A DNA stretch of 64,000 nt from Rheinheimera sediminis (GCF_004005375.1 NZ_RZUF01000009.1:62001-126000), one strand, 5' to 3'; positions 1-64,000 are shown, counted from the stretch's first letter. Notes: a model not told the origin generated them from the sequence alone. Numbers and translations are program-made.

Positions 1-70
1 AACAGCGTTTCCTCTGCATGGGACTGAGAGCTCTTGTTATGGCTCTGCAATTCCCAAAAGGGCAATACTC

Positions 71-190
71 GTTGTACTTGAAGCTACAGCTTTGTTAGCT
101 GCGCCTTTTAGCCCCAGTCACATAGCTTGACTATGCTCCCCGGGTCTCCTTGGTTTGCCGCCTTCCTGCAACTTCAAGTTACTTGAGTAT
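71..190. repeat. Dispersed ~125-bp hairpin repeat, single copy
   Basis: This stretch is a diverged copy of the unit tandemly repeated at 30393-31176. It shares the opening GTACTTGA-GC--CAGC-TTGTT, the central hairpin (CACATAG and CTATG arms flanked by CCCC and GGG) and the closing TTGCCGCC..CTGCAAC..TTACTT block. Its outer ends are also self-complementary (TACTTGAAG at the left, CTTCAAGTTAC at the right), so the transcript could fold into a long imperfect stem. It lies between genes and encodes no evident protein. The family is recognised only by comparison within this window. Confidence 0.75.
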
Positions 191-808
191 CTAAAGCCTT
201 CGAGGTGCAATACACCTGCAAAAAGCCTTTATGCTGTTTATTTGTTAAGGTGCTGAACGTACCGGCTTTCTCCACTTTCGCGCCGAATGGCCAACTCCCC
301 AAGATGAATTGTAGTGACTGGACAAAAAATATAACCTTGCCAAAATGCGTTAAGCTTTTGCTTTTTTTTGCATTTCTTCGTTTGATCAATGCAGTCAGCT
401 GTAATTGAACCTGAGTTCTGGAGAATGAGTGCCGAATAGAATGCATTTAATTCTACAAATCATATAGATAAGCTAATTCATATAAGAGCTTTAAGCCTTC
501 ACTGCCTGAATGTGCAGTTTTTTTGTGGGTCTCAATAGGCTTGGCCGCACGCCATAACAAGCTGGGGCGAGACGGAACAACCCAGCTCGGTTCGAACAGA
601 GATTCCTGCAATCAGCTGCTTAGCCCTATTTCAGATGATGTGAGCTGGTGGTGCTGGCCTGTGTTGTGGGCTGTTGTGTCGCTGCTTCATCAGCTAATGT
701 GGCCTAAAGCTGAACAGATCATTGGTGGCGAGTCAGTCTGGCCTCTGAGCCCTTTCCCGAATAAAGCGCAACACGAGCTGCCGATCCGTGAGATGTGTTT
801 CGTTTGCG
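191..808. other. Non-coding stretch, no convincing gene
   Basis: I see no open frame here with a credible start, ribosome site and protein-like composition. The short frames that exist (about 60-107 codons) read as low-complexity or tryptophan-rich translations without a recognisable fold. At 408-435 there is a weak resemblance (CCTGA-TTC/CTGG, ATGAGTG-CGA) to one end of the MITE found at 38949-39070, which may be a decayed copy. The downstream boundary is the end of the DUF6445 gene on the other strand. Confidence 0.5.
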
Positions 809-1495
809 TCAAATCTTTGCCGCAGACAGAAAAGATGCGATGGTAAAACGCCCTGAACCCGGATTCAGATCGTATTTATAATCGGGCTTGATATCGCCTG
901 AGTGTAAAGAGGAGCAGCGGTACAGTACCAGACGATTAAAGCGGGCTGGCACCGAAGCAATCACTTCAAACAGTGGCGTGTCACCACAAATGTAGCCCTT
1001 AGGGATACCATGCTTATGAAAGTCAGCCTGTAGCGCTTGCTGATAAGAATCCTGACGTTCTGGCGTAATAGCCTCATAAGCTGTACTGCGATGCCGATAA
1101 AAACTGGTGCCGCCATGGCGTTCATCACATAAATAATAAATAGCCGCCAGTTCATCAGGACAAGGCCGATCAAAGTGGGGAATAGACTGCATAGGCGATA
1201 ATTCTGCCGCCGGAGTACTGACCAGGGAAAAGTAGCTTTCAATCTGCTGCAGTTGGGTCGGATCCAGAGCAAAACACTGCTGCAGTGGTTGAGCTAAATA
1301 CTGCAACAGGTAGGAGCCAAAAGCCGCCGGTGCAGTGGAACGTAAACCCGGGTACAAGCCTGCCGCCTGTCTGACATCTGCTTGTTGCAAGGCATACTGG
1401 ATCAGTTGCTCTGGTTGTGGAATAAAATCATCTACCACCAGCAGCGGCTGTTGCTGCTGGCCTATCCGGCTAAACCTCAGTCTAGGCTGCCTCAT
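809..1495 (-). CDS. DUF6445 family protein (putative 2OG-Fe(II) oxygenase-like)
   Basis: The 228-residue protein matches the general look of DUF6445, a family commonly found beside tryptophan-halogenase genes and TonB receptors. Around residues 105-130 there is PHFDRP followed by IYYLCDERHGGTSFYRH, and later NRLVLYRCSSLHSG and GRFTIASFL. The spaced H-x-D, second His and Arg resemble a double-stranded beta-helix 2-oxoglutarate/Fe(II) site, but this role is inference. The start codon overlaps the stop of the upstream halogenase by one base (TAATG), which indicates translational coupling. It is the last gene of the receptor-halogenase operon. The substrate is unknown. Confidence 0.75.
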   Translation of the reverse strand: MRQPRLRFSRIGQQQQPLLVVDDFIPQPEQLIQYALQQADVRQAAGLYPGLRSTAPAAFGSYLLQYLAQPLQQCFALDPTQLQQIESYFSLVSTPAAELSPMQSIPHFDRPCPDELAAIYYLCDERHGGTSFYRHRSTAYEAITPERQDSYQQALQADFHKHGIPKGYICGDTPLFEVIASVPARFNRLVLYRCSSLHSGDIKPDYKYDLNPGSGRFTIASFLSAAKI

Positions 1496-3003
1496 TAATA
1501 GATTTTTCCGGCTTTGCAGTTCTGATCAATAAAACTTTGATGCGACGGCATATAGTCGACAGATTTACGGACCACACTGCGAATCCCCTCCAGCCGTTTT
1601 GCCAGCTCAGCTTCAGGGAACAAATCGGCCATAGGGTGATAGCCTTGTGGTGTTATGCCTTGACCCAGCATGACTTCAAACCAGCTCAAGTCGCTGAACA
1701 TTTCATTGTTAAAACGGAAGATACGACCATTGGCCTTAAATTGTTGGATTTTTTGGCTTAGTTCATCCGGCACTGGCATAGTGCGGCAATAATTCCAGAA
1801 CTCTGAATCATTGCGCTCTGTGGCATGGTAATGCAGGATCAGGAAATCCCGGATCTTGTCATAATCAAAATGCATCTGACGGTTGAATTCGTCTATATCA
1901 CTTTGGGCAAAATTCCGATCGGGGAAAAAGCTAAAGAGTTTAGAAATAGTGGCCTGCACCAAATGCAAACTGGTGGATTCCAGTGGTTCCATAAAGCCAC
2001 CTGCCAGCCCAACAGCCAGACAGTTTTTATTCCAGAATTGTTTGCGTTTGCCAGTAACAAAGCGGATAGGTCTGGGTTCTGCCAGCGCTTCACCATCCAG
2101 ATTCTTCAGCAAAATAGCAGTGGCTTCGTCTTCCGACATAAAACGGCTGCAGTAGACATGGCCATTACCCACTCTGTGTTGCAGTGGAATACGCCACTGC
2201 CAGCCGGCTCGCTGGGCTGTAGCTCTGGTAAAAGGCCAGGGTTCAGAGGTTGTGGCGCTTGGCACTGCGATAGCTCTGTCGCACGGTAACCAGTGGCTCC
2301 AGTCTTCATAGCCGGTTTTCAGGGTTTGCTCAATCAGCAGACCGCGAAAGCCTGAGCAGTCGATAAAAAAGTCAGCTTCATGTTCAGTGCCATCGGCCAG
2401 ACGCAAAGAGCGAATAAAGCCATTATCCAGCTGTCGTACTTCAACCACTTCTCCTTCGGTGCGCTGCACGCCCCATTGCTCGGCTAATTCACGCAGATAC
2501 TGGGCAAAAAGTCCTGCATCAAAATGAAAGGCGTAGGCGATATTCGATAATGGTGAGTTGCCTGCATCCATAGACCGCATAAAACGCTGCTCAAGACAGG
2601 CCAGTGAACTCAGGGTATATTCATCCAGTGGTGCAGCCTTACCCAAAGCGCGCATTCTTAACCAGTAGTGGTAAAACTGCAGTCCTTCCATATTTTTGCC
2701 AACATCACCAAAAGCATGAAAATAGCTGCTGCCTTGCTTTTGCCAGTCAACAAACTGAATACCCAGTTTAAAGGTGGCCTGAGTACGACGCATAAAGTCG
2801 TTTTCGTCCAGCCCAATTAATTCGTTGTAGAGCATAATCTGTGGGATAGTGGCTTCACCTACTCCTACAGTGCCTATCTGTTCTGATTCAATCACCTGAA
2901 TTTGACAGTATTGATTTTTCAACACTTTCCCTAAAGCTGCAGCTGTCATCCAGCCGGCAGAGCCACCACCTAATACAATGATTTTTCTTATTTTTTCTAT
3001 CAT
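1495..3003 (-). CDS. Flavin-dependent tryptophan halogenase family protein (intact copy 1)
   Basis: This 502-residue protein is a flavin-dependent halogenase (PF04820 type). It would use FADH2, O2 and halide to halogenate an aromatic, probably indole-like, substrate. The FAD-binding GGGSAGWMTAA is at residues 12-22. The catalytic lysine falls exactly at residue 79 (ATFKLG), the numbering known from PrnA/RebH. The family-specific WxWxIP motif is present as GWQWRIP, and the glutamate-containing EPLEST block is intact. All known active-site hallmarks are therefore retained. No flavin reductase gene lies nearby. The gene sits between a degenerate halogenase paralogue and the DUF6445 gene. The natural substrate cannot be told from sequence; relatives beside TonB receptors, such as BrvH, act on free indoles in vitro. 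Confidence 0.9.
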   Translation of the reverse strand: MIEKIRKIIVLGGGSAGWMTAAALGKVLKNQYCQIQVIESEQIGTVGVGEATIPQIMLYNELIGLDENDFMRRTQATFKLGIQFVDWQKQGSSYFHAFGDVGKNMEGLQFYHYWLRMRALGKAAPLDEYTLSSLACLEQRFMRSMDAGNSPLSNIAYAFHFDAGLFAQYLRELAEQWGVQRTEGEVVEVRQLDNGFIRSLRLADGTEHEADFFIDCSGFRGLLIEQTLKTGYEDWSHWLPCDRAIAVPSATTSEPWPFTRATAQRAGWQWRIPLQHRVGNGHVYCSRFMSEDEATAILLKNLDGEALAEPRPIRFVTGKRKQFWNKNCLAVGLAGGFMEPLESTSLHLVQATISKLFSFFPDRNFAQSDIDEFNRQMHFDYDKIRDFLILHYHATERNDSEFWNYCRTMPVPDELSQKIQQFKANGRIFRFNNEMFSDLSWFEVMLGQGITPQGYHPMADLFPEAELAKRLEGIRSVVRKSVDYMPSHQSFIDQNCKAGKIY

Positions 3004-3010
3004 AACTACC

Positions 3011-4393
3011 TCAATGTGAAAGCTGCTGCAGGCAGCGATTCAGGGTATCGATCTGAGAGGGCATAGCCGTAACTAACCTGGCGATTTGTTGTTGTACTTG
3101 CCTTAACCCTTGGTGTATTTCTGTGTCTGTCCTGTGAGCCAGTAACATACTGCGCAGTTCAGGCTTCAGGCCAAGACCCTGCATCAAACCAAACCATTGG
3201 CCAGCTTTAATGGCATCGGTTTCTGTACTTAGTACACGGCCTAAACGGGCAAAAGCCTGGCCTGTTTTAGTCGCAAGAGGGTGCTGATGTAACCACAAAA
3301 AGTCTTGCACTTCAGACTGAAACTGTTGCCAGTGCTGGTTATACATCAGCGCCGTAGCAGGGCAATAGCTTTGGTTGGGCAGCAAATCCAGCCAGCGTAT
3401 CAGCAGATATTGCAAGGCGTTCAGGCCGTTGTACAGAGGGCAATCTAAAGTCGCTGCAGCTTGACCAAAGCGCAGATGGTTAAGCTGCCAGGGTTGAGAC
3501 TCTGTCGGTTGTTGTCTGGTACTGTGCTGCCACTCGGATAAGCCTGTCAATTGCTGTAGTTCTTGTCTGAAGTGCGACAGCTCAAGAGTCGGGTCAGTAC
3601 ATTGGCTAAACCAATGACTACCTTGCTGCAAGGGCAGTCGTACTAACCAGCCCCATGAGGTCTGGAGCACAGAGCTGTGCGGCTGCTGCAAGAGCACTGT
3701 TGTATCTTGTGCACAGAACAGTTGCACAGTGTGGCTTGCTTCGTCTGCTGCGGGTTCAGTCCTACAATCCAGGCAATACCCCACAGGGAGAGCAGTGCCA
3801 TTATCCAGTTGCAGCGTGCTGATCTGGCCTTCGGCGCTGTACTTCATCTCCACTGTTTGACTGCTGAGGAAGGTCACACCAAGCTGCTGGTTATAGTGCT
3901 TCAGGCAAGCTGCGAATTCAGCAGTCTGCAGATGCAAGCCGTAACTTAATGCTTCGGCCAGATCCGGTCTGTTTGCCGGTGCCAAAGCAAATTTTCCCTG
4001 GCTTGCTGCTAATGCTGCTATACAAAACTGTTCGGCCTTACTGTTGGCGTCCAGCCGCAATAACTGCAGTATGGCCTGTTCAAACTCAGCCGCAGCTGCA
4101 TTCAGGCCATAGTGGCCAAAAGGCACAAACCAGCTGCTGTCGCCACTTTGATACTGACTTCCTAAAGAAAAAGTAGCTTGGGCTCTTGCCAGTACCAGTT
4201 GCAGTGGCAAACCTAGCATCTGACAGAGAGTGACCAGTTCAGGCCCGCCTGCCATGGCGGCTGGTTCTTTCGCCTTTGCGGGTAACTCTATCGCTATACA
4301 GGGATAACCAAAAGGCTGTAAATGCTTGGCTACTATAGCTGTTGCCATCTGTAACCAGAGGCCATGACCTATGAACACCAGAGGTTGTTGCAT
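3011..4393 (-). CDS. Degenerate halogenase paralogue (probable pseudoenzyme)
   Basis: The 460-residue product is collinear with its two halogenase neighbours but has lost the catalytic features. The FAD glycine box GGGxAGWMTAA is replaced by IGHGLWLQMAT. The GVGEATIP segment is replaced by AAMAGGPEL. The lysine-79 position reads TFSLGS, so Lys has become Ser. WxWxIP has decayed to GWLVRLP, and the EPLEST block has become a NALQYLL-like stretch. The open frame is nevertheless intact over its full length, with a good ribosome site (AGGGGGT) 5 bp after the upstream gene, so it seems to be maintained. A structural or partner role for the adjacent active halogenases is plausible but is inference. 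Confidence 0.75.
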   Translation of the reverse strand: MQQPLVFIGHGLWLQMATAIVAKHLQPFGYPCIAIELPAKAKEPAAMAGGPELVTLCQMLGLPLQLVLARAQATFSLGSQYQSGDSSWFVPFGHYGLNAAAAEFEQAILQLLRLDANSKAEQFCIAALAASQGKFALAPANRPDLAEALSYGLHLQTAEFAACLKHYNQQLGVTFLSSQTVEMKYSAEGQISTLQLDNGTALPVGYCLDCRTEPAADEASHTVQLFCAQDTTVLLQQPHSSVLQTSWGWLVRLPLQQGSHWFSQCTDPTLELSHFRQELQQLTGLSEWQHSTRQQPTESQPWQLNHLRFGQAAATLDCPLYNGLNALQYLLIRWLDLLPNQSYCPATALMYNQHWQQFQSEVQDFLWLHQHPLATKTGQAFARLGRVLSTETDAIKAGQWFGLMQGLGLKPELRSMLLAHRTDTEIHQGLRQVQQQIARLVTAMPSQIDTLNRCLQQLSH

Positions 4394-4398
4394 TCGAT

Positions 4399-5943
4399 CT
4401 ACCCCCTGTGTCCGTACAAACTAAAGGCGGGCGCAACGGCAGCGCCTGCCAGCTCAGTGCGCTGTAATACCTGATGGTGCTCTGGCATAGCGTTCACCAC
4501 CTGTTGCAGCTGGTACTGATAGCGGCTGAACCAGGACTCTAACTGGTTTGGATCCAAAGCGCCTAGACGAGTATCCAATTGCTTTGGTTGCAGGCCCTGG
4601 CCCAGATAAAGTGCCAGCCAACTTGCAGGTTGAAACAGCCCTTGCCGGTATTCCAGCGCATGGCCTGTTTCTTTAAACATCTCCAGTCGCTGCGCCAGAC
4701 TGTCAGGTATTGCCATCTGGGCGCAATACTGCCAAAAAGGTTCAGGTCTGGAATTTAGCTTGTAATGCAGTATTAATAAGTCGCGCACCCTCAGGTATTC
4801 AAGCTGCATTTTTTGGTTAAACAGCTCGCGCTCTATATCCCCAACCGGGTGGGAAGGGAAATACTGCAGAAGGCTTTCAATGGCAATTTGCACCAGATAC
4901 AAACTGGTGGATTCCAAAGGTTCAAGGAAACCTGAAGATAAGCCTATAGCAATACAATTGTTCACCCAGCTTTGTTTGCGTCGCCCCGTAACAAACTGCA
5001 ATGCTCTGGCTGGTGCCAAAGCTTGTTCTTCCAGCCCTGTCATCAATGCTTGCTCTGCTGCACTATCAGTCAGGTAAGAGCTGCAATACACCAGGCCATT
5101 GCCGGTGCGGTGTTGCAAAGGAATACGCCATTGCCAACCTGCAGCCATGGCTTTAGAACTGGTGTAAGAAGGTGGTGCTGGGGCTTTTTCGCTCGGCACA
5201 GCCAAGGCTTTATCGCAAGGTAGCCAATGCTGCCAGTTGTCATAACCAGTCTGCAGTGTTTTATTAATCAGCAAAGCGCTGAAACCTGAACAATCAATAA
5301 AAAGATCGCCAGCTATCTGCCGGCCATCTTCCAATATAAGTTGAGCAATATCACCGTTCTGATGTTGTGTCACAGCCGTGACTTTGCCATCTAACCACTC
5401 GACCCCCTGAGCTATTGAATGCTGACGTAATAAAGCGGCATACAGAGTTGCATCCAAATGATAGGCGTAATTAAAGCTAGAGGAGGGGTCTTTCAGATCA
5501 GCAGCGGGACGGCTGAATTTGCCTTGTTGTGCCATCAGTACGGCGAGCGAGTACTGACCATAGTCTTTTAATGAAGTAGTTTTCTGCTGCTGTAACCAGA
5601 GCCAGTGCTGATGAAAAGGCAGGCCATATAAATCCTCACCACTTAAACCAAAAGGGTGGTAATAATCGCTGTTTGCCTGACCCCAACCGCGAAAACGGAT
5701 AGCCAGTTTGTAACTAGCCCCTGTAGCCTTAAGGAACTCAGACTCGTCCAGACCAATCCATTGATTAAACTGGCGGATATGCGGAATAGTGGCTTCGCCC
5801 ACGCCCACAGTGCCTATCTGCGCCGATTCAAGCAGTTGAATACTGTAACTATGTGGAGGTAAAAATCTGGATAAGGCCGCTGCAGTCATCCAACCTGCAG
5901 TGCCACCACCCAAAATCACGATACGTTGTTTAGCTTCCATCAT
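4399..5943 (-). CDS. Flavin-dependent tryptophan halogenase family protein (intact copy 2)
   Basis: This 514-residue halogenase is a paralogue of the gene at 1495-3003. GGGTAGWMTAA at residues 12-22 binds FAD, VGVGEATIP follows, the catalytic lysine is at residue 79 (ASYKLA), and GWQWRIP and EPLEST are intact. Two consecutive ATG codons can serve as start; either gives the same protein within one residue. It is the first enzyme gene after the TonB receptor and is separated from it by about 100 bp containing a strong hairpin. Like its relatives it needs reduced flavin from elsewhere in the genome. Substrate and regioselectivity are unknown. Confidence 0.9.
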   Translation of the reverse strand: MMEAKQRIVILGGGTAGWMTAAALSRFLPPHSYSIQLLESAQIGTVGVGEATIPHIRQFNQWIGLDESEFLKATGASYKLAIRFRGWGQANSDYYHPFGLSGEDLYGLPFHQHWLWLQQQKTTSLKDYGQYSLAVLMAQQGKFSRPAADLKDPSSSFNYAYHLDATLYAALLRQHSIAQGVEWLDGKVTAVTQHQNGDIAQLILEDGRQIAGDLFIDCSGFSALLINKTLQTGYDNWQHWLPCDKALAVPSEKAPAPPSYTSSKAMAAGWQWRIPLQHRTGNGLVYCSSYLTDSAAEQALMTGLEEQALAPARALQFVTGRRKQSWVNNCIAIGLSSGFLEPLESTSLYLVQIAIESLLQYFPSHPVGDIERELFNQKMQLEYLRVRDLLILHYKLNSRPEPFWQYCAQMAIPDSLAQRLEMFKETGHALEYRQGLFQPASWLALYLGQGLQPKQLDTRLGALDPNQLESWFSRYQYQLQQVVNAMPEHHQVLQRTELAGAAVAPAFSLYGHRG

Positions 5944-5965
5944 GACTTAGTCTCTATCCAAGTAA

Positions 5966-6004
5966 CAAGTTGCACTTTGGTGTTAGCCACCAAAATGCAA
6001 CTTG
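5966..6004. repeat. Intercistronic hairpin between receptor and halogenase genes
   Basis: The arms CAAGTTGCA and TGCAACTTG (9 bp), then one mismatch, then TTTGGTG and CACCAAA (7 bp), enclose a 5-base loop. There is no T-run, so it is not a typical intrinsic terminator. Its place between the receptor stop and the next start suggests mRNA processing or partial attenuation, so that the receptor is made in excess over the enzymes. Confidence 0.65.
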
Positions 6005-6040
6005 GATACTACGACCTGATAGTTTTACTGAGCTACAACT

Positions 6041-9000
6041 TTAGAAGTTGCCACGCATCACTAAAGCGATACGACGGTCAGCAACAAACCAGGAGCGACC
6101 CGCTTCCTGACCTTCATTGTTTAACAACATCAGGGTTTCAGATTGGGTATTGGTCAGGTTAGTCGCCTGCAAACCTATACTGAAGTTTTCCGTCATATTG
6201 TAAAACACTGAACCGTCCAACTGACCTGTGTCGTCGTACCACAGAGGCGCTTTACTGATCACGTCTCTGGTTGTTAACAGGTACTTAGAGCGCCAGTTGT
6301 AAGCCAGTCGTGAGCTCCATTTGCCTTTTTCATACATACCCACCAGGTTAAAGGTGCGATCCGACTGTCCTTGTAACGGTACATTGTCTAAGTTGACGCG
6401 TATACCTGTATCTGAAAAATCATCACCAAGCCAACTTTCATCTTCGATATCCGTTTGGTTGTTTGGTACACCACTGGCGTCTATATAGGTAAAGCTGGCT
6501 TGCATACCTAAGCCATTCCAGGGTTCAGGCAGCATGTCATAAAACTGTTGATAAGACAGTTCTAAACCATCCATTTTGCCATCGCCACCGTTAGTGGTTG
6601 AACTGATCAAGGCTGTTTGAGTTGCGCCGCTGACCGGGTTGGTCATGGATTGCGGAAATGCACCCTGCACAAAGTAATTTTTCAAGTCTTTATGGAATAA
6701 GGTGGCGCTCAATTGGCCTACGTCAGCAAAATACCATTCCAAAGAGATGTCGTACTGCACTGACTCCATTGGTTTCAGGTAGGGGTTACCACCACTGCCA
6801 GTCCAGGCCGGTACAAAGGCACGTTGGATCATATTGTCCTGTGGCGGAGGCGGATTATCCGGATCAATAACCTGAATAGGCCTGACTGACTGCACAGATT
6901 CATTGCCCAAACTTACTCTGTTTTGCACATCTCCCATATCAGGTAGAGCCACAGCTTTTGAAAAAGCAAATCGGCTAATCAGCTCGTCAGTCAGCTCTAC
7001 CTTGATATTAAAGCTGGGCAACAGCATAGTGAACTTGGTGTCAGCCGTCAGGCGCTGTTCCGCATCATTACCAAAAGCTCTGTCGTTATCAGGCAGATAG
7101 TTAATTGGGTCACCCGCCCAGCGATTTTCCGGGGCTTCCAGTGCAGCCTCCAGATCAGCATAAGTGCCTGCTGCTATCTGCTGGTTCAGATAATCCAGCA
7201 CCACAGGTTGAGTCAGCTGCTGGTTTTGCAGTGCTGCTGGTGGCAGGAAATCCGGTAGCAGGTCTGGGAAAGTGACAAAGCCATCGGCCTGACGGTCCAG
7301 TACCACATAACGTAAACCCAGGTTACCGCTGTAGCGTAAATCGCCGTCACCTTCAAAGTTCAAGCGGAAATACACTGCTTTGTTGGTTTCAGTGGTGTTG
7401 TTCACTTCACCAGGGGTGAAAATGCCAAATTCTGAATCTACACCAGCGCGTTGTGGATAGGGGACCCAACTGCCGCCAGCAGATTGGAATGGCTGCCGGG
7501 CAGGGTTTGCGCCCATAATAGAGCGGACATAGGCTTCTGTGGCATGTATCGTCTGGTTGCCCGGTATATTGGCAATGCCACCACCATGGAAGTCTGACCA
7601 ATCGACCAATTCAAAATCAGTGGCTGAGCCTTCCAGCGTATCCAACCAACCTGCAGGAGCAGCGCTGCTGAAATCTGGTGCTAAAGCCCCCCAGTTCCAG
7701 CTGGTGGAACGCACGGTTTGCTCACGTTTGGCATAACGCACGCCAGCCTGAATAGAGGTCAGAATACCTTTATCGTCGAGCTGATAAGTAGCATCTAAAC
7801 GAGTGGCGAATGAGTCACCTTCTGAGCGTTCATAGTGATCCATGGCGCTGCGCAGCAAATAGGAGCTTGGGTCTTGGAAATAATTGCTGTCACCTGCCGC
7901 ATCACCGCTAAAACCAGGATAGCCGTTGGCAAATAACTCCGGATTGGCGTCTCTATAACCAAACCAAGGGTCAATTAATGCCATAGTTGGAGTACTACCA
8001 CTGACATCATAGGCCTGTCCGGCAAAGGCACCGGTATGAACCACCACATCATCGTCACTGGTTTCAGCCTGTACCAGCTGGAAGTCGCTGGTTAATTCCA
8101 GGCGATCATTAGGTTTCCATTTAAAATTCAGCGAAAAATCTTCAACCAGAGTTTCAGTATCTTTGACCCTGCTGTCAAATTGAGTCATGTAGCCGAACTG
8201 GCTGCGTGGGTTATCACCCCAAGCTCTGGGCACTCTGTCGACGTTGCCGTCGGCAACACGCCAGCCGTCCACACCCTGAGTGATCACACCGGATTCAAAC
8301 AAGCCTTGGTCATCGAATTCAAATTCAGTGCCTTCCAGAGGGCGGGTTCTGCGATTTTCTATGCCGTAGTAGCCGCCCTGATATTTCACGGCCTGCTCAT
8401 GCCAGGATAAGCGTGAGTCGGAACGAATATACTGAAAAGTACCAAGGAAGCTGTCATCGCTGTTTTGCCACTGCAAAGCCGTCGACATACCGGTACGCTC
8501 GCGGTCATCAAATTTAGTCAGTAAGTTAGCTGCATTGGGCAACCACACAGTTCCATTACCATCAGTACCCACAAAATCTTCAGCGCCAGCTAAAGTTCTG
8601 GCATAAGCCTGAACATAGGCGTCGGACTGAATACCATGCGACTCCCCATAAAGCTGAGAGTGCGCGCCGTTTAGCAAAAAGCCAAATTCACTGCCATCAT
8701 CGAGCTGATATCTGTCGCTATAAATAGCCGACATAGTAGGGCTGCCTTTCTCAGCTAAATCGCCGTAAGAATAGTCGCCGCTGATAGCAAATAGACGGCT
8801 GCTTGAGTCAAAAGGCTTTCTGGTTCTCAAACTGACTGTGCCACCAATACCGCCTTCAATCATATCGGCGGTCTGGTTTTTATAGATGTCCACTCCGCCC
8901 ATTAATTCAGGGGAGACGTCCTGAAAGGATAAGCCCCGACCTGAGTTGGCGGTAAAAGAATCACGGCCATTAAACTCGCTGCGGGTTTGGGTCATACCCC

Positions 9001-9379
9001 GGATAATAGCGCCGCTACCTTCGACACTGAAGTGATCCGGGTCGTCAGGGCCGGCGAAGCGCTCAATCGAAACGCCTGGAACCCTTTGTATCGCTTCCAG
9101 CACGCTACGATCCGGCAGTACACCAATATCTTCAGCTGAGATACCGTCTACTACGGTATCTGCCAGACGTTTTACGTTCTGAGCGCTTTGCAAATTCGCT
9201 CTAGTGCCTTTCACTTCTATGATTTCTACGCCTTCTTTAACCGCTTCCTGCTCTTGCACTTTTTCAGCGTCTTGCGCATGAGCCGACACCGACATGCCCA
9301 CTATGGCCATTGCCAGCAACGATCGTTTGAATCTGGGTTTGTCAGACCTTTTCTCTGTTAGTTTTCGTGTTGATGCCAT
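6041..9379 (-). CDS. TonB-dependent receptor (large Xanthomonas/Caulobacter type)
   Basis: This protein of about 1112 residues is an outer-membrane active transporter. A signal peptide ends at SAHA-QD, followed by a short linker and the plug domain (NVKRLADTVVDGISAEDIG.. VLEAIQRVPGVSIERF, and GGIGGTVSLRTRKPF). The rest is a long beta-barrel rich in alternating aromatic segments, ending in the terminal phenylalanine typical of barrel proteins (MRGNF). I place the start at 9379 because a strong AGGGGGAG ribosome site lies 7 bases before it. The open frame continues 13 codons further upstream without such a site. Receptors of this type are often encoded beside halogenase and DUF6445 genes, as here. 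The ligand is unknown. Confidence 0.92.
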   Translation of the reverse strand: MASTRKLTEKRSDKPRFKRSLLAMAIVGMSVSAHAQDAEKVQEQEAVKEGVEIIEVKGTRANLQSAQNVKRLADTVVDGISAEDIGVLPDRSVLEAIQRVPGVSIERFAGPDDPDHFSVEGSGAIIRGMTQTRSEFNGRDSFTANSGRGLSFQDVSPELMGGVDIYKNQTADMIEGGIGGTVSLRTRKPFDSSSRLFAISGDYSYGDLAEKGSPTMSAIYSDRYQLDDGSEFGFLLNGAHSQLYGESHGIQSDAYVQAYARTLAGAEDFVGTDGNGTVWLPNAANLLTKFDDRERTGMSTALQWQNSDDSFLGTFQYIRSDSRLSWHEQAVKYQGGYYGIENRRTRPLEGTEFEFDDQGLFESGVITQGVDGWRVADGNVDRVPRAWGDNPRSQFGYMTQFDSRVKDTETLVEDFSLNFKWKPNDRLELTSDFQLVQAETSDDDVVVHTGAFAGQAYDVSGSTPTMALIDPWFGYRDANPELFANGYPGFSGDAAGDSNYFQDPSSYLLRSAMDHYERSEGDSFATRLDATYQLDDKGILTSIQAGVRYAKREQTVRSTSWNWGALAPDFSSAAPAGWLDTLEGSATDFELVDWSDFHGGGIANIPGNQTIHATEAYVRSIMGANPARQPFQSAGGSWVPYPQRAGVDSEFGIFTPGEVNNTTETNKAVYFRLNFEGDGDLRYSGNLGLRYVVLDRQADGFVTFPDLLPDFLPPAALQNQQLTQPVVLDYLNQQIAAGTYADLEAALEAPENRWAGDPINYLPDNDRAFGNDAEQRLTADTKFTMLLPSFNIKVELTDELISRFAFSKAVALPDMGDVQNRVSLGNESVQSVRPIQVIDPDNPPPPQDNMIQRAFVPAWTGSGGNPYLKPMESVQYDISLEWYFADVGQLSATLFHKDLKNYFVQGAFPQSMTNPVSGATQTALISSTTNGGDGKMDGLELSYQQFYDMLPEPWNGLGMQASFTYIDASGVPNNQTDIEDESWLGDDFSDTGIRVNLDNVPLQGQSDRTFNLVGMYEKGKWSSRLAYNWRSKYLLTTRDVISKAPLWYDDTGQLDGSVFYNMTENFSIGLQATNLTNTQSETLMLLNNEGQEAGRSWFVADRRIALVMRGNF

Positions 9380-9692
9380 CAGCACTCTCCCCCTTCTTGT
9401 TTTTGTTTTGCCACTCAACAGCAGTCAGTTTGTCTCCCCCGGCTGTCCCTATGGCGCTGTTTGCCAGCTATTTTTATTTCCTGGACGATTCAGGCTAACG
9501 TACAGCTTTTTTCCACGTTATGTTCGTCATAGCTGCCCAAATTGATAGTGCGTTGTGTGGGTCTGGACGTCAAACCGTCTCAGAAAAAACGAAATAGCGA
9601 AAACAGAATTCGCACCTTTTTTGGGCGGCTTTGCTCGATGCTGGTGCTGATGAGTATTAAATGGATATTGAAGAATGTAAATTCAGTTAACT

Positions 9693-9896
9693 TTTGTACC
9701 TTAATTTAGATGGTTGTGGAGTCTTGCGGGCTGTTGATGTAGTGGCTTTAGCCTAAGCTACATACTGAATTTTATGCACCAAAAATGCACAAGGCAGAGA
9801 GGCTGTTGTGACCTGGCTGAGTTAGTACTTTGTTTAGGCGATAAAAGCTATTGACACACGTTTTTTTATCATCAAGTATACATTTGTACCTTAATT
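9693..9896. repeat. Pair of identical 14-bp direct repeats upstream of the exporter locus
   Basis: TTTGTACCTTAATT occurs at 9693-9706 and again at 9883-9896, exactly 190 bp apart, in the AT-rich region between the divergent TonB receptor and peptide/exporter transcription units. The second copy lies just after a possible promoter. Identical spaced copies in a divergent regulatory region suggest a regulator binding site, but no known regulator consensus is recognised. Confidence 0.4.
9851..9882 (+). promoter_or_regulatory. Candidate promoter for the peptide/exporter operon
   Basis: A perfect -35 hexamer TTGACA (9851-9856) is followed by AAGTAT (17-bp spacer) or TATACA (20-bp spacer) as a weak -10. 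It lies about 50-80 bp before the ribosome site of the mini-peptide gene at 9931. The weak -10 and the adjacent 14-bp repeat suggest regulated rather than constitutive expression. Confidence 0.4.
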
Positions 9897-9930
9897 GGTT
9901 GTTTTTTTAAGGCTGTCAAAGGAAGCTTAC

Positions 9931-10111
9931 ATGAAAAAATGCGTTCTTTTTTAAACACAAAAAGAAGTTATTTGTAGGAGTTTCCTTGCTGATCGCTAGT
10001 GCTTCTGCCTATGCGTGGTGTACTAGCCATACCAGTTGTTTCGGGTCTGGACGGTGTATCACTACCACAGTCTGTGGTGATGATCCTAAACTACCAGTTA
10101 TCAGCAAATAA
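9931..10111 (+). pseudogene. Secreted four-cysteine mini-peptide, frameshifted at a homopolymer
   Basis: A strong ribosome site (AAAGGAAG) precedes ATG at 9931, but that frame stops after 7 codons. Removing one base from the A6 run (9934-9939) or the following T6 run opens a 59-codon frame ending at 10111. It would begin MKNAFFFKHKKKLFVGVS, continue with a hydrophobic core and end a signal peptide at ASAYA. The mature part is about 31 residues, starting WCTSHTSC. Its four cysteines are at residues 30, 36, 42 and 48, a perfect C-x5-C-x5-C-x5-C spacing. It directly precedes a MacAB-like exporter operon that also encodes CPPC and glutaredoxin proteins, so a secreted disulfide-rich peptide substrate is likely. 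The frameshift may be a real inactivation, slippage-controlled expression or a sequencing error. No family was recognised. Confidence 0.55.
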
Positions 10112-10147
10112 TGCTGAATCAATAATCTAAATCGAGGTTCGTTTCAG

Positions 10148-11386
10148 GTGCATCGTTACATCTTATTAAAATCTCAGTCTTCTTTAGCCAGACGAGTCAG
10201 GTTATCCATACTTGTGATGGTGTTGTTTGGTCTGGTATGCGGCAGCATCTGGGTATTATCAGGTCCCAGTAGTGCAGTGAAGCAACGACTGGCCTCACCT
10301 TCTACCGTCTGGAGCGAACAAAGACAGCAAGCTGTTTTTGGTACTGGCAAAATTGTCAGCCTGCAGCAACAACTGATCACAGCACCGGAAAATAGTGTGG
10401 TTGAAAGCCTGGTTGTATCACAGGGACAAGTGATTGAAGCTGGCGCTGCGTTGTTGATATTAAAAAATTCTGCGCTGTTACGTGAACAAAAAGAAGCAGA
10501 GCTTGCTGTAGCCGAAGCCAGCTCGGACGTTGCTTTGCGCAAAAGTGAGCTGAATACCCAACAACTGCAGCTTGAGATGGCAACAGCCAAAGCCGAAAGT
10601 GAATACAAACGACAGTTATTGGAGCTGGCTGCTAATGAAAAGTTAAAAGACAGTGGTGTCTTGCCGGCGGTGAAATACGAACAATACAGGCTGATGGCCG
10701 AGCAGGCAGGTTTTGAAGCCAACAATCTACGTAAACAGTTTAAGTTGTTCCGCCAGTCTGTTGCTGAGCAAAACACTGCTATGGCGATGAAACTTAAGGT
10801 GGTAGCAGAGCGTGCCAGCTATCTGGCGGAACGCTTAGCTGCTTTAACTCTTTATGCCCCTGATACTGGTGTGATTAAAAACCTGAGTGCTGACGTAGGT
10901 CAATCTGTCAGTCAGGGCCAGGTGTTGCTGGAACTGGTTAAAAGCAGCCCTTTATATGCTGAAGTATTTGTTCCTCAGTATTCAGCCCAGGCGCTGACTG
11001 TCGGAGATGCTGCCACGGTTAAAACCCCGGCAGGAGATTTTCCGGGGCAGGTTGAGTTTATTGACCCTATAGTGCGTGAAGGTGCAATCCAGGTGCGGCT
11101 GCGTTTGACGGCACAAAGTCACAATCTGAATCTGGACCAGTCCGTTGAAGCACAAATTCAGTCTAGCAGCACCACTGCTGTTGCTGCTGTACAGGCACCA
11201 GGCGATTTTGAGCTGTTTGATCAATGGTGGGTGTATCAGTATCAGGATGGCCAACTGATGAAAAGTCAAATTACAGTCCGCCAGAGTGCCAAAGGTCATC
11301 TGGAACTGACTCCTTCAATTTCTGCCGGTGAGCAGGTTGTGCTCATACCGGCCCAACAGGCCGATCAAGACGTATACCGCTTATGA
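10148..11386 (+). CDS. HlyD/MacA-like periplasmic adaptor (membrane fusion) protein
   Basis: This 412-residue protein starts at GTG 10148, ten bases after GAGG. It has one N-terminal membrane anchor (about residues 18-38) and then a biotinyl-lipoyl-like half-motif (ENSVVESLVVSQGQVIEAGAALLIL). A long Ala/Glu/Lys/Leu-rich coiled-coil hairpin spans about residues 100-230. The second lipoyl half (LYAPDTGVIKNLSADVGQSVSQGQVLLEL) and beta-barrel segments follow. This is the architecture of adaptors that link an inner-membrane ABC exporter to an outer-membrane channel. It overlaps the ATPase gene by 4 bp (ATGA), so the two are co-translated. No TolC-type gene is present in the window, so a housekeeping TolC is presumably used. 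Confidence 0.88.
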   Translation: MHRYILLKSQSSLARRVRLSILVMVLFGLVCGSIWVLSGPSSAVKQRLASPSTVWSEQRQQAVFGTGKIVSLQQQLITAPENSVVESLVVSQGQVIEAGAALLILKNSALLREQKEAELAVAEASSDVALRKSELNTQQLQLEMATAKAESEYKRQLLELAANEKLKDSGVLPAVKYEQYRLMAEQAGFEANNLRKQFKLFRQSVAEQNTAMAMKLKVVAERASYLAERLAALTLYAPDTGVIKNLSADVGQSVSQGQVLLELVKSSPLYAEVFVPQYSAQALTVGDAATVKTPAGDFPGQVEFIDPIVREGAIQVRLRLTAQSHNLNLDQSVEAQIQSSSTTAVAAVQAPGDFELFDQWWVYQYQDGQLMKSQITVRQSAKGHLELTPSISAGEQVVLIPAQQADQDVYRL

Positions 11387-12066
11387 CGCAGAGATCCGAA
11401 CTTATCAGGTTAGAACAACTTTGTTTTTCTTATCATGGAACTGAACAGTTAGTATTAGATCATCTGGACCTGGTGATAGAGCAACAAGACTATGTGGCTA
11501 TTCTTGGCACTTCAGGTTCTGGCAAAAGCACGCTGTTATCTGTTTTAGGTTTAGTCAATCCGCCGGGACAGGGGCACTATTTTTTGCTGGGACATGATGT
11601 CAGACAACTGACAGATAAATCCGTTGCTTTGCTGAAAAACCGGGAAATTGGTTTTATTTTTCAAAACTTTAACCTGCTCAACCATCTGAGTGTTTATCAG
11701 AATCTTTGTGTCCCTTTAAGTTACAACTCTGACATTCCCAGATCTATGTATCGGGAAAAAGCTGAACAGGTGCTGCAGCAGGTAGGCATGCTGCAGTTTA
11801 GTGACCGTCTGCCTTCTCAGCTGTCAGGTGGTCAGCAGCAAAGGGTGGCTATTGCACGGGCTATCATTAATAACCCTTCGCTCATTTTGGCGGATGAACC
11901 TTCAGGAAATCTCGACAGTGCAACAGCTGAGCTGATTTTCGATATTCTGCAGCAATTGAATGAGGCGGGTAAAACCATTTGTCTGATCACCCATGATGTT
12001 GGCTTCGCCACTAAAGCCAAGAGAGTTCTGCGTTTGTCTGACGGGCGATTTATCTCAAATGGCTAA
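11383..12066 (+). CDS. ABC exporter ATPase (MacB/LolD type)
   Basis: The 227-residue protein is a complete ABC nucleotide-binding subunit. Walker A is GTSGSGKST at residues 42-50, the Q-loop region reads GFIFQNFNLL, the signature is LSGGQQQR, and Walker B plus catalytic Glu is LILADEP, followed by a D-loop and the switch His (LITHD). The sequence is of the LolD/MacB ATPase group, which powers permeases acting on periplasmic or outer-leaflet substrates. The start overlaps the adaptor gene by 4 bp and the stop overlaps the permease gene by 8 bp, so adaptor, ATPase and permease form one tightly coupled set. Confidence 0.93.
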   Translation: MTQRSELIRLEQLCFSYHGTEQLVLDHLDLVIEQQDYVAILGTSGSGKSTLLSVLGLVNPPGQGHYFLLGHDVRQLTDKSVALLKNREIGFIFQNFNLLNHLSVYQNLCVPLSYNSDIPRSMYREKAEQVLQQVGMLQFSDRLPSQLSGGQQQRVAIARAIINNPSLILADEPSGNLDSATAELIFDILQQLNEAGKTICLITHDVGFATKAKRVLRLSDGRFISNG

Positions 12067-14416
12067 ATCGAAATTAGTAGCAGATTTACTGCAAAACTGG
12101 TGGTTACGCCATAAAACCAGTGCTGGTACCTGGCTAAGCTTGTGGTTGGTGTCCTTACCTATTGCCTTATTGTTGCAGGTATGGGCTATTCAGAATACCT
12201 ATCTGAGCCCTGGTTTTGCTGCGCTAAATCCTTCAGTCACTGTGACTCAAATAGTGCATCAGCAAGGTACAGCTCCATCACCCTTGGCTTCATATCTGGT
12301 GAAAGAATTCAAGCAACGGGCGCAACTGACAGTGGTTTACGAAAAAATGCGCTGGCTAAAGTGGTCTGAAGCTGATCAGGAGCATGAAGTTGCCGCGTCT
12401 TTTATTTCCGGAGGTTTTAATGCTTTAGGTGTGAAACCTGCGTTGGGTAGCTTTGTCGCCATGGAGTTTCCGGCTGCTGATACGCAGCTGCAGGTTGCCA
12501 TTAGTTATCAGTTCTGGACTTCCCATTTCCAGCAAAAAAATGTGATAGGTCATACCCTGATGCTTAACGGCAAACTGGCTTTGATTGCTGCTGTGATGCC
12601 AGAGCGCTTTGTGAGTTTTCGTTCGGAACAGCATGCGGATTTAGTCGTGCCTTTTAGCTTTTTGCCTTTGCTTGGATTGGCCGATGCTGACCAACTTAGC
12701 CCCGATGTATTCAGTTATTTGCTGCATAACAGTCCACTTTCCCCGCAACTGGCTCAGCTTGAAGTTGAGCTGAAAAATGAAGCGCTGCTGTTTGATGATG
12801 AAAGTTTTACTACATCAGCAGCCTTTGGTATGTCGGTCAGACAATTTGAGACTATTAAAGCCAGACTGGGATTACTCAGTCAGCTGTTTATGGGGCTGCT
12901 GGTATTTAGTTTGTTGGCCTTTACCAGTCATATCGCCAGTGCCAGCGACAAAAGGCTGAACGAAATGTCGCTGCGCAAAATGCTTGGAGCCACTTCAGCA
13001 CAATTAGGCTATCAACGTCACCTTGAAATGTTGATCATCCTCAGCCTGGTATTGGTTTTTTCTCTGCTACTGTTTTGGCCCTGTGCTTCGTTATTAGGCC
13101 TCATGTTGCCGGACATTCCAGCTACAGAGTTTGAGTTGTCAGCGGCCAAACTCAGGGTGTTGCTGCAGCTATTGCTTGTTGTCTCTCTGGTGATCAGCCT
13201 GATCCTGTATGCGCAACACAGATGGACTCAGCATTCGCTAGGTCGCGGTGCTACTGTGTCTAAAGCGGAGAAAATGCAGACCTTTGTACTACTGGCTGCA
13301 CTTTTTGTACTGAGTAGTGGCGCCCTGACATATTCCAGCCAATTGCTGCTGCAACAGTGGCGCTACAGCCAGCTGGACCGTGGATATAACACTGAGCAGT
13401 TGTCTATTGTCACTTTCGATTTTCCCAAATTTGGTGGCACTTATTTTGTCAATAAACTACCGTCATTACTGATCAGCAACCTGATGGCAACTGCTGAAAT
13501 CCAGCAGGCAGCCCTGACTTCGACACCTGTGCTGCACCCGGCTGCCTCCTACGTTACTTTTTACACCAGTACAGGCGCGGCACTAACGGGGCGGAATAAT
13601 GCACAGGTATTAACTAATCATATTTCACCTAACTACTTTGAGTTGATGGGGATCGAACTGCTACAGGGAGAAAGCCTGAATTGGGACAACTACTGGCAAG
13701 TGGTGATATCCGAGTCGTTGTGGCAGCAGCACTTTAAAGACATACCTTTATCTCAGGCACAAATAACTCAGACCATGAATGATGGTGAGCGCCGCGCTAT
13801 TCAGGTGGTTGGTGTGGCCAAAGATATTCATCGCATTAACCCTGACGATCCTGTGACTCCAATTGTGTATCGTGTCACTCCTACTATTACCGGGCAGGAG
13901 TTCATAGTACTTAAAAGTACAGCATCAGTTGAACCTTTGCAGCAACTGGTGCAACAGGAGTTGAGTAAGTTGGACACCACCTTGCAAAATCCAAAGGTGA
14001 TATCAGTGTCAGACTTGATTCGTCAGCAGCAAGCACCGCAACTGGCGCTGTTGAGTACATCTCTGGTGCTGACTTTGGTGGTATTAGTCAGTAGCCTGTT
14101 ATTTTGCCTGAATGCGGTCAGCTTACTGACCAGAAAATCAGCCAGGGAGTTGGCTTTGCGCCTGACTTTAGGTGCAAGGCGTCGTCAGTTAGTGCTGAAA
14201 GAGCTGTTCACTTTGTCAGTCATTTATTTACCACTGGTCCTCTCTACTGCTCTGGCGTTGCCAGATTGGTTTACCCGGCTGGACAGAATCATTAGCAATT
14301 CGGCTATCTACCTGCTGTTTATCGGATTTAACCTCATATTTTTGTTGTTTATTTTGGTGGTGTTGTATTTGTCGGTGCGCAAGATAAAACACCAGAGCTG
14401 GCAGTATCTGCAATAG
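12059..14416 (+). CDS. ABC exporter permease, FtsX/MacB-like with duplicated core
   Basis: About 785 residues if translation begins at ATG 12059, which overlaps the ATPase stop by 8 bp. The open frame extends 22 codons further upstream inside the ATPase gene, which is unlikely to be used. The layout is an N-terminal membrane segment (about residues 25-45 of the short form), a large periplasmic MacB_PCD-like domain, three membrane segments, then a second periplasmic domain and three further segments. FtsX-type repeats are visible as LNEMSLRKMLGAT and later ARELALRLTLGARR. Such double permeases act with MacA-like adaptors to push periplasmic molecules outwards. The substrate is proposed to be the cysteine-rich peptide encoded upstream. 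Confidence 0.88.
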   Translation: MAKSKLVADLLQNWWLRHKTSAGTWLSLWLVSLPIALLLQVWAIQNTYLSPGFAALNPSVTVTQIVHQQGTAPSPLASYLVKEFKQRAQLTVVYEKMRWLKWSEADQEHEVAASFISGGFNALGVKPALGSFVAMEFPAADTQLQVAISYQFWTSHFQQKNVIGHTLMLNGKLALIAAVMPERFVSFRSEQHADLVVPFSFLPLLGLADADQLSPDVFSYLLHNSPLSPQLAQLEVELKNEALLFDDESFTTSAAFGMSVRQFETIKARLGLLSQLFMGLLVFSLLAFTSHIASASDKRLNEMSLRKMLGATSAQLGYQRHLEMLIILSLVLVFSLLLFWPCASLLGLMLPDIPATEFELSAAKLRVLLQLLLVVSLVISLILYAQHRWTQHSLGRGATVSKAEKMQTFVLLAALFVLSSGALTYSSQLLLQQWRYSQLDRGYNTEQLSIVTFDFPKFGGTYFVNKLPSLLISNLMATAEIQQAALTSTPVLHPAASYVTFYTSTGAALTGRNNAQVLTNHISPNYFELMGIELLQGESLNWDNYWQVVISESLWQQHFKDIPLSQAQITQTMNDGERRAIQVVGVAKDIHRINPDDPVTPIVYRVTPTITGQEFIVLKSTASVEPLQQLVQQELSKLDTTLQNPKVISVSDLIRQQQAPQLALLSTSLVLTLVVLVSSLLFCLNAVSLLTRKSARELALRLTLGARRRQLVLKELFTLSVIYLPLVLSTALALPDWFTRLDRIISNSAIYLLFIGFNLIFLLFILVVLYLSVRKIKHQSWQYLQ

Positions 14417-14428
14417 GGAATTTAGGTT

Positions 14429-14923
14429 ATGCGTCTTTTATTTTCGTTATTATTTGTTGTGACTTCTGTGCTTGCTCAGGCGAATGAGGTCACTCTGAAG
14501 GTTTCAGCCAAAGACTATGATCAGGTTGGCAAACCTGCATTTACGCCTGAAGTATTTTTAATTAACAGGCAGGGCGAGTTTTTGTTGAAGTTTAATCAGG
14601 TGACCAGGGATTTGGCCGCACAAATTAATGCAGAGCATCAGGTGCTGGGGACTGTGGGATCGCATCCGCTCTCGAAAGTGACAAAAGACAAATACAACTT
14701 TGCGGACTCAGACTATACGTTGGTGATGATTGGCGATTCTGAGCCGAAGAAATTTTGTCCGCCTTGTCTTATTCAAGCCAAAATTAATAGTGCTGTGTTA
14801 AAACAAATTAAAGATAAAAACATCAGGTTACTCAATGTGCATAAGGTCTATTCAAGCGAGCGAACTATTGAGTTTTTACCAGAAGAAGCGCTCGGCCAGT
14901 ATTATCCGGAGCTTAAGCAATGA
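14429..14923 (+). CDS. Periplasmic CPPC-motif protein, unknown family (copy 1)
   Basis: This 164-residue protein has a signal peptide ending near SVLAQA. The mature part begins with beta-strand-rich segments (EVFLINRQGEFLLKF) and contains an isolated CPPC motif at residues 110-113 (KKFCPPCLIQ) followed by a Lys-rich helix. CPPC is a redox-type thiol pair, so the protein may be a thioredoxin-fold or thiol-handling factor, but I recognise no named family. It starts 13 bp after the permease stop, and the next gene overlaps its stop by 4 bp. A tandem copy follows. In context it may reduce, oxidise or chaperone the cysteine peptide in the periplasm. Confidence 0.75.
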   Translation: MRLLFSLLFVVTSVLAQANEVTLKVSAKDYDQVGKPAFTPEVFLINRQGEFLLKFNQVTRDLAAQINAEHQVLGTVGSHPLSKVTKDKYNFADSDYTLVMIGDSEPKKFCPPCLIQAKINSAVLKQIKDKNIRLLNVHKVYSSERTIEFLPEEALGQYYPELKQ

Positions 14924-15422
14924 CTGGTATTTTACTTCTGTTGTTATTAGCTTCGAGCAGTGTGCTTGCTCAGACTGATGATGTGACTCTGAACATTCCA
15001 ACTCTGGACTATCGTAAAGTCGGGAAACCTGTATTTATCCCAGAGATCTTTCTGATTAATCAGCGTGGCGAATTTTTATTGAAATTTAATCAGGTGACCC
15101 GGGACGGGATCTGGTTGCGCAGATTAATGCAGAACATCAGATATTGGATACTCTTGCATCGCACCCACTGGGAAAAGTCACTCAAGGTAAATATAACTTT
15201 GCGGATTCAGACTATACGCTGGTGTTAGTTGGTGTTTCCGAGCCGGAGAAATACTGCCCGCCTTGTGTGATTCAGGCCAAAATAAACAGAGCTGTAGTAA
15301 AACAAATCAAAGATAAAAACATCAAGTTGTTAACTGCGAACACTGTGAGTCCGGGAGAACGAACTTTTCAGTTAATGTCGGAAGAAGAATTCAACCAACA
15401 TATAGGAAACCTTAAACAATGA
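14920..15422 (+). pseudogene. Second CPPC-motif protein, broken by a 5-bp tandem duplication
   Basis: This is a tandem paralogue of the preceding gene, with a signal peptide ending SSVLAQT, the same LINQRGEFLLKFNQVTRD block, and later YCPPCVIQAKIN. The reading frame changes in the middle. At 15100-15109 the sequence is CGGGA repeated twice; deleting one copy restores a 165-codon frame aligned to copy 1 through QINAEHQ-L. As it stands, translation from 14920 leaves the family frame after about 60 residues and ends at 15228. The C-terminal half remains open from about 15144. The damage looks recent because the rest is well preserved. The start overlaps copy 1 (ATGA), and the stop overlaps the glutaredoxin gene (ATGA). 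Confidence 0.85.
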
Positions 15423-15826
15423 GCCGCTTTCTTTTTGGTACCTGGGTTCGTAACTATGGCGCTTATCTGCTTTGTGTTTTGTTATTAGCTTTTTCAGCCT
15501 ATTCTTACTTCAGCAGAAACCAGGATGTGGAGCTTATGGTCACTGGAGACTTTAGCCATTTCGGCGTGTCCGCAAAAACACCAGTAGTGATTTACACCTC
15601 AGAACACTGTGCTTATTGCAAAGCGTTAAAACATGATTTGCAGCAGTTGAAGCTAGACTATAAAGACATCAGCCTGCAGTCCGATCCAGAACAGTTTGCG
15701 ATATTAAAAGCTGCTGAACTAGAAGTAGTTCCAGTGGTTTTTATCGCCGATACCAGACTTGTTGGATACAACCAGCAGCTGACCAGGCAGATCCTGGCAG
15801 AGAAAGGCCTGATTTCTCTGCTCTGA
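15419..15826 (+). CDS. Membrane-anchored glutaredoxin-like protein
   Basis: The 135-residue protein has one N-terminal membrane helix (about residues 13-31) and a short linker. A glutaredoxin/thioredoxin-fold domain follows with the active-site CAYC at residues 64-67 (YTSEHCAYCKALK) and the cis-proline segment VVPVVFI followed by a glycine-containing helix (RLVGYNQQLTRQIL). The anchor and signal-like N terminus place the thiol domain on the periplasmic side. It overlaps the CPPC gene by 4 bp and closes the exporter operon. A role in reducing or shuffling disulfides of the CPPC proteins or of the exported peptide is inferred from position. Confidence 0.85.
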   Translation: MSRFLFGTWVRNYGAYLLCVLLLAFSAYSYFSRNQDVELMVTGDFSHFGVSAKTPVVIYTSEHCAYCKALKHDLQQLKLDYKDISLQSDPEQFAILKAAELEVVPVVFIADTRLVGYNQQLTRQILAEKGLISLL

Positions 15827-15936
15827 GACATAAAAATTTCTCAGCAAGTCGCTATTTTTTGTCTGAAATCGCCCCACTTATAGATTTCTTGTGTGCTCCT
15901 GTTATGACGTTAAATGGCAAGCTGTAGTAAGCCGGT

Positions 15937-16170
15937 ATGTTGTTGCGAAACCGCAAGTCCGCCGAATCGCCTGTCAAGCTAAAACTGAGGTCGGCTGCCC
16001 TATTCCTACGACAGTTTATCGGCCTTTGGTTATTGCTGGGAGTGACTATTGCAAGAGCGGAGGCAAGTAAAAAACTGAGTTATCCTACAGTGCGGGAGTT
16101 ATCTGCATTTTATGCAGTGCCTGCGATGTCCTCAGAGGTAGAGGAGTCGACAGGCTCAGTGCTGGTTTAA
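15937..16170 (+). CDS. Possible small exported protein
   Basis: A 77-codon frame with a basic N terminus, a hydrophobic core (FIGLWLLLGV) and a signal-peptidase-like ARAEA site would leave a mature part of only about 35 residues with no cysteine. The ribosome site is poor and no family is recognised. The hydrophobic signal-like segment is the only support. It could be a remnant or chance frame in the 356-bp stretch between the glutaredoxin gene and the convergent lipoprotein gene. Confidence 0.3.
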   Translation: MLLRNRKSAESPVKLKLRSAALFLRQFIGLWLLLGVTIARAEASKKLSYPTVRELSAFYAVPAMSSEVEESTGSVLV

Positions 16171-16182
16171 CAGGCCTGCCAG

Positions 16183-16587
16183 CTATTGCTCAGGAAACCG
16201 CTGTTTCTCCGCCATGCATTTTGCTTTGGTCAGCACAAAAACCTGGCCTGATTTATTGTGCTTTAACTGGCATTGCCCCTGGTCAATTTGCAGCACAAAG
16301 AGATTGGCTAAATTCATATGACGGCCGTCCAGTGGGCGGCCTTTGTCATCTTTTAGTACCACGGATTCAATCCAAATTTGGCTTTCAAACAAATAAGCAT
16401 TATCGGCGAGCCGTACTAAGGGCCCACCTATGGCTTTTTGGATCTGGTGTTGTAACTCCAGCTTCAGCTCTGGCGATGTTTCCGTCAGCACAGCAGGTTC
16501 GGCGACTGCCTGAACCTGCTGGCAGGCACTGATCCCTAGCAATAGACAACTGAATGCAATGTGCTTTAACAATGTCAATGTGTTCAC
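16183..16587 (-). CDS. Small lipoprotein of unknown function
   Basis: The 134-residue product has a lipoprotein signal ending LGISAC (Cys22 would be lipidated). The mature domain contains EIQKAIG-like and QVFVLTKAKC segments but no recognised family. Its start overlaps the end of the S41 protease gene by 4 bp, so it is probably co-translated with it and may be its envelope partner. Two further cysteines (QCQLKHN and KAKC) could form a disulfide. Confidence 0.65.
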   Translation of the reverse strand: MNTLTLLKHIAFSCLLLGISACQQVQAVAEPAVLTETSPELKLELQHQIQKAIGGPLVRLADNAYLFESQIWIESVVLKDDKGRPLDGRHMNLANLFVLQIDQGQCQLKHNKSGQVFVLTKAKCMAEKQRFPEQ

Positions 16588-18236
16588 TCTTGTTGGTCCT
16601 TCACCGGTACACGAATAGTGTTAGTTAAAGGTTTTTCTGCTGGGTTTCTCACTGCAGGGCCAGAAGCTGCTGCGGAGCCAGACAAAGTTGCACCTATTCC
16701 AGACAAAGAGCCGACAGCACTACTGATCCCCGAACCTGTTGAAGTCAGGCAGCTGTCCGTTTCGATATAATGCAAAGCCGTTTCCAGCATTCCCTCAGCT
16801 GGATCTCCGAGCTGTTTAGAGAAATCGTCCGCTGCCGCACAGCCTTTGACATCAGCAGCAAATACTGGCGCTGTGGTGGGTTTAAAACCATCTGCATAGT
16901 CACCAAAACCTTTGGAGTTAATACCACTGAACTGAATAGTAAAATAGGTTGTGCCACAGTTATCTGTTGGATAGAAACCATAAGGTTTACCACAGGTTTT
17001 GCCGCCAATCTGGATCACTTCAACATCTATACCCCGCAGGCCGTTCATAAAAGCTTCACTGGCTGAGCAGGTGTTTTCTGTGGTTAAAACATAGATACGA
17101 CTTAAATTCAGATTAGGCAACACTGTGCTGCTTAAGGTGCCTGATTCATAGTTAATTTCACGGTTGTAAAAAGGCGTTGGGCTCAAACTGGCGCCAGTGA
17201 CAGGGTTGGTATTTGGATACTTATCGTTGAACTGCAAACGTTCAAAAAATCTGTTCTGAATAATGTCAGGGCCAGTCACCATATAACCCAGTTGGCCTGC
17301 CAGCGCCAACAAGCCTCCGCCGTTGTATCGCAGGTCTACTACCAGTTCAGAGATGGCGGCATCACGGAATAACTTAACGGCGTTAATTAATTGCTGCTGA
17401 GCCGGTACTATATAACTATTAAACTGAAAATAACCTACAGGACCTGCCTCTGAGTTTATTACTTTGGCATTTTGCACCGGACTGGAAGTTACATCGGCAG
17501 AACGAAGTTGATAACTGACCTCAGTGTTTGCCACAGTGCGGAATTTAAACCTGTGTTGCTCGCCTGAATTGGCAGGAAACAGAGCAGCGTTAATCGCATC
17601 TACACCTGAGTTACTGCTGTCATTTACAAAATTAACACCATTGACTTCCAGCAGAAAGTCACCCCTTTTAACACCTGCCAAAGCTGCTGGTGAATTGGGC
17701 TCAGTGTAGGCCACCACAAAAGAGCGGGGGACTCGGGTAGAACCCACAGACCATTCAATGCCGTAGCCTGAGCTAACCCCTGACTGAGATTGTTGCAGGT
17801 AATCCGCAGTATTTTGGGTAAAATGAAACTGGTCTTTGGCTACACCAGAGTCTGTAACTGCTGTTGTTTTTAACAGATTAAAATAAGCAGGAATGCCATA
17901 ACTGGTTGGGTCCAGATCAGCAACTTCTTTGTACCAGAGATAGGTTCTATTATTCCAGGACCGCAACCACATCTTTTCATGCATGGCTGTACCAGCTTTA
18001 TCCGGATAAACACCGCCATTAAATGGATCTGCGCCAGAGCGCGGGGCAACACAAAAATTCTTAAATTGAGACTCGTCAAGGAACTGACCTGCTGTCCAGC
18101 TTGGAGCCGCTGGGGTGCCGCCGCCAGTACCCCCAGAACCGCCCGAACCCGAACTGTTGCCGCTACCTCCGCCGCAGGCTGTGATCAGGAGCAGGCTAGA
18201 GATCAGGGCTAAAGTTGTTTTTAAGTTCAGTTGCAT
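16584..18236 (-). CDS. S41 family (C-terminal processing type) peptidase lipoprotein
   Basis: This 550-residue lipoprotein has its lipobox Cys at residue 21 (LLITAC), followed by a Gly/Ser-rich tether. Next come an N-terminal helical region, a PDZ domain (about residues 165-215: PNSPAALAGVKRGDFLLEVNG) and the S41 catalytic domain (ELVVDLRYNGGG, then TTENTCSASEAFMNGLRG). The Ser in the SASEAF segment fits the nucleophile position of Tsp/CtpA enzymes. It would act on envelope proteins from the inner face of the outer membrane. A C-terminal extension of about 60 residues is Gly/Ser/Ala-rich. It forms a two-gene unit with the small lipoprotein. Confidence 0.88.
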   Translation of the reverse strand: MQLNLKTTLALISSLLLITACGGGSGNSSGSGGSGGTGGGTPAAPSWTAGQFLDESQFKNFCVAPRSGADPFNGGVYPDKAGTAMHEKMWLRSWNNRTYLWYKEVADLDPTSYGIPAYFNLLKTTAVTDSGVAKDQFHFTQNTADYLQQSQSGVSSGYGIEWSVGSTRVPRSFVVAYTEPNSPAALAGVKRGDFLLEVNGVNFVNDSSNSGVDAINAALFPANSGEQHRFKFRTVANTEVSYQLRSADVTSSPVQNAKVINSEAGPVGYFQFNSYIVPAQQQLINAVKLFRDAAISELVVDLRYNGGGLLALAGQLGYMVTGPDIIQNRFFERLQFNDKYPNTNPVTGASLSPTPFYNREINYESGTLSSTVLPNLNLSRIYVLTTENTCSASEAFMNGLRGIDVEVIQIGGKTCGKPYGFYPTDNCGTTYFTIQFSGINSKGFGDYADGFKPTTAPVFAADVKGCAAADDFSKQLGDPAEGMLETALHYIETDSCLTSTGSGISSAVGSLSGIGATLSGSAAASGPAVRNPAEKPLTNTIRVPVKDQQE

Positions 18237-18402
18237 CGCGTCTCTCCATTTTACTGCGTCGCCAGTGTTTGACTGGCCAGATGGCTTAAAAATTGGTTGG
18301 CAGTTTAGCCGAAAGTAGCATTAAAAACTTCATTTATTGTAACTTTTGTTGCATTAAAGTTATTTTTACGGCTTCAGGTATAGATAATACGCAAAGTATA
18401 AC

Positions 18403-19233
18403 TTAGCGTTCAGTACCTGAGGATTTGCGTTTGGCCGCGCAAACGAAGGCAAAATTTCCTGGCATCACTAAATCAGGGTGGCGGATTTTATTAAACAAAG
18501 CCCAGCCCCCTTTGTAGCGGCCGGGTTCTATACGATGCATATAGTGCCCACCCTTTTGCCCGTCCAGCATGGCAATCACTCTGTTGCCTTCGACCACAAA
18601 GCCGTCACCGAAGTTGTCGATAAACTGGCCTTTTGTTAACAATACTCTATCGTTACAGAGTTGAGCCGTGAACTGCAATTTTCGCTGTTGATCTCGTATT
18701 TTTAAGGTGTTGACTTCATAGCTGTACTCCCAATGTTCAGGGCTGAGTTGAAGTTCACCTTTGTCTACCCGGATCACTGTTTCCCCAGTGTTATCGGACA
18801 ACATAAAAGAAAAGCACAACCAGCCAGATTCAGAATGCAGCGTAAATAACTCCTGTCCATTCACCCAGATACAATATTGCTCGCCACCACTTTGAAGAAA
18901 GTCGGCATACACAGTATTCATACCAACTGATACCTGGACTCTGCGTTCAGGGTCGAAACTGAAACCAGGTTTATTGACACGTTGTTGATTGAATGGCTGG
19001 CTGATGCGTTCGAGCAAAGTACTGGGGCTTAAGAAGGTGCCGTGCAGTTGTTTAGCGTGTAAAGCACAAATCAAAACAGCAGACGGGCTCTTTGGCGACT
19101 GGTAGTAGCGAAACACTGGAGAACCACAAAATACGCAGCCATAAAAACACTGCTGACGTGCTTGTAACTTTTGCTGCTCTGTCAGTTCTGATGCAAGACT
19201 TATGTCCGGATTATGTGCCTCAACTGGCTGCAT
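18403..19233 (-). CDS. Uncharacterised protein with an HNH-like/zinc-finger N terminus
   Basis: The 276-residue protein is of unknown family. Residues 29-65 contain CFYGCVFCGSPVF, then ICALHAKQLHG, a Cys/His arrangement similar to the metal-binding half of some HNH endonuclease modules. The rest (about 95-276) is beta-rich and reads like an immunoglobulin- or lectin-like fold, ending GNFAFVCAAKRK. There is no signal peptide, so it is probably cytoplasmic. It stands alone with a 276-bp upstream region. Cys/His pattern aside, no catalytic motif can be named. Confidence 0.55.
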   Translation of the reverse strand: MQPVEAHNPDISLASELTEQQKLQARQQCFYGCVFCGSPVFRYYQSPKSPSAVLICALHAKQLHGTFLSPSTLLERISQPFNQQRVNKPGFSFDPERRVQVSVGMNTVYADFLQSGGEQYCIWVNGQELFTLHSESGWLCFSFMLSDNTGETVIRVDKGELQLSPEHWEYSYEVNTLKIRDQQRKLQFTAQLCNDRVLLTKGQFIDNFGDGFVVEGNRVIAMLDGQKGGHYMHRIEPGRYKGGWALFNKIRHPDLVMPGNFAFVCAAKRKSSGTER

Positions 19234-19509
19234 AGTGATAAAACCTGCATAAAGTGCGTTGTAAATCTGAAGTCTCTAAATTAACTGAGGAGTGCAGGCT
19301 TTCACAATGGTCAAAAATCGAAAAAGTGAAAAAAGTCCAACCAGTAACGATTTTATACTAAACCAGCCTGTATCCGACCCTACTTTGTGTGTTCGCCTGA
19401 CACAGAGCGTTATTGAGCCCTTTCGATTTTAAAACGTTTATCACAACAATTTAGGTGGTGTTAGCTCAAAATATGCTGGATGCTGTTGCCAGATTTGCTG
19501 AGCGGATTG

Positions 19510-20256
19510 CTACTGGTATTTTAGCAACAAGGGCGCAAACACCGCTGTATCCAGCAGTGCATCCAATGAAGCAATTAGCTGCTGAAGATTTTGATCTTGT
19601 AATCTATTTTGCTGTTGATAGCTTTGAATCAGTTGCGCCAGACTGAAGCCTTGTTTGAGTAGTAGCTGGTTGGCTTCCATAAAAAACAAAGCGCTGCCCC
19701 AATAGGCCGCTTTGTAATTTCGTTGTTCGAGCCAGAGCTTAAGTTGAGTTACAAAAGCCAGTTTTGAACTCCGTAGTTGCGGGAGTAAAGGTTGTAGTTT
19801 TTGCTGATACCAGAAGTTGGGAGTTCCGGCTAATTGCTGCTGTTGCTGTAACACCTGATACTGCATAAAACTGGCAAAACCCTCGGCAAACCATAAATCC
19901 TCTTTGTCGAGCAGGGGCAAAGCCACATGGCTAAACTCATGGGCAGCTGTCCAGTCTTGCTCAAAGGCACTAAGTTCAAAGCTGCTATCGACCTGAAAAT
20001 ACACTTGTTGCTGTTGTATGCGTCTGGTGTAGGCCCAAGGTACAGGTTCATCGGCGATGCGTCGTGCAAGATAAACTTCAGTGATGAAAGGGAAAGGCCC
20101 AAGTAAAGCTTGAGTAGCGTTATAGCTTTGATTTAACCACAGCTCGAGCTTTTGTTGTTCCATATCCGAAAAGTGCTTGCCTCCGTAGATCTGCATCTCG
20201 CCAGCATCTGAGGCTCTTGTACAGAGCAAACACAACCAAAACAGCACTCTTTTCAT
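19510..20256 (-). CDS. Secreted HExxH zinc metallopeptidase (gluzincin-like)
   Basis: I place the start at 20256, where GGAGG lies 6 bases upstream, giving 248 residues with a signal peptide. The longer open frame runs back into a perfect palindrome and is rejected. The zinc motif HEFSH occurs after WTAA, and a downstream WFAEGFASFMQY supplies the third-ligand Glu in the manner of M61/M1-like (peptidase MA) enzymes. The C-terminal half is Gln/Leu-rich and helical. It is probably periplasmic. It has no obvious functional partner; the next gene on this strand is a short solute-binding protein upstream. Confidence 0.75.
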   Translation of the reverse strand: MKRVLFWLCLLCTRASDAGEMQIYGGKHFSDMEQQKLELWLNQSYNATQALLGPFPFITEVYLARRIADEPVPWAYTRRIQQQQVYFQVDSSFELSAFEQDWTAAHEFSHVALPLLDKEDLWFAEGFASFMQYQVLQQQQQLAGTPNFWYQQKLQPLLPQLRSSKLAFVTQLKLWLEQRNYKAAYWGSALFFMEANQLLLKQGFSLAQLIQSYQQQNRLQDQNLQQLIASLDALLDTAVFAPLLLKYQ

Positions 20257-20309
20257 TCGCCCTCCTACCTGATTGTATAACTCTGTTAGCCGCTGTCTGT
20301 CTGCGTTAC

Positions 20310-20343
20310 TTTGTCTAGCCATAGCTTGCTATGGCTAGACAAA
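20310..20343. repeat. Perfect 15-bp palindrome with 4-base loop
   Basis: Arms TTTGTCTAGCCATAG and CTATGGCTAGACAAA surround the loop CTTG. There is no flanking T-run. The inner CATAG-CTTG-CTATG core resembles the central hairpin of the dispersed repeat at 71-190, so it may be a stripped-down relative. It lies just upstream of the metallopeptidase start. Confidence 0.7.
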
Positions 20344-20386
20344 GCGCCTTGAGATCATTAAAAATCTGCGCATTCAGTCAGCAAAG

Positions 20387-20474
20387 ACTTTGTTTGCTTA
20401 ACGTAATTATTTAACTTCGTTGATTTAATTCATTAAATCGAAAAAAGTCGACACTCGTTATCCCGAGTTCAGGC
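20387..20474 (-). repeat. Decayed copy of the MITE found at 38949-39070
   Basis: On the minus strand this matches the first three quarters of the 38949-39070 element: the terminal CCTGAACTCGGGATAA (inverted here at 20458-20473), GTCGACTTTT, the palindrome-rich ATTTAATGAATTAAATC, AACGAAGT, and the following ACGTTAAGCA and AAAGT. The other inverted end is missing. It overlaps the 3' end of the solute-binding-protein gene. Confidence 0.7.
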
Positions 20475-21038
20475 TAAATAGCGTTTATCTTGACTGACTT
20501 GTTGCAAACGGTGTTGAAAAAACTCAGTTAGTCGCTTTCCTTGAGGTGTTTTAGCGCACAAAATGTAACCCAACATATAGGGTTCGGCTTCCTTTATGTT
20601 AAAACTGGTTATGTCACCACTATTGTTGTAATGCTCCAGATAGTGCTGCATTACGTTAGGGTACTCAATTAATAGATCGACTCTGTCTTGTAACAGCATA
20701 TCAATCAGGCCTGCAGAAATTTCCTCCGAACGGCGTTGCCAGAATTTGTGCTGCCAATGTGGCTGTTGTAGCAACGAATCCAGTTGTTCGCCATAAGAAC
20801 GACCACCACCAATGGCAATGGCGCGTTCTGTCGTAGTTTGCAGTGGGACAGCCTGAAAGTTTGGGCTGTCTTTCATCAGGAAATCTAAAGTTAGAGCATT
20901 AAAATCCAGTGCCTGACGGTACTGTTGTGGTTGTTGATGCGCAGAGCTGTCGGTCAGCCAGATAAATTGTTGTAGCGCCAGGCAGGGCCATGTCAAGATA
21001 CAAGTACAGCAAGGAATCATCAGATATTTAAGCATCAA
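20469..21038 (-). CDS. Short periplasmic solute-binding-like protein (possibly truncated)
   Basis: This 189-residue protein has a signal peptide (MMLKYLMIPCCTCILTWP..ALQ). Its C-terminal two thirds resemble the second lobe of family-3 type periplasmic binding proteins related to TIGR02285 (GGGRSYGEQLDSLL, then ISAGLIDMLLQDRVDLLIEYP). Full-length relatives are usually 250-290 residues, so most of lobe 1 seems to be missing. The stop codon (TGA) comes from the inverted end of the decayed MITE copy that overlaps the gene end, so the C terminus was probably altered by insertion. Ligand binding may be lost. Confidence 0.6.
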   Translation of the reverse strand: MMLKYLMIPCCTCILTWPCLALQQFIWLTDSSAHQQPQQYRQALDFNALTLDFLMKDSPNFQAVPLQTTTERAIAIGGGRSYGEQLDSLLQQPHWQHKFWQRRSEEISAGLIDMLLQDRVDLLIEYPNVMQHYLEHYNNSGDITSFNIKEAEPYMLGYILCAKTPQGKRLTEFFQHRLQQVSQDKRYLA

Positions 21039-21156
21039 TAGCCCACCTGCTCCTAGCTTGCATCAAATCAGAAGTTCAGCCTATACCTGTCTTGGTTGTG
21101 GCTGCAATAGCTTAAGACTGCCATTATTTCAGCAGAGGACTCAATGCCTTGTTAGG

Positions 21157-22032
21157 TCACTGCTTAGGCGACTGGCTTTTTCTCGCGGTAAGGCTACTAC
21201 CTAAAGACGCTGCGATAACAGAAAAAATAGCCAACCACTGCAACAGGCTTAATTGTTCGGTCAAAATTATTAAGCCTGCCAAAGCCGCTATAGCAGGTTC
21301 CAGGCTCATCAGAATACTGAAGCTCTGAGCGGGTAAACGTTTTAACGCGACCATCTCGAGGCTATAAGGAATGGCACTGGATAAGAGTGCAACCGCAAAA
21401 GCAAAAGGAATAACAGTCCAGCTGAATAAAGTGCTGCCCGCTGAGACTAAACCTATAGGAAACAAAAACAACGCGGCCACAGCCATACCCAGGGCCACAG
21501 CTGTACCACCATGTACAGCACTGCCCGTTCTTTGGCCAAAGATAATATAACCAGCCCAGCAGGCTCCTGCTCCTAATGCCAAAGCGACACCCACAGGGTC
21601 TAGTGCTGTGGCTTCAGTTTGCCATGGCAATAATAGAGCAATACCCGCCATCGCCAGCGCTACCCAGAGTAAATCCAGCTTACGTTTGGAGGATAACAAA
21701 GCAACGGCCAAAGGACCTGTGAATTCCAGCGCTACAGCTATACCCAAAGGAATACGTTCAATCGCCAGATAAAACATCAGGTTCATGCCGCCTAAGCTGA
21801 TACCGTAAAACCATAAGGCTTTTTGGTCCTGTTTGGCGGGCCATTTTTTCCAGGGTTGAAACACTAAAGATAAAATCAAAGCCGCAAAACCAACCCGTAA
21901 TGCTGTTGTGCCCTCAGGCCCAATAATGGGAAATAAAGTTTTGGCTAACGAAGCGCCAGATTGGATCACCACCATAGCAACCAACACAGAGGCAATGGCC
22001 CACCAAAACGTGGCGTTACGGCTTTGTGGCAT
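21157..22032 (-). CDS. rhtA: RhtA-like EamA family transporter (threonine/homoserine efflux type)
   Basis: This 291-residue protein has ten predicted membrane helices in two EamA repeats, and its sequence flow fits RhtA (SGASLAKTLFPIIGPEGTTALR, YLAIERIPLGIAVALEFTGPLAVAL, SSAIPYSLEMVALKRLPAQSFSILMSLEPA). RhtA exports threonine, homoserine and related compounds from the cytoplasm. The EFTGPL and SLEPAIAAL segments mark the two repeats. It is monocistronic, with its own upstream region. The exact substrate range is inferred from the family. Confidence 0.85.
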   Translation of the reverse strand: MPQSRNATFWWAIASVLVAMVVIQSGASLAKTLFPIIGPEGTTALRVGFAALILSLVFQPWKKWPAKQDQKALWFYGISLGGMNLMFYLAIERIPLGIAVALEFTGPLAVALLSSKRKLDLLWVALAMAGIALLLPWQTEATALDPVGVALALGAGACWAGYIIFGQRTGSAVHGGTAVALGMAVAALFLFPIGLVSAGSTLFSWTVIPFAFAVALLSSAIPYSLEMVALKRLPAQSFSILMSLEPAIAALAGLIILTEQLSLLQWLAIFSVIAASLGSSLTARKSQSPKQ

Positions 22033-22188
22033 AAGATTCTCACAACAGGACTAAAGAAAACGCATTTTACCATTCAAGTTCAGTGGCGAGCGACAGGAAA
22101 TATCAGATCTTTCGCGGCCTTTATCTGGTGAGCTTATGCAGTTTGCGATAGTCTGCTGCATTACCTCAAACCGCTTGTCAGGATTTTT

Positions 22189-23190
22189 ATGAAGTTACTC
22201 CGTATTCCACTTTGGCTTTGGTTGGTCTTGATTGTTGCAGGCCTTGGTTATGCTTTTCATCCTTATTTACTGGAACAGCTGAATCAATTGGAGCAAAAGC
22301 GTTTGCAGTCTCAGCCCTTATCTAAGGTCAGTGCTATGCCAGAACGGCTGGATTTTCAGCAACAAATGGCTGATTTAACTTACCTGGCTTCTGATGAGCT
22401 GGCGGGTCGTGGAACAGGTCAACCGGGCGGCTTAAAAGCCCAGCAATGGCTGGTGACTCAGTTCACTGCTATTGGTTTGGTCGCAGCTGGTACAGAAGGT
22501 TATTTACAGCCTTATCAGCCGACCTCAGGTAAAGCCCAGCTAATGAAAGGTTCTGCTAATGTATTGGGCCGGATTGAAGGCTCGGATCCCAGCTTACCTT
22601 TGCTGGTGCTGACAGCGCATTATGATCATTTAGGTTTACATCAGGGCAAGATTTACTTCGGCGCTGATGATAATGCTTCAGGTGTGGCAGCTTTGCTGGC
22701 CATAGCGCGTTATTTTAAACAGCATCCGCCTCGCCATACTTTGTTGTTTGCCGCTTTGGATAATGAAGAAACCGGCATGTGGGGCGCCCGAATGTTGTTT
22801 GAGCAAGAGCTGCTGAAGCCGGAACAAATCAAGCTGAATATCAATATGGATATGCTCAGTCACGATACCAATAAGCAACTCATAGCGGTTGGCTCTTATC
22901 ATTATCCAGAGCTGGAACAACCTCTGCTGCAACTGCAGCAACAAAGCTCTGTGCGCTTGTTATTGGGCTATGACAGACCTGCATGGCGGGTCGGCACTCA
23001 TCAGGATTGGACCTTAAGTTCAGACCATAGAGAATTCCATAAACGACAGGTGCCTTTTGTGTATTTTGGCGTGCCGGATCATGCGCATTATCATCAGCCC
23101 ACAGATACAATAGAAAATGTCGATCAGGCGTTTTATCGTGAAGTCAGTGAAACAGTGCTGGATGCAGTGCTGGTATTTGACGCCCGTTGA
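22189..23190 (+). CDS. M28 family zinc aminopeptidase, membrane-anchored
   Basis: The 333-residue protein has an N-terminal anchor (about residues 8-24) and a single M28 di-zinc peptidase domain. Metal and catalytic residues visible are the His in TAHYDHLG, the Asp in GADDNASG, Glu-Glu in DNEETG, the Asp in NMDMLSH, and the final His in HYHQPTDT. It would cleave N-terminal residues of peptides in the periplasm. The Lys/Pro-rich region before the domain is short. It lies on the plus strand just before sbcD, with an 86-bp gap. Confidence 0.88.
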   Translation: MKLLRIPLWLWLVLIVAGLGYAFHPYLLEQLNQLEQKRLQSQPLSKVSAMPERLDFQQQMADLTYLASDELAGRGTGQPGGLKAQQWLVTQFTAIGLVAAGTEGYLQPYQPTSGKAQLMKGSANVLGRIEGSDPSLPLLVLTAHYDHLGLHQGKIYFGADDNASGVAALLAIARYFKQHPPRHTLLFAALDNEETGMWGARMLFEQELLKPEQIKLNINMDMLSHDTNKQLIAVGSYHYPELEQPLLQLQQQSSVRLLLGYDRPAWRVGTHQDWTLSSDHREFHKRQVPFVYFGVPDHAHYHQPTDTIENVDQAFYREVSETVLDAVLVFDAR

Positions 23191-23276
23191 TACCAGCTTC
23201 TGAGCAACTTATGAAAGTGGTAGCCCTGTGCTATGCTGGCCTTATTCCGGCATAGCGCAGCGTATCCAAGTTTTTT

Positions 23277-24509
23277 ATGCGTATTCTCCATAGCTCCGAC
23301 TGGCATTTAGGCCAGCATTTTATTGGCAAAAGCCGAGCAGACGAGCACAAAGCTTTGTTTGGCTGGCTAAAGCAACAGATTGAATTGCATCAGGTGGATG
23401 CATTGATTGTAGCGGGCGATATTTTTGATACCACTACTCCCGCCAGTTATGCCCGTGAGTTGTATCATCAACTGATTGTTGATTTACAACCCACAGGTTG
23501 TCAGTTGGTCATGCTGGGTGGCAATCACGATTCAGTCGCTGTACTGCAGGAAGGCAAAGAATTACTGGCTTGTTTGCATACCCAAGTGGTACCAGGCTGG
23601 CTGGGTGCTGCAGAATCTCATCTTCTGGTACTGAATAACAAAGCAGGCGAACCAGGTGCTATTCTGGCGGCTTTGCCTTTTTTGCGTTCCCGCGATTTAC
23701 TGCAAAGCCACAGTGGTCAGCAGGCCAGTGATAAACAGCAGCAATTGCAGCAAGCCATAGCCGACTGTTATCAGCAGTGTTTCGCTAAAGCTCAGGCGCT
23801 GAAAGCCGAACTTGGGCTGGAGTTGCCCTTGTTAGCAACAGGGCACCTGACGACAGTAGGTGCCAGCAGCAGTGAGTCGGTACGGGAAATTTATATAGGC
23901 TCTTTGGAGGCCTTCCCGGCCAGCGTTTTTCCGGATTTTGACTATATAGCTTTGGGCCATATCCATCAGCCTCAGTTGGTTGCAGGCAAAGCGCATATCC
24001 GTTACAGCGGCTCGCCTATTCCTTTGAGTTTTGATGAAGCAAAACAGCAAAAATCCATGGTCTTGCTGGATTTCAGCAGCCTTGAAGCCAAGATTGAGCT
24101 GCTACCCATTCCTTGTTTCCAGCCGCTTTTGAGCCTGAAATGCAGCTTAACTGAACTCCATACTTTATTGCAGCAACCACTGGCGATGCTACAACCCGGA
24201 CAAAAACTCTGGCTGGAGCTGGTATTGACGGGCAGCGACGGTTATCTGAGTGATTTGCAAAGCCAGGTGCAACAGCATCTCGAGGCGTTACCCGTAGAAC
24301 TGCTAAAACTACGTCGGGCACGCCAGACCGCTATTGGTGTTTTGCAGGCTGATCAGCAAGAGTCGTTGCATGAAATGACACCGGATCTGGTATTGCAGCG
24401 ACGGCTTGCCACTGAAGAGCTCACCGACAGCGAACAAGCAGAATTTCAGCAGATGTTGCAGCAGGTTCTGACACAGTTGCAGCAACCAGAACCGCAGGTG
24501 CAGCCATGA
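23277..24509 (+). CDS. sbcD: SbcD, nuclease subunit of the SbcCD complex
   Basis: This 410-residue calcineurin-like phosphoesterase starts MRILHSSDWHLGQHF. The Mre11-type metal-binding motifs are all present: SDWHLG, GDIFD, GGNHDS, TGHL and GHIHQP. With SbcC it forms the Mn2+-dependent nuclease that opens DNA hairpins and processes blocked ends. The stop overlaps the sbcC start by 4 bp (ATGA), the usual sbcDC arrangement. Length is normal for the family. Confidence 0.95.
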   Translation: MRILHSSDWHLGQHFIGKSRADEHKALFGWLKQQIELHQVDALIVAGDIFDTTTPASYARELYHQLIVDLQPTGCQLVMLGGNHDSVAVLQEGKELLACLHTQVVPGWLGAAESHLLVLNNKAGEPGAILAALPFLRSRDLLQSHSGQQASDKQQQLQQAIADCYQQCFAKAQALKAELGLELPLLATGHLTTVGASSSESVREIYIGSLEAFPASVFPDFDYIALGHIHQPQLVAGKAHIRYSGSPIPLSFDEAKQQKSMVLLDFSSLEAKIELLPIPCFQPLLSLKCSLTELHTLLQQPLAMLQPGQKLWLELVLTGSDGYLSDLQSQVQQHLEALPVELLKLRRARQTAIGVLQADQQESLHEMTPDLVLQRRLATEELTDSEQAEFQQMLQQVLTQLQQPEPQVQP

Positions 24510-27500
24510 AAATTCTATCGGTGCGGCTGCAAAACTTAAATTCACTAAAAGGTGAGTGGAAAATTGATTTCACTCAGCCGCCTTTTGATCAAAGTAACCT
24601 TTTTGCTATTACAGGCCCTACTGGTGCAGGCAAAAGCACTATTTTGGATGCTATTTGTTTAGCTTTGTACCATCAGACGCCGCGCTTAAAACTCTTGTCG
24701 CAAAGCAGCAACGAGCTGATGACCCGTCATACCAGTGAATGCCTGGCCGAAGTAGAGTTTCAGGTGCGCGACCAGCGTTACCGCGCTTTCTGGAGTCAAC
24801 GCCGTTCCCGTGGTGCAGTGGATGGCAATTTGCAGGCTGCCAAAGTTGAACTGGCCAAAGCAGATGGCGAAATATTGGCAGACAAAAGTAATGAAAAGCT
24901 AAAGCTGACTGAGCAGATCACAGGTTTAGATTTTGGTCGTTTCACCAAGTCGATGCTGTTGGCTCAGGGTGGTTTTGCTGCCTTTTTAAATGCGCCTGCT
25001 AACGAGCGGGCTGAACTATTGGAAGAGCTGACGGGCACTGAAATTTATGGCCAGATTTCGATGCAGGTGTATGAGCAAAACCGCCAGCACAAAACGGCGT
25101 TGGAATTATTACAAGCCAAAGCCTCAGGTGTAGTCTTGCTGGATTTAGAGCAACGCCAGCTGTTACAGCAGCAGTTAGCTGATTTGGAACAGCAACAGCA
25201 GCAACTGAAAACAAAACAGCAGCAACAAGCGCCGTTATTAGCCTGGCGTCAGCAGCAACAGCAGGCTGCGGTGCAGCTGCAACAAGCAGAGCTGAAGCAG
25301 CAGCAATTTGAGCAAGAGCAGGCCATGCAACAAAGCGCTTTGGTCAAATTGCAACGTTATCAAAAAGCCGCAGTGTTGTTGCCATTGTACAAAGAGCTGC
25401 AGCAGCAACGTTCGGCTGTGACTGAAACACAAGAACAGCAGCAACTTCAGTGCCGTCAGTTGCATGACTTAAAGGATCAGCATCAGCTGCGATTGCAGCA
25501 AGGTCAAGGCTTAGCCTTGCAAATGCAACAGCAGGTGCAGCAACAGGTTCAGCAACTGCAGCAACAGGGTCAGAGTTTAACAGCGCAACTGGCACAGCAA
25601 CCTCGGGGTGCAGATCTGGCAGCAGCAGTCGCAGGCTGGAAACCTTTATTGCAGCAACGTCAGCAGGGGTTAGAGCAACAAAAAGTCCTGCGAAAACAGC
25701 TTGCTCAGGCTGACACTCAGCAAGTAGATCAGCAGTTGCAGCAAATCAGCGTCGAATTACAGCAACTGGATGTTCAATTGCAACAGAGCACTCCGGCTTT
25801 CGCTATTGAACTGCCTGCGTTGCAACAGCAAATACAAGATCGCAAAAATCAGCTGCACACTTATCCGTTATTGCTGAGGGTTGCCGCCGGGTTACAACAA
25901 AAGCAGCAACAACAGCAAAAAGAACAGCAGGAACTGCAACAAAAACAAAGCGACAGCCAACAGTTGCAGCACCAAGTAGCGGCTTTACGTGAGCAGTTCA
26001 GGTTGTATAGCGACAGAGTGGCTGATAAACAAAAACTGGTACAGCAAGAGCAACTGATTGCAGAGCTCAGTAGTCACAGAGCCAAGTTGCAACCAGGCGA
26101 CGAATGCCCACTGTGTGGCAGCACCACACATCCAGCTATTAGCAGTTATCAGGCACTGGATTTAAGCCAGACTGAAACAGAACTGGCGGCCTTAACAACT
26201 GAACTGAAACAAGTCGAAGAGCAGGGCAAAGCCTTACGTGAGCAGCAACTACAACTGGAAGAGCAACAAAAAGCCCGGCACTATCAGTTGGAACAGCTGG
26301 CCGCAGATATTAAGCAGCAAAGTGAACAATGGACTGACTTATTGCACAACCTGCCGGAGGCAGAGCAGCAGCAATTACAGCAGGCCAGCTTAAAAAAAGC
26401 CTTGTTGCAGCAGTTCCAGCAGCAGGCTCAACAGGGACTGGAGCAACAGCTGCAGATAGAGCAACAACTGCTGCAACGTCAACTCTGGCAACAGCAGCAG
26501 CATGAACTGGCGCATCAGCAGCAACTGCTGCTGCAACAATTGACGCAGCAACAACAGCAACAACAGCAGTTCACTGCAGCGCTGCGGCAAAACCAGCAGC
26601 AGTTACAGCAACTGGAACAGCAGTGGCAGCAAGAGTTACAACCTTTTGGTTTTGCTCTGCCAGCTTCAGAGCAACAACAACAGATCTGGCAGCAGTGGGC
26701 AGAGCAAGCGCAGCAATGGCAGCAGTGGCAACAAGAGTTGCAACGACAGAGTCAGCGACTGGATAAAGCGCTGATGCAGCAGCAACAGGCTGAGCAGCAG
26801 TACCAAAGCTGGTTAGATAAATTGCAACAAGCAGATGTAGCGCACCTATCGGCCAGTCAGAGTGCAACACCACAGCAAGAACTTGAGCTTGTGTTGCAAC
26901 GGCTCAGTGTACTAAGCAATGAACTGCAGCAAAAAACCGGACAGCAGCAACAAAGTGAAACTCAGCTACGGCAACTGCAATTGAAGTTAAGCTCCTTGCA
27001 GCAAGAATGGCAAAAACAACTTGAACAACAGCAATTTGGCAGCGAAACCAGCTTTTTAGCCATGTTATTGACTGAAGAACAAGTGCAGCAACTGACAGAG
27101 TTAAAAGACAAGCTGGCGAGCGAAAAAATCCGTTGTCAAAGTCAGTTAGAGCAAGCGCAGCTACAATCCGAAGCTCTGGCAAAGCAACAACTGACAGAAC
27201 AAAGTCTGGAGCAATTACAACAGCAAAGCACAGAGCTGGAGCAGCAGTTATTTAGTGCGCTGGAGCAGGCAGGCCAATGCCGGCAGCAACTGCAAAGCGA
27301 TCAGCAGCATCAACAGCAACAACAAGAGCTATACAGCCAGATTGAACAACAGCAACAACTGGTGCAGCAATGGCATAAATTCAACAGCTTAATAGGCTCA
27401 GCCGATGGTGCTAAATTCCGTCGTTTTGCTCAGGGTTTAACTTTGTTGCAGCTGGTGGGACTGGCCAATCAGCAGTTAGATAAACTGCACAGCCGTTATC

Positions 27501-27865
27501 AACTGGCGCGAAAAGCTGATGCCGAGCTGGAGCTGCAGGTGCTCGATAGCTGGCAGGCCGATACCGCCAGAGATACGAAGACCTTATCTGGTGGCGAAAG
27601 CTTCCTGGTCAGTCTGGCCTTGGCCTTAGCTTTGTCGGATTTAGTCAGCCATAAAACCCGCATCGAATCTTTGTTTTTGGATGAAGGTTTTGGCACTTTG
27701 GATCCGGATACGCTGGAAACCGCGTTAGCCGCTTTAGATCAACTCAATGCCAGCGGCAAGATGATTGGTATTATCAGCCATGTGGAAGCGTTAAAAGAGC
27801 GTATTCCGGTGCAAATTAAGCTGCAAAAACAGCAGGGTTTGGGGTACAGCAGTCTGAGCTATTAG
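24506..27865 (+). CDS. sbcC: SbcC, SMC-like ATPase subunit of SbcCD (unusually glutamine-rich)
   Basis: This 1119-residue Rad50-like protein has Walker A GPTGAGKST near residue 40, a long coiled coil, and a zinc hook CPLC (GDECPLCGSTTHP) near the middle. The C-terminal ABC half carries the signature TLSGGESFLVSLALALAL and Walker B SLFLDEGFGTLD. The arms are extraordinarily rich in glutamine, written with mixed CAA and CAG codons, including an uninterrupted run of eight Gln near residue 685. The motifs are intact, so the protein should work. The Gln content of this coiled coil is far above what is usual for the family. Confidence 0.95.
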   Translation: MKILSVRLQNLNSLKGEWKIDFTQPPFDQSNLFAITGPTGAGKSTILDAICLALYHQTPRLKLLSQSSNELMTRHTSECLAEVEFQVRDQRYRAFWSQRRSRGAVDGNLQAAKVELAKADGEILADKSNEKLKLTEQITGLDFGRFTKSMLLAQGGFAAFLNAPANERAELLEELTGTEIYGQISMQVYEQNRQHKTALELLQAKASGVVLLDLEQRQLLQQQLADLEQQQQQLKTKQQQQAPLLAWRQQQQQAAVQLQQAELKQQQFEQEQAMQQSALVKLQRYQKAAVLLPLYKELQQQRSAVTETQEQQQLQCRQLHDLKDQHQLRLQQGQGLALQMQQQVQQQVQQLQQQGQSLTAQLAQQPRGADLAAAVAGWKPLLQQRQQGLEQQKVLRKQLAQADTQQVDQQLQQISVELQQLDVQLQQSTPAFAIELPALQQQIQDRKNQLHTYPLLLRVAAGLQQKQQQQQKEQQELQQKQSDSQQLQHQVAALREQFRLYSDRVADKQKLVQQEQLIAELSSHRAKLQPGDECPLCGSTTHPAISSYQALDLSQTETELAALTTELKQVEEQGKALREQQLQLEEQQKARHYQLEQLAADIKQQSEQWTDLLHNLPEAEQQQLQQASLKKALLQQFQQQAQQGLEQQLQIEQQLLQRQLWQQQQHELAHQQQLLLQQLTQQQQQQQQFTAALRQNQQQLQQLEQQWQQELQPFGFALPASEQQQQIWQQWAEQAQQWQQWQQELQRQSQRLDKALMQQQQAEQQYQSWLDKLQQADVAHLSASQSATPQQELELVLQRLSVLSNELQQKTGQQQQSETQLRQLQLKLSSLQQEWQKQLEQQQFGSETSFLAMLLTEEQVQQLTELKDKLASEKIRCQSQLEQAQLQSEALAKQQLTEQSLEQLQQQSTELEQQLFSALEQAGQCRQQLQSDQQHQQQQQELYSQIEQQQQLVQQWHKFNSLIGSADGAKFRRFAQGLTLLQLVGLANQQLDKLHSRYQLARKADAELELQVLDSWQADTARDTKTLSGGESFLVSLALALALSDLVSHKTRIESLFLDEGFGTLDPDTLETALAALDQLNASGKMIGIISHVEALKERIPVQIKLQKQQGLGYSSLSY

Positions 27866-27880
27866 CGCTGTTTATTGATG

Positions 27881-27911
27881 ACAAAAGTCATGCTCAAGTC
27901 ATGACTTTTGT
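27881..27911. terminator. Hairpin after sbcC, probable terminator
   Basis: A 12-bp perfect stem (ACAAAAGTCATG and CATGACTTTTGT) with a 7-base loop lies 15 bp after the sbcC stop. A short T5 run follows at about 27920. It separates sbcDC from the TPR gene. Confidence 0.6.
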
Positions 27912-27985
27912 GTCTGATGTTTTTCTATGGATTTTCCGATACTGGCTTCACACCAATAAGGTGAAACAGCAAAAGGACTATCAAG

Positions 27986-28678
27986 ATGAAAACTTTACTC
28001 ATAGCTTTAAGCACTTTAACTTTTAGCCTGGCTCAGGCCGCTACTATTGAACAAATTGATGCAGCGACCAATGCCATGGATTTGAAGCAGCTGTCCAGTT
28101 ACGCTGCCGAACAAACGGCAGATTACAACAATGCTTATGCCAACTATCGTTTGTCTATTATGGCGGGCATTACAGGCCAAAAAGATCAGGCTGAGGAAGC
28201 TCTGGACCTAGCGCAGTCCACGCTAGAGCAGTTGACTGCAGAACAGCCTCAAGCCGATAGTCTGGCCCTACTGTCTAGCGTTTATGGTATGCAGATTGGC
28301 AATAACCCGGTCAAGGGAGCGCTGTATGGTGCTAAATCCAATAAAGCCATGGCACAAGCCTCTGAGCTGGAACCTGCCAACCCAAGGGTGACATTAGTGA
28401 AAGCTATCATAGCTTACAATACGCCTGCAGTTTTTGGTGGCAGTAAACAAAGTGCGATTGACCTGAGCAGTAAAGCCATTGAATTGTATGCGCAGCCCTG
28501 TCAGCAGATTTGCTGGGGGCACGCAGAAGCTTATACCTGGCGTGGTTTAGCCAAGCAGGAACTGGGTGATAAGGCTGGAGCCATTGCAGACTGGACCAAA
28601 GCGGCAGAGGTTGACCCTTCCTATGGCTGGGCTAAGTTTCTGTTGTCTCAACAACAAAACTATAGTCAAAATCGTTAA
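27986..28678 (+). CDS. Exported TPR-repeat protein
   Basis: This 230-residue protein has a signal peptide ending LAQA (about residue 18), and most of it is helical. TPR-like repeats are visible near residues 40-75, 110-130 and 185-215 (AGAIADWTKAAEVDPSYGWAKFLL). A Cys pair lies in QPCQQICWGHAEAYTW. It probably scaffolds a periplasmic complex, but the partner is unknown. A 7-bp GC hairpin follows the gene. It is expressed separately from the kinase gene downstream. Confidence 0.75.
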   Translation: MKTLLIALSTLTFSLAQAATIEQIDAATNAMDLKQLSSYAAEQTADYNNAYANYRLSIMAGITGQKDQAEEALDLAQSTLEQLTAEQPQADSLALLSSVYGMQIGNNPVKGALYGAKSNKAMAQASELEPANPRVTLVKAIIAYNTPAVFGGSKQSAIDLSSKAIELYAQPCQQICWGHAEAYTWRGLAKQELGDKAGAIADWTKAAEVDPSYGWAKFLLSQQQNYSQNR

Positions 28679-28692
28679 TAACTTTATGGCTT

Positions 28693-28710
28693 GGGGCTCT
28701 TTAGAGCCCC
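28693..28710. terminator. Short GC-rich hairpin after the TPR gene
   Basis: GGGGCTC and GAGCCCC enclose TTTA just after the TPR stop and about 20 bp before the kinase gene. No T-run follows, so termination strength is uncertain. It may be an mRNA end-protecting stem. Confidence 0.5.
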
Positions 28711-28733
28711 TGTTGCGGCTGAGGAAGTAGGTG

Positions 28734-29789
28734 ATGTTAGAGCTGGAAAAACGTCTGTCCTGGGTGTATTTGGTTAATCTGGTGTTTTATATAGCGCCGT
28801 TTTTTTACATAGACTACAGCCTGATCGACTATTTGTGGATGATGTTAGCTTTAGTGGCATTTTTGGGATGTTACTACTGGATTGGCCGCAGTGATATCAC
28901 TCAGATGTTGTTGCCTATACTGCTGATGGCTCTGATTGCAAGCTGCATTACGCCGTTGAATTACGGCTCTATTTCGATGTTTGCTTATGTCAGTTTTTTT
29001 ATCGGCTTTGTTTATAACTTCCGTCAGTTTTTAGCAGGAATTGCGGCACTGATCGCCTTACTGGTGCTGCTGGACCACTTCTTTATCAAAGGTGCACCTT
29101 ACTTCCTGTTGTATGGTTCAGCTCTGGTTATGGCGATAGGTGTGCTCGGAGTGCTCGATCGGGTCCGACGCTTAACTATGCTGAAAGAGCAGCGTAGTGC
29201 CGAAGAAATTAAACAGCTGGCGACTATGGTAGAACGAGAGCGTATAGCGCGGGATTTACACGATATTATGGGGCACAGTTTATCCGGTATAGTGCTCAAA
29301 GCTGACCTTGCCGATAAGTTGATGCAACAACAGCAGTATGAGTTAGCTGCTCAGCATCTGAAAGAACTGGCGCAGATAGCCCGTGAAAGTTTAAGCCAGG
29401 TACGACAGACTGTGTCTGGCTACAAACACAAGGGCTTGGTTGGTGAAGTACAGCTGTTAAGCGGCAAACTACGTGATGCGGGTTTTGCTGTAGATGTTCG
29501 TGGGGAAGTGCCAACTCTTTCCGCCCGCGAAGAAACTGCCGTTGTTTTGATCCTGACTGAACTGGTAACTAATGTGCTAAAACATAGTCATGGCGATCAG
29601 GTGCAAATTCATTTTAATGAGACTGCGCATGGGCACCAGGTGATGGTATCGGACAATGGTAAACTCAGTGAGCTGAAACAGGGCAATGGCCTGACAGGTA
29701 TTCAGGAGCGTTTAGCTGCATTGAACACTGAGCTGGAATGGCAACTTTCGCCCAGTAGTTTTAGTTTTACTTTGCCGAAGGAGTCCTGA
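28734..29789 (+). CDS. Sensor histidine kinase, DesK-like (HisKA_3)
   Basis: This protein of about 351 residues starts at ATG 28734, eight bases after AGGA (a GTG three bases earlier is also possible). About five N-terminal membrane helices cover roughly residues 10-140. The HisKA_3 dimerisation domain has the phospho-acceptor His in RERIARDLHDIMGHSLSG. The HATPase domain has ELVTNVLKHS, an N-box region, VSDNG and GNGLTGIQERL. Such DesK-type kinases often sense membrane state. The stop overlaps the regulator start by one base (TGATG), so the pair is coupled. The signal is unknown. Confidence 0.88.
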   Translation: MLELEKRLSWVYLVNLVFYIAPFFYIDYSLIDYLWMMLALVAFLGCYYWIGRSDITQMLLPILLMALIASCITPLNYGSISMFAYVSFFIGFVYNFRQFLAGIAALIALLVLLDHFFIKGAPYFLLYGSALVMAIGVLGVLDRVRRLTMLKEQRSAEEIKQLATMVERERIARDLHDIMGHSLSGIVLKADLADKLMQQQQYELAAQHLKELAQIARESLSQVRQTVSGYKHKGLVGEVQLLSGKLRDAGFAVDVRGEVPTLSAREETAVVLILTELVTNVLKHSHGDQVQIHFNETAHGHQVMVSDNGKLSELKQGNGLTGIQERLAALNTELEWQLSPSSFSFTLPKES

Positions 29790-30385
29790 TGCGTATTTTA
29801 CTGGCAGAAGATCAAGCCATGGTGCGTGGTGCTTTAGCGGCTTTATTAGGCCTGAATGCAGAATTTCAGATCACTCAGGCGGCTGATGGCGACCAGGCTT
29901 TGGCTTTGCTGAAACAGCAAGACTTCGATCTCTTATTAACCGACATTGAAATGCCGGGTCGTAGCGGCTTGGAATTAGCACTTCATCTGCAACAGCAACA
30001 CAGTAAAATCAAAGTGATAGTGATCACTACTTTTGGTCGGGCTGGCTATATTCAACGTGCTATCGCCGCCGGGGTACAGGGCTTTTTACTCAAAGACGCA
30101 CCTTCTGAACAACTGTTACAGGCAATTTATCAGGTGATGGCTGGTAAAAGAGTGATAGATGCTGAACTGGCGTTATCGGCTTTGGGTGAGCACGACCCTT
30201 TAAGTGATAAGGAGCGCAGGGCTTTACGATTAGCGTCCGAAGGAAAAAGCACAGCCGATATTGCAGCCGCACTTTATATTGCAGAAGGTACAGCCCGGAA
30301 TTATTTGTCGGAAGCCATCAGTAAACTAAATGCGGTAAACAGGGTTGATGCAGCCAGAATAGCCAGACAAAAAGGCTGGCTATAA
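29789..30385 (+). CDS. Response regulator, NarL/DesR-like
   Basis: The 198-residue regulator has a receiver domain with the acidic pair (LLAEDQAMVRG), phospho-acceptor Asp (DLLLTDIEMPG), switch Thr (VITTFGR) and Lys (LLKDAP). A LuxR-type helix-turn-helix follows (LSDKERRALRLASEGKSTADIA, ARNYLSEAISKLNA). It is the cognate partner of the DesK-like kinase encoded immediately upstream. The TPR gene before them is a possible but unproven target. The gene ends 7 bp before the tandem repeat array, which may therefore affect the 3' end of its mRNA. Confidence 0.9.
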   Translation: MRILLAEDQAMVRGALAALLGLNAEFQITQAADGDQALALLKQQDFDLLLTDIEMPGRSGLELALHLQQQHSKIKVIVITTFGRAGYIQRAIAAGVQGFLLKDAPSEQLLQAIYQVMAGKRVIDAELALSALGEHDPLSDKERRALRLASEGKSTADIAAALYIAEGTARNYLSEAISKLNAVNRVDAARIARQKGWL

Positions 30386-30392
30386 CTTAGCC

Positions 30393-31176
30393 GTCGTACT
30401 TGATGCCGCAGCGTTGTTGGCAGCACTCTCTCGCCCCAATCACATAGGTAAACTATGCTCATGGGGTCTCATTCGTTTGCCGCCTAGCTGCAACAACAAT
30501 TACTTAGGCTAAGTCTTCGTCGTACTTGATGCCGCAGCGTTGTTGGCAGCACTCTCTCGCCCCAATCACATAGGTAAACTATGCTCATGGGGTCTCATTC
30601 GTTTGCCGCCTAGCTGCAACAACAATTACTTAGGCTAAGTCTTCGTCGTACTTGATGCCGCAGCGTTGTTGGCAGCACTCTCTCGCCCCAATCACATAGG
30701 TAAACTATGCTCATGGGGTCTCATTCGTTTGCCGCCTAGCTGCAACAACAATTACTTAGGCTAAGTCTTCGTCGTACTTGATGCCGCAGCGTTGTTGGCA
30801 GCACTCTCTCGCCCCAATCACATAGGTAAACTATGCTCATGGGGTCTCATTCGTTTGCCGCCTAGCTGCAACAACAATTACTTAGGCTAAGTCTTCGTCG
30901 TACTTGATGCCGCAGCGTTGTTGGCAGCACTCTCTCGCCCCAATCACATAGGTAAACTATGCTCATGGGGTCTCATTCGTTTGCCGCCTAGCTGCAACAA
31001 CAATTACTTAGGCTAAGTCTTCGTCGTACTTGATGCCGCAGCGTTGTTGGCAGCACTCTCTCGCCCCAATCACATAGGTAAACTATGCTCATGGGGTCTC
31101 ATTCGTTTGCCGCCTAGCTGCAACAACAATTACTTAGGCTAAGTCTTCGTCGTACTTGATGCCGCAGCGTTGTTGG
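30393..31176. repeat. Tandem array of six 126-bp units plus a partial seventh
   Basis: Units start at 30393, 30519, 30645, 30771, 30897 and 31023, with a partial one at 31149-31176. The spacing is exactly 126 bp and no difference between units was seen by eye. Each unit has an inner imperfect hairpin (CCCCA..CATAG gtaaa CTATG..TGGGG), an outer pair (GTTGTTGGCAGC against GCTGCAACAAC) and a perfect ACTTAG-G-CTAAGT palindrome near each junction. There are no variable spacers, so it is not a CRISPR array. Single diverged copies lie at 71-190 and 52536-52665. It fills the gap between the regulator and the convergent DUF481 gene and holds no evident gene. Confidence 0.95.
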
Positions 31177-31180
31177 TGGC

Positions 31181-31201
31181 GGGCGCGGCTAAACCGCGCC
31201 C
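31181..31201. repeat. GC-rich hairpin at the end of the tandem array
   Basis: GGGCGCGG and CCGCGCCC flank CTAAA. A similar stem (GGGC-A-GGG TAAA CCC-A-GCCC) sits inside the repeat at 52603-52623. It is adjacent to the 3' end of the DUF481 gene and could help end that mRNA, although no T-run is present. Confidence 0.65.
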
Positions 31202-31222
31202 CGCAGTATTAAAACAGGCTAA

Positions 31223-31993
31223 TTAAAACGAATACACAAAAGTTAAAGAGGTTTGGGTATCGGTTTTCTTTTTACCTACTGGTACATTCGAGTCGTTTTG
31301 TACTAAAAAAGCGGCTTTCATTTGCATCCGGCCGTTAATTTTTGCGGTCAGCGAAGACTCAGCAATAGAACGTCTGTTGTCTTCACCGTACTCCAGGCTG
31401 ACAGTTTGCTTAAAACGGGCAGATTCACTGATTTGCCAGCGATAAGTTGCCGCTCCACGCACTATCACACCGTTTTCAGTTTCCTCCAGGTCCGTTTCGC
31501 CCCTGTAATAACCAGGACCTACTTCACCTTCCAGCGACATAGTTTCGGTTTTAAATAGTTCATCGCCATAACCTATAGCCACTGTAGTGTATTCGGTGTA
31601 AGCACCAAAACGATCGCTCACATGTAAGCCATAGACAAATAATCGGGCAGATTCTTTATCCAGCTTATAACCACCTTTGGCAGAAGCTGCATATTTTTCA
31701 GCTGAGGTTTCCACCAGCGTTTGACCGTCGTTAGTTTCCGTTTCATCACGCTTAAAAAAGGCGCTGAAGGTATAGTCATTCGACCAGTGTTCCAATTCTT
31801 GTTTGGCGTCTACTTTCCCTGTGATAGAAGTACCTTTGGTGTTACCAGAGGTTGTAATAGCGCCAAGTTCCGCTGTTGTACTCCAGCCTAATTTGGCCGT
31901 ATTGGACGAGCTTTCTTCCGCCTGTACTGTCAAAAGGCCGCTTAAAACGAACAGACTGCTCAGAGCTGATAGGGAGCAGAGAGTTTTTTTCAT
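31223..31993 (-). CDS. DUF481 outer-membrane beta-barrel protein
   Basis: The 256-residue exported protein has a signal peptide ending TVQA. The mature part shows the DUF481 pattern: WSTTAELGAITTSGNTKGTSITGKVDAKQE, alternating strands, and GYGDELFKTETMSLEGEVGPGYY. It ends with the C-terminal aromatic SF typical of barrels (TFVYSF). YdiY of E. coli belongs to this family, and its function is not established. It is encoded just downstream of the MscS gene (4-bp gap), so the two are likely co-transcribed. Confidence 0.85.
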   Translation of the reverse strand: MKKTLCSLSALSSLFVLSGLLTVQAEESSSNTAKLGWSTTAELGAITTSGNTKGTSITGKVDAKQELEHWSNDYTFSAFFKRDETETNDGQTLVETSAEKYAASAKGGYKLDKESARLFVYGLHVSDRFGAYTEYTTVAIGYGDELFKTETMSLEGEVGPGYYRGETDLEETENGVIVRGAATYRWQISESARFKQTVSLEYGEDNRRSIAESSLTAKINGRMQMKAAFLVQNDSNVPVGKKKTDTQTSLTFVYSF

Positions 31994-31996
31994 ACC

Positions 31997-32815
31997 TTAT
32001 TTTTCCTTTTTGAGGTGCAAGTCCATTTGTGGAAAGGGGATTACAATCTGATGTTCATCAAAGGTCAGCTTGATTTTTTCCAGAGAGTCCCAGTACACAG
32101 GCCAGTAATCGGCTGCATTTACCCATGGACGTATTAAAATATTGACTGAACTGTCGGCTAAAGCGCCAACAGCAATGACTGGGGCTGGCTCAGCGAGAAT
32201 ACGACTGTCTGCTTTCAGCATTTGTTCCAGTAGTTCTTTGGCCTTTTTCAGATCTGAGTCGTAACTGATGCCAACAATTAAATCCACTCTGCGGGTTTTT
32301 TCAGCAGAATAATTGATAATGGCAGAGCCGGTAATTTGCGAGTTGGGCACAATAATGCGTTTGTTGTCTGCACTTTTAAGTACAGTCTGGAAAATTTCAA
32401 TTTTTTCCACTACACCTGATACACCTGCTGCATCGACAAAGTCACCAGAGCGGAAAGGGCGGAATAAAATAATAAGTACACCTGATGCAAAGTTCGATAA
32501 TGAACCTTGTAAAGCCAATGCTATAGCTAAACCGGCAGCACCTAAGATAGCGATAAAGGAAGCCGTCTGAATACCCACTTGTGATAGGGCTATCAGAATA
32601 GTCGCTACCATAATGGCCGCCTGAATAATGCCACTTAAAAAAGACACTACGGCTCTGTCCACTTTGCGGTGGATTAAGGCTTTCTCCAGCATGCGGGTCA
32701 GACTTTTCGACAACCAGCGACCCAGATATAAAATGACTAAAGCGACCAGTACCTTGACGCTATAACTTAAAATCAATTGCTGATTTTTCTCTAAAAATTC
32801 CAGGAACTGTTGCAT
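31997..32815 (-). CDS. mscS: MscS-type small-conductance mechanosensitive channel
   Basis: This protein of about 272 residues starts at ATG 32815, where GGAG lies 6 bases upstream. Two earlier in-frame ATGs lack a comparable site. Three membrane helices are present, and the pore-lining TM3 carries the Gly/Ala pattern GAAGLAIALALQGSLSNFASGVLI. The MscS beta domain follows (LFRPFRSGDFVDAAGVSGVVEKIEIFQTVLKSADNKRIIVPN), and the C-terminal domain ends IPFPQMDLHL. It opens under membrane tension to release solutes in hypo-osmotic shock. Length and motifs fit the short MscS class. Confidence 0.92.
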   Translation of the reverse strand: MQQFLEFLEKNQQLILSYSVKVLVALVILYLGRWLSKSLTRMLEKALIHRKVDRAVVSFLSGIIQAAIMVATILIALSQVGIQTASFIAILGAAGLAIALALQGSLSNFASGVLIILFRPFRSGDFVDAAGVSGVVEKIEIFQTVLKSADNKRIIVPNSQITGSAIINYSAEKTRRVDLIVGISYDSDLKKAKELLEQMLKADSRILAEPAPVIAVGALADSSVNILIRPWVNAADYWPVYWDSLEKIKLTFDEHQIVIPFPQMDLHLKKEK

Positions 32816-32941
32816 TTCTGTCTCCATTTTCGTTCCGCTGCTGCAGTGCATGTCAGGTGCTCTGACCGCAATACCCTAACATACCCAGTATGCTTAGCCC
32901 AAGCAAAACGCGGCTTTGCGCCTTGTTGTACAAAAATAGCT

Positions 32942-32969
32942 TTGCTTCAACAAGGAATTTCGCTAGAAT
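32942..32969 (+). promoter_or_regulatory. tRNA-His promoter
   Basis: TTGCTT (32942-32947), a 16-bp spacer and TAGAAT (32964-32969) lie about 14 bp before the tRNA. They are followed by a GC-rich discriminator (GCGCGCC), as expected of a stable-RNA promoter subject to stringent control. Confidence 0.6.
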
Positions 32970-32982
32970 GCGCGCCGCTTGT

Positions 32983-33059
32983 GGTGACTGTAGCTCAGTT
33001 GGTAGAGTCCCGGATTGTGATTCCGGTTGTCGTGGGTTCGAGCCCCATCAGTCACCCCA
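32983..33059 (+). tRNA. tRNA-His (anticodon GTG)
   Basis: The sequence folds as a complete cloverleaf. The acceptor arm pairs GTGACTG with its 3' partner, the D-arm is TAGCTCAGTTGGTAGAG, the anticodon stem CCGGA/TCCGG holds the loop TTGTGAT (anticodon GTG), and the T-arm has GGGTTCGAGCC. The genome encodes the extra 5' G(-1) that characterises tRNA-His, as well as the 3' CCA. It is a single tRNA and no partner tRNAs are clustered with it. Confidence 0.97.
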
Positions 33060-33087
33060 ATTTTCCAATAGACCCAAACCCAACTTT

Positions 33088-33110
33088 GGGTTCGAGCTTC
33101 GTTAGTCACC
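33088..33110 (+). repeat. Remnant duplicate of the tRNA-His 3' end
   Basis: GGGTTCGAG, then TTAGTCACC, repeats the T-arm and acceptor 3' side of the tRNA, lying 29 bp after its CCA with a few differences. It could be an old attachment-site duplication from an excised integrated element or the stump of a second tRNA copy. Confidence 0.55.
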
Positions 33111-33175
33111 TGATTTCCTCTGCAGTCATTCTATTGTTATGCTCTGTATGTCTTTCTTTTGTTAGTTGCAACATT

Positions 33176-33715
33176 ATGGATTTGAAACAACTGCAGTTGT
33201 CTTTACAGCAGCCTCATTTAGCCCCTGTTGAACTTTGGGATCCAGCTTTTTGCGGTGATATCCCCATTCGTATCGATCGACAGGGTTTTTGGTTCTATCT
33301 GGATTCTAAAATCTTGCGACCAGAACTAATTCAACTTTTTGCTTCTGTGCTCACCCGACAACAACAAGAGTATTTCCTGCTGACTCCGGTTGAAAAAGTC
33401 CGTATTCAGGTGGAAGATGCTGCTTTTGTTATTGTGGCTATAGAGCTGCAAACTGGTGATACACCTGTCCTTATTGCGACCACTAATTTAGGCGAACAAG
33501 TATTAATTACCGCTGAATATCCGTTATTTTTGCAGGCTCAGCCCGATGGCCAGTGTTTGCCTTATCTGCAGTTGTGGCGAGGTTTAACAGCGAAATTCAG
33601 CAGAGCGGCTTATTATCAATTGGTTGATTTGGCTTTGCCTGTCCAGGTAGAAGGAAACACTAAACTACAGATTGATTCTGCTGGCATGAGTTTTGAGCTC
33701 GGAACTCTGGATTAA
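33176..33715 (+). CDS. DUF1285 domain protein
   Basis: The protein begins at ATG 33176 (179 residues). The open frame extends upstream through the tRNA, which cannot be coding. It matches the DUF1285 family in its N-terminal IPIRIDRQGFWFYLDSKILRPELIQLFASVL, the middle YFLLTPVEKVRIQVEDAAFVIVAIE, and the end YYQLVDLALPVQ. It has no signal peptide and no catalytic motif. Function is unknown across the family. Confidence 0.85.
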   Translation: MDLKQLQLSLQQPHLAPVELWDPAFCGDIPIRIDRQGFWFYLDSKILRPELIQLFASVLTRQQQEYFLLTPVEKVRIQVEDAAFVIVAIELQTGDTPVLIATTNLGEQVLITAEYPLFLQAQPDGQCLPYLQLWRGLTAKFSRAAYYQLVDLALPVQVEGNTKLQIDSAGMSFELGTLD

Positions 33716-33841
33716 CCGTTAATCCCGGATCTAAGGCTCTGTATCGCATTCAATTTTTCTGCGCTTGCTGCTTTGGCATTCCTGTTTCATAGTCGTTGCA
33801 CAGCAGCTGGAAAAAGCTGTGTTTATCCAACAGGAGAGCGA

Positions 33842-35122
33842 ATGAAATTCCAATTGACCCTCGTTGCCAGCGCGTTACTGATCGCTGGAACAGCCCAGAG
33901 TACCACTCTAATCCACGCCGGCAAACTGATCACAGCAGACACTGATAAAGTATTGACGCAACAGACTGTCATCATCGAAGGCGACAAAATTGTCGCAGTG
34001 CAGTCCGGTTATACAACCCCGGCCGCCGATGATCAGGTCATAGATTTGAAAAATCATACACTGATGCCTGGCTTAATGGATATGCATACTCATTTTTCCA
34101 CTCAGATGAACCCCGGTACTTATACTGAAGCTTTTTTGTTGAATGAAGCTGATGTTGCCTTACGTGGCGCTACGTATGCCGAAAAGACTTTATTGTCAGG
34201 CTTTACTACAGTCAGAGAGCTGGGTACCAGTCATCACACCAGCACAGCTCTGCGTAAAGCGATCACAGCGGGCTATGTCATAGGCCCGCGTATTTATACC
34301 GCGGGTAAATCTATTGCCACTACAGGGGGGCATGCAGATCCAAGCAATGGTGTAGCTTATGAGCTGATGGGCGATCCAGGTCCAAAAGACGGTGTGGTGA
34401 ATGGCCCGGATGAAGCACGTAAAGCCGTGCGTCAGCGCTACAAAGAAGGTGCAGATCTGATCAAAATCACGGCTACAGGTGGCGTACTGAGTGTGGCCAA
34501 AAGTGGCTCGAATCCACAGTTTAATAAAGAAGAGCTAAAAGCTATTGTCGAGACAGCCAAAGATTATGGCATGACAGTGGCAGTGCATGCGCATGGTAAA
34601 GAAGGCATGGACAGAGCCATCGAAGCCGGAGTGGACTCGATAGAACATGGTACTTTAATGGATAAAGCCACCATGAAACTGATGAAAAAACATGACACTT
34701 ATTATGTTCCAACCATCAGTGCGGGTAAGTGGGCCGCAGAAAAGGCTGCCATTCCGGGCTTTTTCCCAGAGCTGGTTCGGCCAAAAGCTGCAGCTATAGG
34801 TCCAAAAATCCAGCAAACCTTTGCTACGGCTTATAAAGAGGGAGTTAAAATTGCTTTTGGCACTGATGCCGGAGTAGGGGCGCATGGAGATAACTGGCGA
34901 GAATTTGTTTTTATGACAGAGGCCGGTATGCCTGCTTTGGAAGCTATTCAGTCGGCCACTATTACAGCGGCTCGTCTGTTAAAGGTGGATCAGGAACTGG
35001 GTTCTGTCAGCCCAGGTAAAATTGCAGATTTAGTAGCTGTACCAGGTGACCCGCTGCAGGATATTCAGCTGATGGGGGAAGTCAGTTTTGTCATGAAAGC
35101 AGGTGTGGTGTACAAGCAATAG
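33842..35122 (+). CDS. Exported amidohydrolase (metal-dependent dipeptidase-like), copy 1
   Basis: This protein of about 426 residues starts at ATG 33842 with GGAGAG upstream; the longer frame has no ribosome site. A signal peptide ends near GTAQS. Metal-binding residues of the amidohydrolase superfamily are visible: HTHF (MDMHTHFS), Lys in [18 protein letters not shown] and Asp in [11 protein letters not shown]. The closest known subgroup by feel is the imidazolonepropionase-like/Xaa-Pro or Xaa-Arg dipeptidases that occur as periplasmic enzymes. The substrate is not determinable. A paralogue lies at 48763-50040. An intrinsic terminator follows directly. Confidence 0.88.
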
Positions 35123-35142
35123 CAATGGATTTGAAAAAGCGA

Positions 35143-35165
35143 GGCAGCCAGGGGCTGCCTTTTTT
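35143..35165 (+). terminator. Intrinsic terminator after the amidohydrolase gene
   Basis: GGCAGCC, AGG loop and GGCTGCC are followed by T6, only 20 bp after the stop codon. It may also serve the convergent DUF2489 gene ending at 35170. Confidence 0.85.
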
Positions 35166-35169
35166 ACTA

Positions 35170-35628
35170 CTATTTTTGCTTCTGAAAAAACGCCAGCAGT
35201 TTGTGCACGTCAGCCAGTATATCGGCTTTCAAGTCAATTTCAGCCTGTTCACGCAGGTGATCCAGATGGCGGATCTCTTTTTTATCACGCTCTTTACGGG
35301 CCTGATGGGTAGGCATATCTTTGACTACGTCGTACATCTTAAACAAGCCAGGGTAGGTAAGAACCGCGTCTGGCTTTTCAGGCAACTGCAGATGGTCCAA
35401 CAACACCCAAAGCCGCAACGCACCTTCTGACAACTCACACTGTCCTTCCCGCATAGCTTTGGCAATTAACACTATACTTTCGGTAAGGTTGGCGTTTTTT
35501 GTCGCAACTACTTGTTGCTGCTTCAACTGTTGTTGTTTGATCAGCCACAACAGACGGCCAAGATAAAAACTTAGACCACCAAGGATTAAAACAGCAACTA
35601 AAGTGGCTAGTATCCAGCTTAAGGTCAA
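35170..35628 (-). CDS. DUF2489 family membrane protein
   Basis: The 152-residue protein has one N-terminal membrane helix (about residues 5-28) followed by a Gln/Lys-rich helix and the conserved DUF2489 pattern (ESIVLIAKAMREGQCELSEGALRLWVLLDHLQL, then HQARKERDKKEIRHLDHLREQAE). The bulk is cytoplasmic. It is encoded 10 bp after yihI, as commonly seen for this pair in related gammaproteobacteria. No enzymatic motif is visible. It is probably co-transcribed with yihI. Confidence 0.85.
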   Translation of the reverse strand: MTLSWILATLVAVLILGGLSFYLGRLLWLIKQQQLKQQQVVATKNANLTESIVLIAKAMREGQCELSEGALRLWVLLDHLQLPEKPDAVLTYPGLFKMYDVVKDMPTHQARKERDKKEIRHLDHLREQAEIDLKADILADVHKLLAFFQKQK

Positions 35629-35638
35629 ACTATATCCC

Positions 35639-36190
35639 CTATTCGCCTAAAAATTCTTTACGCCAATCAGTACGCTCTAACTTGGCTAATGGATCCATAT
35701 CTTCTTCTTCGTCATCTTGATCCAGGCCTAAAAGAGCAACCAGTTCTGCGTGGCGTGCCGTTTTGGCATTGAAGTACTTAGCGTCTTTACCCGTCAGTAT
35801 TTCACCTTTATCCACTTGATCCAGCAATTCCAGCAGCTTCTCATCATTCTCGAGCAAGGCTAATTCCTGCTCTGGAGGCATTTCTGGCTCTTTGGCTTTG
35901 CTCAGTTGGACCACTGGCTTGAACTGTTTCGGCTGCGCCATCAGCTTTTGTTCTGCTTCTGTTACTACTAACGCAATAGGCTTTTTGCTACCGTGGCGTG
36001 GATCTTTAGAGCTTTTGCCTGATTGTTTTTGCTTGTCTTCGGCTGAAGGCGAATGGCGACTACCGGATTTTAAGCCCGCACCTTTCTTTTTGGTTTCGGG
36101 CGCGCGAGTGCGGTCCTGACGAGCTTCCTCAGCCGGTCTGTGCCTGGTACCAAGTGGGCCTGAGGTGCGAGTTTTTTTAATCCGGGTCAT
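35639..36190 (-). CDS. yihI: YihI, Der GTPase-activating protein
   Basis: This 183-residue, highly charged protein has a basic, low-complexity N-terminal half (MTRIKKTRTSGPLGTRHRPA.. repeated Lys/Arg/Ser) and an acidic helical C-terminal part (LALLENDEKLLELLDQVDKGE, then AELVALLGLDQDDEEEDMD). This layout fits YihI, which binds the ribosome-assembly GTPase Der and raises its GTPase activity. Its gene order next to DUF2489 and near polA/engB supports the call. The length is close to family norm. Confidence 0.9.
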   Translation of the reverse strand: MTRIKKTRTSGPLGTRHRPAEEARQDRTRAPETKKKGAGLKSGSRHSPSAEDKQKQSGKSSKDPRHGSKKPIALVVTEAEQKLMAQPKQFKPVVQLSKAKEPEMPPEQELALLENDEKLLELLDQVDKGEILTGKDAKYFNAKTARHAELVALLGLDQDDEEEDMDPLAKLERTDWRKEFLGE

Positions 36191-36244
36191 TATGTGTTAC
36201 CTACGAAAAAGGGCGCGTATTTTAACCAGTTTATCTTAGAAAAC

Positions 36245-36892
36245 CTAGGTATTTCGTTTTTTAAATATCACCACATCATCAGCCGGAAAATGTAGTGCAA
36301 AATTATCCCGCTTTGCCAGAAATTCAAAAGTGCGCTGATGGAAAAAACTGATATGGGTTGGGTCGTTTTTATAATGCCAATTGTTGAAGCTGCTTTGCTC
36401 GGTGTAGCGTTTGGTCATCAAAGCCAATACGCCTTCGGGCCAGAGTAAATCCAGCCATAAGGACCATTCTTTCGCTGGGTTGATAAAATGTTCTATGGCT
36501 TCAGTACAACTGACAAAATGGTATTTTTGCTGCAGAGCATGCGGCTCCGGTGCATAAAATGGATCCCAAACCTGCATTTTTTTGCCTGCTTCGCTGAGCA
36601 TTTGTGCCAATAAGGGCCCTGGGCCACAACCAAAATCCAATCCTGTATGTTGTTCAGGTGTAAGAGTACTGAGCAGAGGTAAAGATAAACGGGATAAAAA
36701 TTTACGGTAAGCCGGATCATCCAACTGGTTTTGATGTAAATCGTATTGGGCTTTTTCTTGCTGCGCAGTTAAAAGCGTTGTGCGGTCAGCAAAGACTAAA
36801 CAACACTGCTGACATTGAAAGTAAGCACGTCTTTTATCGCTGCAAAAAGCCTGTATTTCTGATGCTGAACAAAGTGGGCACGCTGAATTCAT
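36245..36892 (-). CDS. Class I SAM-dependent methyltransferase with zinc-ribbon N terminus
   Basis: The 215-residue protein begins with CPLC and CQQC pairs (residues 5-30), a likely zinc ribbon. The methyltransferase domain follows with the SAM-binding GLDFGCGPGPLL. Further family features are VWDPFYAP, SCTEAIEHF and the ending WHYKNDPTHISFFHQRTFEFLA. Proteins of this architecture (zinc ribbon plus Methyltransf-type domain) act on various small or macromolecular substrates. The substrate here is unknown. The gene begins 12 bp after the terminator of the CsrB-like RNA, so it must have its own promoter or readthrough transcription. Confidence 0.8.
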   Translation of the reverse strand: MNSACPLCSASEIQAFCSDKRRAYFQCQQCCLVFADRTTLLTAQQEKAQYDLHQNQLDDPAYRKFLSRLSLPLLSTLTPEQHTGLDFGCGPGPLLAQMLSEAGKKMQVWDPFYAPEPHALQQKYHFVSCTEAIEHFINPAKEWSLWLDLLWPEGVLALMTKRYTEQSSFNNWHYKNDPTHISFFHQRTFEFLAKRDNFALHFPADDVVIFKKRNT

Positions 36893-36903
36893 GGTGAAGA
36901 TAA

Positions 36904-37275
36904 ATAAAAAGGGCGGTGTAAGATGTTACCGCCCTCTATATAAGGTGTCTAGCGCGACACATAATCTGCTTTAAGTCGTCCTGACGGGAGTTCAACACCC
37001 TGTTTGCACAAATTCCCTATATTTTTACGCAAATTCCCTATGAAAATAATTATTCGCGACCTTCCTGATACTTAATGTTCCATCCATGCACCGTGTAAAT
37101 TACACTCTGCCATCATTCTGATGCTTAAAAAGTATACTAATGCACTGCTGCTGTCCTTGCCTTCTTTCCCTGTTTTCAATGGTTACTAAATGTAACCGGA
37201 TTTAATTTACTCCGATTTTTTAGAATGGCAATACGGCAGTATAAAAAAAGTACAAAAAAAATGAACTATTTTGTA
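36904..37275 (-). ncRNA. csrB: CsrB/RsmY-like regulatory RNA (candidate)
   Basis: A roughly 330-370-nt non-coding transcript is predicted on the minus strand. Its possible -10 elements are TATAAT (37281-37286 inverted) or TATACT (37238-37243 inverted). It ends at a strong intrinsic terminator (GGGCGGT stem, loop, ACCGCCC, then T5) at 36906-36934. About nine GGA motifs occur, among them AGGGAATTTG twice, AAGGACAGC, CAGGAAGG and CAGGACGAC in a small stem, plus hairpins such as GGTTAC-ATTTA-GTAACC. Two GacA/UvrY boxes lie just upstream. This fits the RNAs that titrate CsrA/RsmA. GGA density is lower than in E. coli CsrB (about 18), so the family call is tentative, although an RNA gene is very likely. 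Confidence 0.65.
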
Positions 37276-37316
37276 ATGACATTATAAATCAAAGACTTGC
37301 GTATATTATTTCGCGT

Positions 37317-37356
37317 TGTGAGCATTATCTTACTAGAGTGTGAGACATATCTTACA
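37317..37356 (-). promoter_or_regulatory. Two tandem GacA/UvrY binding boxes
   Basis: The consensus TGTAAG-N6-CTTACA is matched 11 of 12 by TGTAAG ATATGT CTCACA (37339-37356, minus strand) and 10 of 12 by AGTAAG ATAATG CTCACA (37317-37334). They sit 30-80 bp upstream of the candidate RNA promoters and downstream of the cytochrome c4 terminator. The RNA is therefore their only plausible target. Confidence 0.75.
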
Positions 37357-37426
37357 AAATAAGTTGAGTTCTCATTATTCACTAGGTGAAGCGACAGCTT
37401 GAGGGGAAAGGTTAGCGGGAGAGCAT

Positions 37427-37454
37427 AAAAAAACCAGGCATAAAGCCTGGCTTT
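37427..37454 (-). terminator. Intrinsic terminator of the cytochrome c4 gene
   Basis: On the minus strand CCAGGC, TTTAT loop and GCCTGG are followed by T7. It lies about 20 bp after the cytochrome c4 stop and upstream of the GacA/UvrY boxes, insulating the RNA gene. Confidence 0.85.
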
Positions 37455-37471
37455 TCACGCAAGAATGGCTG

Positions 37472-38098
37472 TTAGTGCAAACCGCCTACGTATTTAGACA
37501 GTATTTCGATATCTTCGTCGGTCAGCTTCTTTGCAATATCGCGCATCATACCATTCATATCATTGGCTCGCGCACCACTGCGGAAGGCTTCCAATTGTGA
37601 TTTGGTATAAGCTGCGTGTTGGAATGAAATTTTCGGGAAACCAGCCAAGCTGTGCCCTACACCACGTGGACCATGACATGCGATACAAGCGGCTATACCA
37701 CGTTCCATATCACCACCACGAAACAATTTTTCGCCTTTAGCAATCACATCTTCTGGTGTAGTGCCTTCCTTCATGGTCTGACTAGCATAAAAAGCAGCCA
37801 GATCTTTCATATCCTGTTCCGACAAAGCAGCAACCATTGGAGCCATCAGGGCGTTATAACGCCCTTCCTTACCCGCAGTTTTGCCACCTAGTTGAAATTC
37901 TTTTAACTGTTTAAATAAATAACCAGCATGTTGACCCGCAATTTTTGGGTATAAATCGGTAGGGCTATTCCCGTCCATGCCATGGCAGGCAGCACAAGTA
38001 GCAGATTTAGCTTTACCTGCTTCAGCATCCCCATCGAATGCATAAGCTGTACTGATTAACCCTAAAAAGAGCGTGAGTGGAAGTGCGAATTTTTTCAT
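37472..38098 (-). CDS. cc4: Cytochrome c4 (periplasmic dihaem)
   Basis: The start is ATG 38098 (208 residues); an earlier in-frame ATG gives 15 extra residues without a signal-peptide function. The signal peptide ends STAYA. Two haem sites are present, CAACH (ATCAACHG) and CIACH (AACIACHGP), each in a class I cytochrome fold, with downstream Met ligands (NALMAPMV, NDMNGMMRDI). Cytochrome c4 passes electrons from the bc1 complex to oxidases on the periplasmic side. It is encoded divergently from engB, as in other gammaproteobacteria. Confidence 0.93.
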   Translation of the reverse strand: MKKFALPLTLFLGLISTAYAFDGDAEAGKAKSATCAACHGMDGNSPTDLYPKIAGQHAGYLFKQLKEFQLGGKTAGKEGRYNALMAPMVAALSEQDMKDLAAFYASQTMKEGTTPEDVIAKGEKLFRGGDMERGIAACIACHGPRGVGHSLAGFPKISFQHAAYTKSQLEAFRSGARANDMNGMMRDIAKKLTDEDIEILSKYVGGLH

Positions 38099-38279
38099 TT
38101 TTTTTCCGTCTCTGTCCGCGTTGAACCGCCAGAAATCTGGCAACCAAGTTGAATAACCCTATATTTTATGTTTATTTTACACGAATATTGCACAGATAGA
38201 ATCCCATAAATCACAGTAAAGCTTCTGTGGATCTTCAGGATCCGTTACACTATAGCTAAATTTACAGCCGGAGCTGACA

Positions 38280-38894
38280 GTGTACAAAGCGATCATCAAT
38301 TATCAGAAAGCAACTTTTCTGACCAGTGCCCCTGATATTAAGGCTCTGCCCGCAGATACAGGTATCGAAGTTGCCTTTGCTGGTCGTTCTAACGCCGGCA
38401 AGTCCAGTGCATTAAATACGCTGACTAGACAAAATGGTTTAGCCAGAACCAGTAAAACACCAGGTCGTACTCAATTAATTAATACTTTTTCTTTATCTGA
38501 AAACCAGCGTTTGATCGATTTGCCTGGTTATGGCTTTGCCAAAGTGCCTTTAGCCGTTAAAGAAAAATGGCAAAAAGCTCTGAGTGAATATCTGATTAAA
38601 CGTGAAAGTTTAAAAGGTATAGTTATATTAATGGATATTCGCCATCCACTGAAAGATTTGGATCAGGATTTAATTCATTGGGCTGTGCAAAGTAATTTGC
38701 AGGTGTTGTTACTTTTGACCAAAGCGGACAAGTTAAGTCCAGGGCCGCGTAAAAAAGTTCTGATGGAGGTCACGGAAGCCTCTATGGCTTTTATGGGCGA
38801 TGTCACAGTACAGGTGTTCAGCTCTCTTACCAAATTAGGTTTGACAGAGTTAGAACAAAAGCTAGACCAATGGTTTAGCGCAGACGCAGAATAA
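38280..38894 (+). CDS. engB: EngB/YsxC (YihA), ribosome-biogenesis GTPase
   Basis: The 204-residue GTPase starts at GTG 38280, with GGAG seven bases upstream. G-motifs are complete: G1 [10 protein letters not shown]2/G3 including TPGRTQ and DLPGYG, G4 LTKADK, and a C-terminal SSLTKLG in G5 position. It assists assembly of the large ribosomal subunit. It is followed by a terminator and lies opposite polA, with Spot 42 between, the conserved order of enterics and vibrios. Confidence 0.95.
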
Positions 38895-38910
38895 GTGTTA
38901 CCCAGTCTCA

Positions 38911-38939
38911 AAAAGCAGAGCATGTCTCTGCTTTTTTTA
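38911..38939 (+). terminator. Intrinsic terminator after engB
   Basis: AGCAGAG, CATGT loop and CTCTGCT are followed by T7, about 17 bp after the engB stop. Confidence 0.88.
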
Positions 38940-38948
38940 TTCTTATTA

Positions 38949-39070
38949 ACCTGAACTCGGGATAATGAGTGTCGAGTTTTGTCGATTTAATTAATTAAAT
39001 CAACGAAGTAAAATTATTACGTCAAGCACACAAAGTTTATTCAGTGGCAAGGCTTATCCCGAGTTCAGGT
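38949..39070. mobile_element. 122-bp MITE with 17-bp inverted ends and target duplication
   Basis: Perfect terminal inverted repeats ACCTGAACTCGGGATAA and TTATCCCGAGTTCAGGT bound a 122-bp non-coding element. They are flanked on both sides by TTATTA (38943-38948 and 39071-39076), a 6-bp target-site duplication. The interior contains a palindromic AT-rich segment (ATTTAATTAATTAAAT). No transposase is encoded, so it would be moved in trans. A decayed copy lies near 20387-20474. The family cannot be named from sequence alone. Confidence 0.85.
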
Positions 39071-39190
39071 TTATTAGATCCCAGTTTCTAAAAAGCATCA
39101 CAGTACTAGTTCAGATCAAATCTCAGAATGACATGGCAAAGAAAAATAAGCTCAGCTGATCATAAGTGTTTGGGGATTTTGCGCTGCCAG

Positions 39191-39290
39191 AAAAAAGAAA
39201 ACCGGCCCTTTTTGAGGAGGCCGGTCATAGCAAACGGGGAGAAGCTATTCAATAATTTCAAATCAACAGGGTGTCTTGGATTAACAAGAC
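39191..39290 (-). ncRNA. Candidate small RNA downstream of Spot 42
   Basis: The minus strand has a perfect -10 TATAAT (39297-39302) with TTCAAA 16 bp upstream. A strong intrinsic terminator (ACCGGCC, loop, GGCCGGT then T-rich) ends at 39191. The predicted RNA of about 100 nt has a 5' stem (GTCTTG-TTAATC-CAAGAC), then ATAGC..GCTAT around a loop with CUUCUCCCCG, which could pair with a Shine-Dalgarno region. No open frame with a ribosome site is evident. Position relative to Spot 42 recalls extra sRNAs reported beside spf in some vibrios, but homology cannot be judged here. Confidence 0.6.
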
Positions 39291-39375
39291 AAGGCTATTA
39301 TACATAGAATTATGAACGTTTGAAGTATTTGCTCTAAAAAATCTAATTTTATTTCAGTTTCTCTGATCAAAAGAC

Positions 39376-39494
39376 AAAAAAAACGCCCCACTGCAAGCAG
39401 TGGGGCGGCTAAATAAGCCTTTCTTTCTGGCCACTAAATAAGCGATTAAGCTCAGTAGTGCTGAAAGATAGAACATCTTACCTCTGTACCCTAC
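39376..39494 (-). ncRNA. spf: Spot 42 RNA
   Basis: The minus-strand sequence begins GTAGGGTACAGAGGTAAG, followed by ATGTTCTATCTTTCAG, which is the highly conserved 5' region of Spot 42. It ends in TTTAGCCGCCCCACTG, with the GCCCCAC..GTGGGGC terminator and T-run. At about 119 nt it is slightly longer than the 109-nt E. coli RNA. The middle segment is diverged. It lies between polA and engB, downstream of polA on the same strand, the same position as in E. coli. A -10 (TAGAAT) is 7 bases upstream of the proposed 5' end. Spot 42 is an Hfq-dependent regulator of carbon metabolism repressed by CRP in enterics. Confidence 0.95.
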
Positions 39495-39708
39495 GAATTT
39501 AATTCTACAAGTGTTGATTAAAAATGCAAGTCAATAGCTGTAATTAAACTACAAATATTTCTTTAAATTGCTATTAAGTTGAAAAAATGTAGCTTTATTA
39601 CCAGTGGTGTTCATTGGTGTTGTTGATTAATTAGGCAGTTTTGGCCGAAATTAGCGGAGACCAGCACAGTGTCGGGATCTGTTGTAGCTACTGCAGTTCT
39701 TCATCTAT

Positions 39709-39733
39709 AAAAAAGCCCCAAACAAGTTGGGGC
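39709..39733 (-). terminator. Intrinsic terminator of polA
   Basis: On the minus strand GCCCCAA, CTTG and TTTGGGGC are followed by T6, about 90 bp after the polA stop. It separates polA from the Spot 42 promoter. Confidence 0.85.
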
Positions 39734-39819
39734 GAAAAATCAAACTACCAGGAATGGGCATATACACTATTAATAAGACTGGGTGTTTTTAACTTAGTTC
39801 AGACTTATCACTATTTTTT

Positions 39820-42597
39820 TTAGTGCGCCTGATCCCAGTTTGGCCCAGAGCCTGCCTCAGCCAGTAAGGGCACATCCAACGAAGCCGCGGATTGCATGAT
39901 GTCGACCAGCTCTGTACTGACTCTTTCCAGTTCTTCAGTTTTGACTTCAAATACTAGTTCATCGTGCACCTGCATTATCATTGAGACAACACCAGCTGGT
40001 TGCTTATCCTGCCAGGCTGCCACTTTGATCATGGCCATTTTGATGATATCAGCCGCCGTACCTTGCATCGGAGCATTGATAGCAGCGCGTTCAGCACCTT
40101 TTTTCCGGGCCATATTTTTGGCATTAATTTCTGGCAGGTACAAACGACGACCAAACAGAGTTTCTACATAGCCCAGCTCATGAGCCTGAGTACGTGTTCG
40201 CTTCATGTAATCCAACACGCCAGGGAAGCGTGCAAAATACAAATCAACGTACTGCTGTGCTTCTGATCGGCTAATGCCCAGCTGACGCGCCAAACCAAAA
40301 GCTGACATGCCATAAATAAGGCCGAAGTTCACGGCTTTAGCCCTACGGCGTTGTTCTGAACTGACATCGTCCAGCTTTACACCAAAAACTTCAGCAGCTG
40401 TGGCTTTATGAATATCTTTACCTTGTGCAAAAGCATTCAACAATGCAGGGTCACGCGATAAGTGCGCCATAATGCGCAGTTCAATTTGTGAATAGTCGAT
40501 CGCCAGTATGGTTTTGCCACTTTCAGCAATAAAAGCCTGACGAATACGGCGGCCCTCTTCGCTTCGGATGGGAATGTTTTGCAGGTTAGGTTCAGTAGAG
40601 CTTAAACGACCTGTAGCAGCAACAGCCTGATGATAGGATGTGTGCACCCGGCCTGTAGCTGGGTTAACAGAAAGCGGCAGTTTATCGGTGTAAGTGGATT
40701 TCAGCTTACTTAAACCCCGATGTTCAGTAATTAGTTTGGGGAACTCGTAATCAAGCGCCAGCTCGGCTAATACTTCTTCTGCGGTGGATGGTGTGCCTGT
40801 AGGTGTTTTTTTAAGGACAGGCAGCCCCATCTGCTCGAATAAGATTTCCTGAAGTTGCTTAGGAGAAGACAGGTTAAATTCTTTACCCGCCATCTGATAG
40901 GCTTCCTGCTCAATCTCACTTATACGGGTGGCTAAATCCATACTTTGTTGCGCTAACAAATGGCCGTCAATTTTAACGCCAGTGCGTTCCATTTTGGACA
41001 ATATAGGCACCAGAGGCATTTCGATATCGCGGAACACCGTTTGTAAGCCTGAATGTTGCGCAAGCATCGGCCATAAGGTTTGATGCAAACGTAATGTCAC
41101 GTCAGCATCCTCTGCTGCGTAAGGAGAGGCTTGCTCCAGCGCTATTTGGTTAAAGGTGATTTGTTTCGCCCCTTTACCTGCTATATCTTCAAAAGCTATG
41201 GTTTTATGCCCGAGGTACTTCAGTGACAAGGAATCCATATCGTGTCGCGAGGCCACACTGTTGACAATATAAGATTCCAGCATAGTGTCAAAACGAATGC
41301 CACGAAGTTCAATGCCATGGCGCGCCAAAACACTTTGGTCATACTTCAGGTTTTGGCCCACTTTGGCTTTAGTTTCATCTTCCAGCCAGTCTTTCAACTG
41401 AGCTAACACCCATTCACGATTGAGCTGTTCAGGTGCGCCAACATAATCATGCGCCAACGGAATATAGCAGGCATCGCCTGCTCCTAACGCCAGCGAAATA
41501 CCGACAATATCGGCCTGCATATAATCCAGACTGGTGGTTTCAGTATCAAAAGCCACCAGTTCAATCTGAGGCAAGCGTTCCAGCAATTGCAGAAAATCAG
41601 CTTGGGTTAAAATGCAGGGGTAGCCACTGATATCAATACCACTGGCTGGAGCTTCAGCTTCTTGTTCTTCATTCTGTTTTGTAGCTTCTGTCGCTACTGT
41701 TGTCGCAGCGTCTTTGCCTGCTAAAACTTCGCTTAACCAGCGTCTGAATTCACAAGCTGCAAACAGCTCTGCCAGTTTGCTCTGATCCGGAGTTTTGATC
41801 TCTAAGCTATCTGACTGTAACGATAATTCCACATCTGTTTTGATGGTCGCCAGCTGATAAGACAGCATCAGTTGTTCTTTAAACTCTGTCATTTTGGCGG
41901 CTATGGTTTTGCTGCCACGAAAGTTCAGCGTCGCAATTTGATCTAACTGCTGGTACAGTTTTTCTATTGAACCAATACCCTGGAGTAAAGCCATAGCGGT
42001 TTTTTCACCTACCCCGGGCAAGCCCGGAATATTATCCGCTTTATCGCCCATCAGAGCTAAATAATCGACAATCAGCTCTGGGCCGACGCCAAATTTATCT
42101 GCTACGCCAGCAGGATCCAAAATGGTATCTGTCATGGTGTTTATTAAAGTGACATGCTGATCAACTAATTGAGCCATGTCTTTATCGCCCGTTGAAATAA
42201 GCACATGCCTGCCTTGCTGACTGGCTTGAACTGCTAATGTGCCTATCACGTCATCAGCTTCAACGCCGCTGATACAAATCAAAGGTAAACCCATAGCCTG
42301 AATTATTTGGTGTAAAGGCTCTATCTGGCTGCGTAAATCATCTGGCATGGGTGGGCGATGTGCTTTATATTCGCTATACATTTCGTTGCGAAAAGTCGGG
42401 CCTTTTGCATCGAACACCACCACCATCTGGCTGGGCTTGTACTGGCGCAATAAACTTTTCAGCATATTGACTACACCATAAATAGCTCCTGTCGCTTCTC
42501 CTTTGGAGTTTGTCAGATGTGGTGGGGAGTGATAGGCGCGAAATAAATAAGAAGAACCGTCGACAAGAATAAGAGGATTGTCCGGTATAACAACCAT
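39820..42597 (-). CDS. polA: DNA polymerase I
   Basis: The 925-residue polymerase closely matches the usual length (928 in E. coli). Residues 1 to about 290 form the 5'-3' exonuclease ([27 protein letters not shown]). The 3'-5' proofreading domain has an intact [10 protein letters not shown]. The polymerase domain contains motif [15 protein letters not shown], the O-helix [14 protein letters not shown] and motif [10 protein letters not shown]. Both exonucleases should be active. It handles Okazaki-fragment processing and repair. A region with a perfect DnaA-box sequence lies upstream. Confidence 0.97.
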
Positions 42598-43084
42598 GAT
42601 AAGGATCCCTTGATGTTTTGCTTAAGAATGCCATAACAGTGCGTATTCAGCCAGCTGTAGCTGCATTTTCGAAGTGTTCAGTTGATACTTTTTTACACGA
42701 AAAAGCTGTGGATAACTTTGTGGACAGAAGGCAATAAGTAGTACGGAATTTTTAGGTGTAACTCCGGTGGATTTTGTTTAAGTTGTTGTATTTAAAAGAA
42801 AAATAAGAGGATTTCTAGAGGTTCTCTTATTGGTTTTCTTGCTATTCCATTTTGTGGAAAATAATCTTATTTTGGCCCGCTGTCTAAAAAGTAACAGTCC
42901 AAGGCAATCAAAGTAGGGCAAACAGACTACCACAAAGATTTTCTTTGCACAGCGCCGATTTCAATTTTTTTTGTCTCAGAATAAACTCATTAAGATTGAA
43001 CTGTTATAAGGCAGGATTTCCTGCGGATTTCGTCCGACTTACTCCGCATTAAAAGCGAAGTGAAAAACCAAAAATTGCAGGGGC
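42598..43084. other. polA/cytochrome c5 intergenic region with a DnaA-box match
   Basis: This divergent region has no gene. TGTGGATAA (42707-42715), a perfect DnaA-box sequence (TTATCCACA inverted), is followed closely by a near match TTTGTGGAC. The rest is AT-rich without clear repeats. The sites could couple polA expression to DnaA, or be chance. Nothing else is recognised. Confidence 0.4.
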
Positions 43085-43114
43085 TTCCACTATGAAGGAT
43101 CCCGGCGCTATAAT
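43085..43114 (+). promoter_or_regulatory. Promoter of the cytochrome c5 gene
   Basis: A perfect TATAAT (43109-43114) with a poor -35 (TTCCAC, 18-bp spacer) lies 40 bp before the start codon. The weak -35 suggests activator dependence. Confidence 0.5.
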
Positions 43115-43153
43115 ACCTTAACTTTTGTATGGCTTATTGACAGGATTATCCAG

Positions 43154-43552
43154 ATGAAAAAACTCACTTTTGCCTTAGTGCTGATGACAACTGCTGCAAT
43201 AGCCAACGTCGCTGCACAGGATGCAGACAACGAAGCAATCAAAAAGCGTCTTGAGCCTGTAGGTCAGGTTTACCTGGCTGGTGCACAGGTTGCAGCAGAT
43301 ACTGGACCTAAAGGACCTCGTACCGGAGAACAGGTGTATCAGGGCGCTTGTTTTGCGTGTCATGGTACAGGTGCATTAGATGCGCCAAAAAAAGGTGATG
43401 CGGCTTGGAAGCCTCGGATAGCGCAAGGTGCCGACCTATTGTTAAAACACGCTATCGAAGGTATTAGGGCTATGCCACCTCGCGGTACGTGCATGGACTG
43501 TTCCGATGAAGAAATTTCCGCTGCCATCGAATTTATGATCGAAGGCGTTTAA
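43154..43552 (+). CDS. Cytochrome c5 family protein
   Basis: This 132-residue monohaem cytochrome has a signal peptide ending NVAAQ. The haem motif is CFACH (QGACFACHGTGALDAPKKGD), and the axial Met is in IRAMPPRG. The extra pair CMDC (GTCMDCSDEE) is characteristic of cytochrome c5. It is a periplasmic electron carrier, functionally overlapping with cytochrome c4. It is a single-gene unit with its own promoter and terminator. Confidence 0.93.
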   Translation: MKKLTFALVLMTTAAIANVAAQDADNEAIKKRLEPVGQVYLAGAQVAADTGPKGPRTGEQVYQGACFACHGTGALDAPKKGDAAWKPRIAQGADLLLKHAIEGIRAMPPRGTCMDCSDEEISAAIEFMIEGV

Positions 43553-43568
43553 AGTTCCAGTCGGTATA

Positions 43569-43593
43569 AACGCTGCTTTGGCAGCGTTTTTTT
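43569..43593 (+). terminator. Intrinsic terminator after the cytochrome c5 gene
   Basis: AACGCTGC, TTTG and GCAGCGTT are followed by a T-run, 17 bp after the stop codon. Confidence 0.9.
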
Positions 43594-43767
43594 ATAGCGT
43601 AAATGTTAGCGTACTAAAGAGTTAGCTTTACAGCTCAATTGCTTTTAATAAGATCTGACCAGTTATCTCATTTAACCTTCCATCTGGTTAAGCTTTGTGC
43701 ATAATAGAAGTGTTTACACATCAGCCAATTTTGGTTGCCTTGCCTTAGAGATGATTAAGAGAGAAAG

Positions 43768-46332
43768 TTGAAGGACATAACGACTCTGGATAAAGCCAGC
43801 AACCTTGTGATGAGTCAGCTGAGACGTTTGCGTAAGCTGGTCGCAGGTTATAAACAGGCTTACATCATTCAAGGTGCCTTACTCAAATTGTCGGAGCTAG
43901 CTTCTGGCATCAAAGATATGCGTGAGTTTTATCCCGCTATCCACCGCTTGTTAAATCAACAACTCAAAGCTGATAATTTTTATGTAGTGCTTTGCGATCA
44001 AGAACAGCAATTCTTCTTAGAATATTTTGCTGACGAAAAAGACCAAAAAGTGCTGACGGACGCTCCGTCCGATGCTTTTGCTTCTGGTTTAACAGGTTAT
44101 GTGGCTCGCACAAAAAGGGCGTTGCTTTGTAACCAGGATGAATATCTGCGCTTAGTCGACAATGGTGACATCACAGCCCAGGGAACGGCTTGCCAGTATT
44201 GGTTAGGGGTACCTCTTTGCCGTGGTGAAAAAGTCATAGGTGTGATGGCAATCCAAAGCTATGACCCAGAATGTCACTACAATCAACAAGATTTAGCTTT
44301 GATCAGCAATATAGCCATTCACACTGTTACGGCAATAGACAGAGTTAAGAGTCGTGAGTTGCTGGAGCAAACTGTACGAGAACGAACTCAGCAGTTACAA
44401 AATATCAATTATTCGTTGCAAAAAGAGATACGTGACCGTACTAACGCAGAACAATTGCAGTCGGCTTTGTACAAAATCTCGGAGATGACAGCCAAAAGTA
44501 CGGACATGATGAGTTTTTATCATGAGGTCTATCAGATTTTGGCTGGACTGATGAAAGCAGACAACTGTTACATAGCTCTGTTAAACGAAGCCGGTGACCG
44601 ATTGCATTTCCCGTTTTATCTGGATCAATATACACCCACACCCAAAGAACGTACTTTACAAAGCGGTTTAACCGAATATGTGATCCGCTCTGGCGAAGCC
44701 AAGCTGATTAGTCAGGCGCAGTTACTGGATTTGGTCAAAACCGGAGTTGTTGCCAGAGTGCAGTCCGGTTCAGTACAGACTGCAATTTCTACCAGTTGGT
44801 TGGGGGCTCCTTTACTGGTTGGAGAGCAAGTGCTGGGTGTCATCGCCTTGCAGTGTTATGACAATACCTATAGTTACGGCGAGCAAGAGCTGAACTTACT
44901 GCGTTTTGTATCTCAACATATTGCAGTGGCTATCTCACGCAAACTCAGTACAGAGCAACAAAAAAGACAGCACGAAGAGCTGGAGAAACGTATTTTTGAA
45001 CGCACCCGAGAGTTGCGTCAAACTAATCTATTTTTGCGTTTGCAGGTAGAAGAACGGAAAAAAGCTGAAGAAAAACTCTTTCACGAAGCCAATCATGATG
45101 CCTTAACTGGTCTGGCAAACCGGCAAATGTTTTTGATGCAGCTGCGCCAACGTTTTTCGTATCGCAACCGTGAGGCTGCGCCACGTTTTGCTTTACTTTT
45201 TATCGATTTAGACCGCTTTAAACTAATTAACGATACATTAGGCCATCACATAGGCGACTTGTTTTTAATTGAAGTCAGTCAGCGTTTACAGCAAACAGTG
45301 CGTGAACATGATTTAGTCGCCCGCTTGGGTGGTGACGAGTTTGTTGTATTGTTAGGTCAGATCCAAAGTGATTTGGATGCAGAAGAAGTGGCTGATCGTT
45401 TAATTGAATCTTTGCGCCAACCCATGATACTCGAAGGTCAGCAGGTTTGTTCAGGAGCTAGCTTGGGTATAGCCTGTTATCAACCCGAGTATCAAAGCGC
45501 GGATGAGTTATTACGAGACGCCGACGCCGCTATGTATCAAGCCAAATCTTTTGGCCGTAACCGTTTTGTGATTTTTAATGACTCGATGCGCCAGCAAATG
45601 TTGCTGGAGCTAGGGCAGGAACAGGCTTTGCAGCATGCTGTTGATCAAAAACAGTTTGCACCTGCCTTCAGACCTCTGGTGCAAGCTGGCCATGAAGTTC
45701 TTGGTTATCAGGTGCTGCTGGACTGGCAGCAAGGAGATGCTGAGTATAAAGCAGAGTTAAGCCGTCAAGCCGCCCAAGCTGGCTTAATGCCCGATATAGA
45801 GTTGGAATTAGTCCGACAGATTTGCCAAAGAAATGCCAGTACAACTCTATTCTGCCTGACGTTAAGTAATGGGCATCTGAATAACACAGTGCTTTTTGAT
45901 AAGCTCTGTCATGTGCTTCGCCGCTCTGTTTTACCACTACACCAGTTGTGCATAGGCTTTAAGGAAGCTGATTTACTGCGTTTAACCAACACTCAGCTGG
46001 CGAATTTACATCAGTTAAAACGACTGGGTATTCGATTGTTAGTAGACCAGTTTTCTGCCGAAGTGGCAGCTTTGGGATTGGTCGTGCAGTATCCATTTGA
46101 TTTTGTGGTGTTAGACACAGCCTTTAGTCGCAGCTTGCAGCGCAGCGATCAGCGCAAGCAGCTGCTGCAGGTACTACTAAGTCTGGCGCAAACCCACAAA
46201 TATCGCTTGGTGGCTACTGTTGCCGAAAGTGACGAAAGCCGGTCCTACCTGACTGAATTGGGGTGCTGTTATTTTGCCGATAGCAGCCCTGTAAGCGAAG
46301 CTCAATCAGGGCTTTTTCAGCAGTTGGCGTAA
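43768..46332 (+). CDS. GAF-GAF-GGDEF protein with a degenerate EAL domain
   Basis: The 854-residue product appears to start at TTG 43768. No ATG precedes the first conserved residues; one lies only 14 codons in. Two GAF domains (about residues 35-195 and 225-385) are joined by coiled coils ([21 protein letters not shown]). The GGDEF domain has an intact GGDEF, and the inhibitory I-site RxxD lies five residues before it (REHD). The C-terminal EAL-like domain lacks the catalytic motifs: EAL reads QVLLDW and DDFG reads DQFS. It should therefore make c-di-GMP but not degrade it. Its 3' end overlaps the convergent rep gene by 27 bp. A 6-codon ORF ends just inside the start. Confidence 0.88.
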
Positions 46333-48321
46333 TCTATCCAGATGCGCTAAGCCCGTCTCCTGACGTTGCTGTTCAGTTTTTACAGGCGCTGCTTTGCTCC
46401 ACTCCAAATCATCAGCAGGCAATTCATATAAAAACCTGCTGGGTTCAGGTTTAATCACTTCACCATACTGACGACGCTCGCGAGCATAGGTAAAAATCAG
46501 CTCGCGCTGTGCTCTGGTAATTCCTACATAAGCTAATCGACGTTCTTCTTCCACGTTGTCTTCGTCTATGCTGCTTTGATGGGGTAATAAACCTTCTTCC
46601 ATACCGACCATAAAGACATAAGGAAATTCCAGGCCTTTGGATGCGTGTAGTGTTAACAGCTGTACTTGATCCGCTTCATCTTGCTGCTCCTGACGTTCCA
46701 TCATGTCGCGTAGCGTGAGTTTGGTGACGACTTCGTTTAAACTCAACGGCTCCTCATCGTCTTTGCCCTCGAGCATTTCGCTGATCCAGCGGTACAGCTC
46801 ATTGATGTTTTTAAGCGCCATTTCAGCCGCTTTGGGGCTGGCGCTACTTTCAAATAACCAGGCTTCGTACTGGCTTTGCCGGATCAAGTCTTTTACGGCT
46901 TCCTTAGGATCAGCTCGCAGCGCGTTGTCTGCTACATGGTTAATCCAGTTGGCAAAATTCTGCACCGCCTGCAGGCCACGTGCAGGCAAACGTTCTGCCA
47001 ATTCAGGTTCAAAGCAGGCCGCAAACAAGCTGATGTGTTTTTCGTTGGCCAGACTGCCGACTTTTTCTAAAGTAGCAGCGCCTATTTCACGTTTTGGGGT
47101 GTTGATAATACGCAAAAACGCATTGTCATCGTCCTGATTCACCAATAAGCGTAAATAAGCCATGATATCTTTAATTTCGGCGCGGGAAAAAAACGAGGTG
47201 CCGCCTGATACTTTGTAAGGAATTCTGTTGGTGATCAGTGCTTTTTCAAATACTCGCGCCTGATGGTTGCCACGATAGAGCAAGGCATATTCTTTGTACT
47301 GAGTACGATTAATAAAACGATGCGAAATAATTTCGGCCACCACTTTTTCGGCTTCGTCTTCTTCGTTACGGGTCGGCAACACCCGTAAAGGTACACCGTA
47401 GCCCAATTCACTGAATAAGCGTTTATCGTACTCGTGTGGATTATTCGCAATCAAAATATTGGCGGCTTTGAGAATACGTTCGGCCGAGCGGTAGTTTTGT
47501 TCCAGCTTAATGACTTTCAAATTGGGGAAGTCTTTGCCCAGCAATACCAGATTTTGCGGTTTGGCACCGCGCCAGGAATAAATGGACTGATCGTCGTCTC
47601 CAACCACAGTAAAACGTTGGCGTTCACCGACCAGCCATTTCACCAGTTCGTACTGACTGGTGTTGGTGTCCTGATATTCATCCACTAACAGGTACTGAAT
47701 TTTTTGTTGCCATTTCTGCCGCACTTGCTCGTTAGAGGCGAACAACAAAGTGGGGACCATAATGAGATCGTCAAAATCCAAAGCGTTGTAGGCCCGCAAT
47801 TGCTGCGCATATTGCTGGTAGACGTTGGCAAAGCTAATACTTTGTGCATCCGTAGCGCGTGCCAGCGCCTGACCCGGTAAAGTTAAATCGTTTTTCCACG
47901 AAGATATTTTGCTTTGCAAAGCTTTCAGTAAATCTTTATCGCCTTGTAGCTCGTCATCGGTCAGTTCCTTTAATAGTGCCATGCTATCCTGATCGTCAAA
48001 CAGCGTGAAGTTAGGCTTATAACCGATGGCGCGATATTCCTTTTTCAGGATCTCTAAGCCTAAGGTGTGAAAAGTGGAAACGGTTAAACCCCGGAGCAAA
48101 GGCCGTTCCAGCTGATGCTTGATCCGCTCTTTCATTTCGCGCGCTGCTTTATTAGTAAAAGTCACGGCCGCTATATGTTTGGCAGGTACATCACATTGCT
48201 GAATTAAATAGGCAATTTTATTGGTAATGACCCGGGTTTTACCGCTGCCAGCGCCAGCCAGCACCAGGCATGGCCCACTGATATAATGCACAGCATCGTT
48301 TTGTTGAGAGTTAAGTTTCAT
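46306..48321 (-). CDS. rep: Rep, ATP-dependent DNA helicase
   Basis: This 671-residue UvrD-like superfamily 1 helicase (673 in E. coli) has Walker [13 protein letters not shown], the [11 protein letters not shown] segment, VDEYQDTN (motif II), LEQNYRS (motif IV) and [14 protein letters not shown] (motif V). It moves 3'-5' and clears blocked replication forks. Its last 26 bases overlap the end of the GGDEF gene on the other strand. Length and start ([11 protein letters not shown]) are standard. Confidence 0.96.
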
Positions 48322-48482
48322 CAGGCACCCTTCACAGAAGAATGCTAGTTTAACTCAAATTGACCGGGCAGAGGCGCGCTGATTTCAGTACAAAACGAGC
48401 AAGTAAGGCAAATATGCGGCAGAATGGATCCACCTTGAGCCTAAAGGCCCGTAGAATAAAATCACTCTAAAGGAGTTACACC

Positions 48483-48737
48483 ATGATTGATCCAAAAAAG
48501 ATAGAAGAAATTGCGAAACAAATTGGCGCCGCTATCCCACCTAAAATGCGTGAGATGGCTGATGACGTAGAGAATAAAGTGAAACAGGTGTTGCAGCAAA
48601 AACTCAGCCAGCTGGATTTTGTCTCTCGCGAAGAATTTGATGTGCAAACTCAAGTGCTGGCAAAAACTCGAGCCAAGCTGGATGAACTGGAGCGTCGTGT
48701 GGCTGAACTGTCGGCGAAAGACGAGTCAGCTAACTAA
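48483..48737 (+). CDS. ubiK: UbiK, ubiquinone biosynthesis accessory factor
   Basis: The 84-residue helical protein ([20 protein letters not shown]..., then coiled-coil [28 protein letters not shown] and [19 protein letters not shown]) is a clear BMFP/YqiC family member. UbiK works with UbiJ in the aerobic ubiquinone pathway. A good ribosome site AGGAG precedes it. It lies between rep and an amidohydrolase gene and is probably a separate unit. Confidence 0.93.
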
Positions 48738-48762
48738 AAAAGTGATGTAAATAAGGACTGTT

Positions 48763-50040
48763 ATGAAGTTAACTCAGGTATCTGTACTGTTAGCTGGATT
48801 ATTCAGCACTGTAGTTTGTGCTCAGGTTGATCAAGTGATACAGGTCGGACATTTGCTGGATGTACGCACCGGCAACTACCAGAAAAACAAAGCTATTCTG
48901 GTTGAAGAGGGGCGCATCAGCGCTATTGTCGATGCCGATCAAGCGCCTAAAAACGTGCAGTTGATTGATTTATCAAAGCATTATGTAGTACCAGGCCTGA
49001 TTGACATGCACGTGCATCTAACCTCAGATCCACAAAAACATGGTTATCGTGGTTTAGTCGAAACCCCAACCCGCGAAGCTATTTTTGGTGTTAGTGCAGC
49101 TAAAGCTACTTTAAAAGCTGGTTTTACTACTGTGAGGAACTTAGGCGCTGCTGGTTTTGCCGATGTGTCTTTGCGTGACGCCATTGATGATGGTGAGATT
49201 CAGGGACCCCGGATGCGGGTTGCTGCCAATACCATCTGCATCACAGGCGGACACTGTGACAATAATCTGCTGCCGCATATTTATAACTCCAGAAGTGCAG
49301 GTGTAGCGAATGGCCCAGATGAAGTGAGGGCTAAAGTGCGGGAAAACATCAAATACGGCGCTGATGTGATTAAGTTTGCTGCCACTGGTGGTGTGTTATC
49401 GAAAAATACCGATGTGAATGCCAGTCAGTATAACTTTGAAGAAATGAAAGCTTTAATAGATGAAGCACATGACAGAGGCCGCATAGTTGCGGCTCATGCG
49501 CACGGTTTACAGGGTATTAAACGTGCTATTGCAGCTGGTGTGGATTCGATTGAACACGGCAGTTTTATTGATGATGAAGCTATTAAACTGGCAAAAAAAC
49601 ACGGCACTTATTTAGTAATGGATGTGTATGTCAGCGACTTTATCTTAAGTGAAGGCGAAAAGGCTGGCATCTTGCCTGAGTCGTTAGCTAAAGAGAAAAA
49701 GGTGGGTTTGTTACAACGACAAAACTTCGAGAAAGCGGTGAAAGCTGGAGTGAAGATGGCCTATGGTACTGACGCCGGTGTCTATACTCATGGTTTGAAT
49801 GGCCGCCAGTTGGCTTATATGGTGCAATGGGGCATGACGCCTTTGCAGGCTATTCAGGCGGCAACAGTGAATGCCGGTACTTTATTGAATTGGAAAAATG
49901 AGCAGGGCCAACAAAATGTCGGCGTGCTGGAAGTTGGCGCATATGCAGATTTAGTTGCTGTGCCTGTGGACCCGTTAACTCAAATAAAAACTCTGGAACA
50001 ACCTGCTGTTGTAGTGAAATCTGGTCAGCCAGTGTTCTAG
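48763..50040 (+). CDS. Exported amidohydrolase (metal-dependent dipeptidase-like), copy 2
   Basis: This 425-residue paralogue of the protein at 33842-35122 has a signal peptide ending VVCAQ. It carries the same superfamily ligands: HVHL (IDMHVHLTS), Lys in VIKFAATGGV, HAHG, EHGS and Asp in YGTDAGVYTHG. It begins 25 bp after ubiK. The two paralogues differ in loops near the active site, so they may handle different peptides. A strong terminator follows. Confidence 0.88.
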   Translation: MKLTQVSVLLAGLFSTVVCAQVDQVIQVGHLLDVRTGNYQKNKAILVEEGRISAIVDADQAPKNVQLIDLSKHYVVPGLIDMHVHLTSDPQKHGYRGLVETPTREAIFGVSAAKATLKAGFTTVRNLGAAGFADVSLRDAIDDGEIQGPRMRVAANTICITGGHCDNNLLPHIYNSRSAGVANGPDEVRAKVRENIKYGADVIKFAATGGVLSKNTDVNASQYNFEEMKALIDEAHDRGRIVAAHAHGLQGIKRAIAAGVDSIEHGSFIDDEAIKLAKKHGTYLVMDVYVSDFILSEGEKAGILPESLAKEKKVGLLQRQNFEKAVKAGVKMAYGTDAGVYTHGLNGRQLAYMVQWGMTPLQAIQAATVNAGTLLNWKNEQGQQNVGVLEVGAYADLVAVPVDPLTQIKTLEQPAVVVKSGQPVF

Positions 50041-50058
50041 TCTCTCTAAAGCCCTAAA

Positions 50059-50098
50059 GGAAGCATTAGATTTTTTAATGCTTCCGCTTTGCTTTTTC
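50059..50098 (+). terminator. Intrinsic terminator after the second amidohydrolase gene
   Basis: A 10-bp perfect stem (GGAAGCATTA and TAATGCTTCC) with a 7-base loop is followed by a T-rich tail, 18 bp after the stop codon. Confidence 0.8.
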
Positions 50099-50178
50099 TC
50101 GTCTTTCTTACATAGAGTTGTCATGGCTGTGCTGAATAATTGGCCGCAGTTAATCAACTTAAAGCCGAGGAATACTCA

Positions 50179-50529
50179 ATGAAACTTATCACTGCTGCTG
50201 TCGTTACTGCTGTTACTCTTATAGCAAGCCAGGCTCAGGCTGCTGCAACTTATACCTATTCGAACACCGAATACTGTGAACTGGTTGCTCAGAATGCTGC
50301 TGATAATTTATTGCAGGCTTATGCGAAAAAGTTGGGTTTTAAGCCTGCCCGCAGCGCTTGTGTCAAACTGCTGAGTCCAATGACTGCGCAGTTAACTGCG
50401 GATGCAGAGGCACAAATTCGCACTTATTCCCGTGGCTCTGCCCGTAAGTTACCAGCTTCGTTAATTCAGCAATTAAAAGCTATGCCGGAACAAGAGCGTC
50501 GTGCTGCTTTGGTGAAAATATACGGCTGA
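50179..50529 (+). CDS. Small exported protein of unknown function
   Basis: The 116-residue product starts at ATG 50179, with GAGGAA upstream. The signal peptide ends QAQA. The mature protein contains two cysteines (YCELVAQNAADNLL and SACVKLL) and is helical in its second half. No family is recognised. It stands alone between the amidohydrolase gene and a tiny acidic-protein gene. Confidence 0.65.
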   Translation: MKLITAAVVTAVTLIASQAQAAATYTYSNTEYCELVAQNAADNLLQAYAKKLGFKPARSACVKLLSPMTAQLTADAEAQIRTYSRGSARKLPASLIQQLKAMPEQERRAALVKIYG

Positions 50530-50617
50530 TTCAGCGCCTATACTCTGTGCTCCGGCTTGAAAATTGCGTAGAGTAGCCCAAAGTATCGGGCTAGACACAG
50601 CAATACGGAGCACACCC

Positions 50618-50776
50618 ATGAGCGAATTCGATTTTGACTTAGACCATCTGGATTTTGATGGCGCCGAAAAAACAACAGTGCAAAAGCAGCTTGCTGCGGA
50701 TCAGCTGGCAGCAGAACAAGCTGCGATGCAAGATGAAGATGGTGATGATTGCGCTGGCGGCGCCTGTAAAATTTAA
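50618..50776 (+). CDS. Tiny acidic protein with Cys-rich tail
   Basis: A 52-residue frame with GGAG at a good distance begins MSEFDFDLDHLDFDGAEK and ends DDCAGGACKI. It is very acidic, with alternating Phe/Asp in the first 14 residues, a helical Gln/Ala middle, and two cysteines near the C terminus. No family is recognised. The good ribosome site and biased composition support a real gene. The Cys-Gly tail might bind metal. Confidence 0.6.
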   Translation: MSEFDFDLDHLDFDGAEKTTVQKQLAADQLAAEQAAMQDEDGDDCAGGACKI

Positions 50777-50789
50777 GCCGCTTCGCTAA

Positions 50790-50840
50790 TTTGTTTTTTA
50801 GATTGATCCGATAGTTTTATTTTGTTTTTTAAATTGACCC
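50790..50840. repeat. Two 20-bp direct repeats upstream of the catalase gene
   Basis: TTTGTTTTTTAGATTGATCC (50790) and TTTGTTTTTTAAATTGACCC (50821) lie 31 bp apart (three helical turns), just ahead of the catalase start. They may be a regulator site; no OxyR pattern is clearly satisfied. Confidence 0.4.
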
Positions 50841-50895
50841 TAAGGCTCTACTCTGTGTCGGCAGGATAGAGCGTACTCCAGAGAGGGTCATAACA

Positions 50896-52404
50896 ATGTT
50901 TAAAAAATCAGCCTTAGTCGTAGCTTTAGGTTTGTCCTTAGCTTTGCATGCTAACACTTTAACCAGAGACAACGGTGCTCCGGTAGGTGACAACCAGAAT
51001 TCCACCACAGCAGGAGCGAACGGCAGTGTGTTACTGCAAGACGTGCACCTGATCCAGAAGTTACAACGTTTTGCCCGTGAGCGTATTCCTGAGCGTGTAG
51101 TGCATGCCCGTGGTACCGGTGCGCATGGTGAATTTGTTGCAACAGACGATTTATCCGATTTAACCATAGCTGCTCCTTTTGCCAATCAAGGTAAAAAGAC
51201 ACCTGTTTTTGTGCGTTTTTCCACTGTTATTCATGGCAACCACAGCCCTGAAACTTTACGTGACCCTCGTGGTTTCGCTGTGAAATTTTATTCTGATCAG
51301 GGTAACTGGGACTTAGTAGGAAACAACCTGCCGGTGTTTTTTATTCGTGATGCGATTAAATTCCCGGATATGGTGCATTCGTTAAAACCTTCCCCAGTCG
51401 ACAATATGCAGGACCCGAATCGGGTGTTTGATTTTATGTCGCACGAACCGGGTTCTACCCAGATGCTGACTTTTGTTTATTCAGATTTGGGCACTCCGGC
51501 CAGCTACCGCGAAATGGATGGGTTTGGTGTACATGCTTATAAGTTCATCAATAACCAAGGTCAGGTGCATTACGTTAAGTTTAACTGGAAGAGTCAGCAG
51601 GGCGTGAAATCTCTGGACGCCGATCAGGTGACTAAAACTCAGGGCATGGATTTTAACCACCTGACCCGTGATCTGTACCAGAACATCAATGCCGGTAATA
51701 ACCCAAAGTGGGACTTGTTTGTGCAGGTCATTACTCCGGATCAATTGAATGATTTCGACTTTAATCCACTGGATGCCACTAAAACCTGGCCTGATGTGAA
51801 AGAACGTAAAGTAGGCACTATGACGTTAAACCGTATGCCGGATAACTTCTTTGAAGAAACCGAACAGTCGGCTTTTGCGCCAGCCAATCTGATCCCTGGT
51901 ATAGAGCCATCGGAAGATCGTTTATTGCAAGGCCGTATTTTCTCTTATGCCGACACTCAGTTGTATCGCTTAGGAGTAAATCATAGCCAATTGCCAATCA
52001 ACAGAGCCAAAGTGATGGTGGACAACCACAATCAGGATGGTGCTATGAACTTTGGCAACAGCAAATCCAACGTCAATTACGAACCAAGTCGGGTTGAACC
52101 TAAAGCTGTAGTGGCTGCAGCCCGTGCTGTCGAGACAAAGCTGGATGGCACAGTGATGCAAAAAGCTATCAGTAAACAGGACAACTTCAGTCAGGCCGGT
52201 GCTTTGTTCCGTAGCTTTGATAAACAGCAGCAAGCCAACCTGATCCGTAACTTGTCGGGTGATTTGGGGGCAGTCAAAGACAGCGCCACTAAACACAAAA
52301 TGCTGGCGCACTTCTATAAAGCCGATACCGATTACGGCACGCGTTTAACCAAAGCCGTCAATGGTGATTTAAAGCAAGTACAGCAAATCGCTAAGTCGCT
52401 GTAA
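50896..52404 (+). CDS. katB: Periplasmic monofunctional haem catalase (KatB-like)
   Basis: This 502-residue clade-type catalase has a signal peptide ending LALHA, so it acts in the periplasm. Active-site His70 lies in RVVHARGTGAHGEF, Asn143 is in VGNNLPVFFIRD, and the proximal haem Tyr is in RIFSYADTQLYRLG. Together with an ankyrin-repeat gene downstream this reproduces the katB-ankB pair described in Pseudomonas, where AnkB supports KatB activity. Here the two genes are about 300 bp apart, separated by a terminator and a repeat. Upstream lies a pair of direct repeats. Confidence 0.92.
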   Translation: MFKKSALVVALGLSLALHANTLTRDNGAPVGDNQNSTTAGANGSVLLQDVHLIQKLQRFARERIPERVVHARGTGAHGEFVATDDLSDLTIAAPFANQGKKTPVFVRFSTVIHGNHSPETLRDPRGFAVKFYSDQGNWDLVGNNLPVFFIRDAIKFPDMVHSLKPSPVDNMQDPNRVFDFMSHEPGSTQMLTFVYSDLGTPASYREMDGFGVHAYKFINNQGQVHYVKFNWKSQQGVKSLDADQVTKTQGMDFNHLTRDLYQNINAGNNPKWDLFVQVITPDQLNDFDFNPLDATKTWPDVKERKVGTMTLNRMPDNFFEETEQSAFAPANLIPGIEPSEDRLLQGRIFSYADTQLYRLGVNHSQLPINRAKVMVDNHNQDGAMNFGNSKSNVNYEPSRVEPKAVVAAARAVETKLDGTVMQKAISKQDNFSQAGALFRSFDKQQQANLIRNLSGDLGAVKDSATKHKMLAHFYKADTDYGTRLTKAVNGDLKQVQQIAKSL

Positions 52405-52420
52405 GCCGATCCCTGGTGCA

Positions 52421-52457
52421 GGTCGGCTGACAGATGCTGTCAGCTGACCTTTTTTTA
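52421..52457 (+). terminator. Intrinsic terminator of the catalase gene
   Basis: GGTCGGCTGACAG and CTGTCAGCTGACC (13-bp arms with one G-T pair) surround ATG and are followed by T8. It is strong enough to end the catalase mRNA before the ankyrin gene. Confidence 0.9.
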
Positions 52458-52461
52458 AAGT

Positions 52462-52510
52462 CCTGCGAAACTCGTATGCTCTGTCCTGCACCCAGGGTGA
52501 GTTTCGCAGG
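52462..52510. repeat. 12-bp perfect inverted repeat with 25-base spacer
   Basis: CCTGCGAAACTC and GAGTTTCGCAGG border a spacer that itself contains CCTGCACCCAGGG, partly complementary to CCCTGGTGCAGG at 52411-52422. It marks the left edge of the inserted repeat block between the catalase and ankyrin genes. Confidence 0.65.
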
Positions 52511-52535
52511 CACCCAATTAGGTAATGAATGGCCC

Positions 52536-52665
52536 TTCGTACTTGAAGCCGCAGCTTTGTTGACTTCGCGCTCTCATTCCGGTACCGGATTGAACACGAG
52601 GCGGGCAGGGTAAACCCAGCCCCTACAACATCGCCTCGCTGCAACTCCAATTACTTTGGGTAATA
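52536..52665. repeat. Dispersed hairpin repeat with exchanged centre
   Basis: The ends match the family unit at 30393 (GTACTTGA-GCCGCAGC-TTGTTG and CTGCAAC-CAATTACTT), but the central CATAG/CTATG hairpin is replaced by a different GC-rich stem, GGGC-A-GGG TAAA CCC-A-GCCC (52603-52623). That stem resembles the one at 31181-31201. Centres therefore seem exchangeable. The element stands within the katB-ankB gap. Confidence 0.7.
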
Positions 52666-52701
52666 TATATCTATAAACCCTATTTCTAAGGAATTTGTCT
52701 G

Positions 52702-53196
52702 ATGCGATTATTACTACTGAGTCTTCTGTTCGCAGGCGCAATGGTGCAGGCCGAGGAGCAAGCCCCGGATCCGTTGGAACAACTGACGTCTTACTTTTTT
52801 GCTGCTGCCCGCACAGGCGATACAGTGGTACTCAATGAGTTTTTACAGCAGGGCTTTCCTGTCGATCAGCGCAATAAGCAAAGTTATACAGCTCTGATGG
52901 TGGCGACTTATTCAGGTCAGCAAGGTGCAGTTGAATTATTACTTAAGCAAGGCGCTGATGCCTGTTTACGCGATAAACGCGGTCATACCGCTATGATGGG
53001 AGCTATAGTCAAGGCGGAGTGGACTATAGGAAAAATGCTGTATCCCATAGCTTGCGAAGAAGACAAGTCAGTCGATGCCAAAACGCCTGTCACTGACAAA
53101 AATAAGATGACAGTAGCGCAGTTTGCTGAAGTTTTTGGTCAAAGCGCAAAACTACAGCAACTGGCAAAAGAAATACAAAGCACAGGCCAGCCGTAA
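52702..53196 (+). CDS. ankB: AnkB-like periplasmic ankyrin-repeat protein
   Basis: The 164-residue exported protein has a signal peptide ending MVQAE and about three ankyrin repeats (DTVVLNEFLQQGFPVDQRNKQ, YTALMVATYSGQQGAVELLLKQGADACLRDKRGHTAMMGAI). A C-terminal helical tail follows. In Pseudomonas an ankyrin protein next to KatB is needed for full catalase activity. Position suggests the same pairing here, but the insertion between the genes means it probably needs its own promoter. Two Cys residues occur in the repeats. Confidence 0.82.
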   Translation: MRLLLLSLLFAGAMVQAEEQAPDPLEQLTSYFFAAARTGDTVVLNEFLQQGFPVDQRNKQSYTALMVATYSGQQGAVELLLKQGADACLRDKRGHTAMMGAIVKAEWTIGKMLYPIACEEDKSVDAKTPVTDKNKMTVAQFAEVFGQSAKLQQLAKEIQSTGQP

Positions 53197-53541
53197 TTAG
53201 AGTGCTGCCGTTACCTTTATTTCAACTTTCCATTCCGGGTTGGCTAAACGCGCTTCGACAGTGGCGCGCGCCGGAGCCTGACCTGCTTCAACCCACAAAT
53301 CCCAAGCCGTATTCATAGCGTTATAGTCGGCCATATCTGCCAGATAAATAGTGGCGTCGACGATTCGGCTCTTGTTGATGCCAACTTCAGCCAAGAGCGC
53401 ATCAATTTGCGCCAACACATTGCTGGTTTGTGCTGTGGCATCATCATCCAGATTGTCAGGTACCATACCGGATAAAAACACCAGTCCATTGGCTATCACA
53501 GCTTCGCTGTATCTTTTGCCAGGTTGTATACGTTGGATCAT
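53197..53541 (-). CDS. RidA/YjgF family protein
   Basis: The 114-residue protein matches the trimeric RidA fold (MVPDNLDDDATAQTSNVLAQIDALLAEVGINKSRIVDATIYLADMADYNAMN), and the conserved Arg is in PARATVEARLANPEWKVEIKV. RidA proteins hydrolyse reactive 2-aminoacrylate or related imines in the cytoplasm. Its C-terminal segment differs from E. coli RidA, so the exact subgroup (Rid2-7) is uncertain. The ribosome site AAGGA is well placed. Confidence 0.85.
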   Translation of the reverse strand: MIQRIQPGKRYSEAVIANGLVFLSGMVPDNLDDDATAQTSNVLAQIDALLAEVGINKSRIVDATIYLADMADYNAMNTAWDLWVEAGQAPARATVEARLANPEWKVEIKVTAAL

Positions 53542-53554
53542 CGATTTTTCCTTG

Positions 53555-54346
53555 TTATAACACTGCTTTGTAACCTTCAGCCTGAGTGTTGATCAAATCA
53601 TAAGGCGACATGGCAGGAACTTGTTGCTGAATGTTTTGCTCCAGTTGGTCGAGCGCCTGCAATTGCTGGCAAATCTGCTGACCGCGTTGTTGTAAATTTT
53701 TGCTGTTTTTTTGCATATCAGTTTTTAACTGGCTGCCAAAAGTTTGCATTTTGGCGCGAAAGCTCTGCATTTTTTCGCTGGCTGATCCCGGACTTTGTAG
53801 CACATTTTGACCAAGAGTCAGCATCATCTGACCACTAATTTGCGCCACCGCCTGCTGAATACTTTGCTCTGCTTCGCGAGCCAGATTTTTGTCGGCAGAA
53901 CGCAACTGGCTGCCATATACATAAATAGTGCCGTCCTGACGCCGGATCAACTGCTCCAGTCTTTCTTCCAACTGAGTAACGGGTTGTTGCAGTTCAGGAT
54001 TGTCGGCCAAACTCTGGCCTGTCGTGGCTTTGATATTCTGATCCAGCACCGAGCGTGCCAGTTGTAAACTATCATCCATCAGGCTGGCAGAAGCGGTCAC
54101 CTGCGTACGGATACCTTGTTGATAGGCTTTCAACTGCTGCTGTGTGTCCTTGTCCGTGTTGTGCTTTTGTTGTGCCAGCCAGAGCTGACCTTTAGTGTCT
54201 ATGCGCCATAATTCTTTATCCGCTCTTTGCATACTGACCAGAGCGGGACTGACTTTTAAATCATCCTGTAAGGTTAAAGCACATTGCTCCGCGGCATAAC
54301 CGGCGGTACTGAGCACTAAAAAACTGCTATACATCAAAAATCTCAT
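53555..54346 (-). CDS. DUF2884 (YggN-like) exported protein
   Basis: Start at ATG 54346 (GAGG upstream) gives about 263 residues with a signal peptide ending AGYAA. The mature part is long, helical and Gln-rich (ERLEQLIRRQDGTIYVYGSQLRSADKN, then LQQRGQQICQQLQALDQLE), the pattern of DUF2884/YggN. Function is unknown. It is encoded downstream of a hybrid kinase (about 60-bp gap) on the same strand and could be co-transcribed with it. Confidence 0.75.
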   Translation of the reverse strand: MRFLMYSSFLVLSTAGYAAEQCALTLQDDLKVSPALVSMQRADKELWRIDTKGQLWLAQQKHNTDKDTQQQLKAYQQGIRTQVTASASLMDDSLQLARSVLDQNIKATTGQSLADNPELQQPVTQLEERLEQLIRRQDGTIYVYGSQLRSADKNLAREAEQSIQQAVAQISGQMMLTLGQNVLQSPGSASEKMQSFRAKMQTFGSQLKTDMQKNSKNLQQRGQQICQQLQALDQLEQNIQQQVPAMSPYDLINTQAEGYKAVL

Positions 54347-54403
54347 AACCACCTCAAGGCTGGAAAAACCACATCTGATGCATGCTGCGATCAAGGCTAT
54401 GAA

Positions 54404-57304
54404 TCAGCACTGAACATCAAGCCGGGCGAACAAAATCTGGATTTCTGCCTGGCTTTGCTCCAGACAGAGCTCCAGTTGCATGGTCATTAAAGAGTCTATT
54501 GTACCTTGCTGCAACAGTTGCTGTTCACTCAACCTGCATAACTGACTGAGCCGCAGTAAGCCCAGCTGGCCCATACTGCCTATCATTCGGTGTATTACTT
54601 TGGCATCAGGTGGCGCTTGTTTCAGCTGCAGTCTGAGCTGGTGCAGTTGTTCAATGACATGGCTGAGTAGCTGTTGGCGTTGTGGCTGATTTAACGCCTG
54701 GATAGCTTCCTGCAGATACTCCGCCTGATAGAGCGAATGCAAAGGGGGCAGTTGAGCCAGCTGTGCTATAGAGGATTGCAGTTGCTCTCTGCGCCAGGGT
54801 TTGGTCAGTACCAGACTGATTTGTGGTGGGCGTTGTGGCTGAGCAGAACCACTGATCATCACCAGCCTGCTGCTATCGTTGATCTGTTTTTGCTGTTGCA
54901 GATAATCAATCACAGCGCCAGCATCTGCATCGTCTAACTGGCCATCTAAAAACACCCAGCTCCACGGAGATTGGGGCGGCAGCTGTTGCAATTGTGCCAG
55001 GCTGGCAACACAACTGACAGTAAAACCAAGCTCCGTCAGATATTGCTGTAAACTCAAACGGCATAATTCATCGTCTTCTGCCACTAAAGCCCTGTTTGCT
55101 GCACAGTCAGCAGCTGCAACGCCTGGCTTGGATTGTTCCGGCAGCATATCTGAATTTTTGCAGTTCAGACTAAAACTCATCTCTGTGCCAACGCCAGGTA
55201 AAGACTGGATTTGCAGTACTGAACCTACTTGTTGTAACAATTTCTGACACACCAGCATGCCAAGACCTGGACCAGCCTGCAACGCACGTTGTTGCTCCAA
55301 ACGTTCGCCGCGCAACAACCGACTGATTTGCAACTGGGTTAGCCCTATCCCTGTATCCCGTACTTTAAACAACAGCGTCAGGTTGTTCTGTTGCCGTGGG
55401 TCCAGCTCGACCCGAACTTCAATCTCGCCTTGTTGAGTATATTTCACTGCATTGGAGATCAGATTGGTTAACAGCTGCGTCAACAAATTTTCATCCAGTA
55501 TCAGCAGCGCTGGCACATTAGGGGCAATAAAGCTGGTTAATTTCAGCCCTTTATTTTGAGCCAGTGGTTCAAGCAAATCATGCAATCTGTGCAGCAGTTC
55601 TGTCGGCGCAACTTGTTGTTCGGACAGATGGTAAGCACCATGTTCCAGCCGACTACTGGTCAGAATATTATTAATGATATTGTCCAGTGACCAGACTGAG
55701 CGGCGGGCCAGTTTGATTTTCTGCTGGCTACTTTGTTCGGTCAGTTCAGGGAGCAGCTGCGCCAGAACTGCATCAATGCCCTGCAGCGGCGTGCGGATTT
55801 CATGGCCCAAAGTGGCGATAAACTCATTTTTTACTGCAATCTTTTGTTGAGCCATTTCCTGTTGTTTTTGCAGCAATAATTGATTACGCCGCGACTTGTG
55901 ATAAAACAGCGATAGCAACAAAGCTATGGCTAAAAAACCACCTGCGCAGAGCAGCAATAGCATATATTTTTGATGCTGCTGATTCAGCTGCGCCAATTGA
56001 TTTTGTTGTTCAGCCTGTTGCAGCTTAAGCTCCAGCAAGTTTTTATGTTGCTCGCTGGCAATGACCAGTGCTTGTTTGTGCAGTTTGTCATCAAATAATT
56101 GCCGTTGCAGCTGAATAGCTTGCTCAGCAGCCTGAAAGGCTTCCGCTGATTTACCTTCAAAGTGCGCCAGTTTTGCCGTCACAGTCCAAAAATTCAATTG
56201 ATTCTGTGGCTCAGCAAAAAGTGATGCCTGTAGCGCCAGGGTTCGATACAAGGCTGACGCCTGCTCCAGTTGGTTAAATTCCAGTAAGGCGGTTAAATGC
56301 TGCAGGCTGAAAATGCGCAGGTTCGCAGCAAAGTTATCTGCTTGCAGCAATTGCCGGATCTGCTGATATTTTTGTTCGGCCTGTTCTGTCCGGCCAAAAT
56401 GTAAATCCAGCCAGGCTAAGCTTTGCAGCGCGTCTGCTTGCTCAGTTTTATTGTCGACTTTCTGCGCTGCCTGTAAAGCCAGCTGCAGTTGCTGCTCACT
56501 GTGCTGATATTTCTGCTGCGACATTAAGCTGCGGGCCAGACTCAGATAGTACTTAGCCACTAACGCCTGTTCCTGCCGGCTTAGTCGCAATTCCAGCGCT
56601 TTGCGGGCAAAGTCTTCGGCTTCCTGATGCTGTTGATATTGTCCGCTGGCTTCCGCCAGTAAATGCAAAAAATTAGCCTGACCGTTACTGTCATCGCCTG
56701 TCATCGCCAAATCCAGGCCATCACTGGCGATTTGAATCGCCTGCGGATAGGCTGCCAGATTCAGATAAATGTGCGCCAGGTCATAGCGGATGATTTGCAG
56801 CGGGACAGGGTGATTGGCATCAATGGCAATTTGCATCGCTTCCAATGCCTTAGGCAGGGCTTTATCGGCCTGACCTAAACGGTTTAGGTTATCTGCCTGA
56901 CGTCGCAATGCGTTAAATAGTTGTTTGATATCATTTTTCTCGCGGGCCAGGCGCTCAACTTCCACACTGGTTTGGTACCCCTGTTGGTAATCGCCAAGCA
57001 GCATATAAGCTGTGATTTGTTCCAGCAGCAGCTTTTGATAATCTGTGCTTTGACGGTCTTTTGTACTGTTCAGCCATTGACTGGCATAACCCAGACTGAG
57101 GTGGGGATCATGAGTGACAAAGGCCTGAGTGAGTTGGATTAATAAAGGCCCTTGTTGTTCGGGCAATGTGGCCTCAGCCAATTGCTGTTGCAGCAACTGC
57201 CGCTGTTCAGCAGCGGATAGTTCGCCTTGCTGCGCAAAGAGGGCAAGCGGCAGATAAAGTAATACCAGACAGAACGCTACACTATGTAACTTCAAGCTCA
57301 CCAC
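54404..57304 (-). CDS. TPR hybrid sensor histidine kinase with receiver and Hpt domains
   Basis: The 966-residue membrane kinase has a signal/anchor (about residues 8-24), then a long periplasmic array of TPR-like helical repeats (about 40-430). A membrane helix near 450 (YMLLLLCAGGFLAIALLL) follows. The HisKA domain has LGHEIRTPLQG, and the HATPase has LLTQLLTNLISNAVKYT and DTGIGL. The receiver has phospho-Asp in WVFLDGQL, and the C-terminal Hpt-like domain carries IHRMIGSMGQLG. It therefore contains a complete phosphorelay apart from a final DNA-binding regulator, which is not nearby. The stimulus is unknown. Confidence 0.88.
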   Translation of the reverse strand: MVSLKLHSVAFCLVLLYLPLALFAQQGELSAAEQRQLLQQQLAEATLPEQQGPLLIQLTQAFVTHDPHLSLGYASQWLNSTKDRQSTDYQKLLLEQITAYMLLGDYQQGYQTSVEVERLAREKNDIKQLFNALRRQADNLNRLGQADKALPKALEAMQIAIDANHPVPLQIIRYDLAHIYLNLAAYPQAIQIASDGLDLAMTGDDSNGQANFLHLLAEASGQYQQHQEAEDFARKALELRLSRQEQALVAKYYLSLARSLMSQQKYQHSEQQLQLALQAAQKVDNKTEQADALQSLAWLDLHFGRTEQAEQKYQQIRQLLQADNFAANLRIFSLQHLTALLEFNQLEQASALYRTLALQASLFAEPQNQLNFWTVTAKLAHFEGKSAEAFQAAEQAIQLQRQLFDDKLHKQALVIASEQHKNLLELKLQQAEQQNQLAQLNQQHQKYMLLLLCAGGFLAIALLLSLFYHKSRRNQLLLQKQQEMAQQKIAVKNEFIATLGHEIRTPLQGIDAVLAQLLPELTEQSSQQKIKLARRSVWSLDNIINNILTSSRLEHGAYHLSEQQVAPTELLHRLHDLLEPLAQNKGLKLTSFIAPNVPALLILDENLLTQLLTNLISNAVKYTQQGEIEVRVELDPRQQNNLTLLFKVRDTGIGLTQLQISRLLRGERLEQQRALQAGPGLGMLVCQKLLQQVGSVLQIQSLPGVGTEMSFSLNCKNSDMLPEQSKPGVAAADCAANRALVAEDDELCRLSLQQYLTELGFTVSCVASLAQLQQLPPQSPWSWVFLDGQLDDADAGAVIDYLQQQKQINDSSRLVMISGSAQPQRPPQISLVLTKPWRREQLQSSIAQLAQLPPLHSLYQAEYLQEAIQALNQPQRQQLLSHVIEQLHQLRLQLKQAPPDAKVIHRMIGSMGQLGLLRLSQLCRLSEQQLLQQGTIDSLMTMQLELCLEQSQAEIQILFARLDVQC

Positions 57305-57482
57305 ACTACATCAATAGAGCATTAGCCCCATGCTAACAACCAGCTCTGACAAGGGCAAGTCAGGTTTAGTGTTCAGTGGTTATAAATCAAAACTTTATTT
57401 TAATAACTAAAAGGTATAACGAAGAGAGAAGGGTTATTTAATTTTATCCATTTAGACGGCTAAAATGGCTTCAACTTAGCTT

Positions 57483-59303
57483 ATGTGTGGTGTTTTTATG
57501 CTATTTGCGTCTTTAACAGCTCAGGCCAGTCCTTTGTCCGCGCAACAAATCAAAGATTTACAATCGCTGGTCAGCCAGCTAAATCCTATCCAGCAAGCCT
57601 GGGTTAGTGGTTATCTGGCGGCGGCTGCTCAACTGGCAGGTACTCAGTTGCCTGCTGCAGTACAGCAGAGCAACGAAAGCGCAGTGCTGACTATTCTGTA
57701 TGGCTCTCAAACCGGCAATGCCAAAGCAGTGGCTAATAAAATCAAAGTAGCGGCTGAGCAGCAAGGTATAGCGGTTAAGCTTGCTGATATTGGCAGCTAC
57801 AAAACCACGGCACTGGCAAAAGAAAAGTACTTACTGATTGTCACCTCTACTTATGGTGAAGGTGAGCCACCAGAAAGTGCTGTGGCTTTCCATAAGTTTT
57901 TATTCAGCAAAAAAGCACCAAAACTGGATGGCCTGAAATACGCCATATTAGGTTTGGGCGATACCAGTTATGAATTCTTTTGTAAAACCGCCATCGACTT
58001 TGATGAGCAACTGGCCGCTTTAGGCGCTAAGCGTTTGCATGCCCGTGCTGATCTGGACGTGGATTATGCAGCGCAAGCGGCCAGCTGGGCTGAAACTGCA
58101 GTCTTAGCTTTTGCGCCAGAGTTAAAGCAGGCTAGCGGTTCTGCCCAGGTTATTGCCTGGCCTGGTGCTACAGCCACTGCTGGGCACGATAGCGCCTATC
58201 ATAAAGACACTCCTTTTGCGGCTGAGTTGTCAGTGAATCAGAAAATCACTGGTCGTGATTCCACCAAGGACGTGCGCCATATTGAAATTTCTCTGGCAGA
58301 TTCGGGTATTACCTATCAGCCCGGTGATGCGTTGGGAGTGTATTTCCTTAATGACGACAAAGCAGTTGAAGCAATTTTGACTGCAACGGGTTTGGATGGC
58401 TCGACTGAAGTACAGCTTGCCGGCCAAACACTGGCTCTGAAGACGGCCTTAACTGAGCAGTTAGAGTTGACCCAATCCTATCCAAGTTTTGTTGAAAAGT
58501 ACGCACAAGCCACAGCCAATAGCGAATTACTGGAGCTGGTGAAAGATAAAGTGGCTTTGCGCCAGTATCTGGAGAACCGCCAGACGCTTGATGTGATTTT
58601 ACAAAACCCAGCGCCTTTAACGGCCCAGCAACTGGTGGATGCCTTACGTAAACAGCAACCCCGCTTGTACTCCATTGCCTCTTCTCAGGCTGAAGTCGGT
58701 GATGAAGTGCATTTAACAGTAGGCGTGGTGCGTTACGACGCCTTCGGTGCAACGCATTTAGGCGGTGCTTCAGGCTTTTTAGCTGAGCGGCTGGAAGAAG
58801 GGGCTGTGGTCAAGGTATTTGTTGAGCACAACGATAACTTCCGTCTGCCGGACCATGAAACTCCTGTCATTATGATAGGTCCTGGCACAGGCATAGCGCC
58901 GTTCCGTGCTTTCCTGCAAGAGCGGGATCAGGCTGGAGCCACAGGTCAGAACTGGCTGTTTTTTGGTAACCCGCATTTCACTCAGGACTTCCTGTATCAG
59001 GTGGAACTGCAGGATTATTTAAAACGTGGGGTGCTGAGCAAACTGGATGTGGCTTTTAGCCGCGATCAGGCGCAGAAAATCTATGTGCAGGACAAACTGC
59101 GGTTAAAAGCCGAAGAACTCTGGACCTGGTTGCAGCAAGGTGCTTATCTGTATATCTGTGGTGATGGCAATAAAATGGCCAAAGATGTGCACCAGGCATT
59201 GCTCGATATAGCCCAGCAACAAGGCGGCTTCAGTGCAGAACAAGCAGAACAGTATTTTGACGATTTACGTCAAGCCAAACGTTATCAGAAGGATGTTTAT
59301 TAA
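57483..59303 (+). CDS. cysJ: CysJ, sulfite reductase flavoprotein (alpha) subunit
   Basis: The product is 606 residues from ATG 57483 (an in-frame ATG at 57498 starts MLFASLTAQ and may be used; neither has a strong ribosome site). A flavodoxin domain ([25 protein letters not shown]) is followed by an FAD/NADPH reductase part ([36 protein letters not shown]) ending RYQKDVY. It passes electrons from NADPH to CysI. The stop overlaps the cysI start by one base (TAATG). cysJ, cysI and cysH form the assimilatory sulfate-reduction operon. Confidence 0.95.
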
Positions 59304-61018
59304 TGACTCAGCCAATTAATCCGGATTTACAGGTGCAAGGTCAGCTGTCTGATAACGAGCGACTGAAAAAAGACAGTCATTTATTACGTGGCACTATCAC
59401 CAAAGATTTAAAAGACGAGATCACAGGTGGCTTTAACGGCGACAACTTTATGTTGATCCGTTTCCACGGTATGTATCAACAAGACGACCGCGATATTCGA
59501 CCTGAGCGCGCTGAACAAAAACTGGAACCTCTGCATAACGTTATGTTACGTGCCCGTATGCCGGGCGGTATTATCAAACCAGAACAATGGCTGGCCATTG
59601 ATGAGTTTGCGGCAGATAACACTATGTATGGCAGCATTAGGTTAACTACCCGTCAGACCTTTCAGTTCCACGGCGTGTTAAAGCCAAAGATCAAAGGCAT
59701 GCACCAGATGCTGAACAGCATAGGCATCGACTCTATCGCTACTGCTGGTGATGTGAACCGCAACGTATTGTGTACCTCTAACCCGGTCGAGTCTGTGTTG
59801 CATCAACAAGCTTATGAATGGGCGGCGAAAATTTCTGAGCATTTATTGCCAAAAACCAAAGCTTACGCCGAAATCTGGCTGGATGAAGAAAAAGTCGAGA
59901 CCACAGAAGTGGAGCCTATTTTGGGCGAAGCCTATCTGCCGCGTAAGTTTAAAACTACAGTGGTGATCCCACCGCAAAACGACGTCGATGTGCATGCCAA
60001 CGATTTGAACTTTGTTGCTATTGCTGAAAATGGCCAGTTGGTTGGCTTTAACGTCTTAGTGGGTGGTGGCCTGGCCATGACGCATGGTGATAAAGGTACT
60101 TACCCACGTAAAGCCGAAGACTTTGGTTTTATTGGTCTGGAGCATGTGTTGGCTGTGGCAGAGCATGTGGTGACAGTGCAGCGCGATTACGGTGACAGGG
60201 TCAATCGTAAAAACGCCAAAACTAAATACACCATAGATCGCATCGGCGTTGAGACCTTTAAAGCTGAAGTGGAAAAACGGGTTGGCATGAAGTTCCAGCC
60301 AAGCCGTGCTTATGAATTCACCGGCCGTGGTGACCGTTTTGGTTGGGTTGAAGGCATAGACGGCAAACATCACCTCACAGTCTTTATCGAAAACGGCCGT
60401 ATTTTGGATTATCCGGGCAAAACCTTAAAAACCGGTGTCGCTGAAATTGCCCGAATTCACAAAGGCGACTTCCGTATGACAGCGAATCAGAACCTGATTA
60501 TTGCTGGTGTAGCCGCAGAAGATAAGGCGCAGATAGAAGCTTTAGCACGTCAGCATGGCTTGATTAACGACAGCGTGACAGAACAGCGCAAAAACTCTAT
60601 GGCTTGTGTGTCCTTGCCTACTTGCCCACTGGCGATGGCTGAAGCAGAGCGTTATTTACCCACTTTAGTAACTCATGTGGAACAGCTGCTGAGCAAACAT
60701 GCTGTACCTGACGAGCATATTATTTTACGTGTGGTGGGCTGCCCTAACGGTTGTGGCCGCGCCATGCTGGCCGAAGCTGGTTTAGTAGGTCGTGGTCCTG
60801 GTAAATACAATTTGTATTTAGGTGGCAATACCCAGGGCACCCGTATTCCGAAACTCTATCTGGATAACGTCGCCGAAGCTGAAATTCTGCAAGCGCTGGA
60901 TGGCCTGATTGGTCGTTGGGTGGCTGAGCGTCAAAGCGGTGAATGCTTTGGTGATTTCGTGGTTCGTGTTGGCGTTGTGGCCGAAGTGAAAGTGTCGAAA
61001 ACCGACTTTCACGCCTGA
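59303..61018 (+). CDS. cysI: CysI, sulfite reductase hemoprotein (beta) subunit
   Basis: The 571-residue protein has the four ligands of the coupled [4Fe-4S]-siroheme: CVSLPTC (Cys-x5-Cys) and CPNGC (Cys-x3-Cys). Substrate-binding basic residues are RLTTRQ and FHGVLKPK. It reduces sulfite to sulfide in the cytoplasm with CysJ. It is 1 bp overlapped by cysJ and 61 bp from cysH. Length is standard (570 in E. coli). Confidence 0.96.
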
Positions 61019-61079
61019 ATTCAGTAACAAGCATGCCCTGATCACAGCCTGAAGGCCATCAGGGCAGGAGAAACGGACC

Positions 61080-61817
61080 ATGAGTCAATATAAACAGTTG
61101 CTGCAGCTTGATACAGAGCAGCAGCAACATTTGCTGGCAGAAGCCAACCAGTTGCTGCTGCCATTAACTCCGGCAGAGCGGGTGCGGTGGGCACTTGAAC
61201 ACTTACCTGATCAGCAGATTTTAAGTTCCAGTTTTGGTATTCAGTCTGCTGTGATGTTGCATCTGGTCACGACTGAGCGGCCGGATATTCCGGTGTTACT
61301 GACCGACACTGGTTATTTATTCCCCGAAACTTATCAGTTTATTGATGAGCTAAAAGAGCGCTTGCGGCTGAATCTGAAGGTGTATCGTGCGCACTTAAGC
61401 CCAGCCTGGCAGGAAGCCCGTTTTGGTAAGTTGTGGGAAACTGAAGCCGGTATCAAACAATACAACCATATGAATAAAGTGGAGCCTTTACAACGTGCTT
61501 TAAAAGAGCTGAATGTAGGCACCTGGTTCAGCGGTTTACGCCGTAGTCAATCCAGTACCCGCGCTGATAAAGACGTTATTGAAATCAGCCGTGGCACAGT
61601 GAAAGTGCAACCTATTATCGAGTGGTCGAATAAAGACGTGTTTTATTATCTGCAGCAACACGGCTTGCCTTACCATCCGTTATGGGAGCAAGGCTATGTT
61701 TCAGTCGGGGACGTGCATTCGACCCGCAAACTGGAACTGGGCATGACTGAAGAAGAGACCCGTTTTAACGGCTTTGGCCGGGAATGTGGTATTCATTTGG
61801 ATGGTGACGGTATCTGA
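61080..61817 (+). CDS. cysH: CysH, phosphoadenylyl-sulfate reductase
   Basis: This 245-residue PAPS reductase has the PP-loop [21 protein letters not shown] and the C-terminal catalytic Cys in [10 protein letters not shown]. The extra cysteines that hold an iron-sulfur cluster in APS-type reductases are absent, so PAPS is the expected substrate. It reduces PAPS to sulfite using thioredoxin or glutaredoxin. It is the last gene of the cysJIH set. Confidence 0.95.
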
Positions 61818-61926
61818 TCCTCTGTTGAACGATGAAAGTGCACTAATCATCGTATTTGTCCCCAGACTGACTAAAAATAACTTGTCGCTAACGGTGTTTA
61901 TCATTAAAGTTGGTCAGATCGGGTTG

Positions 61927-61977
61927 CATATCTCAGAGTGGCAGCCTTATCAGGCCAGCTGTGAGGTCTGAGATATG
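61927..61977. repeat. 11-bp inverted repeat around the start of the EAL gene
   Basis: CATATCTCAGA (61927-61937) and TCTGAGATATG (61967-61977) are perfect arms around 29 bases, which themselves contain a small TGGC..GCCA stem. It overlaps the possible start codons of the following gene and could sequester or present the ribosome site. It lies 110 bp after cysH. Confidence 0.55.
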
Positions 61978-64000
61978 GAATGAGGATCCGGATGTGGGAT
62001 GGTTAAGTCGTTTTTTGCGACTGACAGCGCAGGATTTAGAGAAAGCTGATAGTGCGTCGTGGCAACAAAGTGTGCTGCGCATCATGATGTTATCTGGGTT
62101 ATGTCTGGTGTCTGTCATAGTGATCCACAGCTCTTGGCAAGCCTGGAAAATCGGGGCTTATCAGGTTATTGCCATCACCTCTCTGTTTTATACTGCATTA
62201 GTAGCGGCTTTACTACTTTCCAAAAATCACACCAAAAAAAGTGCTGTTATGCTGTTGGCCGTTGTCATCGCAGCGGGCGCTTGTATTTTGCTATTTAATG
62301 ATGATTTTGAAATGGGCAAGCTTGGCATAGTCTTTATCTACACCTTGCCCATGATCAGTTTGATGTTTTTTGGTTTCAGAACAGCATTGGTTTTTATGGT
62401 TCTGAATTTCATACCTTTTTTTTATTTGTTGCGCAATGAAGCGCCAGGCAATCTGTTCGGTTTATCTATTACCTTGCCCGCGACGCACAGCTATTTGCAT
62501 GGCCTGCTATTTTTGTTTTTTAATTTGTGTTTGCCTCTGGCCGCGGCGCGTATTTTCAGCACCTTAAAACGCAGCGCGGTGCAGCTAACCGATCTGAACC
62601 AACATTTAGTGCAAAGTCATAATTATTATGAAGAGTTGTTTGAGCACAATGGCTCAGCCACTGTGTTAGTCACCGCAACGGGCGATGTTATTAAATGCAA
62701 CAGTCTGGCTGCGGAGCTGCTTGGCCTGAAGCCAGAGCAGCAAGTTAATTTATTGTCTCTGCTCAGTTTTGTTCAGGATGGCGAGCTGCAGGGCCATTGG
62801 CTGAAAGGGAAAGTGGAATGTAGTTTAAAAAGTCGATCCGGATCCGCTCTGGTCTTAAAGCATGTGATGCTGACCCGCTCAGGTTATCATGTAGTGAGTT
62901 TGCAGGAAATCAGCGCTTTACGGCAGTTACAGCAGCAGTTAAAGCAAAGTCAGAAACTGCAGGACAGTTGGCTGCACTACGATGCACTGACTTGTTTACC
63001 TAATGCGGCTGGTTTTACGGAATTGGTGAATTACAAGCAGGAACAGACAGTGCCGCATGAATTTGGCTTGATGGCTATTATCCGGCTGCGTCATGTCAAA
63101 ACCCTGAATCAGCAATATGGCTATGAATTTGGCAGCCAGTTATTGCAGCATTTCTCAAAAGTCGCGAAAGCCGCTTTACCTTCAGATGCAGTGTTAGCCA
63201 GAGTGAGGGGGGTAAAGTTCGCACTCTGGTTAAAAGGCGATTTGAATGTGCTGGATCCAAGGCAACTGGCCGAGGCTATTGCCAGTCAATTGCCTGTTGA
63301 GCTGACAGTGGGTCCTTACACAGCTCGAATGAATTATCAGTTTGGCGTCAGTTTTACTAAAGGGTCGGACTATCAGGATGCACAGCTTCTTATTGAACAA
63401 TGCGAGCTGGCGTTAGAGTTATCTAGCCCTGGCCAGAACGTCAGTTTTTATGATCAGCAACAAGCCAGACAAATGGAGCAGGATTATCAATTACTGAATG
63501 CCTTTCGTGATGCGCTGCGGCAAAAACAGCTGGAGCTTTGGTTACAACCCAAGGTTGACCCACAAGGAAAGATCCAGAGTTTTGAAGCTTTAAGCCGCTG
63601 GTTTGTTGATGGACAGGCCATAGCGCCTGATTGTTTTGTGTTGATGGCAGAACGCCATGGCCTGATGACCCTGTTTTCACGTTTAGTCTTGCAACAAAGT
63701 GTTAGTATTTTGCAAAGCTGGCAGCAACAGGGCTTGTTATACCCTATTGCTATAAACCTGGGCGGGCCTGAGCTTTTGGACGACAGCTTTTTTGCTGAGC
63801 TAATGAGCCACAGTGCCGATCATCCCTGGTTAACCCGCTACCTGCAGTTAGAGATCACCGAAACCAATATAGCGGTGCAACAACCTTTATTACATAAACG
63901 TTTAAAAGCGCTGCATCAGTATGGTTTTAGTATTTCCATCGATGATTTTGGTACAGGCCATTCGTCGTTAAGCCAGTTGGTGGATTGCCCGGCCGATACC
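61961..64000 (+). CDS. Membrane protein with PAS-like, degenerate GGDEF and EAL domains (partial)
   Basis: The gene is cut by the window end, with at least 680 residues visible. Possible starts are GTG 61961 or GTG 61994 (TGAGGA upstream of the latter). About six membrane helices span roughly residues 40-205, followed by a PAS-like region (LFEHNGSATVLVTATGDVIKCNSLAAELLG). In the GGDEF domain the signature is ruined (ARVRGVKFALWL), so it is not a cyclase. The EAL domain looks active, with FEALSRW, INLGGPEL, LEITETN and IDDFGTGHSS. It should hydrolyse c-di-GMP, perhaps modulated by the degenerate GGDEF. Confidence 0.85.
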   Translation, partial: MRSEIWNEDPDVGWLSRFLRLTAQDLEKADSASWQQSVLRIMMLSGLCLVSVIVIHSSWQAWKIGAYQVIAITSLFYTALVAALLLSKNHTKKSAVMLLAVVIAAGACILLFNDDFEMGKLGIVFIYTLPMISLMFFGFRTALVFMVLNFIPFFYLLRNEAPGNLFGLSITLPATHSYLHGLLFLFFNLCLPLAAARIFSTLKRSAVQLTDLNQHLVQSHNYYEELFEHNGSATVLVTATGDVIKCNSLAAELLGLKPEQQVNLLSLLSFVQDGELQGHWLKGKVECSLKSRSGSALVLKHVMLTRSGYHVVSLQEISALRQLQQQLKQSQKLQDSWLHYDALTCLPNAAGFTELVNYKQEQTVPHEFGLMAIIRLRHVKTLNQQYGYEFGSQLLQHFSKVAKAALPSDAVLARVRGVKFALWLKGDLNVLDPRQLAEAIASQLPVELTVGPYTARMNYQFGVSFTKGSDYQDAQLLIEQCELALELSSPGQNVSFYDQQQARQMEQDYQLLNAFRDALRQKQLELWLQPKVDPQGKIQSFEALSRWFVDGQAIAPDCFVLMAERHGLMTLFSRLVLQQSVSILQSWQQQGLLYPIAINLGGPELLDDSFFAELMSHSADHPWLTRYLQLEITETNIAVQQPLLHKRLKALHQYGFSISIDDFGTGHSSLSQLVDCPADT

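Follow-up and report, generated by a model that had tools for sequence, protein, structure and literature searches.

The gene block described here, which lies in a window of 64,000 nucleotides from Rheinheimera sediminis, is read by us as a module for a bacteriocin-like peptide that can be dispensed with, unlike its pump. By analogy with known transporters, the pump together with a secreted CPPC protein would serve primarily for immunity and, where an intact peptide is present, also for its export, a reading that we hold with little more than even confidence. Relatives independently broke or lost the peptide gene while keeping the rest of the cassette, suggesting a protective role of the pump and the redox proteins against a peptide of bacteriocin type. 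The window itself would represent a state in which the peptide has been lost and the pump and the CPPC protein have been kept.

The block was confirmed as a co-oriented series of adaptor, ABC ATPase, permease, two CPPC genes and a glutaredoxin-like gene (Table 1; the window genome is labelled G000 and its sister genome, of the same genus, G015). Domain matches bore out the first-pass annotation, made from the sequence alone, in its MacA-like adaptor, ABC ATPase, double FtsX/MacB-like permease and membrane-anchored glutaredoxin. The adaptor scored above the Pfam cut-offs for PF13437 and PF16576, as a HlyD/MacA-type adaptor, and the ATPase above that for PF00005 (E 2e-31). Two stretches of the permease matched the MacB periplasmic core (PF12704, 52.6 bits against a cut-off of 27), PF02687 fell just short of its cut-off (24.7 against 25.5 bits), and the ADOP family model TIGR03434 gave 169.9 bits, below its curated cut-off of 622.3 bits. 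The glutaredoxin, with its CxxC, reached 39.2 bits for PF00462 (cut-off 22.9, E 8e-10). From the adaptor to the glutaredoxin, each gene overlaps the next by a few bases, with the sole exception of a 12-base gap 5ʹ of the first CPPC gene, so that co-expression of the block, as proposed earlier, is likely. The two tandem CPPC proteins that had been reported were found to be one intact protein and one split by a frameshift.

Table 1. Features of the peptide-exporter block in the window (positions counted from the first nucleotide of the window)
Feature	Position	Strand	Remarks
Promoter-like TTGACA-17-AAGTAT	9851..9879	+	Conserved in sister genome G015 (alignment); -10 weak, absent from consensus scan list
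Presumed original ATG of peptide gene, now out of frame	9931..9954	+	7 codons (MKKCVLF), then TAA
Broken small-peptide gene	9935..10111	+	Open frame: signal-peptide-like part, then mature part with C-x5-C-x5-C-x5-C (10016-10108); in-frame start lacking
MacA/HlyD-type periplasmic adaptor, intact, GTG start	10148..11386	+	HlyD_D23/HlyD_3 matches
ABC ATPase, MacB/LolD/FtsE type, intact	11383..12066	+	Domain match
Duplicated MacB/FtsX-type permease, ADOP-like, intact	12059..14416	+	MacB_PCD E 9e-14
Secreted CPPC protein, intact; probable circularly permuted thioredoxin domain	14429..14923	+	
Second CPPC gene copy, frameshifted	14920..15422	+	5-bp tandem duplication CGGGA near 15101-15110, frame break near 15105
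Membrane-anchored glutaredoxin-like protein, CAYC	15419..15826	+	PF00462 match

Between the peptide and a divergent TonB-dependent receptor gene (6041-9418, minus strand), which is adjacent in G015 too, the exact repeat TTTGTACCTTAATT occurs at 9693-9706 and 9883-9896, 190 bases apart. With up to two mismatches it has six matches within the window against 0.6 expected, and it is a possible operator. Beyond the receptor gene, the flanking genes are unlike between the two genomes.

Upstream of the adaptor, the first-pass annotation had placed a signal-peptide-bearing mini-peptide with C-x5-C-x5-C-x5-C spacing. The cysteine frame (WCTSHTSCFGSGRCITTTVCGDDPKLPVISK, stop codon at 10109-10111) is real and conserved in relatives, but the gene is incomplete, as no start codon in the peptide frame yields a usable signal peptide; the alignment shows the start region to be shorter by 5 bases than that of G015. 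A TTG at 9986 was rejected as an alternative start because it would leave only about ten residues ahead of the cleavage point and nothing comparable occurs in G015. We also rejected programmed frameshifting or stop readthrough as an explanation of broken starts in this family, since the lesions are unlike one another and the stop codon in one relative (G1102) is a tyrosine codon in its sister genome. Together with an upstream hydrophobic stretch, the cysteine motif was found 14 times in the 1.14 Mb of strand searched, and because 8 of these 14 occurrences sit exactly upstream of the adaptor, it is not a product of chance. No Pfam or NCBIfam family reached its cut-off for the peptide.

The AF2 model of one intact member consists of a signal helix and a beta-hairpin (strands 30-38 and 41-49, local pLDDT about 84-88, pTM only 0.32). 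In this model, of low global confidence, Cys 31 lies opposite Cys 48 and Cys 37 opposite Cys 42. Two laddered disulfides fit because the spacing C-x5-C-x4/5-C-x5-C is nearly symmetrical, and we infer the pairs C1-C4 and C2-C3, which would make the peptide a putative two-disulfide hairpin of tachyplesin/protegrin-like shape. The mature peptides are mostly neutral, unlike the cationic classical beta-hairpin antimicrobials, which counts against the bacteriocin reading.

Within the genus, the block was present in one other genome (G015) among 22, with peptide, adaptor, ATPase, permease, three CPPC genes and glutaredoxin. Across 397 genomes of the family, the permease profile located it in 10, which represent seven genera, and the CPPC profile added five genomes, all of one large genus, giving 15 loci in the same gene order. 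All 15 encode the adaptor, the ATPase, a MacB/FtsX-type permease and a secreted CPPC, CAPC or CEPC protein, and six of them a membrane glutaredoxin (G000, G015, G871, G911, G1144 and G1127). Two scans of genome contigs, one with the CPPC protein and one with the permease profile, found no relatives, tblastn of the two proteins in plasmids gave no matches, and a search of the genus around G062 (two genomes) added nothing. The status of the peptide in each locus was assessed by a search upstream of the adaptor, where relatives have a peptide gene of the spacing C-x5/6-C-x4/5-C-x5-C. A small cysteine peptide was recognisable in 11 of the 15 loci and every strong CPPC match adjoined an exporter, so the system of peptide, exporter and CPPC protein suggested by the first-pass annotation withstood the refuting conditions set for it there.

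The peptide gene is intact in four of these loci (G871, G911, G062, G833), broken or decayed in seven and not recognisable in four (G1107, G1179, G1140, G1127). The start is out of frame at an A-rich start in G000, a 10-bp tandem duplication lies within the signal peptide in G015, and the frame is lost at a poly-C tract behind the ATG in G292. In G866 a frameshift is accompanied by the loss of three of the four cysteines, G1102 has a nonsense codon at the cleavage site, G1159 has lost the start codon, and G1144 retains a remnant. G062 and G833 have an additional decayed copy upstream, and no intact paralogue elsewhere in the genome was found in the ten genomes searched. The exporter is damaged as well in G1159 (1-base deletion in the permease), in G1140 (adaptor stop, permease frameshift) and probably in G1127 (adaptor start), so that retention is not universal, a point against our main reading. 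Several features of single loci were also noticed. G015 (L010), whose peptide is broken, has the CPPC gene amplified to a tandem array of three; in G911, a second adaptor/ATPase/duplicated-permease set lies directly downstream of the cassette (L028, reverse complement, 10946-15501); and upstream of the cassette at L029 3358-4164 and L030 1658-2380 are proteins of 240-268 aa with a C-terminal CxxCPP, which may belong to the cassette in their genus.

Weaker CPPC matches led to ten further cassettes with the same four genes, mostly in other orders: CPPC-permease-adaptor-ATPase in G066, G088, G971 and G204, CPPC-adaptor-ATPase-permease in G085, G019, G030, G125 and G101, and a divergent, divergently transcribed cassette in G262, whose thioredoxin-like protein lacks CxxC. 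G125, G101 and G262 belong to other families. The small secreted cysteine peptide is intact in five (G085, G019, G125, G101, G262) and broken in four (G066, G971, G088 with a lesion in poly-A, and G030 with a nonsense codon), and none was seen beside the cassette of G204. Most of the peptides have a turn-like C-x4/5-C loop (CHGNDC, CVPGGC, CNADGC, CDSSGC) followed by a hydrophobic strand. In G262 (L119), LPAPML takes the place of CxxC, and a CC-containing small secreted peptide is intact. Two solo permuted-thioredoxin relatives with a CTAC motif and no exporter nearby (L140 7634-8095, on G085 contig 27, and L141 7785-8231, in G1155) are similar to each other and are perhaps orphan shields or have another role. 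Weak CPPC-profile matches at L099-L102, L118, L120 and L121 were discarded as ordinary TlpA/thioredoxin-type proteins. No description of the cassette was found in the open-access papers that our literature search covered, subscription papers and preprints being outside its scope.

Taking the 25 loci together, 9 have an intact peptide gene, 11 a broken one and 5 none; in 22 of the loci, each of the four larger genes (exporter and CPPC) has its full length. Of the peptide genes that could be recognised, 11 of 20 are broken, compared with about 4 of 100 other recognisable genes (Fisher p 1.4e-7, a guide only, as the loci are related). Between G000 and G015, dN/dS is 0.19 for the peptide versus 0.05-0.16 for the other genes (peptide pN versus pS, p 2e-4); the peptide was therefore under selection until recently, and the two unlike lesions are recent. 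In the near-identical G1102 and G1159 the peptide is broken by different mutations. The two differ at 8 positions over about 5,140 bases, and three of the eight, among them the nonsense codon and the start loss, fall inside the 141-bp peptide gene; a hand-made binomial estimate for this is about 0.001, or 0.018 if the gene boundary is set a few bases late and two differences are counted. G1107 and G1179 have in common a collapsed upstream region and no peptide, which could in principle reflect two losses rather than one shared. Their adaptor, ATPase, permease and CPPC genes show dN/dS of 0.06-0.14 at dS of 0.24-0.67, and this purifying selection indicates that the pump and the CPPC protein are useful without an adjacent peptide.

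The first-pass annotation had proposed that the peptide is secreted, folded through its disulfides and then exported by the ABC complex. This route has a precedent in the enterotoxin STII (see below), but the peptide cannot be made here as annotated. Since across relatives the peptide is the part most often broken or missing, and the exporter and CPPC genes are mostly intact and under selection, folding and export of the cassette's own peptide cannot be the main reason for its retention; protection against such peptides fits better.

The CPPC proteins did not reach the cut-off of any Pfam or NCBIfam model. In 20 sequences of the family, the CxxC cysteines are the only ones common to all, and the proline of a P-Q-x-x-L/F-N-x-x-G segment is nearly always present. 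The AF2 model (pLDDT 82.6, core near 95) runs in the order strand, hairpin 41-55, helices, strand 96-103, CPPC helix 111-126 and strand 132-140. The hairpin segment precedes the CxxC in this model and in 20 of 20 sequences, which is not the classical thioredoxin order. When the C-terminal half was moved in front, the 108-column TlpA/thioredoxin profile alignment scored 61.7 versus 49.4 in the natural order, and the CPPC N-terminal half alone scored 28.8 against the thioredoxin cis-Pro hairpin (maximum 15.3 over 200 column shuffles); the five templates were E. coli TrxA and four sequences taken from retrieved loci. Foldseek and VIA-align, both sequential aligners, gave no match above background for the CPPC model, and thioredoxins matched at Z 2.7-3.0 over one half only, as is expected if the halves are swapped. 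On these sequence comparisons, the CPPC protein is a probable circularly permuted thioredoxin domain: both the beta-CxxC-helix-beta half and the cis-Pro hairpin half of thioredoxin/TlpA-like oxidoreductases are recognisable, but in swapped order.

In the mechanism that we propose, an intact peptide would pass through Sec, lose its signal peptide and fold in the periplasm into a beta-hairpin with two laddered disulfides. The adaptor/ATPase/permease complex, working like MacB from the periplasmic side, would expel it via an outer-membrane channel, and the same pump could drive incoming peptide out, providing immunity; no dedicated separate immunity gene was seen, a point against the model. The secreted CPPC protein may act on the disulfides of the peptide, folding the cell's own and/or opening incoming ones, and action on incoming peptide is favoured because the CPPC protein is retained without the peptide. 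The membrane glutaredoxin, where present, would re-reduce it. If the peptide is costly or toxic and immunity pays among producers, the peptide would be lost repeatedly and the pump and CPPC protein kept. Toxicity, immunity and the direction of the redox chemistry are thus parts of the model that we infer. The bolder version, a Gram-negative family of Sec-secreted, disulfide-laddered hairpin weapons with immunity from a MacB-type pump and a permuted thioredoxin that opens incoming disulfides, and with loss of the weapon but not the shield selected many times independently, is speculative and in our view doubtful.

The cassette could instead, as in the first-pass annotation, be dedicated to folding and secreting a useful peptide (a signal, metal or redox peptide), which the CPPC protein and glutaredoxin fold and the pump exports, broken copies being ordinary decay once the function is unneeded. 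Nine loci do have intact peptide genes with ribosome-binding sites, and STII is a precedent for the path through Sec, Dsb and MacAB; however, the strong purifying selection on exporter and CPPC genes where the peptide is gone would be unexpected if they served only that peptide, and the independent lesions in near-identical genomes also speak against this explanation, which we consider unlikely. It is quite unlikely that exporter and CPPC protein act on other substrates, such as envelope-damaging peptides or lipids, by detoxification or export, with the small peptide as a changing hitch-hiker, leader or decoy rather than cargo. The substrates of MacB-type pumps are varied, orphan loci persist with no peptide at all, and solo CxxC relatives occur in G085, G1155 and G1176. 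Against this, the peptide is met again and again at cassettes that differ in gene order and come from several families; it has a signal peptide and paired cysteines, and its neighbour is a dedicated thiol protein.

Some lesions are of the slipped-strand type (poly-C in G292, poly-A in G088, the 10-bp tandem duplication in G015, the A-rich start in G000), and the short-tract frameshifts could partly be phase switches or sequencing errors. A phase-variable peptide gene, turned on and off as short repeats slip near its 5ʹ end and found off by chance in the sequenced isolates, would also agree with the purifying selection on the peptide between G000 and G015. There is, however, no common tract, the place and kind of lesion differ in every genome, and none of the nonsense codons (G1102, G030), the lost start (G1159), the lost cysteines (G866) or the deletions is a switch, so that we regard phase variation as improbable. 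If the reading as a peptide weapon with a retained shield is true, Gram-negative antagonism would gain a class of peptides that are unmodified and genetically minimal, along with a natural experiment on weapon loss with shield retention. The reading would also tie a swapped-half thioredoxin-like family to one substrate class and make immunity by reduction of disulfides directly testable.

Known systems share parts of this arrangement. The likeness to darobactin drawn in the first-pass annotation holds for the type of transporter, as DarBCDE, too, has its adaptor, ATPase and permease as separate proteins next to the gene of a small peptide, but not for the family: scores against the DarB, DarC and DarD equivalog cut-offs were far too low (26.4/700, 47.9/450 and 204.8/375 bits), and the cassette differs in its signal peptide and cysteines and in that no radical SAM enzyme was seen in the operon, as had been stated. 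In Bacillus, YknWXYZ, an adaptor with separate ATPase and MacB-like permease, protects against SDP, a small Sec-secreted disulfide peptide of 42 aa (PMC4887032). Unlike the cassette, that system is Gram-positive and has a single permease, its accessory YknW is a membrane protein and not a secreted CPPC protein, and SDP has one disulfide. SDP also has its own immunity protein, SdpI. The AS-48EFGH and Mr10EFGH enterocin transporters, again of adaptor, ATPase and permease, give both immunity and export, and they also occur as orphans in carriers that have no bacteriocin gene (PMC10598978). They come from Enterococcus and, unlike the cassette, have no thiol protein. Their substrates are circular or leaderless bacteriocins and are not known to be signal-peptide hairpins of the cassette kind. 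MacAB-TolC is a general pump unlinked to the peptide gene, with the ATPase fused to the permease, no immunity role and general Dsb enzymes; it nevertheless exports the heat-stable enterotoxin STII by the order of events proposed here, namely Sec transfer to the periplasm, disulfide formation and, last, release across the outer membrane by a MacB-type pump (PMC5985334).
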